From Chryseobacterium aurantiacum (GTDB taxonomy: Bacteria > Bacteroidota > Bacteroidia > Flavobacteriales > Weeksellaceae): a stretch of 64,000 nucleotides of DNA. The notes under the pieces are model-generated. The model was given only the letters and a program-made list of their open reading frames with translations. It did no database searches and was not told the DNA's origin. The translations under genes and the position numbers were made by a program. The stretch covers positions 124,001 through 188,000 of the forward strand of contig NZ_PXUE01000001.1 in NCBI RefSeq assembly GCF_003020585.1, read 5' to 3'. Shown in pieces: positions 1 to 64,000 of this stretch (its first letter is position 1; every line of letters starts with the position of its first letter).

Positions 1-427
1 TCAAAGCCCTGAAACTATCGTTACTGACTCTGCAGCTGCAGGTGCTTCGGTAATTACAGATTCTGCTGCTGCTCCTGTTACAGGTGAAGCTGTTGCACCG
101 GTTTCTAACGAACCATCTACTTCTATTGCTTTATCTGAAAGCAGCTTCGATTTTGGAAAAATCAAAAAAGGAGACAAAGTAGAGCACGTATATGAAGTTA
201 CCAATACAGGAAAAAATCCTTTGATTATTTCTGAAGTAAAGCCTGGATGCGGATGTACTGCTCCTGATTTTACAAAAGAACCAATCATGCCTGGTAAAAA
301 AGGAAAAATTACTTTGCATTTTGACTCTTCAAGCTTTGACGGTAACGTTCAGAAGTATGCAGATGTTTTTGCAAACGTAGAAAAAGCTCCAATTAAATTA
401 ACGTTCACTGCGAACATTCAACCATAA
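1..427 (+). CDS. DUF1573 domain protein, 5' end outside window
   Basis: The reading frame is open from position 2 to the TAA at 425-427, so the gene begins upstream of the window. The visible 141 residues start with an Ala/Thr/Ser/Val-rich low-complexity linker, followed by a DUF1573-type beta-sandwich module: a SFDFGKIKKGDKV start, a VTNTGKNPLII core and the hallmark VKPGCGCT motif, ending in LTFTANIQP. DUF1573 proteins of Bacteroidota are exported proteins of unknown function with an immunoglobulin-like (ASH/MSP-like) fold. yajC follows after 4 nt, so the two are probably co-transcribed. Family assignment is confident; function is unknown. Confidence 0.85.
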   Translation, partial: QSPETIVTDSAAAGASVITDSAAAPVTGEAVAPVSNEPSTSIALSESSFDFGKIKKGDKVEHVYEVTNTGKNPLIISEVKPGCGCTAPDFTKEPIMPGKKGKITLHFDSSSFDGNVQKYADVFANVEKAPIKLTFTANIQP

Positions 428-431
428 TAAT

Positions 432-785
432 ATGTTGACATTATTTTTACAGGCACAAGGATCTTCACCAATGATGCTGATCATGATGGGTGTGATGTTT
501 GTAGGGTTTTACTTCCTGATGATAAGACCTCAGATGAGAAAACAGAAGCAGGAAAAAAACTTTCAGGAAAACCTTAAAGTAGGAACAAGAGTAGTTCTTA
601 CCTCTGGTCTTCACGGGAGAATTGCTCAGGTTCAGGATGACGGTTTTGTAATCGAAACATTATCAGGAAAGTTGAAATTCGAAAAAGCAGCTGTTTCCAG
701 AGAAATGACAGAAACTCGTTTTGGAGATAAAGCAAAGACTGCCGACAAAAAAGAAACTCCAGCAACAACTGAAGAGAATAAATAA
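432..785 (+). CDS. yajC: Preprotein translocase subunit YajC
   Basis: This 117-residue protein is a small inner-membrane accessory of the SecDF-YajC complex, which assists Sec-dependent export. It has a short N-terminus, one transmembrane helix at about residues 12-30 (MMLIMMGVMFVGFYFLMIRP), the typical RPQMRKQKQ basic flank, then a small domain with VGTRVVLTSGLHGRI (YajC signature) and a charged Lys/Glu/Thr tail. Length and domain order fit the family. It lies 4 nt after the DUF1573 gene and is followed by a strong hairpin terminator, so it ends that transcription unit. Confidence 0.95.
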   Translation: MLTLFLQAQGSSPMMLIMMGVMFVGFYFLMIRPQMRKQKQEKNFQENLKVGTRVVLTSGLHGRIAQVQDDGFVIETLSGKLKFEKAAVSREMTETRFGDKAKTADKKETPATTEENK

Positions 786-802
786 TTCAGTTTGAAAATA
801 CA

Positions 803-844
803 AGCTGCGGCGGGTGAACGAAGTTCACCCGCCGCAGCTTTTTT
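803..844 (+). terminator. Rho-independent terminator after yajC
   Basis: A perfect 17-bp GC-rich stem (AGCTGCGGCGGGTGAAC with its complement) closes a 3-nt GAA loop and runs into six T residues. It is placed 18 nt after the yajC stop codon. Confidence 0.92.
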
Positions 845-870
845 ATGCCCCTTACTTTTAAAAAAGAAAT

Positions 871-878
871 TATCTTTG
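871..878 (+). promoter_or_regulatory. TAnnTTTG -7 box of the SDR gene
   Basis: TATCTTTG matches the Bacteroidota -7 consensus exactly. It ends only 4 nt before the ATG at 883, so the transcript would start at or next to the start codon (leaderless). No clear TTG lies at -33. Confidence 0.55.
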
Positions 879-882
879 CCCC

Positions 883-1617
883 ATGAATCAAAACACAAAC
901 AAAACTGTTCTTATCCTTGGTGCTAATTCAGATGTGGCAAAGCAATGCATCAGGCAATATCTTGGAAAAGGTTTTTCAGTAATAGCTGCTTCACGAAATA
1001 CACAATCTCTGGAGAATTTTATTCAGGATAATAATCTGGATCAATCTAAGTGTTCAGTTTTGTATTTTGATGCTGCTGATTTTGATTCTCATCAGAAATT
1101 CTATTCAGAACTTCCCGTAAAGCCTCATATTGTGGTTTATGCTGCTGGTTTTTTGGTAGATAATCAAAAAGCACTCACTGATTTTAAAGGTGCAAAGCAG
1201 ATGATGGAAGTTAATTATATGGGGGGAGTTTCTATTCTAAGCATTATTGCCATGGATGAAAGCAACCGTAACCTGGAAAGAATCATTGGATTATCTTCAT
1301 TATCAGGAGTGAGAGGGCGAAAAAGTAATTTTGTTTACGGAAGTACAAAAGCAGCTTTCACACAATATCTCGCAGGTTTAAGACAGGAATTGGCTTCCAG
1401 AAAAATAATGGTTAATGCCTTAGTTATAGGTTATATCAGAACAAAGATTAATGAAGGATTAGAATTGAATGAATCCTTGATAATGGAGCCGGATTATGTA
1501 GCGAAATTTATTGTTAATGCCGGAAATTCTTTTACCATCGTTCCCAATTTTAAATGGAAAATAATTTATCACATTCTTAGGCTCTTACCGGAAAGCCTAG
1601 CCGCAAAACTACCTTAG
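883..1617 (+). CDS. SDR family NAD(P)-dependent oxidoreductase
   Basis: This 244-residue short-chain dehydrogenase has a Rossmann N-terminus VLILGANSDVAKQC, where the usual third glycine of the cofactor loop is replaced, as in atypical SDRs. It also shows the VYAAG segment, a catalytic serine in LSSLSG, and the catalytic YGSTK (YxxxK) about 12 residues later. VNALVIGYIRTKI is the family's post-catalytic strand. The C-terminal basic/hydrophobic stretch could contact the membrane. The substrate cannot be read from the sequence; it resembles decaprenyl-ribose-reductase-like SDRs, but that is weak inference. The start is fixed by the promoter box just upstream. It is monocistronic, between the yajC terminator and a gene-free gap. 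Confidence 0.88.
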   Translation: MNQNTNKTVLILGANSDVAKQCIRQYLGKGFSVIAASRNTQSLENFIQDNNLDQSKCSVLYFDAADFDSHQKFYSELPVKPHIVVYAAGFLVDNQKALTDFKGAKQMMEVNYMGGVSILSIIAMDESNRNLERIIGLSSLSGVRGRKSNFVYGSTKAAFTQYLAGLRQELASRKIMVNALVIGYIRTKINEGLELNESLIMEPDYVAKFIVNAGNSFTIVPNFKWKIIYHILRLLPESLAAKLP

Positions 1618-2002
1618 CCATAGGATGAAAAATAATGTTTTTACAACTTAAAAACAGTTGATTCCATTTTCTATTTATAAGCCTTAAATTAAAAAAAAAT
1701 GTTCTTTTATTAACAAATAAGAGATTTTAATCTTTGAAAAAGATACTTCGGTATTTTTTTTGTTATTATAGAAACCAAACTATTTCTTCCCAGCAAGAAA
1801 TTTCTAAAATGATCATTGGTAAAGCAGCAATCATCTTTTCTGCTACCCATCTATTTTAATTCATAATACTATTGACTTTCACTCTAAAGGTTAAGGTTAA
1901 ATTTTCTTTTGAAAATAGATTATGTTTTTGTTCAATTTCATTTTAAAATCCTTTTGCCAAAGAAATTAATAGGCTAGTACAAAAAATAAGTAGTATATAA
2001 AA
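1618..2002. other. Gene-free gap with a weak promoter
   Basis: This 385-nt AT-rich gap separates the SDR gene from mscS. I see no open reading frame of coding character and no terminator hairpin. The only structure worth naming is a possible promoter near its right end (1928-1956). Confidence 0.5.
1928..1956 (+). promoter_or_regulatory. Possible promoter of mscS
   Basis: TTG at 1928-1930 is followed after 18 nt by TCCTTTTG (1949-1956), an imperfect TAnnTTTG box. The predicted start of transcription is about 40 nt before the ATG. Confidence 0.35.
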
Positions 2003-2857
2003 ATGGACGATTTAAAATTGAATAACATTCAGCAACATTGGGATACCTTAATTACTTCAGCAATTTCGTGGGCACCAAGAATTTTTACGGCAGTTATTTC
2101 TGCATTACTGATTTACCTAATCGGTTCCTGGATGATAAGAATGATTAAGAAGCTTGCTGCAAAAGGCTTCAAAAAACGTAATATGGAAGCTTCATTACAG
2201 CATTTCCTTTTAAATATTATCAATTGGGGGCTTAATATTCTGCTTTTTATTGTTGTAGTAACTCAATTGGGAGTACAAACCTCTGCATTTGTTGCAATGA
2301 TTGGTGCAGCAGGTTTGGCTATAGGTTTAGCCCTGCAGGGGTCTTTGACCAATTTCGCAGGAGGAATTCTTATATTATTATTAAAACCATTTAAGATAGG
2401 AGACTTTATCTCTACCAATTCCGGGGCTTCAGGAACAGTACAGGCAATAGATATTTTTCATACAAAATTGGTTACACCGCAAAACCACTTAATTGTTATT
2501 CCTAATGGAGTAGTTTCAAACAATAGCATTACTAATTTCACCCAGTTAGGTACCCGAAGAACATCATTAGATATTGGGGTTGCTTATGATGCCGACCTTA
2601 AGAAAACAAAAGATATATTAATGGGAGTCATTAAAAATAATGAATATGCCCTTACGGATCCTGCGCCACAAGTGGTAGTAACAACGCTTGGTGATAGTGC
2701 AATCAATTTATCAATAAGAGTTAGCTCTTCCACAGAAAATTTCTGGAAAATGAATGAAGAACTCATCATTGATTGTAAAGAATCTTTAGATAAAGCCGGC
2801 ATAGGAATCCCCTTTCCACAAAGAGACGTTCATGTTTATCAAAAACAATCAATATAA
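2003..2857 (+). CDS. Small-conductance mechanosensitive channel, MscS family
   Basis: The 284 residues form a classic minimal MscS channel: three predicted membrane helices (about 20-42, 68-88 and 92-120), with the pore-lining TM3 rich in Gly and Ala (VAMIGAAGLAIGLALQGSLT) followed by NFAGGILILLLKPFKIGD at the start of the beta domain. The cytoplasmic part contains the conserved VVIPNGVVSNNSITNF stretch and a C-terminal alpha/beta domain. Such channels sit in the inner membrane and release solutes on hypo-osmotic shock. Length equals the E. coli MscS type. It is followed by its own terminator. Confidence 0.95.
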   Translation: MDDLKLNNIQQHWDTLITSAISWAPRIFTAVISALLIYLIGSWMIRMIKKLAAKGFKKRNMEASLQHFLLNIINWGLNILLFIVVVTQLGVQTSAFVAMIGAAGLAIGLALQGSLTNFAGGILILLLKPFKIGDFISTNSGASGTVQAIDIFHTKLVTPQNHLIVIPNGVVSNNSITNFTQLGTRRTSLDIGVAYDADLKKTKDILMGVIKNNEYALTDPAPQVVVTTLGDSAINLSIRVSSSTENFWKMNEELIIDCKESLDKAGIGIPFPQRDVHVYQKQSI

Positions 2858-2876
2858 CTTTGATTTTAAATAATAG

Positions 2877-2912
2877 AAAAATCCTGCATCAATCATAATG
2901 CAGGATTTTTTT
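2877..2912 (+). terminator. Terminator after mscS
   Basis: AAAAATCCTGCAT and ATGCAGGATTTTT pair around an 8-nt loop and end in a T tract. The spacing is 20 nt from the mscS stop. Confidence 0.9.
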
Positions 2913-2932
2913 CACGTAAATAAAAGATTTTG

Positions 2933-2976
2933 TTGTCAAATGACAATTGTTTTTACCTTTCACTTTTATACCTTTA
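2933..2976 (+). promoter_or_regulatory. Crp/Fnr-type operator plus promoter of the Crp/Fnr gene
   Basis: TTGTCAAATGACAA (2933-2946) is a perfect palindrome with 6-bp arms around AA. A TTG at 2947-2949 and TACCTTTA at 2969-2976 (19-nt spacing) form the promoter. The operator centre lies 29.5 bp before the -7 box, so at about -42 from the predicted start, the position expected for class II activation. The same geometry recurs before purA and the MATE gene. This suggests autoregulation by the adjacent gene product (inference). Confidence 0.65.
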
Positions 2977-2988
2977 TATTTCCAATTC

Positions 2989-3573
2989 ATGGGCAAAAAA
3001 ACTATGGAAGAACTTTTTAATTACATCAAGAAATTTGGGCTGTTGAATGAACAGGATGAATTACTCATTGCTGAGGGTATTCAGGAGATTTCTGTACGTA
3101 AAGGAGAAGTTTTTGTGGAAGCAGGAAAAGTAAGTCAGAAAATTGCCTTTGTAAAGGAGGGGGTTTTCCGGTCTTTGTATTACAATAAAGAAGGAGATGA
3201 CTTTACCCGCTACTTTATTTATGAGGGAAGATTTATCGGAGATTTTCAAGGATTTACAGATCAGCTGCCTGCCCACGAATATATTGAAGCCATTACGGAT
3301 GCCGTTCTTCTGGTTATTGACTTGAAGTATTTCAAAACCCTTGAAGAAAAGATTGCCATTTGGCCTGTTTTATTTGCAAGAATTCATGGTTTTGTGGCAG
3401 AGAATAAACTTAAGGTCGCAAGTATCATGCTTAATCAGGATGCAAAAGCCCGTTATACCCATTTTCTGAATCATTATCCCGGTTTGGCAAACAGAGTTCC
3501 ACAATCTATGCTGGCCTCTTATCTGGGGGTTACTCCATCTTCCTTAAGCCGCATTAGAAGAAACATCGTATAG
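2989..3573 (+). CDS. Crp/Fnr family transcriptional regulator
   Basis: The 194-residue protein has an N-terminal cyclic-nucleotide-binding-like beta-barrel (about 20-115: RKGEVFVEAGKVSQKIAFVKEG... GRFIGDFQGF), a dimerisation helix region, and a short C-terminal helix-turn-helix (SMLASYLGVTPSSLSRIRR). A longer reading from a TTG at 2947 exists, but that TTG is the promoter -33 element, so ATG 2989 (or ATG 3004) is the real start. The barrel lacks an obvious full cAMP pocket signature, and no cysteine cluster for Fe-S is visible, so the ligand is unknown. It probably controls itself, purA and the MATE exporter through shared palindromes. Confidence 0.9.
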   Translation: MGKKTMEELFNYIKKFGLLNEQDELLIAEGIQEISVRKGEVFVEAGKVSQKIAFVKEGVFRSLYYNKEGDDFTRYFIYEGRFIGDFQGFTDQLPAHEYIEAITDAVLLVIDLKYFKTLEEKIAIWPVLFARIHGFVAENKLKVASIMLNQDAKARYTHFLNHYPGLANRVPQSMLASYLGVTPSSLSRIRRNIV

Positions 3574-3720
3574 AATCTTAAGTAACAATTAAGAACTTTA
3601 ATGTTTACGGTCTTTACAGGCAAACTATAAAACGTGATTGCAAACTACCTCTAGCTTTGCTTTCAACTATCATCACTACTTTTTACACTCTATATCATGC
3701 ATTATAGAAATTGATCCTTT

Positions 3721-3764
3721 TTGCCAAATGACAATGGCCTCCTTTTTAAACCTCCATAGCTTTG
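3721..3764 (+). promoter_or_regulatory. Crp/Fnr-type operator plus promoter of purA
   Basis: TTGCCAAATGACAA (3721-3734) differs by one base from the palindrome in front of the Crp/Fnr gene. Its centre is again exactly 29.5 bp before the first base of a perfect -7 box TAGCTTTG (3757-3764). No TTG occurs at -33, consistent with a promoter that needs an activator. Confidence 0.65.
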
Positions 3765-3783
3765 CATCATAAAATTTAAATAT

Positions 3784-5052
3784 ATGGATATCGTATTAGG
3801 ATTGCAGTGGGGTGATGAAGGAAAGGGAAAGTTTATTGATCTGATCAGTGAAAATTATGACATTACAGCACGTTTTAATGGAGGTTCCAATGCTGGACAT
3901 AGTATAGAGCGAAATGGACAGAGAATTACACTTAAAATGATTCCCTCAGGAATTTTTATGAAGAATGTTCTGAATGTTATCGGGACAGGAACGGTTCTTG
4001 ATCCTGTGAGCTTTAAAAAGGAAATTTTAAATCTTAAGATATTTGACGGAAGTATTCAGCCGGAAAAAAATATAATCATTTCCCGAAAAGCACATTTCGT
4101 ACTACCTACCCACAAGCTTTTGGATATTTTCATGGAGGAAAGCCCAGAGTATACAACGATTGGGACAACAAAAAATGGAATTGCACAAGCTTATTCAAAT
4201 AAAATTTTAAGACAAAACCTAAGGGTTGGAGATCTGTTTTCACCTGATTTTAAAAGTAGAGTAGAACAGGTAATGGAAAGGGAATACAGATTTATTGCCG
4301 AAAGAAATATGGAGCTGCCTTCTCTGGAATCTATTACTACAGAGTTTTTTGAGGCGGTAGACTTTCTAAAGCAATTCAATATTACGGAAACAGAAATTGT
4401 TTTGAATAAGGCTTTATCTGATGGAAAAAAAATATTGGGAGAAGGTTCCCAGGCAGCAATGCTGGATATTGATCATGGTACCTATCCTCATGTAACCTCA
4501 TCTTCAACAACAGCTGCGGGAGCTTGCAGCGGATTAGGTATATCACCGAAAAAAATAGGTGAAATCTATGGGATTGCAAAAGCATATTGCACAAGGGTTG
4601 GTAACGGTGTATTCCCCACTGAGCTTTTTGATGAACTGGGTAATGAAATCAGAATCAAAGGGAATGAGTTTGGGTCCAATACAGGGCGTCCCAGAAGAAT
4701 TGGCTGGCTGGATCTGCCCGCTTTAAAATATGCAGTGATGATCAATGGGGTTACCCATTTAGTACTGACTAAAGCTGATGTTTTAAGCGGATTGAAGTCT
4801 GTTGCAGTATGTACACAGTATGAATTGGAAGACGGAACAATTCAGTCTGTTTCCGGAATACTTCCTGAAACTGCCAAGCCCATCTTAAAATGGATGAATG
4901 GCTGGGATGCAGACTTTTCAATTATTAAGGATCCTACAGCACTTCCGCAAGAACTAATGGATTTCCTTTCGTTTTTAGAAGAGGAGTTGGAAATTCCTGT
5001 GACTTATCTTTCTACCGGTCCGGGAAGAGAACAAATATTGAAAATGAAATAA
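3784..5052 (+). CDS. purA: Adenylosuccinate synthetase
   Basis: The 422-residue enzyme joins IMP and aspartate with GTP hydrolysis to adenylosuccinate, the first committed step to AMP. The N-terminal GLQWGDEGKGK loop carries the catalytic Asp, NAGHS carries the catalytic His, and IGTTKNGIAQAY, GEGSQAAMLDIDHGTYP and CTRVGNGVFPTELFD are family motifs. TKADVLSGL binds the guanine. The retained Asp argues against a PurZ-type (2-aminoadenine) variant. The operator shared with the Crp/Fnr gene upstream suggests regulated expression. The sequence looks rather divergent from what I remember of the housekeeping PurA of this genus, so it may be a paralogue; I cannot verify this here. Confidence 0.92.
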   Translation: MDIVLGLQWGDEGKGKFIDLISENYDITARFNGGSNAGHSIERNGQRITLKMIPSGIFMKNVLNVIGTGTVLDPVSFKKEILNLKIFDGSIQPEKNIIISRKAHFVLPTHKLLDIFMEESPEYTTIGTTKNGIAQAYSNKILRQNLRVGDLFSPDFKSRVEQVMEREYRFIAERNMELPSLESITTEFFEAVDFLKQFNITETEIVLNKALSDGKKILGEGSQAAMLDIDHGTYPHVTSSSTTAAGACSGLGISPKKIGEIYGIAKAYCTRVGNGVFPTELFDELGNEIRIKGNEFGSNTGRPRRIGWLDLPALKYAVMINGVTHLVLTKADVLSGLKSVAVCTQYELEDGTIQSVSGILPETAKPILKWMNGWDADFSIIKDPTALPQELMDFLSFLEEELEIPVTYLSTGPGREQILKMK

Positions 5053-5068
5053 TTTTCTATAATTATAA

Positions 5069-5092
5069 AAGCGGGAGTTATTTCCCGCTTTC
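5069..5092. terminator. Bidirectional terminator between purA and a convergent gene
   Basis: AAGCGGGA and TCCCGCTT pair around a short loop, with A/T runs on both sides. The hairpin overlaps the stop codon region (5078) of the minus-strand gene, so it serves purA and the convergent gene. Confidence 0.7.
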
Positions 5093-5695
5093 ATTTTGTT
5101 TTTTCCAGTTTTTTATGAATTCCAGATCCAGATAATAATTGGTTGGAATGTATTTGTCAAAGTAAACCTTTGTTGAGCTGTATTGCTGAAAAATTTCTTT
5201 TAATTGTATCTTATCAATATTTGTAAAAGCAGTAAGTGTAATTAAAGAATTGTTTTGGATGTGTTCAATGGTAATTTTGGATTTTACAAACTCAATATCT
5301 TCTTTATTGTAGAAAATATTAGCATAATCATTTTGGTCTTTACCAACTCCAAAAACATAATTCTCTATAATACAGCGACTCAAATCTATATTTTCATAGA
5401 TTTTGTGACGTTTTATATCTTGAATAACAATGTCTTTATTAAAATTTTCAAGAGGAAATCCTTTTTCACTTTCAATAATCGAATGAATATAATAGTAAAT
5501 AGGAGCAAGGATAAGAATTCCGATTACAAAATAACCAGCCTTAAAATCTAAATTACTTTTATATTTTGAATAACCAATTCCGTGATAAAAACAAAGGAGG
5601 CCAACCAGCCAAATGATATTGATTGCCCATTTCCATGGTGTCTTTTTTTTATTTTTCGGAAGAGGAGTGCTTGGCTTTTCCTCGAATGTATTCAT
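5078..5695 (-). CDS. Hypothetical two-helix membrane protein
   Basis: This 205-residue protein has a Lys/Pro-rich cytoplasmic N-terminus (about 1-23), two transmembrane helices (about 24-42 and 55-72) and a hydrophilic C-terminal domain of about 130 residues with many Asn, Ile and Lys. I recognise no family. It lies directly downstream of aspS on the same strand but after the aspS terminator, and converges on purA. It may be expressed by read-through, since no good promoter box is visible in the 60-nt gap. Confidence 0.7.
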   Translation of the reverse strand: MNTFEEKPSTPLPKNKKKTPWKWAINIIWLVGLLCFYHGIGYSKYKSNLDFKAGYFVIGILILAPIYYYIHSIIESEKGFPLENFNKDIVIQDIKRHKIYENIDLSRCIIENYVFGVGKDQNDYANIFYNKEDIEFVKSKITIEHIQNNSLITLTAFTNIDKIQLKEIFQQYSSTKVYFDKYIPTNYYLDLEFIKNWKKQNESGK

Positions 5696-5718
5696 CTGTT
5701 GAATTTTCTTTTTAGATA

Positions 5719-5746
5719 TAAAAAAAGCGGGGCAAATACCCCGCTT
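5719..5746 (-). terminator. Terminator of aspS
   Basis: On the minus strand AGCGGGG and CCCCGCT pair around TATTTG (5726-5745) and run into seven T residues just after the aspS stop. Confidence 0.92.
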
Positions 5747-5751
5747 CTAAT

Positions 5752-7506
5752 TTATGCTTTTAAATTCAATTTCAGTTCAAGTTCATCGAGCTGTGCATCA
5801 GCAATAGAAGCCGGCGCGTCAATCATTACATCACGACCTGAGTTATTCTTAGGGAATGCGATATAATCTCTGATTACTTCGTTTCCGTCAAGAATCGCCA
5901 CCAAACGGTCAAAACCAAACGCCAAACCACCATGTGGAGGTGCTCCATACTTAAAGGCATTCATTAGGAATCCGAACTGAGCCTCAGCTTCTTCTTTTGT
6001 GAATCCTAATAAATCAAACATTTTAGATTGCAGATCTCTGTCAAAAATTCTGATAGATCCACCTCCAATTTCGTTTCCGTTCAGTACCATATCATAAGCG
6101 TTTGCTCTTGCCTTACCAGGATCAGTTTCTAATAAATGAAAATCTTCAGGTTTTGGAGAGGTAAAAGGGTGGTGCATTGCGTGGTATCTTTCGGTATCTT
6201 CATCCCATTCCAATAGAGGGAAGTCAACTACCCAAAGTGGTGCAAATACATTTCCTTTTCTTAATCCCAAACGGTTTCCAAGTTCCATTCTCAATGCAGA
6301 AAGCTGAGCTCTTACCTTGTTTTCGTTTCCTGAAAGAATCAACATTAAGTCTCCTTCTTTTGCTCCAAATTTTTCAATGATCTTACCAAGGTCTTCTTCA
6401 TTATAGAACTTGTTAACAGATGAGGTTTTCACTCCATCATTCTGGAATTTTGCCCAAACCATTCCTGAAGCTCCAACCTGAGGACGTTTTACCCAGTCTA
6501 CAAGCTCATCAATCTGCTTTCTTGTATATTCTGCACATCCTTCAACATTAATTCCAACAACCAGTTCTGCTTCATCAAATATTTTAAAGTCTTTTCCTTT
6601 TACAAGCTCATTAAGCTCTACAAACTCCATCCCAAAACGAATATCCGGCTTATCATTTCCGTATTTTCTCATCGCATCTGCGAAAGTCATTCTTGGGAAA
6701 TCTCCGAATTCCTGACCTGTAATATCCTTTATAAGGGTTTTAGTCATTCCCTCGAAAACATTCATTACATCTTCCTGCTCTACAAAAGCCATCTCGCAGT
6801 CGATTTGTGTAAATTCCGGCTGTCTGTCAGCTCTTAAATCCTCATCACGGAAACATTTTACAATCTGGAAATACTTATCCATACCACCTACCATCAAAAG
6901 CTGTTTGAATGTCTGTGGAGACTGTGGCAAAGCGTAAAACTGCCCGGGATTCATTCTGCTTGGTACAACAAAGTCTCTTGCTCCTTCTGGCGTAGATTTA
7001 ATTAAAACAGGAGTTTCTACTTCAATGAAACCTTCATCAGATAAATAATTTCTTACTTTCTGAGCCATTTTATGACGGAAAATCAATTTATCCTTTACCG
7101 GATTTCTTCTGATATCAAGGTAACGGTATTTCATTCTTAATTCCTCACCACCGTCAGTTTCATCTTCAATGGTGAATGGAGGAAGTTGGGAATCATTTAG
7201 AATTGTTAGTTTCTCAACTAAAATTTCAATTTCTCCTGTAGGAATATTAGGATTTTTACTTACTCTTTCAATTACTTTTCCGGTAGCCTGAATGACAAAT
7301 TCACGCCCCAATTTTTTAGCTTCTTCCATCAATTGTGCTGAAGAACGCTCCTGGTCAAGAACCAATTGGGTAATTCCGTAACGATCTCGAAGATCTACCC
7401 AAATCATAAATCCTTTATCACGGATAGTCTGTACCCATCCTGATAGTGTAACTTCTTCATTCAGATTTTTCAGAGATAGCTCTCCGTTTGTGTGCGATCG
7501 AAACAT
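5752..7506 (-). CDS. aspS: Aspartate-tRNA ligase
   Basis: The class II synthetase charges tRNA-Asp. The N-terminal OB-fold anticodon-binding domain (about 1-105: [22 protein letters not shown]) is followed by the catalytic core with motif 2 ([18 protein letters not shown]), the bacterial GAD insertion domain (about 280-410), and motif 3 ([13 protein letters not shown]). I start the gene at 7506 ([12 protein letters not shown]), which matches the family; a seven-residue longer reading from 7527 has no support. The product is then 584 residues, the usual bacterial length. The promoter box lies at 7565-7572 with a hairpin in the leader. Confidence 0.97.
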
Positions 7507-7531
7507 AATTATTTGTTTAAAGTTCAATGTT

Positions 7532-7551
7532 TAAGGTTCAGCTTCGAACCT
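7532..7551. repeat. Inverted repeat in the aspS leader
   Basis: AAGGTTC and GAACCTT are separated by 6 nt, followed on the plus strand by eight T residues. On the minus strand it would form a hairpin between the aspS promoter and start codon; on the plus strand it looks like a terminator, but no plus-strand gene ends here. Its role is unknown. Confidence 0.5.
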
Positions 7552-7564
7552 TTTTTTTCGTTTG

Positions 7565-7572
7565 CAAAGATA
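7565..7572 (-). promoter_or_regulatory. TAnnTTTG -7 box of aspS
   Basis: The minus strand reads TATCTTTG, a perfect -7 element about 58 nt before the aspS ATG. No TTG is found at the expected -33. Confidence 0.55.
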
Positions 7573-7597
7573 AGATTTTTACAGGTTTTATAAATAA

Positions 7598-7618
7598 AAA
7601 AAACTCCCTTTCGGAAGT
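7598..7618 (-). terminator. Terminator of the ankyrin gene
   Basis: On the minus strand ACTTCC-GAAA-GGGAGT forms a short stem with a GNRA tetraloop, followed by a T tract. It lies 25 nt after the stop of the ankyrin gene. Confidence 0.75.
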
Positions 7619-7642
7619 TTTTGAATATTGTTTTTTGATTTT

Positions 7643-8002
7643 TTAGTTCGTGTTACCACCTCTGGCAATTAATAATTTTATAGTCTCAGGATTTTTTCCT
7701 ATCTCTGCCAATTCAAGAGGTGTTTGGTTTTGGCATTTCTTATTCACATTTACCTTATTGTCTAACAGAAAAGCTATAAGAGTGTTTTTCCCAGATAATG
7801 CACTGAAACCAAGTGGAGAAAATGATTCGTTTCCTACCATGAAACACTTATTATAATCCCCTGGGGTAAACTGCTTTTTAAATGTTGCAATATCATCAGA
7901 ATGAATGGATTTCATTTTGTCCTGAGTCATTTTCTGAGCTGACAGCATATTGGCAGATGCTAAAATTCCAAAAAGAAAAATTGTAGAGATTATTTTTTTC
8001 AT
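7643..8002 (-). CDS. Exported ankyrin-repeat protein
   Basis: The 119-residue protein has a cleavable signal peptide (about 1-22, MKKIISTIFLFGILASANML then SAQ). After it come roughly two ankyrin repeats: FSALSGKNTLIAFLLDNKVNVNKK and TPLELAEIGKNPETIKLLIARG. Ankyrin repeats bind proteins, and a periplasmic location is likely. It is transcribed divergently from the MATE exporter and shares its intergenic region with the Crp/Fnr-type operators there. Confidence 0.85.
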   Translation of the reverse strand: MKKIISTIFLFGILASANMLSAQKMTQDKMKSIHSDDIATFKKQFTPGDYNKCFMVGNESFSPLGFSALSGKNTLIAFLLDNKVNVNKKCQNQTPLELAEIGKNPETIKLLIARGGNTN

Positions 8003-8024
8003 AAGAATTATTTTTAAGAATGTA

Positions 8025-8032
8025 CAAATCTA
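8025..8032 (-). promoter_or_regulatory. TAnnTTTG -7 box of the ankyrin gene
   Basis: The minus strand reads TAGATTTG, a perfect -7 box about 22 nt before the ATG at 8002. The operator at 8044-8057 lies immediately upstream, near the -33 region. Confidence 0.55.
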
Positions 8033-8043
8033 ATTAATTTTTA

Positions 8044-8087
8044 TTATCATTTGCCAAGTTTTAGTAATAAATGGATTTGTATTTTTG
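8044..8087 (+). promoter_or_regulatory. Crp/Fnr-type operator plus promoter of the MATE gene
   Basis: TTATCATTTGCCAA (8044-8057) matches the TTGTCA-NN-TGACAA palindrome at 10 of the 12 arm positions. Its centre is exactly 29.5 bp before the -7 box TATTTTTG (8080-8087), the same spacing as at the Crp/Fnr and purA promoters. Confidence 0.6.
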
Positions 8088-8106
8088 AATTTATATAAAT
8101 TATTGA

Positions 8107-8120
8107 TTGACAAATGACAA
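8107..8120 (+). promoter_or_regulatory. Second Crp/Fnr-like palindrome over the MATE start codon
   Basis: TTGACAAATGACAA matches the palindrome at all arm positions but one and overlaps the ATG at 8114. A protein bound here would block rather than activate; it could also be chance because the ATG supplies part of the match. Confidence 0.4.
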
Positions 8121-9508
8121 AATATGTTGACTTTTTGAAAAAAGCCTTTAGCGGAGAAGAAACCGATTTTACAAAGGTTAATATTAGAAGTGCTGTTCTT
8201 CTCTTGGCGATTCCTATGATGCTGGAAATGGCTATGGAATCAGTATTTGCACTGGTTGATCTGTACTTTGTAGGACATTTGAAAGAGAGCGGATACGCTA
8301 TTCAGACGGTTGGGCTTACAGAATCTGTTCTTTCCATCATGTACTCTATTGCCATTGGGATGAGTATGGCCGCAACAGCCCTGGTAGCGAGAAGAATTGG
8401 CGAGAAAAATCCGGAACAGGCCTCCAGAAGTGCGGCGCAGGTTCTGTTGGTTTCATTTGCCATAACTTTTATTTTAAGTTTATTCGGGGTGATCTACGCA
8501 GAGGAAATTTTGGTTCTTATGGGATCTAAGCCGGAAGCTGCTGCCTACGGAAAAGACTTTACAAGGATTATGATGGGAAGCAGTACAATTATAATGCTTT
8601 TATTTCTTATCAATGGTATTTTTAGAGGAGCAGGAAATGCGATGATTGCAATGAAGAGTTTATGGATTGCCAATATCGCCAATATTATCCTTTGTCCTAT
8701 CCTGATAAAAGGGATGGGACCTATTCCCGCGTTGGGACTTACAGGGGCTGCGTTGGCAACAACAATAGGCAGAAGTATAGGGGTAATTTACCAGCTGTAT
8801 CATCTTTTAGTAGCAGATACCCAGATTCGTATTAAGCTTGAGTACTTTAAGCCCAAATATGATCTTATTGGATCGATTGTAAAAATTGCAACTCCCGGAA
8901 TTTTTCAGTTTGTGATTGCATCATGCAGCTGGATTTTCCTTGCGGAGTTGGTTGCTACTACAGGCGGTGAAAATGCTTCAGCAGGCTATCAGACTGCATT
9001 AAGGCTTATGATGTTCTTTATGCTTCCTGCATGGGGACTAAGCAATGCAGCTTCTACTTTGGTAGGGCAGAATATGGGGGCCAATGAAATGCTTCGGGCA
9101 GAGCAGTCTGTGATGAAGACCGTTAAGTATAATGTGGTTTTCATGTTGGCGGTAAGCCTGATATTTATTCTTTTGGGTGATATTTTAGTTAGTTTTTTCA
9201 CTCAGGAGGCAGAGATAAAAGATTTTGCTAAGAATGCTCTTCATATTATGAGTGTTGGTTTTATTTTTTACGGAGTGGGAATGGTAATGATTAATGCATT
9301 CAACGGAGCGGGAGATACCTGGACGCCAACGTGGGTCAATCTTTTTGGATTCTGGTTGTTTCAGATTCCCTTGGCTTTTTTTCTTGCAAAATATATGGGA
9401 ATGGGGCCAAAAGGAGTTTTTATCTCAATTCCTGCAGCAGAGACCCTGATTACCATCGTTGCTTTTATTTTATTTAAAAGAGGAAAATGGAAAACAGTAA
9501 AGGTTTAG
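8114..9508 (+). CDS. MATE family efflux transporter
   Basis: The 464-residue inner-membrane exporter has about 12 predicted helices arranged as two related halves, as in NorM/DinF-type multidrug and toxin extrusion proteins. Family features include AIPMMLEMAMESVFALVDLYFV near the N-terminus, MGMSMAATALVARRIG-like text, the FLINGIFRGAGNAMIAM segment in the first half, and NAFNGAGDTWTPTWVNLFG in the second. It uses a cation gradient to expel drugs or metabolites; the substrate is unknown. A Crp/Fnr-type operator precedes the promoter, so it is probably regulated with purA and the regulator gene. Confidence 0.92.
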   Translation: MTKYVDFLKKAFSGEETDFTKVNIRSAVLLLAIPMMLEMAMESVFALVDLYFVGHLKESGYAIQTVGLTESVLSIMYSIAIGMSMAATALVARRIGEKNPEQASRSAAQVLLVSFAITFILSLFGVIYAEEILVLMGSKPEAAAYGKDFTRIMMGSSTIIMLLFLINGIFRGAGNAMIAMKSLWIANIANIILCPILIKGMGPIPALGLTGAALATTIGRSIGVIYQLYHLLVADTQIRIKLEYFKPKYDLIGSIVKIATPGIFQFVIASCSWIFLAELVATTGGENASAGYQTALRLMMFFMLPAWGLSNAASTLVGQNMGANEMLRAEQSVMKTVKYNVVFMLAVSLIFILLGDILVSFFTQEAEIKDFAKNALHIMSVGFIFYGVGMVMINAFNGAGDTWTPTWVNLFGFWLFQIPLAFFLAKYMGMGPKGVFISIPAAETLITIVAFILFKRGKWKTVKV

Positions 9509-9597
9509 AGAATTGGAGATTTACAGAAAGAGAATGTTGAAAAGAAAATGAGGAGCAAAATTTTATTTAATTTATAAAACTTTAACAGCTTAATCCG

Positions 9598-9628
9598 TTG
9601 TGTTTTAATAGGATGTTTCCTAAATTCG
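9598..9628 (+). promoter_or_regulatory. Promoter of the thx gene
   Basis: TTG (9598-9600), 20 nt, then TAAATTCG (9621-9628), one mismatch from TAnnTTTG. The predicted leader is about 18 nt. Confidence 0.5.
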
Positions 9629-9652
9629 TAGTAACAACAAATATTTATTACT

Positions 9653-9772
9653 ATGGGAAAAGGAGACAAGAAATCGAGAAGAGGTAAGATCAATTCCGGA
9701 AGTTATGGAAAAAGAAGACCTAAAAAGGCTTCAAAATCTTTTGTAGCAACAGAAGAGAAGCCTAAAAAGTAA
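9653..9772 (+). CDS. 30S ribosomal protein Thx
   Basis: The 39-residue, strongly basic protein begins MGKGDKKSRRGKI and contains GSYGKRRPKK, the signature of the Thx family that sits at the top of the 30S head and stabilises 16S rRNA. In Bacteroidota the homologues carry a short C-terminal tail like the one seen here (SFVATEEKPKK). It is too short for ordinary ORF cut-offs. It has its own promoter and a strong terminator. Confidence 0.88.
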   Translation: MGKGDKKSRRGKINSGSYGKRRPKKASKSFVATEEKPKK

Positions 9773-9780
9773 AAACAATA

Positions 9781-9817
9781 AAAAAGACCAAAGAGATATT
9801 CTTCGGTCTTTTTTTAT
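9781..9817. terminator. Bidirectional terminator between thx and the DUF937 gene
   Basis: AAAAAGACC pairs with GGTCTTTTT around an inner AAGA/TCTT helix, with A and T runs on both sides. It serves the convergent thx and DUF937 genes. Confidence 0.88.
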
Positions 9818-9832
9818 TAAAAATTAAATTAA

Positions 9833-10486
9833 CTATTTTCCAAAAATATTTCCCAGGATACCTCCTAGTCCGCCTCCTTGCTGTTGCTGATTTCCACCTC
9901 CGCCAAGTACACTTCCTAATATATCATTTAAAGGGTTACCTGATGATTGAGATTGTCCGCCACCCAAAACACTTCCAAGAATGTCATTTAAAGGATTTGA
10001 CTGCTGAGTCTGAGCCTGGTTAGAAGCATTTCCAAGGATTCCTCCCAAAAGATCTCCTAAACCTCCTGCTCCAACATTGCTTTGCTGTTTTTGCTGACCA
10101 ATGTATCCCATTACTACAGGAGCTAACATGGCAAGGATAGGTCCTATTTTATCTATTGAAATTCCAGTATTTTGTGATAGCTGGTTTTCTACAGTACTTT
10201 TTTGCCCGCCAAAAATATGGTCAAGGATAGAGCCGCCTTCCGCTTGTCTTGCCTCAATTTGTGAAGGATCATTTAAGATACTTCCATTATGATCTTTATC
10301 AAGAGCACTATTCAAAGCCTCAGCTTCTTTTGCATCTTGTGACTTATTTCTAAGATAAGAAATGATAAGAGGGGTAGCAACGGCTAATAGAGCAATTACT
10401 TGATTTCTATTGATTCCGAATTTGTTTTCAGCCTGTTCAGCAACCTGGTTGCTAGTGTTCCCTGTAAGTAGGTCTATTAAGCTCAT
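9833..10486 (-). CDS. DUF937 protein with Gly/Gln-rich repeats
   Basis: The 217-residue protein has an N-terminal DUF937 (YidB-like) helical domain (about 1-135; MSLIDLLTGNTSNQVAEQAE and LLAVATPLIISYL). The low-complexity C-terminus contains two near-identical NPLNDILGSVLGGG repeats separated by Gln/Ser/Gly stretches and ends GGILGNIFGK. Function is unknown. The repeats look like self-associating or intrinsically disordered sequence. A promoter box lies directly upstream. Confidence 0.85.
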   Translation of the reverse strand: MSLIDLLTGNTSNQVAEQAENKFGINRNQVIALLAVATPLIISYLRNKSQDAKEAEALNSALDKDHNGSILNDPSQIEARQAEGGSILDHIFGGQKSTVENQLSQNTGISIDKIGPILAMLAPVVMGYIGQQKQQSNVGAGGLGDLLGGILGNASNQAQTQQSNPLNDILGSVLGGGQSQSSGNPLNDILGSVLGGGGNQQQQGGGLGGILGNIFGK

Positions 10487-10513
10487 TGTTTGTGTTTAAC
10501 GTGTTAACTGTAC

Positions 10514-10541
10514 CAAAGTTATCAAAAAATATGCCTTCCAA
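10514..10541 (-). promoter_or_regulatory. Promoter of the DUF937 gene
   Basis: The minus strand reads TTG (10541-10539), 17 nt, then TAACTTTG (10521-10514), a perfect -7 box; the leader is about 25 nt. Confidence 0.55.
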
Positions 10542-10565
10542 AATATTTTGGATTCATAATTATTG

Positions 10566-11825
10566 TTAAAGTTTTCGGATCTGCTCCTCTGTGTAACCTT
10601 TGCTTTTTAAGACCTTTATATATTCCAGTGCGCTGAAGGTCATCCAATGGATAGGTTCAGGAGCAGTTTTCTTATCAATCGTAAATTCAAGGATGCCTGC
10701 ATTGTTGTTCATCCAAGGAAGTAAGTAATAGTTCATACCACCCTTATACTTTTTAAATTCATGAGCCTGCTTTCCTTTTTCTGTAAAGAGGGCAATATTA
10801 TAGCAAAGTACATATCCTAGAGGGATAAGCAGACAAATCCATGATACTTTTTTGAATGAAGCATATCTTGCTGAAGACAATCCATATCCGATGGAAAGAG
10901 CAAAAATAATATTAAAAGGGATAAAGAATACATAATTGTCGGAAACAATATAAAATGTAGAAAAACCATATACCAAGACAGCTGCCACAAAGAATACATA
11001 AAACATTTTCTTGTTTAAGCGATATAGCAAAGCAATTCCTGCGATCCCGAAAAATATAAAAATATTGAAGTTATAAACCAGGTAGGTAAAAGATAAAAGG
11101 AGATCTTTTATTAATTGTACCGTTGTCTGCTTCAATGAATCCTGAACCCATGTTCCCTGATCTGAAGAGTAAGGAGACTTGAAAGGCAAGCCTTGTGCAA
11201 TATTCAGAATAAACAAGGATGAAAACAATATAATAAAAAGAGCAAGCGATGAATACACATGCCTTTTTTCTTCTTTGAAATAAAATAAAAAAAGAAGCAA
11301 AGCAGGAATTAACAAAATGTTCTGGATATGTACCCAAAGACTGATTCCCAGAAACAAACTGCTCAGTATAATATGAATGTTTTTCTTTTCAATAAAAACT
11401 TTGGCCATCGAAAAGAAAAAAAGACTTACCCATAAAGAGTTGTAGGTATATACTTCTACAATTTCAGCATTTCTCCAGAAAGAAAAACTGAAACCAAATA
11501 CAAAAGCTGCTGTAATGGCGGCCCATTCGGTCCTTGCAATACTTTTTACAGTAAGGTAAATAACAGAAACGGTCGCCGCACCTGAAGTAACAACAAGAAA
11601 CCGACTGGCTTCAATGGCGCTAAGGTCTATCAGGTTTTTAATTAAAATAGCAGTGTTAGTATATAAAAAATGACTGGTAGCCGTAGCTGTGGTTTCAAAT
11701 TCACCCTTTTCTACGGAAAGAACAAATCCTACACAATCAGCAAAGGGAATTTTGGTAAAACTCCCGATATAATAAATTACTAAAAAAACAAAAAATAAAA
11801 CGATAGCAGATAGAGATCTCTTCAT
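10566..11825 (-). CDS. DUF2723 (GT-C-like) membrane protein
   Basis: The 419-residue polytopic protein has about 10 predicted helices. The segment SFSFWRNAEIVEVYTYNSLW is the hallmark of DUF2723, a family related to eukaryotic TMEM260 protein O-mannosyltransferase and assumed to use the GT-C fold. An acidic residue early in the protein (PFADC) sits in the first periplasmic loop, where GT-C enzymes carry a catalytic Asp. It may transfer a lipid-linked sugar in the periplasm (inference). It is the second gene of a two-gene unit, 2 nt after the DUF2480 gene. Confidence 0.85.
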   Translation of the reverse strand: MKRSLSAIVLFFVFLVIYYIGSFTKIPFADCVGFVLSVEKGEFETTATATSHFLYTNTAILIKNLIDLSAIEASRFLVVTSGAATVSVIYLTVKSIARTEWAAITAAFVFGFSFSFWRNAEIVEVYTYNSLWVSLFFFSMAKVFIEKKNIHIILSSLFLGISLWVHIQNILLIPALLLFLFYFKEEKRHVYSSLALFIILFSSLFILNIAQGLPFKSPYSSDQGTWVQDSLKQTTVQLIKDLLLSFTYLVYNFNIFIFFGIAGIALLYRLNKKMFYVFFVAAVLVYGFSTFYIVSDNYVFFIPFNIIFALSIGYGLSSARYASFKKVSWICLLIPLGYVLCYNIALFTEKGKQAHEFKKYKGGMNYYLLPWMNNNAGILEFTIDKKTAPEPIHWMTFSALEYIKVLKSKGYTEEQIRKL

Positions 11826-11827
11826 TC

Positions 11828-12337
11828 TTAGTTCTTTACAATTGGAACATTGGAGCAGGCTTCCCCAAACATCAGAGATTTTACTAAAGGTTTTAGCTGT
11901 TCTACCAGCTCTATATAAGCGTTTTCAGGAATTTCTTTATCTGAACAGCCTTTTACCAATACTCTTTTCCCCCTCATATCTTCAAAATCATAAGTCTGGA
12001 TGGCTTTGTGCATCAGCAGAACTTCAAGATCTTCACGGTTTCCGAATACAATCTTTTTGGTAACATCAGTAATCTTTGCTGTTAATACAAAATAGGCCCA
12101 AAGCGGAATGATGGTGTCCACAGAATTATAGATATACACATAACAGTCACTATATTCCTCTACATTAATTGCTTCCACCTTTTCACGGAAATCTTTCTCC
12201 TTCAGGATCATTTCCTGAAAAAGAAAATCTTTAAGGTCTATACCTTTTCTTGTGCCCTTTGGAAGTAGAGTGGCAAGGTCAAAATTCACAAGGCCGCTTT
12301 CAGCAACTTTATTTCGGATTTCAAATTCTTCTGACAT
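11828..12337 (-). CDS. DUF2480 family protein
   Basis: A soluble protein of 169 residues with the DUF2480 pattern: an N-terminal IRNKVAESGLVNFDL segment, DLKDFLFQEMILKEKDFRE, a central IYNSVDTIIPLWAYFVL and a late VKGCSDKEIPENAY containing a conserved Cys. DUF2480 is confined to Bacteroidota and has no known function; the local Cys/charged arrangement resembles Fe-S or thiol proteins only loosely. I chose ATG 12337 over 12346, since the promoter places the transcript start at about 12351. It heads an operon with the DUF2723 gene. Confidence 0.85.
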   Translation of the reverse strand: MSEEFEIRNKVAESGLVNFDLATLLPKGTRKGIDLKDFLFQEMILKEKDFREKVEAINVEEYSDCYVYIYNSVDTIIPLWAYFVLTAKITDVTKKIVFGNREDLEVLLMHKAIQTYDFEDMRGKRVLVKGCSDKEIPENAYIELVEQLKPLVKSLMFGEACSNVPIVKN

Positions 12338-12356
12338 TTTTATCATTATCTTTGAA

Positions 12357-12364
12357 CAAATTTA
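12357..12364 (-). promoter_or_regulatory. TAnnTTTG -7 box of the DUF2480-DUF2723 operon
   Basis: The minus strand reads TAAATTTG, a perfect -7 element 20 nt before the chosen ATG, giving a very short leader. A plus-strand TATCTTTG at 12347-12354 overlaps nearby and could fire toward lpxB. Confidence 0.5.
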
Positions 12365-12493
12365 CGAATTAAGATCAATATACATTTTAATTTGTTCTCT
12401 ATCCTTACCATAGAGACCACCCATGATCCAACAATGAAAGTTTTGGGATGTTTCTGATGGTCATTAAAACAAACAACAAAGATTTCGGAGGAA

Positions 12494-13597
12494 ATGAAAT
12501 ATTACATTATTGCAGGAGAAGCTTCTGGTGATTTGCATGGAAGTAATTTAATGAAAGCCTTAAAACACAAGGATCCAAATGCAGAATTTAGATTTTGGGG
12601 TGGAGACCTTATGGCAGCTCAGGGCGGAACGTTGGTGAAGCATTACCGTGATCTTGCTTTTATGGGATTTTTGGAAGTGGTTATGAATTTAAGAACCATT
12701 TTGAATAATATCAAATTTTGTAAAGAGGATATTATTCAAAACAAACCCGATGTTTTGATCCTGGTAGACTATCCTGGTTTTAATTTAAGGATTGCCAGAT
12801 TTGCCAAAGAGCTTGGAATTAAAGTGATTTATTATATTTCTCCACAGCTTTGGGCCTGGAAGGAAGGGAGAGTGGAAATCATCAAAAAATATGTGGATGA
12901 AATGATGGTGATTCTTCCGTTTGAAGAAGATTTTTATAGAAAACATGGCGTTCATTCCCACTTTGTAGGTCATCCTTTACTGGATGCTATTTCTGATTTA
13001 AAGGAAATTAGTATTGAGAAGTTTAAAGAAGAAAACGGACTGAACGAAAAAGAAATCATTGCACTTTTACCGGGCTCCAGAAAACAGGAAGTTGAAAAAA
13101 TGCTTGAAATAATGCTTTCTGTAAGACCGCATTTTAAAAATTATCAGTTTGTGATTGCCGGTGCGCCAAGTCTTCCGAAAGAATTTTACCAAAAATATGT
13201 GGATGATAGTGTTCACTTTGTTTCCAATAAAACATACGATTTGTTGAGGTGCTCAAAAGCTGCTTTGGTCACTTCCGGAACTGCTACTTTAGAAACTGCC
13301 TTACTGAATATTCCTGAGGTTGTTTGCTACCGTGGAAGTAAAATTTCCTATGCTATTGCCAAAAGATTGGTGAAAAATATCAATTACATTTCTCTGGTTA
13401 ATCTGATTATGGATAGAGAAGTTGTAAAAGAATTGATTCAGAATGATTTAAATACCAAAAACCTTGTAGAGGAACTTAATAAAATCATAGAAGGAGCAAA
13501 AAGAGAACAGGTTTTGAATGACTATAGCCTTTTGAGAGAAAAGCTAGGAGGGAAAGGAGCCAGTGATCATGCTGCTGAGGTGATTTTGAGCGTTTAA
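12494..13597 (+). CDS. lpxB: Lipid-A-disaccharide synthase
   Basis: The 367-residue GT-B glycosyltransferase condenses UDP-2,3-diacylglucosamine with lipid X to make the lipid A disaccharide on the inner membrane. Visible signatures are IIAGEASGDLHGSNLM, DYPGFNLRIA, YYISPQLWAWKEGR, PFEEDFYRKHGV, VGHPLLDA, LLPGSRKQEVEK and TSGTATLETALL. Length is typical. A purine-rich CGGAGGA lies just before the ATG, an unusual Shine-Dalgarno-like sequence for this phylum. A GH99-like gene follows after 39 nt. Confidence 0.96.
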   Translation: MKYYIIAGEASGDLHGSNLMKALKHKDPNAEFRFWGGDLMAAQGGTLVKHYRDLAFMGFLEVVMNLRTILNNIKFCKEDIIQNKPDVLILVDYPGFNLRIARFAKELGIKVIYYISPQLWAWKEGRVEIIKKYVDEMMVILPFEEDFYRKHGVHSHFVGHPLLDAISDLKEISIEKFKEENGLNEKEIIALLPGSRKQEVEKMLEIMLSVRPHFKNYQFVIAGAPSLPKEFYQKYVDDSVHFVSNKTYDLLRCSKAALVTSGTATLETALLNIPEVVCYRGSKISYAIAKRLVKNINYISLVNLIMDREVVKELIQNDLNTKNLVEELNKIIEGAKREQVLNDYSLLREKLGGKGASDHAAEVILSV

Positions 13598-13636
13598 AAT
13601 ATCTTTTTTGTGAGAACTTAAATTACTTTGTTAAAA

Positions 13637-14728
13637 ATGAATTGTTTTAAAAATCTTTTGTTATTCATTGTTTGTACGTTTTTTTTCTCAAATAGTTTTG
13701 CACAGCAGAACAACTCAAGAGATCAAGTTCAGATCTTTTATTACGGCTGGTACGGAAACCAGTCAACGGATGGAAGTTTGCAGCATTGGAACCATGAAAT
13801 AATCCCTCACTGGAGTAACCCTAAATGGAATAATCTGGGACATTACAAAGGAGGAGATGATATAGGGGCCAATTTTTATCCTGCCCTAGGTAACTACAGT
13901 TCCAGCGATGTGAATATCATTAAAAAGCATATGAAGATGATGAAGGAAGCTGGAGTGGGAGTCGTTATTCTAAGCTGGCTAGGTAAAGATTCTTTTACAG
14001 ATAAAAGCGTAAAGAATTATCTGGATATTGCAGATCGTTTCAATTTAAAAGTAGCTTTTCATATAGAGCCATTTTATAAAAATATCACAGAACTTCGGGA
14101 TCAGCTTTCTTATCTTGTGAAAAGCTATTCTAAGCACCCTGCTTTTTACAAAAAAGATGGAAAACCTTTGTACTATGTATATGACAGCTATAAAATTGCT
14201 CCGGAAGAATGGTCAAGACTTCTGTCTAAAGATGGAGATAAAACTGTTCGAAATACAGAACTGGATGCTCTTTACATAGGATTGTGGGTAGAGAAAAATG
14301 ATTCTGCTTTTTTTGATAAAGCCAGTTTTGATGGCTTCTACACCTACTTTGCCAGCGAAGGATTTGTTTTTGGCAGTACTACTTCTAATTGGAATTTTCT
14401 TTCCACTTATGCAAAAGAGCATAAGCTTATTTTTATACCTTGTGTAGGACCTGGATATTCCGATACAAGAATAAGACCCTGGAATGAAGACAATTTTAAA
14501 AGCAGGGACAATGGTAAGTACTACGAAACGATGTTTGATGCCGCTATAAAAGTAAATCCTGAGTTTATTGGGATTACTTCATTTAATGAGTGGCATGAAG
14601 GAACACAAATAGAACCTGCAATTCCTAAAAAGGCAGGAAATTTCACCTATGAAGATTATGGTAGTGATCCATGGTTTTACATTAAACAAACTAAGCAATT
14701 GACCAATGAATTTTTGAAAACTAAATAG
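13637..14728 (+). CDS. Secreted GH99-like endo-mannosidase family protein
   Basis: The 363-residue protein has a signal peptide (about 1-23, ending NSFAQ), then the (beta/alpha)8 fold typical of glycoside hydrolase family 99. Motifs are IFYYGWYGN, HYKGGDDIGANFYPALG, GVGVVILSWLG, KVAFHIEPFYKN, GFYTYFASEGF and ITSFNEWHEGTQIEPA, the last holding the conserved acidic residues. GH99 enzymes cleave alpha-1,2-mannan or glucosyl-mannose internally. The start is ATG 13637; the in-frame TTG at 13628 lies in an upstream T-rich element. The exact substrate is not deducible. Confidence 0.88.
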   Translation: MNCFKNLLLFIVCTFFFSNSFAQQNNSRDQVQIFYYGWYGNQSTDGSLQHWNHEIIPHWSNPKWNNLGHYKGGDDIGANFYPALGNYSSSDVNIIKKHMKMMKEAGVGVVILSWLGKDSFTDKSVKNYLDIADRFNLKVAFHIEPFYKNITELRDQLSYLVKSYSKHPAFYKKDGKPLYYVYDSYKIAPEEWSRLLSKDGDKTVRNTELDALYIGLWVEKNDSAFFDKASFDGFYTYFASEGFVFGSTTSNWNFLSTYAKEHKLIFIPCVGPGYSDTRIRPWNEDNFKSRDNGKYYETMFDAAIKVNPEFIGITSFNEWHEGTQIEPAIPKKAGNFTYEDYGSDPWFYIKQTKQLTNEFLKTK

Positions 14729-14874
14729 ATTTGAATTTTTTATTGTAAACCTTGTTTTTTAAAGCAAAAAAATAAGCGTTCTATTGCTCTGTTTAATCAG
14801 AGTCAATACGTTTGTTTAGCAATTATAGAGCTTATATTCAATTGATTAATTTCCTATTTTGGATTTCTAATTAA

Positions 14875-16653
14875 TTGAATTTGAATAGACAACCTCTCCT
14901 TATTTTAGTCATCTGCTTTATTCTTGGAATTTTTTTTCAGGACAAGATCTTATTGGAAAAAAACGCAGTGTATGGAGTAGGTGCTATTGTCCTCAGTATC
15001 TTAATGTCAATGTTTTTTCAGGCTTATTTTTTACATAAAGCCAGAACGGTTTTACTAGGTCTATTATTCTTTGGAATAGGCATTATACTTCATTTTTCTA
15101 ATACTTTTTCCATACGTGTGGAAGTACCTGTAAAAAAGAAAGAAACCGTTATTTTTAAAATTTCCAATAAATTAAATTCTACTGAGAAATATAGAAAATA
15201 TGAGGGTGAAGTACAGGCTGGATCCAGGAACTTTAACTCTATCCTTTATCTTCCAAAAGGTATTAAGGAACTGGACTTTACCCATTATTATACCTCAGAA
15301 GCCTATATCACAAAACCAAATTCTCCACCACATGATTTTCAGTTCGATTACGCTCGTTATCTGAAAAGAAAAAATATTGAATATCAGATCTATTTTTCAA
15401 AGGAAATACTTTCTGTAAAACGAAATGATATGAGCTTTACAGATTATATAAAACAGCATAGGTTTGATGTTCTGAAAAAAATTGATAAAACAAAAATGTC
15501 AGCAAAAACCAGAGACTTTTTAAAAGGAATCATCTTGGCTGACAGAACGGAAATGGAAGCAGATATGGTGCTGGATTTCAACAGATCAGGACTAGTGCAT
15601 TTTCTTACTATTTCCGGAACTCATATCGTTGTTATTTTCGGAATTTTTTATTTTTTGATAGTTCGTTTTACACCTTTACAGTTCCGAAAATATGCTGTTA
15701 TTCTAAGCTTAGGATTCATCTGGCTATTTGCCATCTTCATTGGCTTTGGAAATTCTGTGTTGAGGTCCTGCATCATGCTGAGTGTCTATTTTATCTTTGT
15801 ACTGCTTCAGAGAAAGCCAGACTTACTTCACTCGTTGGCATTATCCGCATTTGTTATTCTTATTTTGGATACCCAGCAGATTTTTGACGTTGGGTTTCAA
15901 CTTAGCTTTGCTGCCGTGCTGGGGATATTTTGGCTCAATCAGCCCCTGCTAAAATATTTTCCAAGGCAAGATCATTATTTGAAGAAATTGATTTTTAATA
16001 CGGTCACAATCTCTATTTCTGCACAGCTGGCCACCCTTCCTTTGGTTTTGTATTATTTTCATCAGTTTTCTCTTGTTTCCATTCTTGCTAATTTTATCAT
16101 AGTTCCTTTTTCCGAAGTAATTATTGTTTTTTCATTCCTTATGACGACGCTTATCGCCTTCGGAATTAATTTTATATTTATTGATAAAGTGTACGACCTT
16201 GTTATTCAGATTTTATTGAGATGCATCCACTGGTTTGCGGAGGTTGATTTTCTGTTTTTTAAAAATATTCCGATGAATCTGATCGAAGTATGGGCTGCAT
16301 TAGTGATAGTATATTTGCTAAGACCAACGATTTTAAAATTTAATTTTAAAAATAGCATGAAATTGACAATGGCTTGTTTGCTCCTTTTCATGGTAAGGAT
16401 GGGATTTGATATTTTTGAAAATCAAAAAGAAGAAATACTGATGCATACCTTTAAAAAAAGTAAAGTTTTTTCCCTGAAAAAAGGAAGTAGGGTCTGTTTT
16501 TGGATTCCTGATAGGGCAGAGCAGGAAAAGGTTTCACGGTTTATTATTGCTCCTTATTGTTCCTCACGAAGAATAGATGATTTTAAAATAAAAGTAATTC
16601 CTCCATCAGCTCAAAAAATAGTTTTCAGAGAGCACATCTACGAAATAAAATAA
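14875..16653 (+). CDS. ComEC/Rec2 family competence membrane protein
   Basis: The 592-residue inner-membrane protein has an N-terminal DUF4131 region with two helices and a soluble part (about 1-180), then the ComEC channel domain (about 200-500) with LADRTEMEADMVLDFN and HFLTISGTHIVVIFG signatures and about eight helices. It lacks the C-terminal metallo-beta-lactamase domain found in Firmicutes ComEC, as is common in Bacteroidota. The family imports single-stranded DNA during transformation. No ATG fits the N-terminus; TTG at 14875 (or TTG 14881) gives the typical N-LNRQPLLIL start. Confidence 0.9.
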   Translation: MNLNRQPLLILVICFILGIFFQDKILLEKNAVYGVGAIVLSILMSMFFQAYFLHKARTVLLGLLFFGIGIILHFSNTFSIRVEVPVKKKETVIFKISNKLNSTEKYRKYEGEVQAGSRNFNSILYLPKGIKELDFTHYYTSEAYITKPNSPPHDFQFDYARYLKRKNIEYQIYFSKEILSVKRNDMSFTDYIKQHRFDVLKKIDKTKMSAKTRDFLKGIILADRTEMEADMVLDFNRSGLVHFLTISGTHIVVIFGIFYFLIVRFTPLQFRKYAVILSLGFIWLFAIFIGFGNSVLRSCIMLSVYFIFVLLQRKPDLLHSLALSAFVILILDTQQIFDVGFQLSFAAVLGIFWLNQPLLKYFPRQDHYLKKLIFNTVTISISAQLATLPLVLYYFHQFSLVSILANFIIVPFSEVIIVFSFLMTTLIAFGINFIFIDKVYDLVIQILLRCIHWFAEVDFLFFKNIPMNLIEVWAALVIVYLLRPTILKFNFKNSMKLTMACLLLFMVRMGFDIFENQKEEILMHTFKKSKVFSLKKGSRVCFWIPDRAEQEKVSRFIIAPYCSSRRIDDFKIKVIPPSAQKIVFREHIYEIK

Positions 16654-16731
16654 GATTTTCTCTTTTTTTTATTTTCCTTTATTTTACAATATGTCGCGAT
16701 CTTATTTAGAAAGATTACAAACTGCCTAATT

Positions 16732-16776
16732 GTGAGATTTCTCACTTTTCGATATTGTTAACATTTCTTAATTTTG
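16732..16776 (+). promoter_or_regulatory. Dyad operator and promoter of sdhCAB
   Basis: GTGAGATTTCTCAC (16732-16745) is a perfect 6-bp-arm palindrome and, read as TGTGA-N6-TCACT, resembles an E. coli CRP site. A perfect -7 box TAATTTTG lies at 16769-16776, 30.5 bp from the dyad centre, with no TTG at -33. This layout fits activator-dependent transcription (inference). A 24-nt leader remains before the sdhC ATG. Confidence 0.5.
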
Positions 16777-16800
16777 TGGGAAATTCAAATTTAAACTTAT

Positions 16801-17463
16801 ATGGCAGGTTTAACGAGTTCTACGATAGGTAGAAAATACGCTATGGCATTATCAGCTATGTTTTTGCTGATTTTTCTTATACTGCATTTGACAACCAATT
16901 TGTTATCAGTCCTGAACAGGGATGCTTTCAATACAGCATCTGACTTTATGGGCTATAATCCTTTTGTGCAGTTCTTAATGCAGCCTATTCTTGGTTTTGC
17001 AGTAATTTTCCATTTTGCGATGGGATTTGTACTGGAGATTAAGAATAATAAAGCACGTCCGGTAAAGTATGCATCCAACAATGCTTCTGTGAATTCTTCA
17101 TGGATGTCTAGAAATATGATTATTTCTGGAGCTGTTGTATTGGCTTTCTTGGCGCTTCACTTATATGATTTCTGGCTACACGAAATCACTTACAAGTATG
17201 TTGATGGAACGGCTCCTGATGCTGAACGTTTCTGGCCGGAACTTCATGAGAAGTTTGCTGATCTTTGGAGAGTGGCTTTATATGTGATCTCTTTTGTATT
17301 ATTGGGATTACACCTGGCTCACGGATTCCAGTCTTCTTTCCAGTCAATTGGAGCAAGACATCCAAAGTATACGCCGGTAATTAAGGCTTTTGGGAAGTGG
17401 TATTCAATCCTTATTCCTGCAGGATTCATCATCGTTGCAGTTTTTCATTTTGTAACTCAATAA
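16801..17463 (+). CDS. sdhC: Succinate dehydrogenase cytochrome b subunit
   Basis: The 220-residue membrane anchor of succinate dehydrogenase/fumarate reductase is of the Bacteroidota single-subunit, di-heme b558 type. Five predicted helices carry histidines placed for heme ligation (FLILHLTTNLL, IFHFAMGF, ALHLYDFW, LLGLHLAHGFQSSFQ, AVFHFVTQ). It passes electrons between the FAD/Fe-S subunits and menaquinone. It starts the sdhC-sdhA-sdhB operon, with sdhA 15 nt downstream. Confidence 0.95.
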   Translation: MAGLTSSTIGRKYAMALSAMFLLIFLILHLTTNLLSVLNRDAFNTASDFMGYNPFVQFLMQPILGFAVIFHFAMGFVLEIKNNKARPVKYASNNASVNSSWMSRNMIISGAVVLAFLALHLYDFWLHEITYKYVDGTAPDAERFWPELHEKFADLWRVALYVISFVLLGLHLAHGFQSSFQSIGARHPKYTPVIKAFGKWYSILIPAGFIIVAVFHFVTQ

Positions 17464-17478
17464 TATCAATATACTAGT

Positions 17479-19491
17479 ATGAGTAAGTTAGATTCAAGAA
17501 TTCCAGCGGGTCCTCTAAAGGATAAATGGAAAAATCATAAAGACCATATGAACCTTGTTGCACCAAACAACAGAGATAAGATTGATATTATTGTTGTTGG
17601 TACAGGTTTAGCAGGTGGTTCTGCTGCTGCAACTTTAGCAGAGCAGGGATATAATGTAAAAGCATTTTGCTACCAAGATTCTCCAAGAAGAGCGCACTCT
17701 ATTGCGGCTCAAGGAGGTATTAACGCAGCTAAAAATTATCAGGGAGACGGTGACTCTACTTACAGATTGTTCTACGATACCATCAAAGGTGGTGACTATA
17801 GAGCAAGAGAGGCAAACGTTTACAGATTAGCTGAAGTTTCTGCAAATATTATTGACCAGTGTGTTTCCCAAGGGGTTCCTTTTGGTAGAGATTACGGCGG
17901 TCAGTTAGATAACCGTTCATTTGGTGGGGTTCAGGTAAAAAGGACTTTCTATGCTAAAGGACAAACAGGTCAGCAGTTATTATTAGGTGCATATTCTTCA
18001 ATGAGCCGTCAGATCGGTAAAGGTAGAATTAAAATGTACAACCGTCACGAAATGATGGAATTGGTAATTGTAGATGGAAAAGCAAGAGGAATCATTGCAA
18101 GAAACCTGGTGACAGGTGAAATCGAAAGACATTCTGCTCACGCTGTTGTTATTGCTTCTGGAGGTTATGGAAACGTATATTTCCTTTCTACAAACGCAAT
18201 GGGTTCAAACGTTTCTGCGGCTTGGAAAATCCACAAAAAAGGAGCGTATTTCGCAAACCCTTGTTATGTACAGATTCACCCGACTTGTATTCCAGTTCAC
18301 GGAACACAGCAGTCTAAACTGACTTTGATGTCTGAATCATTAAGAAACTCAGGAAGAATTTGGGTTCCTAAGAAAATTGAAGATTCAGTTGCGATCAGAG
18401 AAGGTAAATTAAGACCTGAAAATATTAAAGAAGAAGATAGAGATTATTATTTAGAGAGAAGATATCCTGCATTCGGAAACTTGGTGCCTAGAGACGTTGC
18501 GTCTAGAGCGGGTAAAGAAAGATGTGATGCTGGGTTCGGAATCGAAAATAATGAAACGAAAGAAGGTGTTTACTTAGATTTCTCTACAGAAATCATTAAG
18601 AAAGGTAAAGAAGCCGCTATCGAAAAACATATTCACAATCCTACAGATCAGCAGATCTATGATTTAGGAAAAGCTTGGATCGAGGAGAAATACGGTAACT
18701 TATTCGTAATGTACGAAAAGATTACTGCTGATGATCCTTATAAAACTCCAATGAAGATCTATCCTGCAGTTCACTATACAATGGGTGGTGTATGGGTTGA
18801 TTATAACCTTCAGTCTACAATCCCGGGATGTTTCGTAATTGGTGAAGCTAATTTCTCTGATCACGGAGCAAACAGACTGGGTGCTTCTGCTTTGATGCAA
18901 GGTTTGGCAGACGGATATTTCGTACTTCCTTACACGATTGCAGATTACCTTTCAGCAGACATCAGAACAGGTGCAATTCCTACAAACTCTGCAGATTTTG
19001 ATAAAGCTGAAAAAGAAATTAAAGATAAAGTTGATTTCTTCTTAAATAATAAAGGAACTTATTCAGTAGATCATTTCCACAAAAAATTAGGACACATCAT
19101 GTGGAATAAGGTAGGAATGGGAAGAACTCCTGAAGGTTTGAAAGAAGCTATTGCTGAAATTGCTCAAGTGAAAAAAGAATTCTGGGCAGACGTGAAAGTT
19201 CCTGGTGATGCCGATGGAATGAACACTGAGCTTGAAAAAGCATTCAGAGTGGCAGATTTTATTGAGCTTGGACAATTGATGGCTATCGATGCTTTACACA
19301 GAAACGAATCTTGTGGTGGACACTTCAGAGAAGATCATGCTACTTCAGAAGGTGAGGCAGAAAGAGATGATGTTAACTTTAAATATGTTGGAGCTTGGGA
19401 ATATCAAACAGATGATATCACAACAGAAGTTCTGCATAAAGAAGACTTGATCTACGAAAACATTGAAGTTAAAGCAAGAAGTTACAAATAA
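17479..19491 (+). CDS. sdhA: Succinate dehydrogenase flavoprotein subunit
   Basis: The 670-residue catalytic subunit has an FAD-binding [20 protein letters not shown] motif. The [24 protein letters not shown] segment contains the histidine expected to hold covalent FAD (SIAAQGG). HPTCIPV, the active-site arginine region ([11 protein letters not shown]) and the C-terminal [17 protein letters not shown] block are also present. It oxidises succinate to fumarate at the cytoplasmic face. The early lysine-rich N-terminal extension is normal for Bacteroidota enzymes. sdhB follows after 24 nt. Confidence 0.97.
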
Positions 19492-19515
19492 TCTCCAACC
19501 TATAAAAAAATAATT

Positions 19516-20283
19516 ATGAGTGCAAAAAAAGGCCTTCATCTTACCCTAAAAATTTGGAGACAAAAAAATAGCAAAACTAAAGGTCAGTTCGAGACCTACA
19601 AAATATCAGATGTTTCTACAGACTCTTCTTTCTTAGAAATGTTAGATATTTTGAATGAAAATATCATTAACGAAGGAAAGGAACCTATCGCTTTCGATCA
19701 CGACTGTCGTGAAGGAATCTGCGGAATGTGTTCTCTTTACATCAACGGTAGAGCACACGGTCCGGATACAGGGATTACAACTTGTCAGCTTCACATGAGA
19801 ATGTTCAAAGACGGTGAAACTATCGTTATTGAACCTTGGAGAAGTGCTGCTTTCCCAGTTATTAAAGACTTAATGGTAGACAGAAGCGCATTTGACAGAG
19901 TAATGGCTGCAGGAGGTTTCATTTCTGTAAACACCTCTGGTAATACGCTGGATGCTAACGCAATTCCTGTTCCTAAAGAAGATGCAGACAAAGCAATGGA
20001 TGCTGCGGCTTGTATCGGATGTGGAGCTTGTGTAGCTACTTGTAAAAACGGATCTGCAATGTTATTCGTAGGAGCTAAAGTTTCTCAGTACGCTTTATTA
20101 CCTCAGGGTAGAGTAGAAGCGAAGAGAAGAGTTCTGAACATGGTGAAAGCTATGGACGAAGAAGGATTCGGTAACTGTTCAAATACCGGTGCTTGTGAAG
20201 TTGAATGCCCTAAAGGTATTTCTCTTGAAAACATCGCAAGAATGAACAGAGAATACATGTCTGCTCTTGTAGATCAAGGATAG
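19516..20283 (+). CDS. sdhB: Succinate dehydrogenase iron-sulfur subunit
   Basis: The 255-residue electron-transfer subunit contains an N-terminal 2Fe-2S ferredoxin domain ([15 protein letters not shown] plus a later Cys in TTCQLHMR). The C-terminal helical domain has two cysteine groups, [14 protein letters not shown] and [14 protein letters not shown], for the 4Fe-4S and 3Fe-4S clusters. It links the flavoprotein to the cytochrome b subunit. It ends the operon in front of a strong terminator. Confidence 0.97.
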
Positions 20284-20304
20284 AATTGATTCAAAATAGA
20301 TAAA

Positions 20305-20336
20305 AAAACGTCTTCATTTCGAAGACGTTTTTTTTA
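20305..20336 (+). terminator. Terminator of sdhCAB
   Basis: AAAACGTCTTC and GAAGACGTTTT pair around ATTTC and continue into eight T residues, 22 nt after the sdhB stop. Confidence 0.95.
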
Positions 20337-20566
20337 TGCAGACTATTTTGTTGTTAAAGTTTGTTAACTTATTGTCAGAACTTAGGTTTTCTTTATTTAA
20401 TAAGTATATATTTGGAGGGTAGTTGGATTGTATTGAAAACATATATTTCAATTATTATTTTGCTGAAAAAAAGGACAGATAAAGTAATTGAAAGCTCCCT
20501 TTTAATCAGTAATAATAAAATTTTTAAAAAAAATAATTAGTGTGAATTAAGAAGCCCTAAAAAGCG

Positions 20567-20574
20567 TATTTTTG
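20567..20574 (+). promoter_or_regulatory. TAnnTTTG -7 box of the thioredoxin-fold lipoprotein gene
   Basis: TATTTTTG matches the -7 consensus, 20 nt before the ATG. The rest of the 310-nt gap after sdhB (beyond the terminator) is AT-rich with nothing else recognisable. Confidence 0.55.
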
Positions 20575-20593
20575 TGTAATATTAAAAATTGAA

Positions 20594-22123
20594 ATGAAAA
20601 AATATCTTTTATTGTTTATCATTGCGGTTTTCGTGATGTCTTGTTCAAAAAAAGTAGAAGTAAAAGGAAAAATTACCGGAAGCTCACCATTAGAAAGAAT
20701 TGAGTTTGTAGAAGCTTCGGGAGTAGGAACCTTACCTTTAATTAATATAGGTTTAGATAAGGATGGTAACTTTTCAGGCAGCTTCGAAGCTCCAAAGGAT
20801 GGAATGTATGTTATCAATTATGCCAACAAACAGAATCTAATCTACCTTGAAAGAGGCCAAAAAGTTAATATTTCAGGAAATGCAATGACTTTCCCGAATG
20901 AATATATCATTACCGGTGATGCTAAAAAGAATAACGATTTCCTTCAGGGTAATCAGAAGTTTCTAGCAGAATATGGTAACAAAGTGAACTTAGGACAATT
21001 AATGAGTAGTGACGAAAGTACATTCTTAAAGGGAATGCACAAAGTAGAAGCAGACATTAATAAAAATGTAGAAGACCTTGCAAAGAAAAATAATCCAAAC
21101 AAAAATCTTTTGGAATGGAAGAAGAATGATGTTAAGGTAACTATTCTAAACTTGCTTGCCAATTATGAAATGTCACATGGCCCAATGGCGGGAAATCCAT
21201 CTTACAAAGCTTCTAAAGCTTTCAAGGATTATGAAGCGAAATTGGATAGTGATAAAGAAGCAATGGTAAAGACCATCCCTCTTTACAGACAGTACCTACT
21301 TGTAAAAATGACTCCTGATTTCCAAAAATATGCAGAGGCAAACAGCAAGGGGAAAACTGGAGTTACTACTTCAGAAATGTTTGCTCAGTATTTAAAAACT
21401 AAAAATGATTTGCCACAGATTGCAAAAGATTACCTTTTGGCATTTGTAATGGCTCAGTCTGATATTCATCCAACAACTCCGGGTACAAATATTGACAAAA
21501 TCAAGAAAATTATCGATACTGATATTAAAGATGCCACCATTAAAGCTGACCTGTTGAAAATGCAGATGGCCATTACAGGACTTAAAATTGGAGAAGTAGC
21601 ACCTGATGCTTCTTTAGTGAAACAAGATGGTAAAGCTTATAAGCTTTCTGAAAACAAAGGAAAACCATATATGGTATTTTTCTATGCTTCTTGGAATCCT
21701 TACATTGGTGAAGCAGCAGTGCCTGTTTTGAAAGAAATTGTTAATTTCTACAAATCTAAAATGAACTTCGTATTTGTAAATGTAGATGATACAAAAGATC
21801 AGTTTACAAAAACTAGTAATTCTTTATTAAAAGGAGTTCAGGGAGTAAATGCTTATGCAGAAGGAGGAATGGAGTCTGATATTGCTAAAAAATATGGAGT
21901 ATACGGATTCAAGCTACCTTGTTTCGTGATCATTGATAAAGATGGTAAAATTGCAAGTAGATCTCTTGTAAATCTAGGAGAACCGGAACTGGTAACGATC
22001 CTGGATAAATTAACCGGTCTTTCAGCTCCAAAAGTAGATCCGAATATACAAATGCAGCAACAATTACAGGTTGATCCGTCTATGCAACAACAAGCAAACC
22101 CTCAGCCGGCTCAAACAAAATAA
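20594..22123 (+). CDS. DUF4369 / TlpA-like lipoprotein without CxxC
   Basis: The 509-residue protein has a lipoprotein signal (FVMSC, Cys at about 17), a DUF4369-type beta domain (about 20-110), a helical middle (about 110-340), and a C-terminal AhpC/TSA-TlpA thioredoxin fold (about 340-475: GEVAPDASLVKQDG, MVFFYASWNPYIGEAAVPVL, FKLPCFVIIDKDGKI). The place of the redox WCxxC is WNPYI, so both active-site cysteines are absent and a classical disulfide role is unlikely. The end is a Gln/Pro-rich tail. It is probably tethered on the periplasmic side of a membrane; the role may be binding rather than redox (inference). Confidence 0.85.
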   Translation: MKKYLLLFIIAVFVMSCSKKVEVKGKITGSSPLERIEFVEASGVGTLPLINIGLDKDGNFSGSFEAPKDGMYVINYANKQNLIYLERGQKVNISGNAMTFPNEYIITGDAKKNNDFLQGNQKFLAEYGNKVNLGQLMSSDESTFLKGMHKVEADINKNVEDLAKKNNPNKNLLEWKKNDVKVTILNLLANYEMSHGPMAGNPSYKASKAFKDYEAKLDSDKEAMVKTIPLYRQYLLVKMTPDFQKYAEANSKGKTGVTTSEMFAQYLKTKNDLPQIAKDYLLAFVMAQSDIHPTTPGTNIDKIKKIIDTDIKDATIKADLLKMQMAITGLKIGEVAPDASLVKQDGKAYKLSENKGKPYMVFFYASWNPYIGEAAVPVLKEIVNFYKSKMNFVFVNVDDTKDQFTKTSNSLLKGVQGVNAYAEGGMESDIAKKYGVYGFKLPCFVIIDKDGKIASRSLVNLGEPELVTILDKLTGLSAPKVDPNIQMQQQLQVDPSMQQQANPQPAQTK

Positions 22124-22142
22124 TAAACTTTAACATAGAAAG

Positions 22143-22170
22143 AAACCTTATCTTCGGATAAGGTTTTTTT
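22143..22170 (+). terminator. Terminator with UUCG tetraloop
   Basis: AAACCTTATC-TTCG-GATAAGGTTT with a long T tract, just after the DUF4369/TlpA gene. Confidence 0.93.
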
Positions 22171-22175
22171 TATTG

Positions 22176-22183
22176 TATTTTTG
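22176..22183 (+). promoter_or_regulatory. TAnnTTTG -7 box of the rlmD operon
   Basis: TATTTTTG lies directly behind the preceding terminator and about 100 nt before the rlmD ATG, giving a long leader with no obvious structure. Confidence 0.45.
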
Positions 22184-22282
22184 CAAACGAAATTAGAACT
22201 GAAAGGTTTTAAAGTTTATTAGAAAAAATAGAAAATAGATGAAGTGTAGAGTAGAAAGCTATCTTCGTCACAAGAAATTGAT

Positions 22283-23689
22283 ATGAGAAAGAAGAAAGAT
22301 GTAATTCTAGAAAATATAAAACTTTTTGCAGCAGGAGCAAAAGGTGTAGCTATCGGAAAAACTGAGGAAGGCAAAACGGTTCTGGTTTCCGGAGCGATTC
22401 CTGGAGACGTTGTAAATGCAAGAGTTAAAAAATCAAAGTCAAAATATTTTGAGGCTGAAGTAAAAGAAATCGTTGAGAAATCACCATTCAGAATTGATCC
22501 AAAATGTGTTCACTTCGGAACTTGTGGTGGTTGCAAATGGCAGAATATGAGCTACGAAAAGCAGCTTGATTTTAAACAAGAAGAAGTTTACAATAATATT
22601 AAAAGAATTGGAGGAATTGAAGATTTTGAAACCGTTCCAATTTTAGGGGCTGAAGAACAATATTTCTATAGAAATAAAATGGAATTTTCTTTTTCTAATG
22701 CAAGATGGTTGACTCAATATGAAATCAGTTCTGAAGAAAACTTCGGAAGCAGAGATGCGCTTGGTTTCCATATTCCGGGAATGTGGAGCAAGATTTTAGA
22801 TTTAAAAGAATGTTTCCTTCAAGAAGATCCGTCGAATGCAATTCGTTTGGCAGTTAAAAAATTTGCTGAGAATAAAGGGTTAGATTTCTTTGATGTGAAA
22901 AATCAGGAAGGCTTCCTGAGAACTTTAATGATGAGACAAAACTCTAAAGGAGAATGGATGGTTTTATTCCAGCTTTATAGAGAAGAAAAAGAAAATCGTA
23001 CTCAGCTTTTTGATTATTTGTTGGAGCAGTTCCCACAGATAAAAACGTTGGTGTATGCCATTAATCCTAAGCAGAATGATTCTATTTATGATTTAAATAT
23101 CAATGTGTATTTCGGAGATGGTTACCTTATGGAAGAAATGGACGGGTTGAAATTTAAGATAGGACCAAAATCATTCTTCCAGACCAACTACAAACAAGCG
23201 TTGGAGCTATACAGAAAAACATTAGAGTTTGCTGACTTGAAAGGTGATGAAGTTGTTTACGATTTATATACAGGAACTGGAACTATTGCTCAATACGTTG
23301 CAAGAAATGCAAAACAGGTTATCGGAATCGAATCTGTGCAGGAAGCAATTGATGCTGCAATCGAACATGCTGAACTGAATGGTTTAACCAATACAACTTT
23401 CTACTGTGGAGATATGAAAAATGTCTTTAATGACGAGTTTTTAGAAAATCATCCAAAAGCAGATGTTTTGATTACCGACCCTCCAAGAGACGGAATGCAC
23501 CAGAAAGTTGTAGAACAGATCTTAAAGCTTTCTCCTGAAAAGGTAGTATATGTAAGCTGTAATTCTGCTACACAGGCAAGAGACCTGGCATTAATGAAAG
23601 ATCACTATACCCTGGTGAAAATATTGCCGGTAGATATGTTTCCACAAACCCACCACGTGGAAAACATAGCATTATTGATTAAAAAATAA
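22283..23689 (+). CDS. rlmD: 23S rRNA (uracil(1939)-C(5))-methyltransferase RlmD
   Basis: The 468-residue enzyme has an N-terminal TRAM RNA-binding domain (about 1-65) and a 4Fe-4S cluster motif (CVHFGTCGGCKWQ with a further Cys in LKECFLQ). The C-terminal SAM-dependent domain shows VYDLYTGTGTIAQYVA, DVLITDPPRDGMH and VYVSCNSATQARDLALM, where the Cys is the catalytic nucleophile. It methylates U1939 of 23S rRNA; in Bacteroidota related proteins may also act on other uracils. Two small secreted-protein genes follow in the same unit. Confidence 0.92.
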   Translation: MRKKKDVILENIKLFAAGAKGVAIGKTEEGKTVLVSGAIPGDVVNARVKKSKSKYFEAEVKEIVEKSPFRIDPKCVHFGTCGGCKWQNMSYEKQLDFKQEEVYNNIKRIGGIEDFETVPILGAEEQYFYRNKMEFSFSNARWLTQYEISSEENFGSRDALGFHIPGMWSKILDLKECFLQEDPSNAIRLAVKKFAENKGLDFFDVKNQEGFLRTLMMRQNSKGEWMVLFQLYREEKENRTQLFDYLLEQFPQIKTLVYAINPKQNDSIYDLNINVYFGDGYLMEEMDGLKFKIGPKSFFQTNYKQALELYRKTLEFADLKGDEVVYDLYTGTGTIAQYVARNAKQVIGIESVQEAIDAAIEHAELNGLTNTTFYCGDMKNVFNDEFLENHPKADVLITDPPRDGMHQKVVEQILKLSPEKVVYVSCNSATQARDLALMKDHYTLVKILPVDMFPQTHHVENIALLIKK

Positions 23690-23718
23690 TTTAATTAAAT
23701 TTGAATTCAAATTTTAGT

Positions 23719-24195
23719 ATGAAGTATTTTAAATTTCTCATAATGTTCTGCTTTGTAGGAATGTTTTTTTCCTGCGGTGGGGATGATGATATCTGTGAAA
23801 GTGGAGAAGGAACTCCGAGAATGAAGGTTGCTTTCAGAACACTCTCAACGGGAAAGGAATCGACGGTGGATACACTATATGTATCAGTAGACTATGGTGC
23901 AGGAAAAGTGGACCTGGGGAAACTTGCAAAAATTGACTCAAGGCTTATTCCTTTAAGGGTAGACGATTCACCTTATACAGATATCTATTTTAAAACGAGA
24001 ATTAAAGGGCCAGAATCCAAGCTAAGAGTGAAATATACTACAAAGTCAATCTATGTATCTCCTGGATGTGGTGCCAAAAAGAACTATGAAAATTTAACTT
24101 CAGAATTAATAACTCCTAATCCTGTTCTTAAAGTGGAAGAGGGACAAAATCAAATAGAGAATGAAGACAAGACTAATCTTTACCTTTCTTTTTAG
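23719..24195 (+). CDS. DUF6452 family lipoprotein
   Basis: The 158-residue protein starts at ATG 23719 (MKYFKFLIMFCFVGMFFSC); the reading from TTG 23701 would only add six residues before a good lipoprotein signal. The lipobox is FFSC, with a conserved CGGDDDIC stretch after it and two further cysteines. The beta-rich body has no catalytic motif. It is the DUF6452 partner usually found next to a DUF6048 gene. It overlaps that gene by 35 nt, so the pair is translationally coupled. Confidence 0.82.
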   Translation: MKYFKFLIMFCFVGMFFSCGGDDDICESGEGTPRMKVAFRTLSTGKESTVDTLYVSVDYGAGKVDLGKLAKIDSRLIPLRVDDSPYTDIYFKTRIKGPESKLRVKYTTKSIYVSPGCGAKKNYENLTSELITPNPVLKVEEGQNQIENEDKTNLYLSF

Positions 24196-24823
24196 TTTAT
24201 TTGCCACAATAAGCTGGGCACAAGAGAAAAAAGAAGAAGTGAAAAAGGTTCATTGGAAGTATGAACCTAATTTTATGGTGGGATTTGATGTTTTGAATAC
24301 CGGACTAGGATTCTTTTCGGACAGAAAGTTGTATCAGGGATTTATTTCCTCAAAGATAAATGGAAATGTTCATGCAATTGCTGAGGCCGGATTTGAGAAG
24401 AATGTATACCAGAAGAATGGTTATGATGCTAAAGTAAATGGTCCTTTCGTTAAGTTGGGGGCATTTTATATGCTGGCAAAAGATGCGGAAAATGAATTTA
24501 ACGGATTCTATGCAGGTGGAAAAGTGGCCGGATCATTTTATAACCAGGAATATATGGCCATTCCTATCCGAGGATTTGGAGGGAGTAACTCTTCAGAATC
24601 CTTTCCTGCATCATCGCAATCTTCCTTTTGGCTTGAAGGTACTTTAGGAGGGCGAGTACAACTGTTTGAATCCAATTTTTATATTGATGTGAACCTTCAA
24701 CCCCGCTATTTGGTATATACCTCTAAGCAGGATGAAATTTCCCCAATGATTGTTCCGGGATTTGGAAGGAGTTCTTCAAAATTCAATATGGGTTTTGCAT
24801 GGAATATTGCATACAAATTTTAG
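24161..24823 (+). CDS. DUF6048 outer-membrane-like protein
   Basis: The 220-residue protein has a signal peptide (about 1-20, ATISWAQ) and a pattern of alternating hydrophobic and polar residues ending in an aromatic residue (NIAYKF), as in small outer-membrane beta-barrels. It is the DUF6048 partner of the lipoprotein gene that overlaps its start. The pair might form a surface or envelope assembly (inference from co-occurrence). A terminator follows. Confidence 0.8.
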   Translation: MKTRLIFTFLFSLFATISWAQEKKEEVKKVHWKYEPNFMVGFDVLNTGLGFFSDRKLYQGFISSKINGNVHAIAEAGFEKNVYQKNGYDAKVNGPFVKLGAFYMLAKDAENEFNGFYAGGKVAGSFYNQEYMAIPIRGFGGSNSSESFPASSQSSFWLEGTLGGRVQLFESNFYIDVNLQPRYLVYTSKQDEISPMIVPGFGRSSSKFNMGFAWNIAYKF

Positions 24824-24851
24824 AAAACAGATAGTCAATTATCATATTAGT

Positions 24852-24885
24852 AAACCCAGGATAGTCTCCTGGGTTTGTTGTTTTT
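24852..24885. terminator. Terminator between convergent genes
   Basis: AAACCCAGGA and TCCTGGGTTT pair around a 5-nt loop and are followed by a T-rich run. It ends the rlmD unit and can also serve the convergent lipoprotein gene. Confidence 0.85.
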
Positions 24886-24893
24886 ACCAATTA

Positions 24894-25343
24894 TCATTTT
24901 GTAATAACCTTGTATAGTTTTTCAAGTTCTTTTGGAGGGAAACCGGAGTCAAAGCTTGAAGATATATAAGTTTTGCCATCGGAAGTAATATAAACATTTG
25001 CAGTAAGTGCTCCGTCCGAAAAGCGGGCCGTAGTAGGAGACTGCAAGGCTGATATTTTTGATAATTCTACCCGATTCACCTGCTCAGTAATCGTTTTCCA
25101 TTCATTAGATGACAATGGGAAAGTGGTAATCTCTCCATTTAAGGATACAGTTTTTGCATTGGGAGTGAATGTGACAAATCTCCTTGTTCCTCTTGTTTGT
25201 TCTTTTAATTCTATTTTCTCAATTTTTGGCTTTTGAACATCAGATGTTGAGATGTTGTTGTTTATTTCTGCTTTTTGTTGAGAAGTGCAATTTATGTTTA
25301 GTGAGGTTGCTAACATAAGTATTAATAATGATTTTACTTTCAT
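24894..25343 (-). CDS. Hypothetical lipoprotein
   Basis: The 149-residue protein has a lipoprotein signal (LATSLNINC, Cys at 19), a low-complexity linker and a C-terminal domain with LSSNEWKTITEQVNRVELSKI and YITSDGKTYISSSFDSGFPP. I do not recognise a family; the shape is like small META- or heat-shock-like lipoproteins of Bacteroidota. It converges on the DUF6048 gene and is divergent from the M43 protease. Confidence 0.75.
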   Translation of the reverse strand: MKVKSLLILMLATSLNINCTSQQKAEINNNISTSDVQKPKIEKIELKEQTRGTRRFVTFTPNAKTVSLNGEITTFPLSSNEWKTITEQVNRVELSKISALQSPTTARFSDGALTANVYITSDGKTYISSSFDSGFPPKELEKLYKVITK

Positions 25344-25411
25344 TCTTTTAAATTTGTTTATGTTTTTTTATTATTTATTTTATATCTATTATTATTTACA
25401 TCTAAAACTGA

Positions 25412-25419
25412 TATATTTG
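25412..25419 (+). promoter_or_regulatory. TAnnTTTG -7 box of the M43 protease gene
   Basis: TATATTTG, a perfect -7 box 21 nt before the ATG at 25441. Confidence 0.55.
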
Positions 25420-25440
25420 TAAAGTTAATAAAAATAAGAA

Positions 25441-27456
25441 ATGCAAAAATCTACTACTTCAAAATCCCTCTTTTTATTACCTTTATTATGTGCCGGCTTA
25501 ATGAGCGCACAGAATATTAATGGAATAGGAAAGAAATTTGAATTTACTCAAAAAACTCCACAACAACTAGTTAAATCTCATGGTTTCGAAAAATGTGGTA
25601 CTGTTGAATATGAAGAGTTTTTGAAAAGAAACTTTCATGGAAGAATGAGTACGGATCAATTTGAGGCTTGGTTAAAGCCATTGGTTCAGAAAGCTAAAAA
25701 TGAGAGATCACAGAATGGAGGTATTGTTACCATTCCTGTAGTGGTTCACGTTATTCATGGCGGGCAGCCTCTAGGTACTGCTCCAAACATTATAGATGAG
25801 CAGGTGATGTCACAAATAACGGTGATGAATCAGGATTATCGTAGACTGGCTGGAACTCCGGGATTTAATAATAACGTTGTAGGAGCAGATGTAGAGCTTC
25901 AGTTTGCATTGGCAAAAGTAGATCCAAATGGAAATCCTACCAATGGAATTGATAGAGTAAATTTATGTACTACAGCTTTTAACAAAAAAGAGATTGAAGC
26001 GTATGTAAAACCAGAAACAATCTGGGATCCTACTCAATATATGAATATGTGGAGTGTAAAGTTTGCTGCTCCAAATACCAATTTATTGGGATATGCTCAG
26101 TTTCCTGATGCTTCTAACCTTCCAGGATTGGATCCTCTAATGGGATATGATATGACTGATGGAGTTGTGGCTGGTTATGATGCTTTTGGAAGTAGTGATT
26201 TTGGAAATAACTTTTTATTGAATCCTATTTACAACAAAGGAAGAACTATGACTCACGAAGTAGGGCACTTCCTTGGTTTAAGACATATTTGGGGAGATGC
26301 TCCATGTGGAGATGATTTTTGTGCAGATACACCTGTAGCTCATGAGGATAACTATGAGTGTATAGAAATTGTAAGCTGTAATGACCCTGCAGTATTGGAA
26401 ATGGTTCAGAACTATATGGATTATACCAATGATGCCTGTATGAATATCTTTACTATTAATCAGAAAGATAGAATTACAGCGGTTATGAACAACTCTCCTA
26501 GAAGACAATCGTTAAAAGCTTCCACTAGGGATCTTCCAATTCCTTTATTTCCAAATGATGCTGAAGTAAAATTGGAAAAAACGTGTGGAGCAATAACTTG
26601 TTCAGCTTCTCAGAATGTTCCGGTATCATTATTTAATAGAGGAACAGGAGCGCTTACAGCAGCTACTATTAACTATACTATTAACGGTGTTGCTCAGACT
26701 CCATTCACTTGGACGGGTAACTTGGCTCAGGATAAATTTCAATCACTAAGCCTTCCGGTAGCAGCAGGAACTTTAGGTGGCCCAATGACTATCAGTATTG
26801 CAACGGTAAATGGAGGAGCAGATCAAAGAACATCTAATAATACTGTTAATTCCACTTATGTTGGTGCGCCAATAGCAGTAGGAGTTAATGTTGTATTTAA
26901 TCTTCAGCTAGATTACTATGGATCCGAAACAAGCTGGGAACTGAAAAATAGTGCTGGTACCGTTGTATACAGTGGAAGTGGTTATCCAAATTCACCTAAT
27001 AATGCTACTTCGCTTCCTGAATTAATTACTCTAAACTGGGTTTTAAACCCAGATGAATGTTATACATTCAAGATTTCTGATAGCTATGGAGATGGTATTT
27101 ATCTGGAAGGTGGGTATTATAACATTAAAAACCAGGCAGGAACTACTTTAATTGCAGGTTCAAGCTTTGGACTTAATCAAAGTAAGTTCATGAAAGCTCA
27201 GACTTTAGGAACAAGCGAGGTAAATAAGAAAGATAATAACTTTGGAATTTATCCAAACCCTGTAAATGATATCCTAAACATTACCAAGGTTTCTCATAAA
27301 GCAACTTTCGAAATCCACAATGCAGTAGGTCAAATTGTGAAAAAAGGGTCAATTGATAATAATAAGGTAAATGTATCAGAATTATTAAAAGGAAATTATA
27401 TTATTACAGTAAAAGATAATAATATTTCAGAGAGCTTTAAATTCATTAAAAAATAA
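25441..27456 (+). CDS. Secreted M43 family zinc metalloprotease with T9SS C-terminal domain
   Basis: The 671-residue protein has a signal peptide (about 1-23, GLMSAQ), a propeptide, and an M43 (pappalysin-like) metzincin domain. The zinc site is HEVGHFLGLRH at residues 272-282 and the Met-turn region is QNYMDYTNDACMN. A beta-rich linker carries a repeat-like domain (SYGDGIYLEGGYYNI). The last 75 residues are a type IX secretion sorting domain (FGIYPNPVNDILNI to SFKFIKK). It should be cleaved and attached to or released from the cell surface, and degrade proteins outside the cell. Confidence 0.95.
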   Translation: MQKSTTSKSLFLLPLLCAGLMSAQNINGIGKKFEFTQKTPQQLVKSHGFEKCGTVEYEEFLKRNFHGRMSTDQFEAWLKPLVQKAKNERSQNGGIVTIPVVVHVIHGGQPLGTAPNIIDEQVMSQITVMNQDYRRLAGTPGFNNNVVGADVELQFALAKVDPNGNPTNGIDRVNLCTTAFNKKEIEAYVKPETIWDPTQYMNMWSVKFAAPNTNLLGYAQFPDASNLPGLDPLMGYDMTDGVVAGYDAFGSSDFGNNFLLNPIYNKGRTMTHEVGHFLGLRHIWGDAPCGDDFCADTPVAHEDNYECIEIVSCNDPAVLEMVQNYMDYTNDACMNIFTINQKDRITAVMNNSPRRQSLKASTRDLPIPLFPNDAEVKLEKTCGAITCSASQNVPVSLFNRGTGALTAATINYTINGVAQTPFTWTGNLAQDKFQSLSLPVAAGTLGGPMTISIATVNGGADQRTSNNTVNSTYVGAPIAVGVNVVFNLQLDYYGSETSWELKNSAGTVVYSGSGYPNSPNNATSLPELITLNWVLNPDECYTFKISDSYGDGIYLEGGYYNIKNQAGTTLIAGSSFGLNQSKFMKAQTLGTSEVNKKDNNFGIYPNPVNDILNITKVSHKATFEIHNAVGQIVKKGSIDNNKVNVSELLKGNYIITVKDNNISESFKFIKK

Positions 27457-27477
27457 GAATAACATTAAATCCTAATA

Positions 27478-27507
27478 AATCCTCAGAATTTCTGGGGATT
27501 TTTTTAT
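27478..27507 (+). terminator. Terminator of the M43 protease gene
   Basis: AATCCTCAGAA pairs with TTCTGGGGATT (one G-T pair) and runs into seven T residues. Confidence 0.88.
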
Positions 27508-27584
27508 TTACAATCATATAGGGTATTGTAGTTGAATTTTTGCAAAAAATCATTTTGTTGAATGTATTATAATGAAAAAATGAT

Positions 27585-27592
27585 TAGATTTG
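27585..27592 (+). promoter_or_regulatory. Possible promoter of the large FN3/GEVED gene
   Basis: TAGATTTG matches the -7 consensus; the nearest TTG is 24 nt upstream. The leader would be about 150 nt, AT-rich and without obvious structure. Confidence 0.4.
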
Positions 27593-27746
27593 TGTAATTA
27601 TTAAAATATTAGCGTATGAGGTAAAATTATTTTTTCACTACAGATACTCTGTAAAAAGGGATGTTTCAAAATCGTATTTGAATCCCACAAAAAAGGAAAT
27701 ACTATAATTCTTTTATTATCGTTATCATTATTAAATTAAGAAAAAT

Positions 27747-30700
27747 ATGAGTGGACTTTTACTCTGTAAAATGAGCCGGCCTTTTAAGGTGCTCATTGCA
27801 TTGCTCTGTATGGTCATCGGACTGTCCATGCAGGCACAAACAATTACAATTGGTACAGGAACAACAACAACTCAGAAATATCCTTTGGGTTGTAACTGGG
27901 GATTTGAGCGGTCAGCATCGCTTTATACCGCTGCAGAAATAACTGCTGCGGGGGGAGCTGCCGGGAATATCTTATCTGTAGGATGGAAAGCAACGGCAAG
28001 TGTGAACGTTGCCGTTCCTGTAAAAGTTTATATAAAATCTGTACCAAGTACAACCACAACCCTTACTGCACAAAACTGGGCTAATGCAACTACTGGAGCT
28101 ACTTTGCTTTTCAGTGGAAATATAGACAGTATTCCAGTGGGGTGGTATACTATTCCGTTACAACTGCCTTATAATTATAACGGAACAGATAACCTTATGG
28201 TATTAGTGGAAACCAATTATGGGGGATCCGGAGGAGGATCTGCCACAGGTGCTAAATTCACTTATTCCAATGCAGCTTCAGGACACATGACTCTTCAGGC
28301 TGATACCAATCCTCCTACAGGAAATGGTACAGTTGGAAATAACAGACCTGATATTCAGCTAACTTTTGGTACACCTCCTACATGTTTACCAATGCCTCCA
28401 GGTGGGGCAATCACTACAGGAACAATAGCTGCAACCAGTGCTGTTATTAACTGGACTCCTTATAACCCTGTGCCAGCAGGTGGGTATGATGTATATTATA
28501 GTACAACCAATGTTGCTCCAACGGCTGCTACTGCACCCTCACAAACAGTGCCAGGGCCAACAGCAACTCTTACTCCGCTTGCGCCAACTACAACTTATTA
28601 TGTATGGGTAAGGGCAAGATGTAGTGCAACCGATCAAAGTGTTTGGTCAGGTCCAAAATCCTTTGCAACACCGGCTACATGTCCGGCTATGCCTACCACG
28701 GGAACAATCACTACAGGAACAATAACACCAACGACTGCAGTACTAAACTGGACTGCTTACTCTTATGTGCCTGCCGGAGGATATGATATATATTATAGTA
28801 CTACTGCTGCTGCTCCAAATGCTGCAACAGTACCTTCGCAAACTGTTCCAACAGGAACAACAGCAACGCTTACCCCATTAATTCCTGCTACAACCTATTA
28901 TGCATGGGTAAGAGCAAGATGTAGTGCAACAGATCAAAGTACGTGGTCAGGACCAAAGTCCTTTGCTACACCACCTACGTGTCTGCCTGTACCATCAGCT
29001 GCAGGATCTTTAACTGTAGGTACAGTAACACTTACCAGTGCAGTTATTAACTGGACTGCACCTACCCCTGCACCAGCGGGAGGGTATGAAGTATATTACA
29101 GTACTTCCAATACGCCACCAACTGCTGCTACAGTAGGAACAGTGGTTCCAGGGACTACAACTACTTTATCACCACTAGTTGCAGGGACTACCTATTACTG
29201 GTGGGTAAGAGCAATCTGTACACCTACAGATAAAAGTACATGGGTAGCCGGACCTAGAGTTGTTCCGGGCCAGATAGGTACTGGTACTGCTACAACTACA
29301 CAGCTTCCAGTGAACTCTAACTGGGGATTCAATTATTCTCAACAACTTTATAAAGCCGCTGAACTTTCAGCAGCATTAGGTACTGCTCGTTTGATTACTG
29401 AAGTGAAGTTTTATGTTGAGACTCCTCAAACTCCTCAAACAACATATAACGATTGGATCGTTTATATGGGAAATACATCCAAAGCAAGTTTTACAAGTGA
29501 TACAGACTGGGTGCCGGTAGGTACTATGTCTCAGATTTTTGCTGGTACAATTGCTACAATGACAGCTGGAAATTGGGTGACAATTCCTTTAGCAGCTCCA
29601 TTTGTATGGGATGGAACAAGCAATGTTGTAATTGCTGTGGATGAAAATGCAGCTAACTACACATTAGGAGGTACTGCTACATGGGGATCATATAATGCAG
29701 GAGCAAACAGAGGAATATTATATCGTAATGATAGCTCTAATCCTGATCCTGTATCTCCACCAACGGCGTCTGGAAGATATGCTGATATCCCAAGATTATT
29801 ACTTTCAGGAGTAGACCTACAACCTTGTACTACAGCTCCTCCTACGGGTATTACCGTTACTAATATTACGGCAAGTACTGCTATGGTTAGCTGGTTACCT
29901 GCTGCGGGAGCAACTTATCAAATTAGATATAAGGCAGTAACAGCTACTGCATGGCAGCCAACAATTAACGTAACAGCTCCTTTTGCTAGCAGTCAGCTTC
30001 TTATTAATCTAGCAGATCAGACTCAGTATGAAGTTCAGATCCTTACTGTTTGCCAAACTAATACGGGAGCATTCTCTCCGAGTACTTTATTTACAACGCC
30101 GGCACTTACTTATTGTACGAATGTTCCTCCTAATGCTTCATCAGAAGGGTATATTAGTAAAGTAGTTGTTACCCCTACAAATGCACCATTAATGGTAAGC
30201 AATTCTGGGTATGATGGCTATAAAGATTACTCTGCTGATCCTACAAGATTGGTTACTTTAGTGAGAGGTACAACAGCTAATAAAATAAGCATCACTAAAT
30301 TCTGGCCAGGTTCTACATCTAGTTATGGAGTAGGTGTGTGGATAGATTTAAATAGAAATGGAGTTTTTGAAGCTAGTGAAAGAATGCTTACAGCAGCTAG
30401 TAACACTACAACTCCTGTAACTAATGGAACAGCAGGTTTTGATATACAACTTCCTCCAAATGCAGCTACTTATACAGGTACTCTTCTTACCCGTATGCGT
30501 GTAGTAATGATGGATGGAACTGTATCTTCTGCTTGTGGACCATTTGCGTCATATAACGAAGGAGAAGTAGAGGATTATGCCGTGAAGCTTATTGATCAGC
30601 CAGCATGTTCTACTAACCCTCCAACAAATATTACAGTATCAAACATTACTGATATTAGTGCCACGTTCTCATGGCTAGCTGCTACCGGAGCAACATATCA

Positions 30701-32924
30701 GTTAAGATATAGGGAAGTGGGAACTGCTGCTTGGACAACGGTAACTACTATTCCTGCCCCAGGTAACGTTTACACTATTCCTGCAACAGCTCCTTTAAAA
30801 GAACAGACTCAATATGAAGTTCAGGTATCTACAAAATGTACCACTACATTTGGTTCATTCTCTGGATCTGTACTATTTACGACATTACCATTACAGTATT
30901 GTCCAATAACAGGAAGTGGAGCTAACGATCATATTTCAAATGTAACAGTTATTTCTTCTAACTTAGGGGTACCTACAATGAGTAATAATACTGTTCAGAA
31001 TAATTATACAAGTTATACATCTGCAGCAACCCTTGTTACTTTGGATGCTGATTCTAGTAATAATAAGATTTCTGTTGCTAAAGCATGGACAGCTTCATCA
31101 GGTAATGATGCAGTAGCAGTTTGGATTGACTTTAACAGAAATGGACAGTTTGAAACCACCGAAAGAATTCTTGGTTCTGCAGGAAGTACTACTACGCCGG
31201 TTACAGCTACATTTAACGTTCCTCCTACACCAACTTCCTATGTTGGACCATATACAACTACAATGAGAGTGGTATTGAAGCGTTCAACAGGAACAGCTAT
31301 TCCTACGGCGTGTGCAAACGCTATTGATGGAGAAGTTGAGGATTATGCGGTAAGAATCAGACCATGTAGTAATGTTACTCCAAACGCACCTACATTTGGT
31401 ACAACTACACATACATCTGTGATTGTTAATCTAACTGGAGGAGCTACAACGTCAACTTACCTTGTACGTTATAGAGTAGCAGGAACTACTGCATGGACAG
31501 AAGTATATGCTTCTGCTGTATTAGGGAATGTTCCACTTACAATTAATGGATTAACTCCGGCTACAACTTATGAAATTGAAGTAGCAGCAGTTTGTGGAGG
31601 TACTATTGGTACAGCTACACCAATCAAGACATTCACTACAAGATGTGATCCTACCCCTCCGAATGTGACTATCAGTAACATCACCCCAACTTCAGCGTTG
31701 ATTACTTGGGCGCCACTTGCTGCAAGTTCTACATACAAGATGAGATGGAGAAAAGTAGGGACTACAGGATGGCCAAATGCAGAAATTGATTTACCAGCTG
31801 CACCAGCAAATACTTATGTATTAGGTAGTGTAATTCCTTTAGAGTCATTCGTTACTTATGAGGTTCAGATTGCAAATAAATGTAATGGAGAAACTGTATT
31901 TAACGATTATTCAAACCCTAAAGTATTTACTACAGAAAGAATATGTCAGATTCCTCCTCCAGGTTTAACAATTACTCAATTATTGCCAACATCTGCAGAA
32001 ATTACATGGGATCCGTTCCCAGGAGCAACATATGTTCTTAGATACAGAAAAGTAGGTATTCCAAGCTGGACAGAAGTTCCTACAGTTGTTAATAATATTG
32101 TATTGACTGGTCTTGTAGAAATGACTAAGTACGAAATGCAGGTAGTGAATATCTGCAGCGGTACACCAGGAAATTATACGCCTCCTTACTACTTTACAAC
32201 ACCTACGGTAGTGTATTGTAAGATGGCTTCTGCAAGTGCAACAGGTGAGCATATTTCTAAGGTAACTGTTATTCCAAATGGAAAACCTACAATGGAAAAT
32301 GCTTCAGGTGCATCAACTTATACAGATTATACAGGAGTTCCTAAAGCGTTCATCGAATTGATCCAAGGATCTACAGATAATGAAATCATTGTCGAGAAAA
32401 AATGGACAGGAAATACTTATAATGAAGGAGTTGCAGTGTGGATCGATTTCAACAGAAATGGAGACTTCGATATCAACGAGAGAGTATTTACTTCATCTCC
32501 AAATACAACAAGTCCGGTATCAGGTAAATTTAGTGTACCAACAGATGCCTTTGTAAGTACAACAGACTACAAATATGTAGTAATGAGAGTTGCAATGGAA
32601 AGAGATGGTATCCCTGTTAGTTGCGTGAACCTTAAGAATGGAGAAGTTGAGGATTATACAGTGAGAATTTCTAAAAAATCAGTTGCTAACCCAATTGATC
32701 AGACAGATATCATGATCTATCCTAACCCTGTAAGTTCAGTATTGTTTGTTAAAAATATTAGCAAGAAAGCTAAATACAAAATTTACAATGCTGCAGGACA
32801 GGTAATCGGAAACGGTATCCTACTAAACAACCAAATCAACGTAAGCCGATTGATTAATGGTGTTTATGTAATAGATATCGAAGACAACGATAAAACTGTT
32901 CAAAAGAAATTTATCAAAGAATAA
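27747..32924 (+). CDS. Giant FN3 / GEVED adhesin-like protein with T9SS domain
   Basis: The 1725-residue protein has a signal peptide ending near residue 31 (GLSMQAQ; ATG 27771 is an alternative start). In order: an N-terminal GTGTTTTQKYP.. module (about 32-210) that recurs at about 508-690; FN3 domains at about 211, 310, 410, 692, 952, 1206, 1299 and 1400; three GEVED modules (about 788-948, 1050-1204, 1490-1641), each with a VWIDFNRNG-like Ca-loop and ending GEVEDY; and a T9SS sorting domain (1651-1725, IYPNPVSSVLFV to KKFIKE). No catalytic domain is visible, so a surface adhesin or matrix role is most likely. Confidence 0.92.
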   Translation: MSGLLLCKMSRPFKVLIALLCMVIGLSMQAQTITIGTGTTTTQKYPLGCNWGFERSASLYTAAEITAAGGAAGNILSVGWKATASVNVAVPVKVYIKSVPSTTTTLTAQNWANATTGATLLFSGNIDSIPVGWYTIPLQLPYNYNGTDNLMVLVETNYGGSGGGSATGAKFTYSNAASGHMTLQADTNPPTGNGTVGNNRPDIQLTFGTPPTCLPMPPGGAITTGTIAATSAVINWTPYNPVPAGGYDVYYSTTNVAPTAATAPSQTVPGPTATLTPLAPTTTYYVWVRARCSATDQSVWSGPKSFATPATCPAMPTTGTITTGTITPTTAVLNWTAYSYVPAGGYDIYYSTTAAAPNAATVPSQTVPTGTTATLTPLIPATTYYAWVRARCSATDQSTWSGPKSFATPPTCLPVPSAAGSLTVGTVTLTSAVINWTAPTPAPAGGYEVYYSTSNTPPTAATVGTVVPGTTTTLSPLVAGTTYYWWVRAICTPTDKSTWVAGPRVVPGQIGTGTATTTQLPVNSNWGFNYSQQLYKAAELSAALGTARLITEVKFYVETPQTPQTTYNDWIVYMGNTSKASFTSDTDWVPVGTMSQIFAGTIATMTAGNWVTIPLAAPFVWDGTSNVVIAVDENAANYTLGGTATWGSYNAGANRGILYRNDSSNPDPVSPPTASGRYADIPRLLLSGVDLQPCTTAPPTGITVTNITASTAMVSWLPAAGATYQIRYKAVTATAWQPTINVTAPFASSQLLINLADQTQYEVQILTVCQTNTGAFSPSTLFTTPALTYCTNVPPNASSEGYISKVVVTPTNAPLMVSNSGYDGYKDYSADPTRLVTLVRGTTANKISITKFWPGSTSSYGVGVWIDLNRNGVFEASERMLTAASNTTTPVTNGTAGFDIQLPPNAATYTGTLLTRMRVVMMDGTVSSACGPFASYNEGEVEDYAVKLIDQPACSTNPPTNITVSNITDISATFSWLAATGATYQLRYREVGTAAWTTVTTIPAPGNVYTIPATAPLKEQTQYEVQVSTKCTTTFGSFSGSVLFTTLPLQYCPITGSGANDHISNVTVISSNLGVPTMSNNTVQNNYTSYTSAATLVTLDADSSNNKISVAKAWTASSGNDAVAVWIDFNRNGQFETTERILGSAGSTTTPVTATFNVPPTPTSYVGPYTTTMRVVLKRSTGTAIPTACANAIDGEVEDYAVRIRPCSNVTPNAPTFGTTTHTSVIVNLTGGATTSTYLVRYRVAGTTAWTEVYASAVLGNVPLTINGLTPATTYEIEVAAVCGGTIGTATPIKTFTTRCDPTPPNVTISNITPTSALITWAPLAASSTYKMRWRKVGTTGWPNAEIDLPAAPANTYVLGSVIPLESFVTYEVQIANKCNGETVFNDYSNPKVFTTERICQIPPPGLTITQLLPTSAEITWDPFPGATYVLRYRKVGIPSWTEVPTVVNNIVLTGLVEMTKYEMQVVNICSGTPGNYTPPYYFTTPTVVYCKMASASATGEHISKVTVIPNGKPTMENASGASTYTDYTGVPKAFIELIQGSTDNEIIVEKKWTGNTYNEGVAVWIDFNRNGDFDINERVFTSSPNTTSPVSGKFSVPTDAFVSTTDYKYVVMRVAMERDGIPVSCVNLKNGEVEDYTVRISKKSVANPIDQTDIMIYPNPVSSVLFVKNISKKAKYKIYNAAGQVIGNGILLNNQINVSRLINGVYVIDIEDNDKTVQKKFIKE

Positions 32925-32943
32925 TAAGCTAAATTTCAGATAG

Positions 32944-32976
32944 AATAAGCCTCCAGAAATGGAGGCTTATTTTTTT
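32944..32976 (+). terminator. Terminator of the FN3/GEVED gene
   Basis: AATAAGCCTCC and GGAGGCTTATT pair around a 6-nt loop, followed by T residues. Confidence 0.93.
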
Positions 32977-33172
32977 ATTAAGAATGTAAATACGTGTCAC
33001 CTGTTGACCATAAGATCCCGATTTAATACCCTTATAATATCGTAATATGTTTATAGGAATACATCATATAGAATTACTCATAATACATGAACATGGATGA
33101 TCCTTAAAGATGCAAGTAACTCCCCATGGTTTGGCCTTAAATAAGGATGATAATAGTAATGATCAGATAAGA

Positions 33173-33224
33173 GTTTTAAATAACGAAACGCCCTCATTTT
33201 TGAGGGCGTTTCGTTATTTAAAAC
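33173..33224. repeat. Perfect 24-bp inverted repeat, bidirectional terminator
   Basis: Two perfect 24-bp arms (33173-33196 and 33201-33224) around a TTTT loop, GC-rich in the centre (CGCCCTCA) and AT-rich at the base. It lies 17 nt after the coaE stop on the minus strand. It is longer than the other terminators here and could act from either side. The 200 nt to its left hold nothing I recognise. Confidence 0.85.
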
Positions 33225-33241
33225 TAGAAAATGATTCTTCA

Positions 33242-33868
33242 TTATTCAATAGAGAAGATCATTTTTTCGGTTTGTTCTTTTAATTCTTCCAGATTTGTAT
33301 TATTATAAATGATACAATCTGCCATTTTTATTTTATCCTTTTCAGGCATTTGTTTTTCCATTACAGCTTCTACTTCACGGTAGGTTTTGTTGTCCCTGTC
33401 CATTACCCTTTTGGTTCGGATATTGTCCTCAGCTGTTACCAGAAGAGACTTATAGCATTGTCTGTTAAGTCTTAGCTCAAATAACAGCGCAGTCTCCTTA
33501 AAAACTAAATATTTGGTTTGCTTTTTAACCCAATTTTCAAAATCAATGCGAACAGCAGGATGAATAATTTCATTTAAGTGCTGAAGAAGATCTTTATTTT
33601 TAAAAACCTTATCGGCAACAAACTTCCTGTCATACATTCCATTTTCATCATAAGATTCTTCGCCTAGAAGGTCTTTGATTTTAATTTTCAGATCATCATT
33701 TTCATTGACGATGGCTTTAGCCCTGTCGTCAGAATAATAAACCGGAAAACCAAATTCCTCAATAAATTTAGCAACCGTAGTTTTCCCTGAGCCAATACCA
33801 CCTGTTAAACCTATGATCTTGGGTGCGGGCGGCTCTGCCTGTTGTGCTTCTGAATGTAATTCTTCCAT
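33242..33868 (-). CDS. coaE: Dephospho-CoA kinase
   Basis: The 208-residue P-loop kinase phosphorylates the ribose 3'-OH of dephospho-CoA, the last step of CoA synthesis. The Walker A is IGLTGGIGSGKTT; YYSDDRAK provides the acidic catalytic region; LVFKETALLFE and VTAEDNIRTKRVMDRD are family segments. A short Ala/Pro/Glu-rich N-terminal extension precedes the fold. It is the last gene of a run of minus-strand genes with the MBL hydrolase (9-nt gap). Confidence 0.94.
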   Translation of the reverse strand: MEELHSEAQQAEPPAPKIIGLTGGIGSGKTTVAKFIEEFGFPVYYSDDRAKAIVNENDDLKIKIKDLLGEESYDENGMYDRKFVADKVFKNKDLLQHLNEIIHPAVRIDFENWVKKQTKYLVFKETALLFELRLNRQCYKSLLVTAEDNIRTKRVMDRDNKTYREVEAVMEKQMPEKDKIKMADCIIYNNTNLEELKEQTEKMIFSIE

Positions 33869-33877
33869 AATTAAAAA

Positions 33878-34744
33878 TTAATATCCAAAAACATCATTAA
33901 AGCTGAACGTTTCATCAAGTCTCACCCCTTTCTCAGTCATTTTAAGGCTTGCCAGTTCATTGTGGGCGTCATGTTCAAAGAATAATAAATATTCGTTATC
34001 TACACACTGTTTTAGGAATTTTCCTTTTTCTTCCAGTGTTAAAAGAGGTCTTGTATCATATCCCATTACATAAACCTGATTGATATGTCCGGCAGTAGGG
34101 ATAAGGTCAGCAGCAAAAACAACCGTTTTTTCCTGATACTGAATGACAGGAAGCATTTGTTTTTCCGTATGCCCATCCACAAAAATGACATCCATTTTCA
34201 GGTCCGGAGCAAATCCATAATTTCCAGTTGTTGGAAGTGGTAAAAAGTTAAGCTGGCCGCTTTCCTGTATTGGGATGATGTTTTCTTTCAGGAAGCTTGC
34301 TTTTTCTCTAGCGTTTGGCTCAGTTGCCCATTGCCAGTGGTTTTCATTTGTCCAGAATTGGGCATTTTTAAAAGCAGGTCTGTATCCTGTTCGGTCATCA
34401 TTCCATTCTATGGCACCACCACAGTGGTCAAAGTGTAGGTGAGTAAGGAATACATCCGTAATGTCCTCCTTTATAAAACCGTATTTCTTTAAATTTTTAT
34501 CTAGATTGTCATCTCCCCAAAGAGAATAATGTCCGAAGAATTTATCATCCTGTTTGTTTCCCAGACCGCAGTCTACAAGAATCAGTTTTTTTCCATCTTC
34601 AATAAGCAGGGAACGGGTTCCCAACTCAATTAGGTTTTTTTCGTCTGCCGGGTTGGTTTTCTCCCACAGACTCTTTGGGACGACTCCAAACATGGCACCG
34701 CCATCCAGTTTAAATTTTCCACATTGTATTGGATATAGCTTCAT
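33878..34744 (-). CDS. MBL-fold metallo-hydrolase
   Basis: The 288-residue enzyme has the metallo-beta-lactamase metal motif THLHFDHCGG, a further His in FVDGHTEKQM, an Asp in VVFAADLIPTAGH and a C-terminal His in LFFEHDAHNE, which together form a dinuclear zinc site. The substrate class (lactonase-like, thioesterase-like) cannot be told apart from sequence. It lies between the PaiB-like gene (13 nt) and coaE (9 nt), so all three are probably co-transcribed. Confidence 0.9.
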   Translation of the reverse strand: MKLYPIQCGKFKLDGGAMFGVVPKSLWEKTNPADEKNLIELGTRSLLIEDGKKLILVDCGLGNKQDDKFFGHYSLWGDDNLDKNLKKYGFIKEDITDVFLTHLHFDHCGGAIEWNDDRTGYRPAFKNAQFWTNENHWQWATEPNAREKASFLKENIIPIQESGQLNFLPLPTTGNYGFAPDLKMDVIFVDGHTEKQMLPVIQYQEKTVVFAADLIPTAGHINQVYVMGYDTRPLLTLEEKGKFLKQCVDNEYLLFFEHDAHNELASLKMTEKGVRLDETFSFNDVFGY

Positions 34745-34757
34745 ATGTATATTTTGA

Positions 34758-35369
34758 TTATTTCTTTATTAATTTCATTTTTTCAGCAACTTTTCGGGCA
34801 TTATCATCCGATTGTTCAAGTTGTGAAATGATATTTTGAAAATCGGCCTCTTTCCTGTTTTGAGACAGCTTTTGTTTGATGAAAATTTCAGTGGGTTTTA
34901 TTTTAATACCAAAAGCCCCTTTCATTTCCTTTTCTACAAATTCATTTTCCATATCTTTTACCATCATGGGACACTGCTGAAACTTTTCATACTTCGATGT
35001 CAACTTATCTAAATGTGCGTAAAGCTCATTATGATCCATCAATTCTACCTTTCCATAAACTTGCACTGCTTCATAATTCCATGTAGAAACATTAATGTGG
35101 TCATACCAGCTGCTTGAAATATAAGCATGTGCACCTAAAAAATCACACAATACTTCATCTCCATCTTTTAAGCTTTTTGCCTGCGGATTAGCTCTTGAAA
35201 TATGAGTTTCAATATAAACATTTTCCGGATCATTTTCATTCAACATCATCATGGAATGGGTAGCTCGGATCTTGTCAACAGATGAAATAAGTAAAGCAAA
35301 AGAATTTTCTCTGATAATTTCTCTCATCAGATTCATGTCTTCACTTTTGTATAATTTAGGAACAAACAT
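34758..35369 (-). CDS. PaiB-like FMN-binding protein
   Basis: The 203-residue protein belongs to the PaiB/FMN-binding negative transcriptional regulator family with a pyridoxamine-phosphate-oxidase-like split barrel. Signs are MFVPKLYKSEDMNLMREIIRENSFALL at the start, THISRANPQAKSL, FLGAHAYISSSWY and VSTWNYEAVQVYGKVEL. In Bacillus PaiB represses sporulation and protease genes; in Bacteroidota the role is untested and may be enzymatic. It lies 38 nt after ruvB. Confidence 0.9.
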   Translation of the reverse strand: MFVPKLYKSEDMNLMREIIRENSFALLISSVDKIRATHSMMMLNENDPENVYIETHISRANPQAKSLKDGDEVLCDFLGAHAYISSSWYDHINVSTWNYEAVQVYGKVELMDHNELYAHLDKLTSKYEKFQQCPMMVKDMENEFVEKEMKGAFGIKIKPTEIFIKQKLSQNRKEADFQNIISQLEQSDDNARKVAEKMKLIKK

Positions 35370-35407
35370 AAATAACTTGTTTTCTTAAACCCTCTTGAAC
35401 TTTAAAA

Positions 35408-36430
35408 TTAAAAAAGTTCTCCCGGATTTCTGGGTCTTGAAATATTTAAATGCTGATAAGCCTTATCAGTAACCTCTCTGCCTCGTGGTGTTCTAATGAT
35501 GAAACCCTCCTGAATAAGGAATGGCTCATACACCTCTTCCAACGTTTCCGTATTTTCCCCAATGGATGTAGCCAGCGCAGATATTCCTACAGGCTTTCCC
35601 TTGAAGTTTTCAATCATGACACGCATAATTTTGTTATCCATTTCATCTAGTCCAAATTCATCTACGTTCAGAGAGTTTAGTGCATATTTTGTAATGTTGA
35701 TCTCAATTTCTCCATTTCCCTTGATTTCTGCGAAATCACGAACCCTTCTCAGTAATGCATTGGCTATCCTTGGCGTTCCACGGCTTCTTCTTGCCACTTC
35801 AATAGCTGCATCTTCATAAATGGTTACTCCCAATACCCTTGCACTTCTTTGAATAATCATGGATAAAAGCTCAATAGAGTAGTATTCTAACCTGCTTTGA
35901 ATCCCAAATCTGGCAAGCATAGGCTTAGTTAGCATCCCGCTCCTGGTTGTTGCTCCTACCAGTGTAAAAGGATTCAGTCCAATTTGTACACTTCTTGCAT
36001 TAGGCCCCGTCTCCAGCATGATATCAATCTTATAATCTTCCATAGCTGAATATAAATACTCTTCAACCACAGGAGAAAGACGATGGATCTCATCAATGAA
36101 AAGAACATCATTCTCTTCCAGATTAGTCAATAGACCTGCTAAACTTCCGGGTTTATCCAATACGGGCCCCGAAGTAATCTTACAATTAACACCAAGCTCG
36201 TTGGCAATAATATTGGCTAAAGTCGTTTTTCCCAGACCCGGAGGACCATGTAAAAGGACATGATCAAGCGCACCACCACGTCTCTTGGCAGCGGTCACAA
36301 AAACCTCAAGATTTTCCAGCGTTTTCCTCTGACCCGCAAAATCTTTAAAGCTTTGGGGGCGAATCTGTTCCTCCTGCATCAGCTCCTCTCGTGAGTAGTT
36401 TTCCTTATCTGGATGTAAAAAATCTGGCAT
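35408..36430 (-). CDS. ruvB: Holliday junction branch migration helicase RuvB
   Basis: The 340-residue AAA+ motor drives branch migration of Holliday junctions with RuvA. Visible are the N-terminal [11 protein letters not shown], Walker [19 protein letters not shown], Walker [17 protein letters not shown], sensor 1 [11 protein letters not shown], the arginine finger region ([10 protein letters not shown]), sensor 2 [17 protein letters not shown] and a C-terminal winged helix. Length and order are standard. The promoter box lies 20 nt upstream. Confidence 0.97.
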
Positions 36431-36449
36431 TAATTCATTTCATTTACTT

Positions 36450-36457
36450 CAAAGATA
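36450..36457 (-). promoter_or_regulatory. TAnnTTTG -7 box of ruvB
   Basis: The minus strand reads TATCTTTG, about 20 nt before the ruvB ATG; no well-placed TTG is seen. Confidence 0.5.
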
Positions 36458-36742
36458 ACAAATTTAGGCTAAGGTTGAAATCAAGATTGACAAAAGGTGA
36501 GATTGATGCTTCGGTTAAGCCAAATATTAATAGTAGCCTCCGGAATGAATGCAGTCAATTGATATATTTTAAGTATTTTTGAGAAGAAAAATAAAGTTTG
36601 AATTATCAGGAGTTGAAATTATTTACTTTGTCTGGATTCCTAAGAAATGACAACCTAAATAGGGGATTTGTCATACCTAAGCATCTGGATATTTGAAATG
36701 ATAAAACAAAATAATTCATTTTCTAACCTTTAGCTTAAACTA
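36458..36742. other. Intergenic region ruvB-hutI
   Basis: AT-rich, without a gene. It contains TGACAA (36648-36653) and TTGTCA (36668-36673), the half-sites of the Crp/Fnr-type palindrome seen elsewhere in the window, here in inverted order and 14 nt apart. No convincing hutI promoter box is visible. Confidence 0.4.
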
Positions 36743-37969
36743 ATGAAATTAATAGGACCATTTAAGCAAGTAGTAACCCTTGCCAACTTACCATTAAGAG
36801 GAAAACTTACCGATGAACAACTGGAAATTATTGTTGATGGAGGAATTGTAGTAGATAATAACATTATCCAGCATATCGGAAGCTTTGAAACTTTAAGAAA
36901 TGAAAATCCTACCATAGAAATCGAACAAATGGGAGGGGAGCAGATTGTTCTTCCTGCTTTTGTAGACTCACATACTCATATTTGTTTTGGAGGAAACCGA
37001 GCCAATGACTTTGCAATGCGTAATGCTGGGAAAACATATCTGGAAATTGCCGAAAGTGGTGGCGGAATCTGGAGCTCTGTACAACACACAAGAAACGCCT
37101 CAGAAGAAGAATTACTGACAACTTTATTAGAAAGAATTAATTTTCTGATTGATCTAGGTATCACAACAATTGAAGTAAAAAGCGGCTATGGTCTTGATGT
37201 GGAAAACGAGTTGAAAATGCTTAGAATCATTAAAAAAGCTCAGGAATCTACAAAAGCTACCTTAGTTCCAACTTGTCTTTCTGCTCATTTAAAACCAAGA
37301 GATTTTGAAGGAAGTAATCCAGAGTACCTGGAATATATCCTTACCGAAATTTTACCAAAAGTAAAAGAAGAGAACCTTGCCAGTCGTGTAGATATCTTTA
37401 TTGAAAAATCAGCTTTCCAACCAGAAGAAAGTAAAGATTTCTTACTTAAAACTAAAGATTTAGGTTTTGAAATAACCGTTCATGCTGACCAGTTTACACC
37501 GGGAAGCTCAAGAATTGCAGTAGAAGTGGGGGCGAAATCAGCAGATCATTTAGAGGCAACTATTGATGAAGATATTGAATTTTTAGCACAATCTAATACC
37601 GTTGCAACAGCTCTTCCCGGAGCAAGCCTAGGATTGGGAGAAAAATTTACACCAGCCAGAAAACTGCTGGATGCAGGAGCCATTGTAGCCATTGCAAGCG
37701 ACTGGAATCCGGGATCAGCACCAATGGGGAACTTAATTACTCAGGCTTCCATATTGGCAACTTTTCAAAAGCTGACTACTGCTGAGGTATTGGCAGGAAT
37801 GACTTTCCGTGCAGCATTTGCGCTTAATCTAGAAGACAGAGGAAAGCTGGAAGTTGGTAAAAAGGCAGACTTTGTTACTTTTGAAACCAATAATTTCCAG
37901 AATGTACTTTATAATCAAGGAAGTTTGAATGCTAAACATGTTTATATCGATGGAAACCTTATTGATTAA
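36743..37969 (+). CDS. hutI: Imidazolonepropionase
   Basis: The 408-residue amidohydrolase opens the imidazolone ring to N-formimino-L-glutamate in histidine breakdown. The metal site is DSHTHICFGG, with further ligands in THATHV-equivalent VPTCLSAHLKP, HADQFTPG and ASDWNPGSAPM. YLEIAESGGGI binds the substrate. A hairpin terminator follows (38025-38050), and hutG lies about 440 nt downstream on the same strand. hutH and hutU are not in the window. Confidence 0.95.
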   Translation: MKLIGPFKQVVTLANLPLRGKLTDEQLEIIVDGGIVVDNNIIQHIGSFETLRNENPTIEIEQMGGEQIVLPAFVDSHTHICFGGNRANDFAMRNAGKTYLEIAESGGGIWSSVQHTRNASEEELLTTLLERINFLIDLGITTIEVKSGYGLDVENELKMLRIIKKAQESTKATLVPTCLSAHLKPRDFEGSNPEYLEYILTEILPKVKEENLASRVDIFIEKSAFQPEESKDFLLKTKDLGFEITVHADQFTPGSSRIAVEVGAKSADHLEATIDEDIEFLAQSNTVATALPGASLGLGEKFTPARKLLDAGAIVAIASDWNPGSAPMGNLITQASILATFQKLTTAEVLAGMTFRAAFALNLEDRGKLEVGKKADFVTFETNNFQNVLYNQGSLNAKHVYIDGNLID

Positions 37970-38024
37970 ACATAGATAACATAGATTAGGAATAATCTTT
38001 AAAACTTATTTAGATAAATCAAAG

Positions 38025-38050
38025 TGGAAGAAAAACTCTTCCATTTTTTT
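38025..38050 (+). terminator. Terminator of hutI
   Basis: TGGAAGA and TCTTCCA pair around AAAAC and run into seven T residues, 56 nt after the hutI stop. Confidence 0.85.
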
Positions 38051-38284
38051 ATTTATTGTAAGCCTCATGAAAGGACTTATTATTGGCCAAAAATATTACG
38101 GCAGAAACTTTTCCAAATAAATCATTATTTTGGAGATGAAGGGGAGAGATATGATGTACAGTATTTTACCAATAATGAGTTGATTTCTGACGTACCGAAA
38201 CACTATGAAAGATTTCTTGAAATTATCTCAGAAGAACGAAATGAAATGTTTGTCGGCAGCAATATCAATGAGAAAAAGAATTAA
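38051..38284 (+). pseudogene. Possible small gene or gene remnant
   Basis: A frame open from a GTG at 38024 to 38284 encodes up to 86 residues with coding-like composition (aromatic and charged residues; YFTNNELISDVPKHYERFLEII). However, the GTG and first eight codons coincide with the hutI terminator stem and T tract, and no other early start codon exists. It is either a remnant lacking its 5' end or a chance frame. No family is recognised. The rest of the gap up to hutG is AT-rich with nothing clear. Confidence 0.3.
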
Positions 38285-38410
38285 AATGTAATGTATTGTC
38301 TTTATAATGAAATCTTTATACAATAAGTAACAGGAGTTTTTTTATATAAACAATATTAATTAGCTTTACTGGATATAATGATGTGACTAAAATTGAATTT
38401 TTAAAGAATT

Positions 38411-39334
38411 ATGCTTCAAAATATTTGGCAGGGTAGATTGGATGGAGAAGAACTTCTCTTCCACAGACTATTTCAGAGAGTAAAAGAAGAACACAATTAC
38501 GACAATATTTCAACGGGTGATTTCGTTTTACACGGATTTGCTGTTGATGAAGGAGTAAGAAGAAATAAAGGTCGTCAGGGAGCAAAAGAAGCTCCGGATG
38601 TGATCAGAAAAAATATGTCCAACTTCCCTGTGATTCTTCCGGATTTCAGGTTATTGGATTTTGGGAATATTACCTGTGACGATGGTAACTTAGAAAATAC
38701 CCAGAATAATCTTGCTAAAAATGTATCCAAAGTACTTTTAAAAGGAGGAAAATCCCTAGTGCTTGGTGGAGGTCATGAAGTAACTTACGCCCATTATTTA
38801 GGTGTAAAAACAGCTTTTCCGGAACAAAAAATCGGAATTATCAATATAGATGCCCATTTTGATAACAGACAACCGGAAAAAGGAGTGGGGCCAAGCTCAG
38901 GAACAGGATTTTGGCAGATTGCTCAGGATGGACCTATTAATTCTCTGCATATCGGTATTCAAAGGAACTCCAATACCTTAAAGCTTTTTGATACCGCACA
39001 TCAGTATGGGATGAAGTACGTTCTTGCTGATGAATTATTCTTTGAAAACTTAACATCAATTTATCAACGCATTGATGAATTACTGAATAATGTAGATTTT
39101 GTCTATCTCACCATTTGTATGGATGTTTTTAATGCTTCCATTGCTCCCGGAGTTTCAGCTTCTGCATATAATGGTATCTTTGCAGATACAGCTTTTATGC
39201 ATTTTTACAGACATATCTTAAAAAACAAAAAACTTGTTGCACTGGATGTAGCAGAAGTCAATCCGTCATTCGATATTCAGGATAGAACGGCAAGACTGGC
39301 AGCTTGTCTGGTGAATGAATGGCTAATGATGTAA
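38411..39334 (+). CDS. hutG: Formimidoylglutamase
   Basis: The 307-residue ureohydrolase of the arginase family hydrolyses N-formimino-L-glutamate to glutamate and formamide, following HutI. Mn-binding motifs are LGGGHEVTYAH, INIDAHFDNRQ and ICMDVFNASIAPGVSA. The N-terminal FVLHGFAVDEGVRRNKGRQGAKEAP part is typical. It sits downstream of hutI but behind a terminator, so it likely has its own promoter in the 440-nt gap. Confidence 0.92.
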   Translation: MLQNIWQGRLDGEELLFHRLFQRVKEEHNYDNISTGDFVLHGFAVDEGVRRNKGRQGAKEAPDVIRKNMSNFPVILPDFRLLDFGNITCDDGNLENTQNNLAKNVSKVLLKGGKSLVLGGGHEVTYAHYLGVKTAFPEQKIGIINIDAHFDNRQPEKGVGPSSGTGFWQIAQDGPINSLHIGIQRNSNTLKLFDTAHQYGMKYVLADELFFENLTSIYQRIDELLNNVDFVYLTICMDVFNASIAPGVSASAYNGIFADTAFMHFYRHILKNKKLVALDVAEVNPSFDIQDRTARLAACLVNEWLMM

Positions 39335-39467
39335 CAAGTATATTCTTCCGATAGAGAAAATCATTATTTTATTTACCCTTAAGGAATAGAATTTGCTGAC
39401 TTATTCGTGCTTTTAAAATAAAAGCGCTCATAAATTCATCAGCTGAATTTAAAACAGAAATTATATT

Positions 39468-40760
39468 ATGGAACAATTAATTGAAAACAAGCTTATTAAA
39501 GCAGATGATGCGTTTTCAGTGTGGAGAAAAGTGCCGTTTGAGGAAAGGCAGAAGTTAATTGCCAAAGCAGCAGAAATTTTTAAAAATAATTCAGAGAAGT
39601 TTGGGAGGATCATTACTACTGAAATGAATAAGCCAATCACAGAATCTATTGCTGAGGTGGAGAAATGCGCTTTAATGATGAAGTATTATGCGGATGCTGA
39701 GAATATTTTGAAACCCGAAAGAGTTGAATCTGAATTTGCTTATTCTGAAGTTCATTATGTTCCGAAAGGTGTAATTTTAGGAGTAATGCCTTGGAATTTT
39801 CCTTTCTGGCAAGTCTTAAGATTTGCTACACCTGCAATTTTATCAGGAAATACGGTTGTATTAAAGCATGCTTCAATATGTTTTGGAAGCGGTAATGCAA
39901 TTGAAGAAGCTTTTCGAGAAGCAGGTTTCCCTGAGGGGATTTTTCAAAACCTTGAAGTAGGGCATAAAGCAGTAAAAGAAATTCTTGAACATGATGTGGT
40001 AAGAGGAGTAAGTCTTACTGGTAGTGGAAAAGCAGGAGGAGAAGTAGCTTCAATAGCTGGATTAAATATCAAGAAGTCCCTACTTGAATTAGGTGGTAGT
40101 GATGCTTTTATCATTTTTGATGATGCAGATTTGGAACAAGCAGCAAAGGCGGGAGTAAAATCTAGGCTTCAAAATTGTGGACAAACTTGTACTGCTGCGA
40201 AAAGATTTATCATTGATGAAAAGATTGAAGATGAGTTTTTACCAATATTCATTGAAGAATATAAAAAATATAAAGTTGGAGATCCTTTAAACAAGGAAAC
40301 TAACCTGGCAGGAATGGCAAGACCGGACTTGGCAGATGAACTGGAAGCTCAATTCAACAGGGCTTTAGAAAATGGAGCAGAAATTATTATTCCTTTAGAA
40401 AGAATTTCCGATAACGAATTTATACCTGGGTTAATCCGAGTTAAGGAGGGTAATCCAATTCTAAAAGAAGAACTTTTCGGACCTCTTGGAATGGTAATGA
40501 CTGCTAAAAATGATGAAGAAGCTCTACGAATAGCCAATGATATTCCCTTCGGGCTTTCAAATTCAGTTTGGACAAAGAAAGTGGAGCGTCAAGTATTCTT
40601 TATTGAAAACCTTGAATCCGGAACAGTAAACATCAACAGAATGACAAGTTCTGACCCGCGTTTTCCTTTCGGTGGAAGCAAGGGCTCAGGATATGGAACC
40701 GAGCTTTCTTTATTGGCATTAAAAGAGTTTGTAACGGCAAAAACTATTGTCGGAAATTAA
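39468..40760 (+). CDS. NAD(P)-dependent aldehyde dehydrogenase (succinate-semialdehyde type)
   Basis: The 430-residue aldehyde dehydrogenase superfamily member has cofactor and catalytic motifs: VMPWNFPFWQVLR, SLTGSGKAGGEVAS, the general-base Glu in LLELGGSDAF, the nucleophile Cys in NCGQTCTAAKRF, and EELFGPLGMVM. Similarity is strongest to GabD/Sad succinate-semialdehyde dehydrogenases. The N-terminus is about 20 residues shorter than the usual 450-residue enzymes; the sequence upstream in frame is not coding, so this is natural or an old trimming. Confidence 0.88.
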   Translation: MEQLIENKLIKADDAFSVWRKVPFEERQKLIAKAAEIFKNNSEKFGRIITTEMNKPITESIAEVEKCALMMKYYADAENILKPERVESEFAYSEVHYVPKGVILGVMPWNFPFWQVLRFATPAILSGNTVVLKHASICFGSGNAIEEAFREAGFPEGIFQNLEVGHKAVKEILEHDVVRGVSLTGSGKAGGEVASIAGLNIKKSLLELGGSDAFIIFDDADLEQAAKAGVKSRLQNCGQTCTAAKRFIIDEKIEDEFLPIFIEEYKKYKVGDPLNKETNLAGMARPDLADELEAQFNRALENGAEIIIPLERISDNEFIPGLIRVKEGNPILKEELFGPLGMVMTAKNDEEALRIANDIPFGLSNSVWTKKVERQVFFIENLESGTVNINRMTSSDPRFPFGGSKGSGYGTELSLLALKEFVTAKTIVGN

Positions 40761-40813
40761 TTCGTACAATGATTATGTAAATTGGATTGATAATAAAGAT
40801 CTAGCTAATAAAT

Positions 40814-40849
40814 AAAAAGCTCCCGAAAATTAATTTTCGGGAGCTTTTT
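40814..40849. terminator. Bidirectional terminator between the aldehyde dehydrogenase gene and pyk
   Basis: A perfect 18-bp-arm palindrome centred on TTAA (AAAAGCTCCCGAAAATT with its complement), flanked by A and T runs. It serves two convergent genes. Confidence 0.92.
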
Positions 40850-40889
40850 TATCTTGAACTTAAGCTATTTCGATATTTTACGATTTTGC

Positions 40890-42335
40890 CTAAACTGTTG
40901 TTAATCTCAACGTATTTGTTTTTCCACCCTCGTATGATGGAGTTGCATTAATGTTGATTACAAAGTCACCTGTTTCGATATATCCATAATTATGGGTTAA
41001 CATATTTACCTGAATGATCGTTTCGTCAGTAGACTTTTTCATATCATAGTAGTAAGCGTGAACACCCCAAAGAAGGTTTAGCATTGTGATAACCCTTTTG
41101 TTTCCACTGTAGACAATAATCTGAGAGTTTGGTCTGTGAGCTGCAAGCTGGAAAGCCGTATATCCCGAGTGAGTAAGTGTTACAATAGCAGAAACATTGG
41201 TTGTTTTAGCAATTCTTACTGCTGCAAGACATACTCTGTTGGTAATGAATCTTTCGTCAATACAGTTGTAGTCTTTTTCAATAGGTTCATTCTTGTGTTG
41301 GTAGAAGTGAGTGGTTTCAATGTTTTTCACAATTTTAGCCATGTTTTCTACCACCTGTACCGGATATCTACCTACAGAAGTCTCACCAGAAAGCATTACA
41401 GCATCAGCACCATCCAATACAGAGTTAGCAACGTCGTTCACCTCTGCTCTTGTTGGAGTTAAGCTGTTAATCATAGTTTCCATCATCTGGGTAGCAATAA
41501 TTACCGGCTTAGAATAGAATCTTGCCTTTTCTACCAGATTTTTTTGGATAGCAGGAACTTCTTCCATTGGGACTTCAACTCCAAGGTCACCACGGGCAAC
41601 CATTAATCCGTCACATTCCAATAAAATTTCCTCAATATTTTTAACCCCCTCAGGTTTTTCAATCTTCGCAATAATTGGAGTCTTGAATTTACCGTTTGGA
41701 TGTTTTGAAATTAATTCTTTCAGGTCAATGATATCCTGAGCATGACGTACGAAAGAAAGAGCAATCCAGTCTACTTCCATATCAAGCATGAAATTAGCAT
41801 CTTGGATGTCTTTTTCTGTCAATGCAGGAAGAGATACAAGCGTATTAGGCAGGTTTACTCCTTTCTTAGAGCTCAGAGGCCCCCCTTGAATTGTTTTAGC
41901 CTTTACAGTATCAATTTCATTGGTTTCAGTAACCTCCAACACCAGCTTACCATCATCAATAAGGATTCTTTCACCTACTTTTACGTCCTGTGGGAACTGT
42001 TGGTAGGTCATGTATACCTTAGTAGAGTCACCCTCTATCTTCTCATTGGTGAAAGTAAGAATATCTCCAGGGTTTAGGTAAGAACCTTCCTTTACAACAC
42101 CTACTCTTAGTTTAGGCCCCTGAAGGTCTCCCAAAATACCCACTGAATAACCATACTCATTATTGAGCTCTCTAATTATTTCAATATTTTTTCGAACTAA
42201 GTCGTAATCTGCATGTGAAAAATTTATTCTGAAAATATCAACACCCGCTTTCATTAAATCTAACATCACCTCCTTCGATGACGAAGCAGGGCCTAGTGTT
42301 GCGATAATTTTTGTCTTCTTTAAATACTTATTCAT
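40890..42335 (-). CDS. pyk: Pyruvate kinase
   Basis: The 481-residue glycolytic enzyme transfers phosphate from phosphoenolpyruvate to ADP. Motifs are KTKIIATLGPASSS, the substrate-binding DIFRINFSHA, a B domain, the signature IIAKIEKPEGVKNIEEIL (catalytic Lys), MVARGDLGVEVP and ATQMMETMI. The C-terminal regulatory domain is complete. I start at ATG 42335, since the longer reading from 42365 lies in the upstream gene; the start overlaps that gene's end by 8 nt. It is the last gene of the acpP-fabF-rnc-IPExxxVDY-pyk operon. Confidence 0.97.
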   Translation of the reverse strand: MNKYLKKTKIIATLGPASSSKEVMLDLMKAGVDIFRINFSHADYDLVRKNIEIIRELNNEYGYSVGILGDLQGPKLRVGVVKEGSYLNPGDILTFTNEKIEGDSTKVYMTYQQFPQDVKVGERILIDDGKLVLEVTETNEIDTVKAKTIQGGPLSSKKGVNLPNTLVSLPALTEKDIQDANFMLDMEVDWIALSFVRHAQDIIDLKELISKHPNGKFKTPIIAKIEKPEGVKNIEEILLECDGLMVARGDLGVEVPMEEVPAIQKNLVEKARFYSKPVIIATQMMETMINSLTPTRAEVNDVANSVLDGADAVMLSGETSVGRYPVQVVENMAKIVKNIETTHFYQHKNEPIEKDYNCIDERFITNRVCLAAVRIAKTTNVSAIVTLTHSGYTAFQLAAHRPNSQIIVYSGNKRVITMLNLLWGVHAYYYDMKKSTDETIIQVNMLTHNYGYIETGDFVININATPSYEGGKTNTLRLTTV

Positions 42336-42801
42336 AATACTGGATAATTTGATAAAGTTCCTCATCAGAACTCAGTGTATAATCTTGAATTGGAAACACA
42401 AGATTTTCAGGGAGCAAAATTACGGAAAAATCAGGAAACTGTTCCGAACTATGCAGAATATATTCTACATCTACCTGATTATTTAATAAAAACTTAATAT
42501 TTTCTTCTTCTGTAAAGAGCTCGGTTTGAACTTTTTTTTGCTTACTTTCCGAAGATTTATTAGAAATAAAGGTAAAGCAGGTCTTTGAAAACTTGTGGTA
42601 GGCCTCATATCTTGGGAAAAAATAGTCAAAGTAATCCCCATGAAAAACAAGATCTTTTTTTCTTGAAAAACTGAGATTGTTATTTTGATTTATTTTGTAG
42701 AAAAACTCATGAGCGGGTATATCTTTTGCTAATCTTACCAATCCTATGGCAATATCTTCAAATTCTATATCATCAAGATCATAAAGTTTTTGAATTTCCA
42801 A
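42328..42801 (-). CDS. IPExxxVDY family protein
   Basis: The 157-residue soluble protein belongs to a Bacteroidota family named after a conserved motif and typically encoded between rnc and pyk, as here. The N-terminus (LYDLDDIEFEDIAIGLVRLAKDIPAHEFFYKIN) and the acidic middle are conserved features. Function is unknown. It overlaps rnc by 23 nt and pyk by 8 nt, so translation is coupled on both sides. Confidence 0.85.
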   Translation of the reverse strand: MEIQKLYDLDDIEFEDIAIGLVRLAKDIPAHEFFYKINQNNNLSFSRKKDLVFHGDYFDYFFPRYEAYHKFSKTCFTFISNKSSESKQKKVQTELFTEEENIKFLLNNQVDVEYILHSSEQFPDFSVILLPENLVFPIQDYTLSSDEELYQIIQYYE

Positions 42802-43543
42802 GTATATTTTCTTTTTTATTTAAAATATAAAATGCCCTTTGTGCAGCTTTTTCTTCTGCTTTTTTCTTGGAAGTTTCTGATGCATTGGCAATCTTTTCAT
42901 CTCCCAACCATACATGACATCGAAATACAATGGCTTTATTGGCCTGTATTTCCTCACAGGTTTCGTACTTTATATTTACCTTCTTCTTTTGGCTCCATTC
43001 AAGAAGGAGACCTTTGTAGCTTACAATTTTGTTTTCAAGCTTGTTAATCTCGGAAGGGGTCAAAAGTTTTTCCAAAATGATTCTTCTGCAAGCATCATAA
43101 TGGAAGTCCAAATATACAGCACCAATAAGGGCTTCAAATAAGTTTCCGGAGATATTTTCCCCTAAAGCCGAAGAATTATTCTGCTTTTGCAGAAGACTTG
43201 TGAGCTTAAGGTCTTCTCCTAATTTATTGAGATTTTTCCTATTAACAATCTTAGATTTCATCTGTGTCAGGTATCCTTCATTGGCTTGAGGATAGGTCTG
43301 GAACAAATGACAAGATATAATTGTACCCAAAACAGAATCTCCCAAAAATTCAAGTCTTTCGTAGTTGCTGTCTTGATTTTTAGAAGAATTTTTTAAAGAA
43401 AAAGCCTCACGATAAAGAGCAATATTTTGTACCTCTGTACCTAGAACTTTTTTAAGCTCGGTACTGAGAAAATAATCTCTTTCCGTTAATTGTCTTTTTC
43501 TTTTTTTGAGAAGGAATTTAGAAAAGTATTTCTGTAACTCCAT
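42779..43543 (-). CDS. rnc: Ribonuclease III
   Basis: The 254-residue endoribonuclease cleaves double-stranded RNA, including rRNA precursors. The catalytic signature is ERLEFLGDSVLGTIIS, with the second acidic site in NLFEALIGAVYLD. The C-terminal double-stranded RNA-binding domain spans about 175-240 (YKGLLLEWSQKKKVNIKYE... KKKAEEKAAQRAFYIL). It sits between fabF (9 nt) and the IPExxxVDY gene (23-nt overlap). Confidence 0.95.
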   Translation of the reverse strand: MELQKYFSKFLLKKRKRQLTERDYFLSTELKKVLGTEVQNIALYREAFSLKNSSKNQDSNYERLEFLGDSVLGTIISCHLFQTYPQANEGYLTQMKSKIVNRKNLNKLGEDLKLTSLLQKQNNSSALGENISGNLFEALIGAVYLDFHYDACRRIILEKLLTPSEINKLENKIVSYKGLLLEWSQKKKVNIKYETCEEIQANKAIVFRCHVWLGDEKIANASETSKKKAEEKAAQRAFYILNKKENILGNSKTL

Positions 43544-43552
43544 TCATTGAAT

Positions 43553-44797
43553 TTAGATTTTCTTAAATAGAACGCAAGCATTATGCCCGCCAAATCCAAA
43601 AGTATTGCTCATGGCTACTTTTACATCTTTCTTCACAGCAGTGTTAAACGTAAAGTTTAGTCTGCTGTCAATATTTTCATCATCAGTGAAATGGTTGATG
43701 GTAGGAGGAACAGTACCATGAATAATAGTTCCCAATGCAGCGATAGCTTCAATAACACCAGCAGCACCTAAAAGGTGACCCGTCATTGATTTTGTAGAAT
43801 TAATCTGAATGTCAAAAGCATGCTCGCCTAATAACTTTGAAATTGCATTGGATTCTGCGATGTCTCCTAATGGAGTAGATGTACCATGCATATTGATGTG
43901 ATCTACTTCATCAGCAGTTAAACCTGCATCTTCCAGACAACTTTTCATTACCAGATAAGCACCAAGACCTTCAGGATGCGGAGCAGTCATATGATGTGCA
44001 TCAGCACTTAGACCTCCTCCTAGTAATTCTGCATAAATTGTTGCACCACGTTTTACCGCGTGCTCATATTCTTCAAGAATAATAGATCCTGCCCCTTCAC
44101 CTAGTACAAATCCATCTCTGTCTTTGTCAAAAGGTCTTGAAGCTGTTTTTGGATCATCATTTCTTGTAGAAAGTGCCATCATTGCATTAAATCCACCGAC
44201 ACCACTTGCTGTAACGGCTGCTTCAGAGCCTCCGCATACAATTACATCTGCTTTTCCTAGTTGGATCAGCATTTTGGAATCGATAATAGCATTTGCTGAA
44301 GAAGCACATGCAGATACAGTAGTATAATTGGGCCCATGGAAACCATATTCAATAGAAATATGTCCAGGAGTGATGTCCGCAATCATCTTAGGAATAAAAA
44401 ACGGGTTGAATCTCGGAATTTCCGTATTAGCCCATCCTAAAACTTCTGTTTCAAAAGTCTCTAAACCTCCGATTCCGGAACCCCAGATTACACCGACTCT
44501 GTTTTTATCCACATTGTCTTCCATAATTCTGGAATGTGCTACTGCTTCTCTAGCGGCAACAAGTCCCAATTGAGTATTTCGGTCCATTTTTTTAGCTTCT
44601 TTCTTATCGAAATGCTGTAATGGATCGAAATTTTTTACCTCGCAAGCGAACTTTGTTTTAAAGTTTGTGGCATCAAAAAGAGTAATCGGAGCGGCTCCGC
44701 TCTCACCTTTCACAAGATTTTCCCAGTATTCTTTTGCATTATTTCCAATTGGTGTTATTGCTCCAAATCCGGTTACAACTACTCTTTTTAATTCCAT
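43553..44797 (-). CDS. fabF: 3-oxoacyl-[acyl-carrier-protein] synthase II
   Basis: The 414-residue condensing enzyme elongates acyl-ACP in fatty acid synthesis. The catalytic triad is the Cys in TTVSACASSANAI and the two His in NMHGTSTPLGD and STKSMTGHLLGAAG; the N-terminus RVVVTGFGAITPIGN and terminal SNTFGFGGHNACVLF are standard. It is directly downstream of acpP (33 nt), the usual arrangement. Confidence 0.97.
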   Translation of the reverse strand: MELKRVVVTGFGAITPIGNNAKEYWENLVKGESGAAPITLFDATNFKTKFACEVKNFDPLQHFDKKEAKKMDRNTQLGLVAAREAVAHSRIMEDNVDKNRVGVIWGSGIGGLETFETEVLGWANTEIPRFNPFFIPKMIADITPGHISIEYGFHGPNYTTVSACASSANAIIDSKMLIQLGKADVIVCGGSEAAVTASGVGGFNAMMALSTRNDDPKTASRPFDKDRDGFVLGEGAGSIILEEYEHAVKRGATIYAELLGGGLSADAHHMTAPHPEGLGAYLVMKSCLEDAGLTADEVDHINMHGTSTPLGDIAESNAISKLLGEHAFDIQINSTKSMTGHLLGAAGVIEAIAALGTIIHGTVPPTINHFTDDENIDSRLNFTFNTAVKKDVKVAMSNTFGFGGHNACVLFKKI

Positions 44798-44830
44798 AAA
44801 CTTTGTTTAATTTCTTTTTGTTGAAGAATA

Positions 44831-45070
44831 TTATTTATTTACTACTTCTTCGATGTAAGCGATAGCGTGTCCTACAGTAGTAATTTTTTCAGCTTGATCA
44901 TCAGGGATTTGAATGTTAAATTCTTTTTCAAATTCCATGATTAGTTCAACTGTATCTAGTGAATCAGCTCCTAAATCGTTAGTGAAGCTAGCTTCAGGAG
45001 TTACTTCTGTTTCTTCAACGTCAAGCTTATCAGCGATGATAGCTTTTACTCTTGATGCAATGTCTGACAT
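44831..45070 (-). CDS. acpP: Acyl carrier protein
   Basis: The 79-residue acidic four-helix protein has the phosphopantetheine attachment Ser in [14 protein letters not shown]. It carries growing acyl chains for FabF and other enzymes. It is the first gene of the acpP-fabF-rnc-IPExxxVDY-pyk operon, with a promoter box 33 nt upstream. Confidence 0.98.
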
Positions 45071-45102
45071 AGTAAATTATTTTTTTTAATTGTTAGATGG
45101 TG

Positions 45103-45110
45103 CAAATATA
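45103..45110 (-). promoter_or_regulatory. TAnnTTTG -7 box of the acpP operon
   Basis: The minus strand reads TATATTTG, a perfect -7 element 33 nt before the acpP ATG. Confidence 0.55.
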
Positions 45111-45487
45111 TAAAATTCTTTACGATAAAACATTTTTTTAGTCTTTTTTGTGGACACGTAGCTGTCATTTTAGATTGGGTAGCTTTAGTGTTTTAATTTT
45201 CAGCTATTTATATTTCATTGTATTATAGATGATTAATTTTTATTTTCTGTTTAGCTGACTTATTTAGGGTGTAAAATATTTTAAAAACGTCGATTTTGAT
45301 CCTATTTAACATAAAAAAGAATCAAAAGAGCGTGTTTTTTGATGTTGAGAAATTAAAATATCAGTTTTTTGAAAGAGTGTTTTTCAATGGTTGTATTCAA
45401 AAATTATAAATACTGATTTTGACAGATGTGTAAAAGTTCTTTACTTATATATAATAGAGTAGAAGGGGGAGGATAGGTAGGGAGTAA
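45111..45487. other. Intergenic region between acpP and the island
   Basis: AT-rich, without a recognisable gene, repeat or RNA. Before the island inserted it would have separated ssrA from acpP. Confidence 0.5.
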
Positions 45488-45489
45488 AA

Positions 45490-45520
45490 TAAAAAAAAAC
45501 ACTGAAAATATCAGTGTTTT
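45490..45520 (-). terminator. Original ssrA terminator, now displaced
   Basis: Read on the minus strand directly after the left att repeat: AAAACACTGA, loop, TCAGTGTTTT and nine T residues. This is exactly what should follow the 3' end of ssrA, which is now about 12.3 kb away on the other side of the island. The assignment as the former ssrA terminator is inference from position and orientation. Confidence 0.7.
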
Positions 45521-45536
45521 TGTGGAGTTGGAGGGA
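45515..45536. repeat. Left attachment repeat (attL)
   Basis: 22 bp identical to 57830-57851; it begins TGTTTTTGTGG and ends TTGGAGGGA. It contains the terminal 14 bases of the tmRNA 3' strand and diverges from ssrA right after them. Confidence 0.85.
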
Positions 45537-45675
45537 GTACGAATAATTCAATTTTACAAATCTTATAAAGCACCTGTTTTAAATGTAATTACCTTTGTTT
45601 ACAATGGTTTAAGTATGATTTTAGAACTGGTTTATTTTGATTTAAGTTGAGGTGAATTTAATTAAATTGAAATTT

Positions 45676-45716
45676 ACCGTACAAAAACCGTACAGTATTT
45701 TATATATTTGTACGGT
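45676..45716. promoter_or_regulatory. Left ACCGTACA repeats overlapping the integrase promoter
   Basis: ACCGTACA occurs at 45676-45683 and 45687-45694 (11-bp period) and inverted as TGTACGGT at 45709-45716. The inverted copy overlaps the end of the -7 box TATATTTG (45703-45710). These are candidate integrase/excisionase arm sites that would also repress the integrase promoter when bound (inference). Confidence 0.6.
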
Positions 45717-45729
45717 AAAACAAAAAGAC

Positions 45730-46977
45730 TTGGCTACAATAAACTTTCTTTACCGCTCTGCCAAAGAGCAAGCACCCCTCAACATAAGGTTATTATTTAG
45801 GTGTGATGGAGTAGATTATGTGTACGGGGCAAAAACCCTGCTAAAAGTAGATAAAGAGTACTGGGAAAAATATCACGACCAAAAGCGCCCTAAAACCATT
45901 GAAATAGCAAACAGGCAAAGGGAGGTAAACACAGAGATAAACGATATTCAGAACTTCGTTTTAAATGCGTTTGAAAAAGCCTTGCCGACTGAGATTGATA
46001 AAGTTTGGCTACAAACAAAAATAGATAGCTATTATAACAGAGAACCTGATAGGGTTCGAATCCCGCAAGGACTAATACAGTTTGTTGATTATTATATACA
46101 AGAGAAAGGGAATGATATTACTCCCTCTACAGTTAAAAAGCTAAATGTAGTCAAGCATAAATTAGAGCGTTACGAAAAAGAAAAAAAAGTAACCTTACTT
46201 ATTTCGGAGATTAACGAACAATTCAAAAATAATTTTATAGCGTACTGTACAAAGGAAAATTACGCTATTGGTACTGTGCAAAGAGATTTAGTATTTATTA
46301 AAACTTTTTGCAATTATGCCTACGAAAAAGGATTAGAGGTAGATAGAAACCTCAGCAAATTGCGAATAAAAGTAAAAAAAGAAATTAAGCACCCTTATTT
46401 ATCACTTTCCGAACTTGAACAAATAGAGAAAGCGGAGCTAAGCGATAGCCTTTCAAATGTTAGGGACTGGCTAATTATTTCGTGCTATACAGGGCAGAGA
46501 ATATCTGATTTTATGAATTTTAATACAGGTATGATACGTGTAGAAAATGGTAAATCCCTGCTTGAATTTAGACAAAAGAAAACCAATAAATTAATGACTA
46601 TCCCAGTGCTTCCTAAAGTAATGCAGATATTAGAAAAAAGAGGTGGGGAGTTTCCCAACAAAATATCCGACCAAAAATATAATGATTATTTAAAAGAGGT
46701 TTGTAAAAAAGCGAAAATAAATCAAGAAATTGAGGGTAGCAAAAAAATGGAAGTAGAGTTAAACAGCGGGAAATATAGGAAAGATGAAGGAATATATGAA
46801 AAATGGGAGCTTGTATCCTCGCATATAGGACGGCGTTCTTTTGCCACCAACTTCTATGGTAAAATACCTACAAGCCATTTAATTTTTATGACGGGACACA
46901 CTACCGAAAGAATGTTTTTAGAATATATAGGGAAAAGTACAAAAGATACTGCGCTTGAACTGTTTAATTATTTTTAG
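45730..46977 (+). CDS. Tyrosine site-specific integrase of the island
   Basis: The protein has an N-terminal arm-binding domain (about 1-90), a SAM-like core-binding domain (about 95-200) and a catalytic domain with the tyrosine recombinase residues: Arg in SCYTGQRISDFM, His-Arg in SSHIGRRSFATNFY, His in FMTGHTTERM and the nucleophile Tyr in FLEYIGKS. I start it at TTG 45730 (ATINFLYRS, a usual Bacteroidota integrase beginning), 14 nt after the predicted transcript start; the longer frame from GTG 45652 runs through the promoter and repeats. The 415-residue product should recombine the ssrA 3' end. Confidence 0.93.
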   Translation: MATINFLYRSAKEQAPLNIRLLFRCDGVDYVYGAKTLLKVDKEYWEKYHDQKRPKTIEIANRQREVNTEINDIQNFVLNAFEKALPTEIDKVWLQTKIDSYYNREPDRVRIPQGLIQFVDYYIQEKGNDITPSTVKKLNVVKHKLERYEKEKKVTLLISEINEQFKNNFIAYCTKENYAIGTVQRDLVFIKTFCNYAYEKGLEVDRNLSKLRIKVKKEIKHPYLSLSELEQIEKAELSDSLSNVRDWLIISCYTGQRISDFMNFNTGMIRVENGKSLLEFRQKKTNKLMTIPVLPKVMQILEKRGGEFPNKISDQKYNDYLKEVCKKAKINQEIEGSKKMEVELNSGKYRKDEGIYEKWELVSSHIGRRSFATNFYGKIPTSHLIFMTGHTTERMFLEYIGKSTKDTALELFNYF

Positions 46978-46982
46978 GCTTT

Positions 46983-47741
46983 ATGATTACACACATTATA
47001 GACGAAGATGGTAACAAAATACCGATTGAAGATTTTTTACAAAAGCGTCCTGAATTTATTAACATCGATGAAAATTTTCATTTAAGAAAAGCTTATGTAG
47101 AGCGATTTAAAAGGCTGGCAGGCAGGAAGCCTGATTACGATTCAAAGGATATATTTAATGAGGATTTTAAGCACTGTATTGACGCATTTTACAGTGAGGA
47201 GTTTAAAAAAATTCAGACTAAAGAGTATGACTTGGTTATATTCTTAGATATGTATCAGTTACTATTAAATGCACTGAAAACACGCAAAGCGGATAACCTT
47301 ATCAATAAAATTCAATACAAATATTTTAAAAGTCGTATTGAAGAGCTTATAGGAGTAATTCAGTTAGAACAAAAGTATTCTACCAAAAAAATAAATGAAA
47401 GTACTCAAAGCGTTAGTGATTTTATGGATAGAGTTTGGTTTAAGGCGGGAATACATATTGCAAACGGGGATTTATACAGAATGAGAAAGGAAAAGCAACT
47501 TAATGGGCGGTTAAAATCTTTTGATTTTATAGCTGGTGAATTGGGAAATAAAAGTTATGCTCCGTATTTTAGTTCTTCTTTTGATAATAGTACTCCTGAT
47601 AGAAATAAAAATATTTATTTCGACCCCGATCATACACAAATAATTTATGAATATTGTATTGAAAATAATATTGAGCTTTGCGATGAGTTTCTCGATAAAT
47701 ACAATACTATTCAACATGAATCAAAAACAATACAAAAGTAA
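46983..47741 (+). CDS. Unknown island protein
   Basis: The 252-residue soluble protein, rich in Asp, Lys, Ile and Tyr, has a predicted mostly helical fold and no motif I recognise. It starts 5 nt after the integrase stop, so it is co-transcribed with it. Position suggests a role in element maintenance (inference only). Confidence 0.75.
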   Translation: MITHIIDEDGNKIPIEDFLQKRPEFINIDENFHLRKAYVERFKRLAGRKPDYDSKDIFNEDFKHCIDAFYSEEFKKIQTKEYDLVIFLDMYQLLLNALKTRKADNLINKIQYKYFKSRIEELIGVIQLEQKYSTKKINESTQSVSDFMDRVWFKAGIHIANGDLYRMRKEKQLNGRLKSFDFIAGELGNKSYAPYFSSSFDNSTPDRNKNIYFDPDHTQIIYEYCIENNIELCDEFLDKYNTIQHESKTIQK

Positions 47742-47802
47742 TACGTATCAATAATTTGTATGGTTTGCAATGCATCTAATTTTGCTCTCAAAGCAAACAG
47801 AT

Positions 47803-48081
47803 ATGGACAAAGCAATCATTTTACAAAGCATTGACAAAGACGCTCTTTCGGAGCTTATTAGCGAAACTGTACGTATTCAGTTGGAAGAGGTTTTAAAATC
47901 CTACTCTCCTAAAGACTCCGAAGAGCTGTTAACTCGTGCTGAGGTATGTGAACTACTCAAAATTGATGCCTCTACATTATGGCACTGGACAAATAAAGGC
48001 AAAGTAAAAGCCTATGGTATAGCCAATCGTCGTTATTACAAAAAGAGTGAGCTATTAGAAAGTCTAATCCTAAAAAAATAG
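47803..48081 (+). CDS. Excisionase-like helix-turn-helix protein
   Basis: The 92-residue protein (start ATG 47803; the upstream ATG 47770 adds an unlikely 11 residues) has a coiled N-terminus and a C-terminal MerR/HTH_17-type winged helix: LLTRAEVCELLKIDASTLWHWTNKGKVKAYGIANRRYYKKSE in sense, with the WxWTxxGKVxAY core. Such proteins act as excisionases or as regulators of mobile elements in Bacteroidota. Stop and the next gene's start are separated by 2 nt. Confidence 0.85.
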   Translation: MDKAIILQSIDKDALSELISETVRIQLEEVLKSYSPKDSEELLTRAEVCELLKIDASTLWHWTNKGKVKAYGIANRRYYKKSELLESLILKK

Positions 48082-48083
48082 CT

Positions 48084-49019
48084 ATGTGCTACGACTGGCT
48101 TAAAATAGAGGTATTAAGACCTTTTTCGGATATTCTTATAGAAAAATTAGACTGGGAAATACTTACGGGCAAAAAAACAGGAGATATAACAGGAAAGAAC
48201 TACAAAGCCTACTTAAAAATATTCGATATAAAAGGATGTTGTTTTGAGCTTACTCAATTTGAAACAGGCAGGGTGTGGATAAGTGGTAGTATCCATAAGT
48301 ACTGGAACGGAAACAATTACAGTTCTATTACACTTACTGAGATAGAAGAGGCGTTTACTCATTTGTTAGATAAATTCGGTATTAAACTTAGAGATTGTTT
48401 GATATTAAAACTGGAGTTCGGAATAAATGTACCAATTGATTTTGACCCGTTCGATTTTATTAACCGATTGATTGCCTATGGACACACATCTTTTGACCGT
48501 ATGGGAAAGATTGGGCGTAAATTTACCCTTACAGAGTATGAGGATAAGTTTTATAGCAAGAGTTTTCAATGCCGTCTATCTACCCATGTTCTAAGAATTG
48601 AAAGAAAGGTTAAGGATAGTGGTTATTTGCGTGCAAAGGGTATTTATACACTGGCAGACCTATTCAAAAAATTAAATGTACAAAAACTTGCAAATGAACT
48701 ATTAAAAATATTCAACCTTTTTATTTTCGATGATTGGAGTATAAACGAAAACGAATTAACGACCAAACAACAGGTAGAACTGGCAAAGTATCGAAATAGT
48801 GAATATTGGTGCAGGAAAAATAAAAAGCAAAAAAACACCTTGTATAGGGGGTTGGATGCGGAGGAACGCAGGAGCGCAAAAGATAAATTTCGTACTATCA
48901 TTAAAAAATATGGTGACGAAAATTATTTATCGATTGTCAAAGAAAATGTTATATGGACTTTAGAGCTCTTGCAAAAAGAATATTTTACAAAATCCCATGT
49001 TTCCGAAGTTCAAATGTGA
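48084..49019 (+). CDS. Possible phage/plasmid-type replication protein
   Basis: The 311-residue protein has an N-terminal DNA-binding-like domain (CYDWLKIEVLRPFSD... ISGSIHKYWNG), a central part with NVPIDFDPFDFINRLIAYG, and the segment HVLRIERKVKDSGYLRAKGI followed by YTLADLFKKL, which resembles gene II/X-type (rolling-circle) replication proteins of filamentous phages and small plasmids. I cannot identify the catalytic tyrosine with certainty. If correct, the island could replicate or be rescued as a circle after excision. It is the last gene before the non-coding region. Confidence 0.5.
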   Translation: MCYDWLKIEVLRPFSDILIEKLDWEILTGKKTGDITGKNYKAYLKIFDIKGCCFELTQFETGRVWISGSIHKYWNGNNYSSITLTEIEEAFTHLLDKFGIKLRDCLILKLEFGINVPIDFDPFDFINRLIAYGHTSFDRMGKIGRKFTLTEYEDKFYSKSFQCRLSTHVLRIERKVKDSGYLRAKGIYTLADLFKKLNVQKLANELLKIFNLFIFDDWSINENELTTKQQVELAKYRNSEYWCRKNKKQKNTLYRGLDAEERRSAKDKFRTIIKKYGDENYLSIVKENVIWTLELLQKEYFTKSHVSEVQM

Positions 49020-49043
49020 GTTCGGAAACATGGGGATTTTTTT
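48991..49043 (+). terminator. Terminator overlapping the end of the Rep-like gene
   Basis: AATCCCATGTTTCCGAA pairs with TTCGGAAACATGGGGATT around a 13-nt loop that contains the stop codon, then seven T residues. The left arm is coding sequence. Confidence 0.88.
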
Positions 49044-49137
49044 ATACATAAATAAACCCGAGCAGTAAAACTCAAGTAGTATTGTGCTATTCAAAGATTC
49101 GTAAGCCTACACTTATAATATTGCAAGTATAGATGTT

Positions 49138-49269
49138 ATGAGAAACAAAAAAGGCAAATTGAATGATTTTGTGAAGTAGCCTATTTCTTCCTATTCATGG
49201 TGCTTTGCTTACAAAAAGAAGCGTAAATATATGTCACGTTATGGTACGCCAATGGGAGAGGAAAAGTAA
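49138..49269 (+). pseudogene. Short frame interrupted by a single in-frame TAG
   Basis: ATG 49138 opens 13 codons, then TAG, then 29 further in-frame codons to TAA at 49267-49269, containing an internal ATG. The joined translation is basic and aromatic-rich (SYSWCFAYKKKRKYMSRYG), more protein-like than expected by chance. It may be a small gene with one nonsense change, or random. No family recognised. Confidence 0.25.
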
Positions 49270-49804
49270 ACACAACATGAGTCAGGTGTAAAGCTTCCTT
49301 TTAAGAAACGAAAAAGCTTTGTTCATAGCCTTTTTCATCTCTTTTTCGCTTTACTATGTTTTCAGCTAAAGAGGCTTTCTAATTTTAATAAAAAGTGTTT
49401 TTCACCGTTTTTCTTTCTCTCATGTCAAATAAAGCAATGTTTTCCGCAGGAAAAATTATTTTTAGAATATCATATAAATATACTTTTCATGATTAGATAC
49501 TTTTCAAAAGAATAAAGTAAATGAACACTTTAAACTGTCTGTTTAAAGATGTTTGACTTTAGAAAGTAGAAAGAACTGAAAAGCAAAAAAGCGGTCTTTT
49601 TATTAAAATCTATTTCGGGTGATAAAAAACTGCTGTAATGCCACTATCAATAGATGTTACAGCGAATAACTCGAATCAGTTGCCATGTAAAAAACGACTA
49701 TAGTAGCAATGCCAAAACAAAACTCTCAATTTTTCGTTTTTATATTCATTTTGCAGGAAAGAAAAAAACACTACTTTTGACATTCAAATTTTTACGATAA
49801 ACAA

Positions 49805-49938
49805 GCGTAAGCTATCGTGTCGGTTACAGAAAACTCGGAATCTTCTAAAAGACCAAACTCGATAGACTTACGCCCGTGCCTTATAGTGGGCGTGGGCGAA
49901 GTCTTTCTGGTCTTTAGGCATCCGAGTGCCTCTGTAAC
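49805..49938. ncRNA. Nested stem-loop with a competing alternative fold
   Basis: Four nested helices: 49823-49830/49931-49938 (GTTACAGA), 49834-49839/49921-49926 (CTCGGA), 49845-49854/49909-49917 (CTAAAAGACC, one bulge) and 49864-49875/49894-49904 (AGACTT-a-CGCCC). A competing helix pairs 49805-49817 (GCGTAAGCTATCG) with 49860-49873, with one bulged A, and excludes the innermost stem. The element could be a structured RNA, a replication or transfer origin, or a folded single-stranded recombination site. Strand and function are unknown. Confidence 0.5.
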
Positions 49939-50191
49939 GGATTGGCTTTTGTCTCACGCCTTTTGCATTATAATTACTCTACTTCGAGACATGGTAGAAC
50001 ACCTTTTGAGAATGAAAAAAAGTGTTTTTACTAAATTTTTGTTTTTTCCTGCGGATTCCCGTAAGGAAACCTCATCCATTATTAAGTATTTGCATTCTTA
50101 TTTGCTTCAAAAGAGGCTCAAAAATCCTTTTACTCTAATACAGTGTATAAAGCCTTACCTCTGAATCTTAAAACCTATTAAAATCAAATAA

Positions 50192-50836
50192 ATGAAATCA
50201 AAATTTTACATCGCAGGACTGGTTCTTATTGTCTTTACCTCAACGAATGCGCAAAAGCTCTCTGAAATTGACACTTTGACCTATACAAAAATGCTTGATA
50301 AGCAGGAAGCAAAGAGTTTTAAAATGGGAATGGATATTAAACATTATTTAGCCTCAGATAAGAATGTTTACAAGGTTGGAGATACATTAGTGCTTGGTAA
50401 TCCTACGGGAGAATCAAAATCCGCATTCAGCAAAAAAAGAAATTTCGAATACCTTTTTTACGGAAAGCCTGCGGGTGTATTGCTTAAAGGGATGAGGTAT
50501 GTCGAGGAAGAATACAAAGATTACAAAGTAACAGTTGAAAAGATTCAGTTTAATAAAGGTTCTTTAGGTCTGGAAAATTATGTTTTCTTCTATGTAAAGC
50601 CTTTACCTTCTACTAACTTTAATCTGCTTGACCAGTATATTACCTTGACAATGGTTGATAATGCTATTATGAAAGGAGAAATTAAGCCGTTGAGAAGCAC
50701 CCGACCATTAACGCGAGAGGAAGCGATAGAACTTCTTAAAAAGAAAAAGGAGGAGTTAGACCTCGATATTATTACTAAAGAAGAATTTGAAGCGTTTAAG
50801 GAGAAAATTAGCCCTATTATCAAAACGGGTAAATAG
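50192..50836 (+). CDS. Secreted hypothetical protein with SHOCT-like tail
   Basis: The 214-residue protein has a signal peptide (about 1-20, TSTNAQ), a middle domain with YKVGDTLVLGNPTG, and a C-terminal helical segment LLKKKKEELDLDIITKEEFEAFKEKI that resembles the SHOCT oligomerisation motif. Function unknown. It has its own terminator, so it is separate from the operon that follows. The first gene after the non-coding region. Confidence 0.75.
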   Translation: MKSKFYIAGLVLIVFTSTNAQKLSEIDTLTYTKMLDKQEAKSFKMGMDIKHYLASDKNVYKVGDTLVLGNPTGESKSAFSKKRNFEYLFYGKPAGVLLKGMRYVEEEYKDYKVTVEKIQFNKGSLGLENYVFFYVKPLPSTNFNLLDQYITLTMVDNAIMKGEIKPLRSTRPLTREEAIELLKKKKEELDLDIITKEEFEAFKEKISPIIKTGK

Positions 50837-50877
50837 CAACCTCAGAAAAAAAAGAAAAAAAACAGACATCAAAAGTT

Positions 50878-50908
50878 AATGCGACGTTTTTTGTCGCATT
50901 CTGTTTTT
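50878..50908 (+). terminator. Terminator after the SHOCT-like gene
   Basis: AATGCGAC and GTCGCATT pair around a T-rich 7-nt loop; an outer AACAG/CTGTT helix and T residues follow. Confidence 0.85.
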
Positions 50909-51010
50909 AGATTTGTCAAAAATATAGGTGTAAATTCAAAATACCGTGAAAATACCTATAATATGTTAAAGACATTTTAATTATAATTGTCACTATAAAA
51001 CACCAATGCA

Positions 51011-52498
51011 ATGCGAAAAATTTATTTTACCGCTATCTCATTATGTATCTATCAGTTAGGATTTACGCAAATTCCTAACTTACCTACTATCTCCAGACCA
51101 CAAGCAAGTGGGTTAGGCAATTACTCCAGTAATGATTTTGGAAGTTCTGTAAGTGGTAGAAGCTCCCCAAGAAACTATACTCCCAATATTCCGAATCGTT
51201 CAAACTCCGCACAGCAACAAAATGATTATGCACTACAACAGTCAAGGTCACAGAATAATGCTGTCATGCAGAATATAGATAGGGATATGGCAGAAGTTCA
51301 GGAAATGCAATTCCGTGAGTGGGTAAACAACGGTAGAAATATGCCGTATGATTTACCGTCATTATCAGCAAAAGCAGGAACACAATCTTATTATGATGCT
51401 TTTAGTACACTTTCAGGAATGGATTCCGAAAATTACTCGTTAGCTGATGTCAATTTTACAGTAGAAAATGCTTATTACGACAATAAACGAGATTTAAAAG
51501 GCTTCAAATCGGGAATCCAAAAAACAGCCAAACAATTATTGCAGAAAATGAAGGAACGAAAGCAGGACACGGAAAGCAATGTTTCTAAAAACCTGATGTT
51601 GTTTGAATATTTTTCTAAGGATATGAAATTAGGAGGAACAACCCATAAAGCCTTTGAATATGATTTTAAGGATTATATGGGCGAAAAAGATTACTCAAAG
51701 ATGTTCGTTTCTAAATTGCTAAAGACGGGTTCAGGACAATGCCACTCAATGCCTTTATTATACCTGATTATTGCAGAAGCTATGGGAGCAGAAGCGCACT
51801 TGTCATTAGCTCCGAATCATTCTTACGTTCGTTTTATGGATGATGAAGGACAGTACAGAAATATTGAACTTACCAACGGTATGTTTTCAACGGATACCTC
51901 TTTGTTAGAATCTGGTTACATCAAGTCCGAAGCCTTGCAGAATAAAGCATACATGGAAAACCTTTCCAAAAATGAATTATTAGGAATGGCTTATTTCGAT
52001 TTGGCGAGAGGATATGTTAAAAAATTTGGATATGACGAGTTTGTAGGCAAGGTAGTAGAAAAGGCGTTAGAACTTTATCCGAACGGACTTGCTCCGAACA
52101 TGGAAAAGGCAAATGTAAGTCAGGCAAGATTTGCCCGTGTAATGAAAAACTTAGGAATCAATCCCGAAAACAGACAAGATTTACAGAGGATTGGATATTT
52201 CCCAAAGGCGATTGAACAACTAAATAATGTTAATCAGCAATTTAACAAGATTGATGAACTTGGTTATACGGAAATGCCTGCATCAGCTTATGAATCGTGG
52301 TTGACAAGTCTGAAAACGGAGAAGAATAAACAGGAAAGCGAAGCACTCGCACAAAAAATATATCTGTACCAACGTCAAAAACAAATAGATAAACAACAGC
52401 AGGAAGCAGTAAGAAAAGCACAGGAACAGAAGAAAAAAGAATCAGAGAAATCAAAGGGAAAAGCCCAATATTTCCCAATAGACCCAACAAAATTATGA
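51011..52498 (+). CDS. Secreted transglutaminase-like protein (long paralogue)
   Basis: The 495-residue protein has a signal peptide (about 1-19, LGFTQ), an Asn/Ser/Gln-rich low-complexity N-terminus (about 20-95), and a transglutaminase-like/papain-fold region: Cys244 in SGQCHSMPLLYL, His270 in LAPNHSYVRF and an acidic residue in YRNIELTNG, which would form a Cys-His-Asp/Asn-type triad. A helical TPR-like part and a Gln/Lys-rich coiled C-terminus follow. It overlaps the next, related gene by 4 nt (ATGA). It may process or present the downstream toxin (inference). Confidence 0.8.
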   Translation: MRKIYFTAISLCIYQLGFTQIPNLPTISRPQASGLGNYSSNDFGSSVSGRSSPRNYTPNIPNRSNSAQQQNDYALQQSRSQNNAVMQNIDRDMAEVQEMQFREWVNNGRNMPYDLPSLSAKAGTQSYYDAFSTLSGMDSENYSLADVNFTVENAYYDNKRDLKGFKSGIQKTAKQLLQKMKERKQDTESNVSKNLMLFEYFSKDMKLGGTTHKAFEYDFKDYMGEKDYSKMFVSKLLKTGSGQCHSMPLLYLIIAEAMGAEAHLSLAPNHSYVRFMDDEGQYRNIELTNGMFSTDTSLLESGYIKSEALQNKAYMENLSKNELLGMAYFDLARGYVKKFGYDEFVGKVVEKALELYPNGLAPNMEKANVSQARFARVMKNLGINPENRQDLQRIGYFPKAIEQLNNVNQQFNKIDELGYTEMPASAYESWLTSLKTEKNKQESEALAQKIYLYQRQKQIDKQQQEAVRKAQEQKKKESEKSKGKAQYFPIDPTKL

Positions 52499-53601
52499 TG
52501 AAAAAACTATTACACATTAAACTCTTTACAATACTTTTTATCAGCAGTATTACAAGCATAAAAGCACAAAATAATCAGTTTTACAATGATTCCTACCAGA
52601 CTATTGATAATATGCTTAATGATACACAGCTGTACAGCTTCAAAGAAGCCGTTTTTAGCGTGGAAAATGCCTATTATCAAGGGAAGTTAGATATTAACAA
52701 ATTAAACGGAGAAATCGGCTTTTTAAAGAACTTCGCAAACTCTATTTTGAAGAGCCGAGATTTAACATACAAAGAATCCGATAAAGACAAGGTAAGCAAG
52801 TATGCAACAGTATATTCCATTATGTGCCAAACCTTACCTGTTGCCTACAAAGATACTGTGATACAGTACAAACCATTTACTTATGATTTTACAGATGTGT
52901 TCGGACATAATGATATTAGCAACCTGTTTGTATCAAAGTTATTGGTAACGAAAAAAGGAAACTGCAATTCAATGCCGTATCTATACAAGATTTTGGCAGA
53001 GGAAATCGGAGCAGATGCCAATTTAGCGTTAGCACCGAACCATGTTTATATCAAGCATAACATTAAAGCAGGTGGTTGGTTCAATACGGAGCTTACAAGC
53101 GGTATTTTTCCTATTGATGCGTGGTTGACAGCTTCGGGGTATATTCATTTGGATGCCATTAAAAATGGTGTATTTATGAAAGCCCTGAACAACAAGGAAA
53201 GTTTAGCATTATGCTTATTTGATTTAGCACAGGCTTACAATAGAAGTTTTCCCAGTAATGACGGAGAATTTGTTTTAAAAACGCTTGTCAGAGCATTAGA
53301 AGTCTATCCAAATTTTGCTAAAGCACTGATATTACAAGCAGAAACCCACAAAGAGCAGTTTACTAAATTGATGGATAGACACAACCTGAAAACAGATAAT
53401 GCCGAAAATTTAAAACTCGTACAACAGCAAGACCCAAAAGCGAAAGAACTGTTTGAATTGATGAATAAGGAGTACGGACATATTTACGAAATAGGCTACC
53501 GACAAATGCCCGAAGAAATGTATTTAGATTGGTTGGTGTCACTAAAAACTGAAAGAGAAAAATTTGAGAACAAAAAATTATTAAACAACTTTACAAAATA
53601 A
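52495..53601 (+). CDS. Secreted transglutaminase-like protein (short paralogue)
   Basis: The 368-residue paralogue of the preceding protein has a signal peptide (about 1-25, SIKAQ), the same core with Cys157 in KGNCNSMPYLY, His183 in LAPNHVYIKH and NTELTSG, and the same helical tail (VLKTLVRALEVYPNFAKAL). It lacks the long low-complexity N-terminus and charged C-terminus. The two copies keep the putative catalytic residues, which argues for activity in both. The toxin gene starts 4 nt after its stop. Confidence 0.8.
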   Translation: MMKKLLHIKLFTILFISSITSIKAQNNQFYNDSYQTIDNMLNDTQLYSFKEAVFSVENAYYQGKLDINKLNGEIGFLKNFANSILKSRDLTYKESDKDKVSKYATVYSIMCQTLPVAYKDTVIQYKPFTYDFTDVFGHNDISNLFVSKLLVTKKGNCNSMPYLYKILAEEIGADANLALAPNHVYIKHNIKAGGWFNTELTSGIFPIDAWLTASGYIHLDAIKNGVFMKALNNKESLALCLFDLAQAYNRSFPSNDGEFVLKTLVRALEVYPNFAKALILQAETHKEQFTKLMDRHNLKTDNAENLKLVQQQDPKAKELFELMNKEYGHIYEIGYRQMPEEMYLDWLVSLKTEREKFENKKLLNNFTK

Positions 53602-53605
53602 CCAA

Positions 53606-54697
53606 ATGAAAAAAATATTATTAATTGTCTTTGCCATATTAGCAGGATTTTTACAGGCACAGACAAAGAAACACACCTCCACCAGACAAAAAACGGAAAA
53701 GAAATGGGTAAACCCTGTTAAACTGACAAAAGAAGAGCGAAACCGTCCTTATATGGATGAGGTTTTGAAAACCCGAGATTCATTAACACCACAGGAAGCA
53801 GAAAGACGTAGAAAAAATATTGCTGTCGGAAATCCTTTTGCGAAGTATGGAGTTTATCCGAAAATTGCAACACTCAGCAAAGGAAAGTATCTGGAATTTC
53901 ACGATATGGATAGTATTGTAAGCATTGGTTCAGTGCGATTCAACAGGAAAACAAAATCTATCATAGAATTTAGAGAGATTGATTTGAGCGACCCCGATAC
54001 ACAACCGTATTTAGATACAGCGGGACGTTGGATAAGCCCTGACCCATTGAGTGAAGAGTTTCCGAGTTGGTCACCATATAATTATGCGTTTAATAATCCG
54101 ATGAGATTTACAGACCCGACAGGATTAGCACCAGAAGATGCAACACAATGTTGTTGGTGGTTTAGATTAATGCCATTATTTGAAGAAACATCTATCAAGC
54201 CAACTGTTATTGAAACTCTTACAAAAACAGGTGAGGCAGGAACTAAAGCAGGAGAGTCATCAGCTCAACAAGAACACTTTAATTTTGGTAGATATGTCGA
54301 AAAAAAGCAACTCGAAGAAATGGGTCTTGAAAAAAATAATAGAACATTTGAATTTAAAGACCCAAAAACTGGAAAAACAGAGAGAACCATACCTGATGCT
54401 ATTACCGATGAAGGAGGAACTGTAGAGATAAAGCACGTACAAAAACAATCTCTTACTAAACAATTAAGAGGACAGCAGGAAATTTCAAAAGCGAATGGAC
54501 AGGAAGCGTTATTAAAAATAAATGAAACGGCTAAACTATCCAAGCCATTAGAAAAGTCAGGAATTAATATTCAAAGATATACACCTCCTGCAAAACCTAA
54601 AATAGATAATATTAAAGTTACTCCTGCTCCTGCTCCAAAACTTATACCTGTGCCCAAGCCCAAGAACCCTTGTGCTGGTATTCCTAATTGTGCATAG
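53606..54697 (+). CDS. Secreted Rhs-core protein with Tox-REase-7-like nuclease end
   Basis: The 363-residue protein has a signal peptide (about 1-19, FLQAQ), a Lys/Arg-rich region and a single Rhs-associated core motif at about 141-175 (RWISPDPLSEEFPSWSPYNY, then NPMRFTDPTGL), which marks the toxin junction in polymorphic toxins. The C-terminal domain has a PD-(D/E)xK-like pattern: IPDAIT with Asp264, then VEIKHV with Glu274 and Lys276, then LTKQLRGQQ, similar to restriction-endonuclease-fold toxins of the Tox-REase-7 type. It ends in a Pro/Lys-rich tail. Unlike usual Rhs toxins there is no large YD-repeat cage. It likely is a secreted DNase toxin (inference). Confidence 0.8.
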   Translation: MKKILLIVFAILAGFLQAQTKKHTSTRQKTEKKWVNPVKLTKEERNRPYMDEVLKTRDSLTPQEAERRRKNIAVGNPFAKYGVYPKIATLSKGKYLEFHDMDSIVSIGSVRFNRKTKSIIEFREIDLSDPDTQPYLDTAGRWISPDPLSEEFPSWSPYNYAFNNPMRFTDPTGLAPEDATQCCWWFRLMPLFEETSIKPTVIETLTKTGEAGTKAGESSAQQEHFNFGRYVEKKQLEEMGLEKNNRTFEFKDPKTGKTERTIPDAITDEGGTVEIKHVQKQSLTKQLRGQQEISKANGQEALLKINETAKLSKPLEKSGINIQRYTPPAKPKIDNIKVTPAPAPKLIPVPKPKNPCAGIPNCA

Positions 54698-54720
54698 TTT
54701 AAAATTTATTATATTTAAAA

Positions 54721-55077
54721 ATGAATAATGTTGAAAAATTGCTTGAAGCAATTAAAGAACAAGCAGAAAAATTCTTACTTGAAAATGGCGAATTTGCTCC
54801 GTATGCTACTCATATTAGAGCGAACGGAAAACTTACATATATTGGTGCTTACTCGGAATCAACCGACTCACAAGAATTATATGATATTTTATTAGCTGGA
54901 GCTTATGACGACTTAAAAGATGAGGACGTTCGAATCTATGGTATTGCTATGGACGGGAAGTATCATGGAAAAGATGTGTTAGTTGTTGAATTTATTCTAT
55001 CACCAGAAAATAAATATCAACAAATCTATCCCTACACCATAGAAAATAAAAAGGTGAAATTTGGCGAACAGCTTTAA
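54721..55077 (+). CDS. Probable immunity protein
   Basis: The 118-residue acidic, soluble protein without a signal peptide is encoded 23 nt after the toxin gene. It has a compact alpha/beta pattern (FLLENGEFAPYATHIRANGK, then YGIAMDG and LVVEFILSPENKY) like several Imm-type immunity families. Assignment as the inhibitor of the upstream nuclease rests on position, size and cytoplasmic location. Confidence 0.65.
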   Translation: MNNVEKLLEAIKEQAEKFLLENGEFAPYATHIRANGKLTYIGAYSESTDSQELYDILLAGAYDDLKDEDVRIYGIAMDGKYHGKDVLVVEFILSPENKYQQIYPYTIENKKVKFGEQL

Positions 55078-55101
55078 TGAATTTATTAATTTCTAAAAAT
55101 A

Positions 55102-56079
55102 ATGACTAATAATCCATATTTGACTTTTAAAAACGATGAATTGACAAAATCGAAAATTTTAGCTAAAGAGCTAAATATTTCTGAAAATGATTTCATCAAC
55201 ATTCAAAATTGGTTTGATTTGTTACTTTTGAAGCATGAAGAATCGAGTAGTGATAGAGAGAAGCAATTAAAAGCAGAAAAAGATTTAGAAACCAAATTCA
55301 GCGAACTTATTTCATCAGAAATTGAAAGAAAAAGCTATAAATATGTATTAACCAAGTTATTGAATTATAATAACGAATTTAATGGCTCATTTTTAAGGTC
55401 ACTATATGTTGCAAGATTAGGGACTTTACTTAGAGAGAACTTAATACCCAAACTTGTAAATGATAACATGATTATCTATTCACCAGAAGATTTTTTACAT
55501 ACTACCGCTTATCTTAGAGATAATTATTTTGTTTCTCCAAATAGTAATTTTTTGGAAGACATATTTAAGATAGAACAGGTACGGGGTATTCTTAAACACG
55601 CTACGATTAAAGTAAAGTATGAAACTTTGAAGAATATATTGCACATTATATATCAAAAGACTTATCACCATGATATAATCTGCTTTAAAAAGATTTTAAA
55701 ATTAGTTTCAGAAAAAGATACAGAGTTAATTGAGTATTTGAAGAAATTTAAAGTAGAAAATAAACAGGGATGTTATAAGATTATTAATGACATTTTAAAT
55801 TTGAAAATATCAGATAACAATTGGAATGACTTTGAGATTAAAGTTCTTCTGATTAATTTTTTCGATACAGCCAAAGGTGCTAATCCTACGACCAGTTGGA
55901 AAAAAAAATTCAAAGAGCTGTCTGTAACTATTGATAAAAACAAGTTTTTACAAATTGTGCAATCAATTTTAGAAAATGAAAACTGTAAAAACTATGAGTT
56001 CGATTATGGAGCGCAATGGGCTGATGATACAGCAAAACGATTTTTGAAGTCGGCGCAATGGATAAAAAATATTTTATAA
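55102..56079 (+). CDS. Unknown helical protein of the PIN/HExxH unit
   Basis: The 325-residue soluble, Lys/Asn/Ile-rich protein appears mostly helical, possibly with HEAT-like repeats in the second half (FKKILKLVSEKDTELIEYLKKF; QIVQSILENENC). The C-terminus WADDTAKRFLKSAQWIKNIL resembles a segment that, in larger helical proteins, continues for many more residues, so this could be a shortened version. Its stop codon TAA and the next start codon overlap as TAATG, so translation is coupled to the PIN protein. It may sense a trigger or hold the nuclease (inference). Confidence 0.7.
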   Translation: MTNNPYLTFKNDELTKSKILAKELNISENDFINIQNWFDLLLLKHEESSSDREKQLKAEKDLETKFSELISSEIERKSYKYVLTKLLNYNNEFNGSFLRSLYVARLGTLLRENLIPKLVNDNMIIYSPEDFLHTTAYLRDNYFVSPNSNFLEDIFKIEQVRGILKHATIKVKYETLKNILHIIYQKTYHHDIICFKKILKLVSEKDTELIEYLKKFKVENKQGCYKIINDILNLKISDNNWNDFEIKVLLINFFDTAKGANPTTSWKKKFKELSVTIDKNKFLQIVQSILENENCKNYEFDYGAQWADDTAKRFLKSAQWIKNIL

Positions 56080-57140
56080 TGAATATGGATTATATTTTTT
56101 TAGATACAAGTATTTTTGTGAAAGAAAACTTTCTTGAGGGAGGTCGTATTAGGGAATTAATGAAATTATCTGAGGAGAGAAAGATAAATATTGTAATGAC
56201 AAAAATTACAATTGAAGAAGTTAAGGTAAGATTTAAAAAACAAATTAAAAAGGCTCTGGAAGAGTTTGGAAAATTTAAGAATAACTATGATAATATTGTT
56301 TTGAAAAATGATATACATGGTAAAGATATTTTTCAACGCCTTTATGATAAACCTATTTCAGAAAAATTTAATAGTGATTTAGATGAATTATTATTAAGGT
56401 CAAATGTTATTATTATTGATTATTCTGAAATAAATGTAGAGCCAATTTTTGAGAAATATTTTAAAGGACAATATCCATTTAATAATGCCGATAAAAAGAA
56501 TGAATTTCCTGACGCATTCTCTTTGGCACTTTTAGAAAAATGGTGTAATAAAAAGAAAATTAAATGTACTTGTTTTTCTACTGATAAAGACTTCTTAGGA
56601 TATATAAGTCCTGTTTTATTCATAACTAAAGATTACGAAAATTATTTAAATAATAAACTGAAAGAAATACTGGAAGAAGAAAGGGTTGAGGTTTTAGATG
56701 AAATTTTCGAAACTAATTCGGATAGAATTGATGAAGAAATTATCAAATGGTATACTCAGAGTTTGGATGATGAAACTCTTTATTATCATTTTATATATTA
56801 CGAGATACATAATTTGAAAGTTACCGATATTACAATTTTAGAAAAGTCTTACCAAATAATTTCGATTGAAGAAGAATGTATAGAGATAGAAATAGATGTA
56901 GAGTTATCATATTATGTTGAATTGACTATTGATGATGAAGAAAATTCATATTATGATGATGAGGAAAAAATTATGCATTTTTATGGAGTGCGTATTGAGC
57001 CTATTGAAAGGACTACTACGGCAACAGTTACTGCATTAGCATATATAACTGATAAAAACGATTATGATAAGTTTTTAGAAATTACAGAGATTAATAAGGA
57101 TGTTTCTTTGAAAATAAGCCCACATGATTATGAGTATTAA
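56079..57140 (+). CDS. PIN-domain (DUF4935-type) nuclease
   Basis: The 353-residue protein has an N-terminal PIN domain (about 1-180) with the metal-binding acidic residues placed as in DUF4935/PIN_12 proteins: Asp in IFLDTSIF, Glu in TIEEVKVR, Asp in NEFPDAFSLALLEKW and Asp in CFSTDKDF. The C-terminal part (about 200-353) is a beta-rich, very acidic domain of unknown function. PIN domains cleave RNA. I start at ATG 56079, which overlaps the previous stop; the ATG at 56058 is inside the upstream gene. It overlaps the next gene by 17 nt. Confidence 0.82.
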   Translation: MNMDYIFLDTSIFVKENFLEGGRIRELMKLSEERKINIVMTKITIEEVKVRFKKQIKKALEEFGKFKNNYDNIVLKNDIHGKDIFQRLYDKPISEKFNSDLDELLLRSNVIIIDYSEINVEPIFEKYFKGQYPFNNADKKNEFPDAFSLALLEKWCNKKKIKCTCFSTDKDFLGYISPVLFITKDYENYLNNKLKEILEEERVEVLDEIFETNSDRIDEEIIKWYTQSLDDETLYYHFIYYEIHNLKVTDITILEKSYQIISIEEECIEIEIDVELSYYVELTIDDEENSYYDDEEKIMHFYGVRIEPIERTTTATVTALAYITDKNDYDKFLEITEINKDVSLKISPHDYEY

Positions 57141-57738
57141 AAGTAATGATAGACATAAAATAAGAAGAGTTTTTTATCACGAATTAGGACATTATGTGTC
57201 TGCATTTTTAAATAAAAAATACTTTACTGGTTATGGCTCAGAATATATTAAAATACATAGGTGCGAAAATAAACAAGATGAATTTTGCGGAAAGACCGAA
57301 CCTATAAAACCTAAAGATTACAAAAAGAATATATTATTCTATGAGACGTTATCTGAAAATCTTGTAAGCTATATATATGGGTGTCTTTTTCAATCATATT
57401 TTTCACAATCCCAAACATTAGAGTATTGTTTTAAATATTTTGGTAAGAATGATGAAGATGCATTTTATAACAACATTGCAATACATCGGTTAGGGCAAGA
57501 AAAAGCGTTTAGGTTGGAGCAATTAAACAATGAGCATTATAAGAAAATAGCTGATAATGAACTTTTAAAGGAGTTAGAAAGCATTGATATTTTAAGTATT
57601 CTTATTGAAAATGATATTAAAGACGAATATTTTGTAGATTTAAAAACCTTACACGAAATTATTGAAGGGTTTTTAGAATCATATAAAGATGTTTATTGCG
57701 AGTTTATTGAGAATTACAAAGATGTAATTAATGAGTAA
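57124..57738 (+). CDS. HExxH zinc metallopeptidase-like protein
   Basis: The 204-residue cytoplasmic protein carries VFYHELGHYVSAFLN at residues 16-30, a textbook HExxH zinc motif; a third ligand could be a Glu in the following helix (YETLSENLVSYIYG). The rest is helical and acidic, ending in repeated FxExYKDV. It overlaps the PIN gene by 17 nt and ends the island just before the right arm repeats. It could activate or inactivate a partner by cleavage (inference). An alternative start is ATG 57130. Confidence 0.75.
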   Translation: MIMSIKSNDRHKIRRVFYHELGHYVSAFLNKKYFTGYGSEYIKIHRCENKQDEFCGKTEPIKPKDYKKNILFYETLSENLVSYIYGCLFQSYFSQSQTLEYCFKYFGKNDEDAFYNNIAIHRLGQEKAFRLEQLNNEHYKKIADNELLKELESIDILSILIENDIKDEYFVDLKTLHEIIEGFLESYKDVYCEFIENYKDVINE

Positions 57739-57757
57739 TAATTGTAAAAAAATATCT

Positions 57758-57777
57758 ACCGTACAATAATCGTACAA
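57758..57777. promoter_or_regulatory. Right ACCGTACA-type repeats
   Basis: ACCGTACA (57758-57765) and ATCGTACA (57769-57776), 11-bp period. The 20-nt block matches the left block at 45676-45695 at 17 positions, in the same orientation. Candidate integrase arm sites. Confidence 0.6.
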
Positions 57778-57790
57778 ATCAAGATAAAAT

Positions 57791-57836
57791 AAAAGCCTTA
57801 AATAACTGATAATTAGTTAATTAAGGCTTTGTTTTT
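57791..57836. terminator. Hairpin terminator at the right end of the island
   Basis: AAAGCCTTAA pairs with TTAAGGCTTT, with an inner TAACT/AGTTA helix, and T or A runs on either side. It ends the island operon and now also serves ssrA on the minus strand in place of the displaced original. Confidence 0.88.
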
Positions 57837-57851
57837 GTGGAGTTGGAGGGA
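57830..57851. repeat. Right attachment repeat (attR)
   Basis: Identical 22 bp to 45515-45536. It covers the ssrA 3' end (acceptor strand and start of the T-arm), which stays functional after integration. Confidence 0.85.
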
Positions 57852-58236
57852 TTCGAACCCTCGTCCAAACAAGCAATACATAAGCTTTCTACATGCTTAT
57901 TCTACTATTGGTTTTCGACTGAAAGCAGAGAGTAGACACCCAACTTCCAACTTATCTTCTAAGGTTTTCGAATTTCAGCCGAAGCTTCTGAAATCTTATT
58001 TCCGCATTCCTATATCCCAGAATCAAACGCCGCAGAACAGAGCATTTGTGGAATATCTTGCTTCCCTACTGAAATCTTCGGGAAAACGCTTGATCTACTA
58101 TACTTCGATATTAAGCTGCAAGAGCGAACTCTTCGTTGCCAGTTAAAATTTTGTAGCAAGGGATTATAGAGATCGCGCTACGGTTCTCTGCATGCTTACT
58201 TACCCATTGGTCTTGCTGTCGAAACCAGTCAACCCC
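57838..58236 (-). ncRNA. ssrA: Transfer-messenger RNA
   Basis: On the minus strand the 5' end GGGGTTG pairs with CAACTCC near the 3' end to form a 7-bp acceptor stem; the T-arm GGGTTCGAATCCC precedes the latter. CCA is not encoded. The tag frame is at 58140-58111 (minus strand) and encodes GNEEFALAA followed by TAA, a typical degradation tag ending ALAA. It rescues stalled ribosomes together with SmpB. Its 3' end is the insertion site of the neighbouring island. Confidence 0.95.
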
Positions 58237-58252
58237 ATGAATTAAGTGACTG

Positions 58253-58260
58253 CAAAGATA
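58253..58260 (-). promoter_or_regulatory. TAnnTTTG -7 box of ssrA
   Basis: The minus strand reads TATCTTTG 17 nt upstream of the tmRNA 5' end. Confidence 0.6.
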
Positions 58261-58616
58261 GAATATTTTGTTTAAATACCGTTAATACTAGTCATTGCTT
58301 TTTTAAATTATAATGAGAGGTATATTTATTGTGGTCTGCTCAATCATAACAAGGTGTCAACATAATGCCTTGTATTTGAGCATGAGGAAAGTAAAATACT
58401 TTAAGATTCAAGGGTTTTATGGAAAGTTTTAACGATTTTCAGTATAATTTGTTGTCAATAGGATGTTTTATTTGCCAAATAATAGAATGAGGTATATTAG
58501 ACTTTAATCTATAGATTCTGTTTTCTGTTGATTTTGTATTGATGTTTTATTGGTTCCTTAAACCCTTTGTAGTAGAGCAATGTTGTAATTTTTTTAAAGA
58601 AAAGGGTAATGATATT
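58261..58616. other. Gap between ssrA and rpsU
   Basis: Over 350 nt of AT-rich sequence without a gene, hairpin or repeat that I can support; the two flanking genes are divergent. Confidence 0.5.
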
Positions 58617-58646
58617 TTGTACTTTAAGAAAAAAGGTCTAGTTTTG
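58617..58646 (+). promoter_or_regulatory. Promoter of rpsU
   Basis: TTG (58617-58619), 19 nt, TAGTTTTG (58639-58646): an ideal match to the Bacteroidota promoter pattern, giving a leader of about 17 nt. Confidence 0.7.
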
Positions 58647-58669
58647 CAATCCAAAATGAGATGTAAAAT

Positions 58670-58867
58670 ATGTTAATAATTCCAGTAAAAGATGGTGAAT
58701 CCATCGACAGAGCTTTAAAAAAATACAAGAGAAAATTTGATAAAACAGGTACAGTTCGTCAATTAAGATCTAGACAAGCGTTTATCAAGCCTTCTGTAAC
58801 TTTGAGACAATCTAAGTTAAAAGCTGCTTACAAACAAAGAGCACTTAGCAAGGAAGAGCAGGCTTAA
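58670..58867 (+). CDS. rpsU: 30S ribosomal protein bS21
   Basis: The 65-residue basic protein MLIIPVKDGESIDRALKKYK.. is the small-subunit protein that lies near the anti-Shine-Dalgarno end of 16S rRNA. Length and sequence are typical of Bacteroidota. Its terminator overlaps the promoter of the Xer gene. Confidence 0.96.
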   Translation: MLIIPVKDGESIDRALKKYKRKFDKTGTVRQLRSRQAFIKPSVTLRQSKLKAAYKQRALSKEEQA

Positions 58868-58889
58868 GATTTTTTCTTAACCATATACT

Positions 58890-58932
58890 AATTCACTTCT
58901 TAAATTCTTATATTTGAGAAGTGAATTTTTGT
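58890..58932 (+). terminator. Terminator of rpsU with a promoter in its loop
   Basis: AATTCACTTCT (58890-58900) and AGAAGTGAATT (58917-58927) form an 11-bp stem followed by a T tract. The 16-nt loop contains TATATTTG (58909-58916), a perfect -7 box for the Xer gene whose transcript would start in or just after the T tract. Confidence 0.75.
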
Positions 58933-58941
58933 TTTTATACC

Positions 58942-59832
58942 ATGATGCTGGATAAGTTCTTAGAATATCTACAATTCGAAAAGAGGTACTCACCTCACAC
59001 CATTACAAGCTATAAAAAAGACCTTGATGACTTTTTTCATTTCTATCTCCGAACAGAGTCATCTGAAGATATAAGTAAAGCCGACAAGAAAATTATCAGA
59101 AATTTTATTGTGGAGCTCAGCGAAAACAATATTTCCAAGAGAAGTATCAACAGAAAACTGTCCTCACTCCGAAGTTTTTATCTTTTCCTTTTAAAGATAG
59201 GTGAAATTAAGGTTTCTCCTACAGAAGGTATCTCTTCCCTGAAATTTTATGCAGAGAAGCAAATTCCTATGTCTAAAGAGGAAATGGCCGATCTGAATGA
59301 CCGGGTATTCGAACAGGTGCGGGATTTGCTGGAAAAATGTATCATGGAAGTTCTTTATCAAACCGGTATGAGGAAAGCTGAACTTTGTGGCCTGATATTT
59401 GAGCATGTTGATCTAAATGAATATGAATTAAAAGTCGTCGGTAAAGGGAATAAAGAAAGGGTAATTCCTATTTCCGGGGATTTGTCCGGGCTTCTTAAAA
59501 GTTATCAGGAAATAAGAAAACCCCAGGCAGAATATGAATCATATTTTTTTGTAAATAAGAAAGGGAAAAAACTCAGCGAAAAATTTGTTTATGTGGTAGT
59601 TAATAAGTACCTTAGTCTTATAACAACGAAAGAAAAAAAAAGTCCTCACATCCTTCGTCATAGCTTTGCTACTCACGTTTTGGATAATGGGGCGGAGATC
59701 TCCAAAGTGAAAAAAATATTAGGGCATTCAAGTCTTGCAAGTACTCAAGTCTATACGAATGCTAATATTGAACAATTGAAAAAAGTGTTTAATCAGGCTC
59801 ACCCTCGAGCGTCAAAAAAAGAAGAATTATGA
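58942..59832 (+). CDS. Tyrosine recombinase XerC/XerD
   Basis: The 296-residue recombinase has an N-terminal SAM-like DNA-binding domain (LDKFLEYLQFEKRYSPHTITSYKKDLDDF) and a catalytic domain with all residues: Arg in LYQTGMRKAELCGL, Lys in VGKGNKERVIP, His-Arg in SPHILRHSFATHVL, His in KKILGHSSLASTQ and Tyr in VYTNANIEQL. It resolves chromosome dimers at dif. I start at ATG 58942 (or 58945), not at the GTG 58921, which lies in the terminator. The hpf start overlaps its stop by 4 nt (ATGA). C versus D cannot be decided. Confidence 0.93.
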   Translation: MMLDKFLEYLQFEKRYSPHTITSYKKDLDDFFHFYLRTESSEDISKADKKIIRNFIVELSENNISKRSINRKLSSLRSFYLFLLKIGEIKVSPTEGISSLKFYAEKQIPMSKEEMADLNDRVFEQVRDLLEKCIMEVLYQTGMRKAELCGLIFEHVDLNEYELKVVGKGNKERVIPISGDLSGLLKSYQEIRKPQAEYESYFFVNKKGKKLSEKFVYVVVNKYLSLITTKEKKSPHILRHSFATHVLDNGAEISKVKKILGHSSLASTQVYTNANIEQLKKVFNQAHPRASKKEEL

Positions 59833-60119
59833 AGATTTCAGTACAATCAATTGGTTTAACACCACACGAACCATTAGAATCACACATTGACAAAAAAGTA
59901 AGCAAATTAGATACATTCTATGACAAGATTCAGGAGTGTAAAGTATTTCTAAAAGTAGAAAACAATGCTGATAAAGCAAATAAAACTGCTGAACTTATTT
60001 TAGCCGTTCCGGGAGATGATATCGTGGTAAAGAAGACTTCTGCAAGTTTTGAAGAAAGTTTGGACCTTTGTGTTGATACAGCTAAAAAGCTACTAATCAA
60101 GAAAAAAGAAATGGCTTAG
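59829..60119 (+). CDS. hpf: Ribosome hibernation-promoting factor (short form)
   Basis: The 96-residue protein has the HPF/RaiA fold: KISVQSIGLTPHEPLESHIDKKVSKLD at the N-terminus and a C-terminal helix with the conserved basic face (CVDTAKKLLIKKKE). It binds the 30S decoding region and stalls ribosomes in stationary phase. It is translationally coupled to the Xer gene; the tRNA cluster follows. Confidence 0.92.
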   Translation: MKISVQSIGLTPHEPLESHIDKKVSKLDTFYDKIQECKVFLKVENNADKANKTAELILAVPGDDIVVKKTSASFEESLDLCVDTAKKLLIKKKEMA

Positions 60120-60150
60120 AAAAAAAAGTTAAAAAAAGTTTATAAAATAT

Positions 60151-60181
60151 TTGAGAATTCAAAAAATCCGTTCTATATTTG
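60151..60181 (+). promoter_or_regulatory. Promoter of the tRNA cluster
   Basis: TTG (60151-60153), 20 nt, TATATTTG (60174-60181); about 40 nt before the first tRNA. Confidence 0.65.
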
Positions 60182-60228
60182 CACTCGCAAAAAAGGAACA
60201 GCGATCTTTTGAATTCTTTTTTATATTT

Positions 60229-60302
60229 GCCTCCATAGCTCAGTTGGCCAGAGCACGTGATTTGTAATCTCGGGGTCGTGGGTTCGAATCCCTCTGGAGG
60301 CT
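60229..60302 (+). tRNA. tRNA-Thr (TGT), copy 1
   Basis: GCCTCCA pairs with TGGAGGC; anticodon loop TTTGTAA gives TGT; T-loop TTCGAAT; discriminator T. CCA is not encoded. First tRNA of the duplicated cassette. Confidence 0.95.
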
Positions 60303-60320
60303 CATAAAATATAAAACTTT

Positions 60321-60401
60321 GGGGAGATTCCAGAGTGGCTAAATGGGACTGACTGTAACTCAGTTGCTTCGGCTTCGTAGGTTCGAATCCTGCTCTCCCC
60401 A
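60321..60401 (+). tRNA. tRNA-Tyr (GTA), copy 1
   Basis: GGGGAGA pairs with TCTCCCC; anticodon GTA in CTGTAAC; a long class II variable arm (TTGCTTCGGCTTC region) as expected for bacterial tRNA-Tyr; discriminator A. Confidence 0.95.
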
Positions 60402-60424
60402 CTTTATATTTTTATAAAAAAAAC

Positions 60425-60455
60425 TTGCAAGATTAAATTAAATTTCTTAGTTTTG
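60425..60455 (+). promoter_or_regulatory. Internal promoter before tRNA-Gly, copy 1
   Basis: TTG (60425-60427), 20 nt, TAGTTTTG (60448-60455); the same element is present in the second cassette. Confidence 0.6.
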
Positions 60456-60489
60456 CACAGCGTTTACCAATGGTTTTGGAAACAAAATT

Positions 60490-60562
60490 GCGGAAGTAGC
60501 TCAGTTGGTAGAGCGTCAGCCTTCCAAGCTGAATGTCGCGGGTTCGACCCCCGTCTTCCGCT
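60490..60562 (+). tRNA. tRNA-Gly (TCC), copy 1
   Basis: GCGGAAG pairs with CTTCCGC; anticodon loop CTTCCAA gives TCC; T-loop TTCGACC; discriminator T. Confidence 0.95.
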
Positions 60563-60566
60563 CAAT

Positions 60567-60596
60567 AAAATCACACTTTAAAAGTGATTTTTTTTA
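60567..60596 (+). terminator. Terminator after the first tRNA cassette
   Basis: AAATCAC with GTGATTT around an internal CTTT/AAAG helix, then eight T residues. Confidence 0.8.
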
Positions 60597-60651
60597 ACAC
60601 TGAAACGTGTAGAGTAGAGTTTCTCTATCACTTTCAGTCAATTATTAAAAT

Positions 60652-60725
60652 GCCTCCATAGCTCAGTTGGCCAGAGCACGTGATTTGTAATCTCGGGGTC
60701 GTGGGTTCGAATCCCTCTGGAGGCT
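60652..60725 (+). tRNA. tRNA-Thr (TGT), copy 2
   Basis: Identical to the copy at 60229-60302, with anticodon TGT. Confidence 0.95.
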
Positions 60726-60745
60726 CATTTTAATATAAAATATCT

Positions 60746-60826
60746 GGGGAGATTCCAGAGTGGCTAAATGGGACTGACTGTAACTCAGTTGCTTCGGCTT
60801 CGTAGGTTCGAATCCTGCTCTCCCCA
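60746..60826 (+). tRNA. tRNA-Tyr (GTA), copy 2
   Basis: Identical to the copy at 60321-60401, including the long variable arm. Confidence 0.95.
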
Positions 60827-60848
60827 CATTTTATATTATAAAAAAAAC

Positions 60849-60879
60849 TTGCAAGATTAAATTAAATTTCTTAGTTTTG
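60849..60879 (+). promoter_or_regulatory. Internal promoter before tRNA-Gly, copy 2
   Basis: TTG (60849-60851), 20 nt, TAGTTTTG (60872-60879), in a spacer almost identical to the one in the first cassette. Confidence 0.6.
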
Positions 60880-60913
60880 CACAGCGTTTACCAATAATTT
60901 TGGAAACAAAATT

Positions 60914-60986
60914 GCGGAAGTAGCTCAGTTGGTAGAGCGTCAGCCTTCCAAGCTGAATGTCGCGGGTTCGACCCCCGTCTTCCGCT
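60914..60986 (+). tRNA. tRNA-Gly (TCC), copy 2
   Basis: Identical to the copy at 60490-60562, with anticodon TCC. Confidence 0.95.
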
Positions 60987-60990
60987 CAAT

Positions 60991-61020
60991 AAAAATCACG
61001 CTATTCAGTGTGATTTTTTT
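60991..61020 (+). terminator. Terminator after the second tRNA cassette
   Basis: AAAATCAC pairs with GTGATTTT, with a further CT/AG helix, then T residues. Confidence 0.82.
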
Positions 61021-61027
61021 AATTAAT

Positions 61028-61099
61028 GCCGACTTAGCTCAGCGGTAGAGTGCTTCCTTGGTAAGGAAGAGGTCACGGGTTCAAGTCCCGTAGTTGGCT
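61028..61099 (+). tRNA. tRNA-Thr (GGT)
   Basis: GCCGACT pairs with AGTTGGC (one G-T pair); anticodon loop TTGGTAA gives GGT; T-loop TTCAAGT; discriminator T. It sits 7 nt after the previous terminator, so it may depend on read-through or its own weak promoter. Confidence 0.95.
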
Positions 61100-61107
61100 C
61101 TCGAAGC

Positions 61108-61135
61108 TCCCGAATTTCTTTCGGGAATTTTTTTT
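61108..61135 (+). terminator. Terminator after tRNA-Thr (GGT)
   Basis: TCCCGAA pairs with TTCGGGA around TTTCT and is followed by an A-A-T8 tract. Confidence 0.85.
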
Positions 61136-61311
61136 GCCCAAAATTTACAAGGTATCCCTATAGGAGAGATCAAATGCATCATTCAATTTTCAATAAAATC
61201 CTTTGTACCGCTCCTGCCTTTATCCATATTATATCTAAAAACTTTTTCCCTGAGACTAATAAAAAGAAGAATCCTAAAAATTTTCGTTAAATTCGTGTAA
61301 AATAATTTTTG

Positions 61312-61992
61312 ATGAATATTCTTTTATTAGAAGATGATCTCATTCTTTCTGCAGAACTTTGCAGATTTTTAGAATCAAATAATTTTGTCTGTGATAAAAT
61401 ATATGACGGAGAAACATTTCTTCGCCAGATTAAAAGTAAGACCTATGATCTGTATTTGCTGGACATCAATGTTCCCAAAATAAACGGACTGGATGTCTGC
61501 CAGACCATTCGTTCTTTTGATAAAAATACCCCCATCATTATTATCTCTGCCTATGGAGATCTTTCCGATAAAAAGGATGCTTTTACCAGACTTGCGGATG
61601 ATTATCTGGTGAAACCTTTTCAATTTGAAGAGTTGCTTTTAAGGATAAATTCTTTGCTAAGAAGAAAAATGCCGTCAGATACCTCCGATCAGGATATTTT
61701 GAGAGTGGATGACCTTATTATCAATAAAACGGAACAGAAGGTTTACCGCGGTGGAATCGAAATTACGCTTACCCTGAAAGAATTTCAGCTATTGGTTTAT
61801 CTTGCAGAAGCGCAGGGTAGAACTGTATCCAAACAACAGATCACGGAACATGTCTGGGAGCATAATTTCAACACAAACACAAATACCGTAGAAGTTTATA
61901 TCAATTTCTTAAGAAAGAAGATTGATAAGGATTTTAAAATAAAGTTAATCCATACCCGCTCAGGGTTCGGATATTACCTAAGCCCATTATAG
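61312..61992 (+). CDS. OmpR-family response regulator
   Basis: The 226-residue regulator has a receiver domain (1-118; acidic pocket LEDD, phospho-acceptor Asp51 in LYLLDINVP, Lys in YLVKPFQFEELL) and a C-terminal winged-helix DNA-binding domain (EITLTLKEFQLLVYLAEAQGR to RSGFGYYL). I start at ATG 61312; the TTG three bases earlier is unlikely. The partner kinase follows after 4 nt, and a TolC-type gene lies downstream, so the pair probably controls an efflux system (inference). Confidence 0.94.
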   Translation: MNILLLEDDLILSAELCRFLESNNFVCDKIYDGETFLRQIKSKTYDLYLLDINVPKINGLDVCQTIRSFDKNTPIIIISAYGDLSDKKDAFTRLADDYLVKPFQFEELLLRINSLLRRKMPSDTSDQDILRVDDLIINKTEQKVYRGGIEITLTLKEFQLLVYLAEAQGRTVSKQQITEHVWEHNFNTNTNTVEVYINFLRKKIDKDFKIKLIHTRSGFGYYLSPL

Positions 61993-61996
61993 ATCA

Positions 61997-63361
61997 ATGT
62001 CTTTAAAAAGAAAGATAGCCTTAACGATCAGTATCGCCTTTTCATTGCTTTTTGGAATGGTGATGGCGGTTATTTATTTATCTTTCAATGATTTTAGAAG
62101 AGATGAATTTAAGGAAAGGTTCAGGCAACGATTAGAGTTTACCACTCATTTTATCTCAAAGTCCAAGGATTTTGAAGAAGAAGCTCCTATTTTTTTCAAT
62201 GAAAATTCAGATAATATCCTTTTGAATGAAAAGATTTTAATCTTTAATGAACAAAAAGAACTTATCTATAGTACTATTAAGGATCGCAATGTTACCTGGG
62301 ATAGTGCCATGCTGAAAGAGCTTGATAAAAAGAAGATTATTTACACTGAAAAAACCGTTCCGGAGATTTATGCCGCACTTAGGAATATTAATGGTGAAAA
62401 TTATTATATCCTTACAAGTGCCCTTGACACCAATGGAAAGTCGAAATTAAGCTATCTTAAATATCTTTTGATCACAGCTTATGTAATGAGTACACTTCTT
62501 ATTGGTTTTTTCAGCTATTATTTCGTTGAAAAATTTTTAAGACCCCTGGAAGATCTGAATAAGGAAATATCAGAAGTTACGGCTCATAAACTAACCACTC
62601 AGATTCCTGTTCAGCACTCCAGTGATGAGATCAGTGTTTTGGCAAAATCATTTAATACCATGATTGGAAGGCTGGATGATGTATTTCAGTCTCAGAAAGA
62701 CTTTACAGCCAGTGCATCACATGAAATCAGAACTCCTATTACAAGAATGGCCTTTCAGCTAGAAAATCTGATTAAGTTTGAAGAACATTCTCCAGAAACG
62801 CTTTCCTCCCTGCAGCAAATACAACGGGACGTTTACCAATTGTCTGACTTAACCAACTCATTATTGCTTCTCACAAAATTTGATAAAGAAAATATTCAGA
62901 GTATTTATGAAGAAGTAAGAATTGATGAAGTTATTTTCGAAGCCTTTGATGGAGTTGAAAAAAGCTATCCGGATCTCAAACTGGATTTCCTCATCACTGA
63001 AGATACCTCGGAGAATGCCTATCTGACCATAGCAGGGATTCAGTCATTATTGGTGATTGTCTTTATCAATTTATTTAAAAACGCGGCAGTATATTCCAAT
63101 AATACCCAGGTAAAGGTTCTTATTACAGAGACCAATGAGAACCTTAGTGTTGACGTAATATCCCATGGCGATACTATTTCCGAAGAAGAGCAGACGAAGC
63201 TATTCGAAGCCTTTACCCGTGGAAATAATGCTCAAAATATAGCCGGATCCGGTCTGGGACTTAGAATTGTCAAAAGAATTCTGGAATATCATGATGCGGA
63301 GATCATCTATTCTTCTCCTTCCGAATACATGAATAAATTCACTATAATTTTCAAGAAATAA
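61997..63361 (+). CDS. Sensor histidine kinase
   Basis: The 454-residue inner-membrane kinase has two transmembrane helices (about 9-30 and 152-172) around a periplasmic sensor region, then a HAMP domain (FLRPLEDLNKEISEVTAHKL), a HisKA domain with the phosphorylated His in SASHEIRTPITRM, and a HATPase_c domain with the N box (NLFKNAAVYSNN), and a G box (AGSGLGLRIVKRIL). It pairs with the response regulator encoded 4 nt upstream. The signal is unknown. Confidence 0.94.
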   Translation: MSLKRKIALTISIAFSLLFGMVMAVIYLSFNDFRRDEFKERFRQRLEFTTHFISKSKDFEEEAPIFFNENSDNILLNEKILIFNEQKELIYSTIKDRNVTWDSAMLKELDKKKIIYTEKTVPEIYAALRNINGENYYILTSALDTNGKSKLSYLKYLLITAYVMSTLLIGFFSYYFVEKFLRPLEDLNKEISEVTAHKLTTQIPVQHSSDEISVLAKSFNTMIGRLDDVFQSQKDFTASASHEIRTPITRMAFQLENLIKFEEHSPETLSSLQQIQRDVYQLSDLTNSLLLLTKFDKENIQSIYEEVRIDEVIFEAFDGVEKSYPDLKLDFLITEDTSENAYLTIAGIQSLLVIVFINLFKNAAVYSNNTQVKVLITETNENLSVDVISHGDTISEEEQTKLFEAFTRGNNAQNIAGSGLGLRIVKRILEYHDAEIIYSSPSEYMNKFTIIFKK

Positions 63362-63581
63362 ATTCTTTTCATTGTTGTTCTCAAAAGTCAGAGTTGTTTT
63401 TTGTTAAACAACAGATTGAACTTCAGAAAAAACTCAAAGGTTGGAGAATAAAATATTTCTTCTTATTGTACTAAACCTATTTGAAAATAGTCTGTTTAAG
63501 GCGATTTTAATATTTTTTTAAGCCTCATTTAAGTTTCTTTTAATCGTATCCAAGCAATTTTGTAATTTAAAAATAAAAATA

Positions 63582-64000
63582 ATGAACAGAATTGCAGTGC
63601 TGTGTCTTGCCGTTTCCTCATTCATGGCGGCACAACAGCAAATGTCTCTTTTGGATTGCGAAGAAGCCTTTCAAAAGAACAACCTCCAGCTGCTCGCCGA
63701 ACAATACAACATCAATATGGCAGATGCTGATATTCTACAGGCCAAAATCTGGGAACTCCCACAACTAAGCGGGCAGTTCAATGCTTACAATCCACAAGGC
63801 AAAAAGTTTTTTGATGTAGGGCATTCCAAAGGAGCAGGAATCACTCAATTAATTTATATGGGTGGTAAAAAGAAAAATGAAATTGCCTTTGCAAAATCTA
63901 ATAAAGAATTAGCACAGCTTCAGTTTTCACAACTTCTTGTTGATTTAAGAGCTCAACTACGTGCCGCGTACTTCAATCTTTACTACGAAAGACTCAAACT
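63582..64000 (+). CDS. TolC-family outer membrane efflux protein, 3' end outside window
   Basis: The first 139 residues are visible: a signal peptide (about 1-19, SSFMAAQ), then helical-barrel sequence (MSLLDCEEAFQKNNLQLLAE) with the typical N-terminal TolC pattern and LIYMGGKKKNEI. TolC proteins form the outer-membrane channel of tripartite efflux pumps. The frame is open to the window edge. The two-component genes upstream suggest a regulated metal or drug efflux operon. Confidence 0.88.
   Translation, partial: MNRIAVLCLAVSSFMAAQQQMSLLDCEEAFQKNNLQLLAEQYNINMADADILQAKIWELPQLSGQFNAYNPQGKKFFDVGHSKGAGITQLIYMGGKKKNEIAFAKSNKELAQLQFSQLLVDLRAQLRAAYFNLYYERLK

Follow-up and report, generated by a model that had tools for sequence, protein, structure and literature searches.

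Genes and features at the right end of the island

We analyzed a 64,000-nt stretch of the Chryseobacterium aurantiacum genome (contig NZ_PXUE01000001.1), hereafter the window. Three open reading frames (ORFs) in it, termed genes A, B and C, occupy the right-hand end of an island of 12.3 kb, which is flanked by two copies of a 22-bp repeat and sits at the tmRNA gene (Table 1). Their products are 325, 353 (counted from the ATG at 56079) and 204 aa long, respectively. The frame of B is open from 56058, and an alternative start of C lies at 57130. Genes A and B overlap at TAATG (56077–56081), and C starts before B ends, with an overlap of 17 nt. Both overlaps had been described in an earlier note on this DNA, and the ORF coordinates confirm them. 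That note also placed the genes at the cargo end of a mobile island, rightly so given the 22-bp repeats, the tmRNA site and the tyrosine integrase. In a 21-base search allowing mismatches, the right repeat copy alone matched, and the pair is absent among the best 20 repeats listed by the repeat search. Genes B and C together (56079–57738) lie between an Rhs/Tox-REase-7 locus and the island end.

Table 1. Positions of island features in the window
Feature	Position	Strand	Basis
Left att-like direct repeat, TGTTTTTGTGGAGTTGGAGGGA, 22 bp, identical to right copy	45515–45536	.	Found by eye
Tyrosine recombinase (integrase) of the island	45652–46977	+	Phage_int_SAM_5, E 7.4e-11; Phage_integrase, E 9.2e-7; XerD-like
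Transglutaminase-like protein of the Rhs module, outside B+C	51011–52498	+	Transglut_core2, E 2.3e-4, under cut-off; homologs adjoin A in other genomes
Rhs-module protein, weakly transglutaminase/TPR-like	52495–53601	+	Sub-threshold profile matches
Rhs-core protein with Tox-REase-7 toxin domain	53606–54697	+	Tox-REase-7, E 1.2e-10; Rhs_assc_core, E 7.9e-9
118-aa protein, encoded between the toxin gene and A, probable immunity protein	54721–55077	+	Position in other A loci
Gene A, alpha-helical protein of Rhs immunity array	55102–56079	+	14 full-length loci; homology end; helical model
Gene B, PIN_12 (DUF4935) protein, predicted RNase	56079–57140	+	PF16289; invariant acidic residues
Gene C, stand-alone HELGH protein, predicted FtsH/M41-like fold	57124–57738	+	AlphaFold model and VIA
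Right att-like repeat, TGTTTTTGTGGAGTTGGAGGGA, over 3′ end of tmRNA gene	57830–57851	.	Found by eye
tmRNA (ssrA), insertion site of the island	57837–58236	−	

Gene A belongs to the Rhs/Tox-REase-7 locus

Judged from its sequence context, gene A forms the end of an Rhs/Tox-REase-7 polymorphic-toxin locus and stands outside the PIN/protease pair. We compared 16 A loci, 14 with full-length A and two (L048 and L049) with fragments. A homolog of the window toxin gene lies near A in 11 of the 14 full-length loci (L035–L041, L043 and L045–L047), the Tox-REase-7 domain itself being assigned by profile in the window locus only; the other three have a gene of 1116–1136 aa near A. Between toxin gene and A, a homolog of the 118-aa protein, which had no family match in profile searches, is present in 8/14 (L035, L038–L041 and L045–L047). 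DNA homology to four of five compared A loci (L034, L035, L038 and L041) stops at 56085, 6 nt beyond A, and to the fifth (L040) at 56063. In two of the compared loci, which are Rhs arrays, the ATG used here by B is the start of the next gene.

The product of A is most likely an immunity-type protein. Its model (pLDDT 71.7, moderate confidence) is helical apart from a short hairpin and gave weak alpha-solenoid matches (best Foldseek E 0.42), with HEAT repeats at most a candidate fold; PHROGs gave no useful match. A helical gene behind a Tox-REase-7 gene is reminiscent of the polymorphic-toxin immunity loci in PMC3482391 (presumably Zhang et al. 2012). The table of that paper ties HEAT-repeat immunity to Tox-REase-7, marking the tie for Actinobacteria, Planctomycetes and Verrucomicrobia and not for Bacteroidetes; it also ties Imm23 to this toxin, and DUF2314 is among its immunity families.

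The earlier note had read A, B and C as a three-gene unit of sensor, protease and effector, and had named rarity of the trio elsewhere as one of two observations that would speak against it. Cotranscription is indeed likely from the TAATG and 17-nt overlaps. Yet the first of these observations was made, as the trio occurred at no other A, B or C locus compared. Profile searches of the available flanks found neither B nor C at the 16 A loci (two of these with fragments), neither A nor C at the 12 other B loci (among them L071, a stretch of only ~3 kb from G219 that gave no PIN ORF in the co-occurrence scan), and neither A nor B at the 17 other C loci. Moreover, the TAATG start site is common to Rhs arrays of other genomes, so the unit suggested by the overlap is misleading. 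The homology end at the edge of A, its Rhs-array context elsewhere and the zero co-occurrence in the available flanks argue against a single unit, leaving a three-gene sensor–effector–protease system with next to no probability. Overlap at a start codon may reflect a splice point that was inherited, rather than prove a functional unit, and half of the finding thereby turns ordinary.

Gene B encodes a PIN_12 protein

Gene B is a clear member of the PIN_12 (DUF4935) family and a predicted RNase. It matches PF16289 over the full profile (positions 1–172) with E 7.7e-25 and 88.7 bits (cut-off 32). Residues D9, E47, D145, D169 and D171 are invariant in all six aligned rows, and such acidic residues have a catalytic role in PIN domains. 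The C-terminal region, as read from the sequence, is acidic. A search of genome contigs with the B protein found no relative, and PHROGs gave no useful match.

Among PIN_12 relatives, L073 adjoins Lamassu LmuA/LmuB, and L072 has an SMC/AAA-type gene 14 nt upstream. Plasmid relatives lie near an AbiH-family gene and a CBASS phospholipase gene. Pairing of a PIN_12 gene with C was found in this window only. We also considered a toxin–antitoxin pair of the VapBC type, which consists of a small antitoxin gene and a PIN-only protein. This candidate was rejected on the sizes of A, B and C and on the linkage of the upstream gene, A, to the Rhs array.

Gene C resembles the FtsH protease domain

The predicted structure of gene C resembles the protease domain of FtsH (M41), without an ATPase of its own. 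The AlphaFold model (pLDDT 92.5) matched 19 FtsH-type entries over nearly the whole chain with VIA Z of 8.5–11.9, a range (below ~13) that may be unspecific for mostly helical models. The next entries had Z of 6.3 (5iqj) and 3.3, and no fold other than FtsH exceeded 6.3 among the families listed by VIA-align. In Foldseek the same single model, from which the FtsH-like fold is derived, gave a best E of 0.027 and no match at E ≤ 0.001. H19, E20 and H23 of the HELGH motif are invariant in 14/14 aligned members. So is D110, whose spacing is comparable to that of D88 of the host FtsH, in a region where the profile alignment is unreliable; the third zinc ligand of FtsH is an Asp. Comparison of the C and FtsH profiles gave an alignment limited to the HExxH helix.

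With FtsH, m-AAA and FtsHi (MEROPS M41), gene C shares the predicted fold and the HExGH helix, and its invariant Asp, a candidate zinc ligand, has a similar spacing. It differs in being ~200 aa alone, with neither AAA+ ATPase nor membrane part. All 14 aligned members are free-standing (about 196–212 aa) with no AAA+ fusion, and none matches PF01434 at E ≤ 1. Sub-threshold Pfam matches of C were to M64, M48, M50 and SprT. PDB sequences gave no match. Three of four members had no match in PHROGs, and the fourth matched a metallo-protease family at E 0.055 over a short stretch. Gene C was not found in viral contigs, nor by tblastn in plasmids (C of the window plus two relatives) or phages (C of the window plus one relative). 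We found no stand-alone M41-type protease in defence among the open-licence PMC papers searched. A passage of PMC10924106 treats an FtsH-like domain of IetA and proved unrelated.

The C family often lies at the end of immune-type operons

The C family is rare, with 18 distinct loci including the window. Duplicates were counted once (L050 = L030, L060 = L033, L061 = L032). A divergent member, L086 (237 aa, E 7.5e-8), was kept; the gene 59 nt upstream of it encodes 297 aa and matches no family. G583/L087, a spurious 37-residue match within a 689-aa protein, was dropped. Across the locus comparisons as a whole, small matches in G146, G179 and G213 were left out of the wider-flank set.

By the neighboring sequences, members of this family often appear to end close-packed immune-type operons, and these are of differing kinds. 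At 8/18 loci, the window included, C overlaps the upstream gene or lies within 35 nt of it, and in all eight it forms the 3′ end of a close-packed run. Seven of the eight are nuclease or immune-type operons; two near-relative pairs among them reduce these to five independent cases. Besides the window, where C overlaps PIN gene B, C lies 6–8 nt behind an Mrr/LmuA-STAND gene that follows HamA/HamB-like genes (L032, scanned, and L033, by likeness), 9 nt behind DUF559 after McrB and McrC (L052), and 16 nt behind HNH_2 (L053). In L055 (scanned) and L056 (by likeness), it lies 33–35 nt behind a 686-aa gene that follows a PLD-like PDC-S05 gene; the nuclease-like gene is thus two genes upstream of C, with PLDc_2 below cut-off. 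The close upstream gene in L127 encodes a TPR protein. Wider spacing is seen in L058 (146 nt behind SLATT_6 and a CD-NTase of CBASS, with no nuclease seen near C) and in L031 (165 nt behind a PDC-M14B-like gene).

In a tree of 14 members, with 4/11 inner branches well supported, partner types fall on separate branches, two like pairs excepted. No PIN gene was found in the 20 kb available for L030, the closest relative of the window gene (53% identity). In 5 of the 17 other loci (L054, L057, L059, L086 and L126), no immune neighbor was recognized among the part of the neighbors scanned. A small PADLOC control returned 1/10 backbone genes at E < 1e-3. Defence genes concentrate in islands, which was counted against a functional reading of the linkage.

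The five loci without a recognized immune neighbor suggest that C may act alone. It would then be a lone accessory or defence gene that functions independently, with neighbors that reflect island clustering only. The setting of L126, where C sits amid housekeeping genes, and of L128, where a disrupted copy is found close to a SIR2_2 gene, agrees with this. The tight or overlapping loci, with five independent nuclease or immune-type cases, argue against it, and we consider it unlikely.

Genes B and C as a proposed nuclease–protease cassette

The earlier note had proposed an effector nuclease controlled by a sensor and a protease. A predicted PIN nuclease does stand beside a zinc-protease-type protein, but A drops out as a partner. 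The nuclease–protease core survives in changed form, since C recurs downstream of other nucleases and of immune-type operons. The note knew of no described system with its three-gene composition, and the pair itself was found neither in Pfam, NCBIfam, PADLOC and PHROGs nor in the open-licence papers searched. The distribution across loci is best explained if members of the C family are exchangeable modules of immune-type operons, often placed directly behind a nuclease gene. Our preferred reading is that gene A of the Rhs locus has been spliced to a separate B+C cassette, in which C, a member of this interchangeable family, switches on the PIN protein. We put its probability at roughly 0.4. 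An infection signal would release the activity of C; C would cut its partner nuclease at a limited, exposed site and so turn it on; and the activated PIN protein would cleave RNA and halt growth. Gene order, intact catalytic motifs, the predicted fold of C and the recurrent linkage are what the analysis shows; from these we infer the protease activity, the partner as substrate, the direction of control and the antiviral role.

Precedents exist. In 2025, protease activation of immune nucleases was reported for trypsin-like and caspase types, and that report (Tuck et al. 2025, PMC12799240) describes nuclease–protease pairs in Hachiman, Avs, Lamassu and DRT, as well as canu, with proteolysis activating the nucleases in Hachiman and Avs. 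B and C are similar in that the genes are adjacent, with the nuclease upstream of the protease. Similar, too, is the repeated acquisition by unrelated immune systems, including Hachiman; for C the settings are Hachiman-like/Mrr-STAND, McrBC/DUF559, HNH, PLD-like, CBASS, PDC-M14B-like and PIN. The components differ. The proteases described there are trypsin-like, fused to HamA, Avs or LmuA, or caspases, and the nuclease has an MBL fold; C is predicted to be a free FtsH-like HELGH protein, B is PIN_12, and the partners of C vary (PIN, Mrr, DUF559, HNH and PLD-like). B and C are thus best read as a nuclease–protease cassette that would work like the trypsin/MBL pairs but is unrelated to them. A broader and more speculative proposal is that stand-alone FtsH-fold metalloproteases are further, independently evolved interchangeable immune proteases that gate nucleases (PIN, Mrr, DUF559, HNH and PLD-like) and CBASS. 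Recurrence of a further, unrelated protease fold after single nucleases as well as after Hachiman-like, McrBC and CBASS genes would point to protease gating as a general design. The window pair, if so, would be a protease-controlled RNA-cleaving effector, and C would serve as a short marker gene for unrecognized defence operons.

Control could also run in the opposite direction: C, acting like an antitoxin, would hold the nuclease at a low level or in a cleaved state, and infection would end this by blocking C. FtsH-type proteases degrade proteins, and the 3′ position of C, overlapping its partner or closely behind it in 8/18 loci, fits such restraint. Yet C lacks the ATPase that processive degradation would call for, and all 12 other PIN_12 loci are without C in the available flanks (~3 kb for L071), which indicates that PIN has no general need of C. 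Neither point rules against restraint in the window pair. We regard restraint, too, as unlikely, and favor activation of the PIN protein by C.

CapP is an HExxH protein, and C might regulate the expression of immune operons as CapP does by cleaving the repressor CapH. This seems improbable. CapH+CapP regulate CBASS and other operons, according to PMC13373217, and C is likewise a predicted protease that accompanies immune operons of several kinds. But no repressor partner was seen with C, and no HTH family was recognizable in the four genes from 54721 to 57738 (Pfam E ≤ 1, a search that a divergent HTH might escape). C also differs from CapP in its FtsH-like predicted fold and in its place at the 3′ end of every tight locus.

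Gene C recurs beside nuclease and immune-type genes

An earlier note proposed that three overlapping genes form one system: gene A (a 325-aa helical protein), gene B (a predicted PIN_12/DUF4935 RNase) and gene C (a 204-aa HELGH protein). All three are present as described, and every gene from 51011 to 57738 lies on the plus strand with short or negative gaps. The reading as a single system proved wrong: A is most likely a member of an Rhs-associated array, and C is a recurring element, more interesting than the unit first proposed.

The C family is rare. With the query genome included in all counts, a single-sequence search found it in 5 of 296 genomes of the family, and profile searches in 4 of 296 genomes of the order (the divergent L086 among them) and 2 of 395 of the phylum, one spurious. 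The families of the L055 and L058 genomes gave 5/191 (one a broken copy) and 3/189, respectively, and a GTDB contig scan gave 12 loci. Distinct loci comprise the window and 17 others, with the nearest named relative in Chryseobacterium hagamense (NZ_BJYJ01000024.1). The L059 record is labelled Beijerinckiaceae, yet is grouped in a family with a Chitinophagaceae-labelled record, and is possibly a mislabelled bin.

A same-strand gene lies at most 35 nt upstream of C in 7 of the 17 other loci (8/18 with the window). Seven of these eight tight loci are nuclease or immune-type operons, representing about five independent cases, and in each of the eight C is followed on its strand by a gap of 90 nt or more, or by no gene at all. 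More broadly, an immune-type gene is a neighbour or near-neighbour of C in 12 of the 17 loci, a linkage inflated by defence islands; in a small control sample, PADLOC matched 1 of 10 window backbone genes at E < 1e-3. No immune neighbour of C was recognised in L057, L059, L126 or L086. That C has no functional link with its neighbours at all seems unlikely to us, with the inflation by islands on one side and the tight loci on the other.

Features of the island and of loci carrying C (tight, upstream gene at most 35 nt away; wide, 124–165 nt away)
Feature	Position	Spacing	Content
Left island repeat, 22 bp	45515–45536		Identical copy at right repeat
Right island repeat, 22 bp	57830–57851		On 3' end of tmRNA
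ssrA region	57837–58236		Differing immune-type cargo in two related genomes
tRNA triplet, Thr-Tyr-Gly	60229–60987		Two tandem copies
L032, L033		tight	Behind 1457/1459-aa gene (Mrr/LmuA-like start, STAND/AAA ATPase), preceded by HamA/HamB-like genes (scan of L032; L033 assigned from sequence similarity)
L052		tight	Behind DUF559, preceded by McrB and McrC
L053		tight	Behind HNH_2
L055, L056		tight	Behind 686-aa gene with no family match above cut-off; before it, PLD-like PDC-S05 gene, PLDc_2 below cut-off (scan of L055 only)
L127		tight	Behind TPR protein; Mrr-like PDC-S02 gene ∼360 nt downstream
L058		wide	Behind SLATT_6 and CD-NTase
L031		wide	Behind PDC-M14B-like gene
L054		wide	No immune match
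L030			55 nt before DRT-associated PrimPol gene, then putative reverse transcriptase gene (author's reading)
L051			Divergent kinase gene by C; best PADLOC match PD-T4-6, maybe generic
L128	7029–7408		Broken copy, near and convergent to SIR2_2 gene
L126	7581–8973		70 nt behind different zinc peptidase gene (PF04298); housekeeping genes around

Just upstream of C in L031 (9531, minus strand), within 40 bases, is a 20-base stretch that also forms the 3' end of the Mrr-STAND gene of L032; no Mrr-STAND ORF is among those listed at the L031 locus. Judging from sequence, this stretch may be the remnant of a decayed Mrr-STAND plus C operon. A tree of 14 C members, in which 4 of the 11 inner branches have good support, keeps the partner types apart on different branches, two like pairs excepted. 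The window copy groups with that of L030, where no PIN gene occurs in the 20 kb examined.

Predicted fold and possible role of C

No family name for C was found in Pfam, NCBIfam, PADLOC, PDB sequences or PHROGs. Invariant in the 14-member alignment are H19, E20, G22, H23, G56, Y85, G86, C87, Q90, G107 and D110. The AlphaFold model is confident (pLDDT 92.5). Foldseek ranked FtsH-type chains 1–17 (E 0.027 or worse), with no match at E 0.001. VIA-align returned FtsH-type chains as its top 19 entries (Z 8.5–11.9 over 128–168 residues, where Z below ∼13 may be unspecific in mostly helical models), followed by 5iqj (Z 6.3, unknown function) and then Z 3.3. In our judgement the FtsH match can be trusted, because it stands well above other entries, covers the chain and includes the HExGH helix. 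In profile comparison with FtsH, the HExxH helix alone aligns, and by sequence C is not recognisable as an M41 member. Separately, 5 of 20 relatives searched (L107–L111) have, besides FtsH, a second divergent M41-type match in a 629–639-aa open frame.

The observations bearing on function are gene order, motifs, predicted fold and recurrent linkage. C would be an active protease lacking an unfoldase, making limited cuts in its adjacent partner; limited cleavage is more natural here than processive degradation, since C has no unfoldase. In trypsin/MBL pairs of Hachiman and Avs, the partner protease is reported to be able to activate the nuclease (PMC12799240). Our tentative preference is that C activates its partner (probability about 0.4). 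Cleavage that instead restrains the partner is improbable, ranking just after the absence of any link, and transcriptional control by C is very improbable. B plus C differs from the published pairs (PMC12799240) in both protease and nuclease fold and is therefore not one of them.

Gene B elsewhere: no A or C found nearby

Gene B is a PIN_12 member with intact acidic residues, matched in 11 of 296 genomes of the family (its own included). Neither A nor C was found at 12 B loci outside the window, in the stretches examined (10 genomes, 2 plasmids). PIN_12 genes adjoin Lamassu LmuA/LmuB in L073, follow an SMC/AAA-type gene by 14 nt in L072 (likewise at an ssrA site), lie 1 nt from an AbiH gene on a Shewanella plasmid, and neighbour a CBASS phospholipase gene on a Sphingobium plasmid. 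In L074–L076, whose neighbouring genes had no family scan, no immune neighbour was recognised.

Gene A most likely belongs to an Rhs immunity array

Gene A matched 19 of 296 genomes of the family, its own included. Outside the window we retrieved, with flanks, 14 full-length loci from 13 genomes (67–80% identity) and two fragment loci. The window toxin gene upstream of A matches the Rhs_assc_core and Tox-REase-7 profiles. Its homologue, partial in L041 and L043, lies near A in 11 of the 14 full-length loci (L035–L041, L043, L045–L047), separated from it by one or two genes; in L034, L042 and L044, a 1116–1136-aa gene with no match to the toxin gene lies upstream of A. DNA homology was compared with five A loci. 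It ends at window position 56085 in four of them (L034, L035, L038, L041), whereas in L040 the end lies at 56063; for L035 it spans 50934–56085 at 84%. In L034 and L035, the ATG of the gene after A sits at the corresponding place. The L035 gene, the one of these two scanned, encodes a DUF2314 protein. A 2012 survey counts DUF2314 among the immunity families found in heterogeneous polyimmunity loci; it also ties HEAT-repeat immunity to Tox-REase-7, a link marked for phyla other than Bacteroidetes (PMC3482391). The model of A is helical and of moderate confidence, with weak alpha-solenoid matches. Given the Rhs/toxin context, the homology end and the ATG of the next gene, the most likely reading makes A an immunity-array protein and takes the TAATG between A and B as the start site of the array.

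Cargo at the ssrA site

A tyrosine integrase lies at the left end of the island. The ssrA regions of two related genomes hold differing immune-type cargo: PDC-S49, C and DRT-associated PrimPol in L030, and PIN with an SMC/AAA-type gene in L072. With cargo that differs in this way, the site is a possible hot spot for defence genes in the genus.
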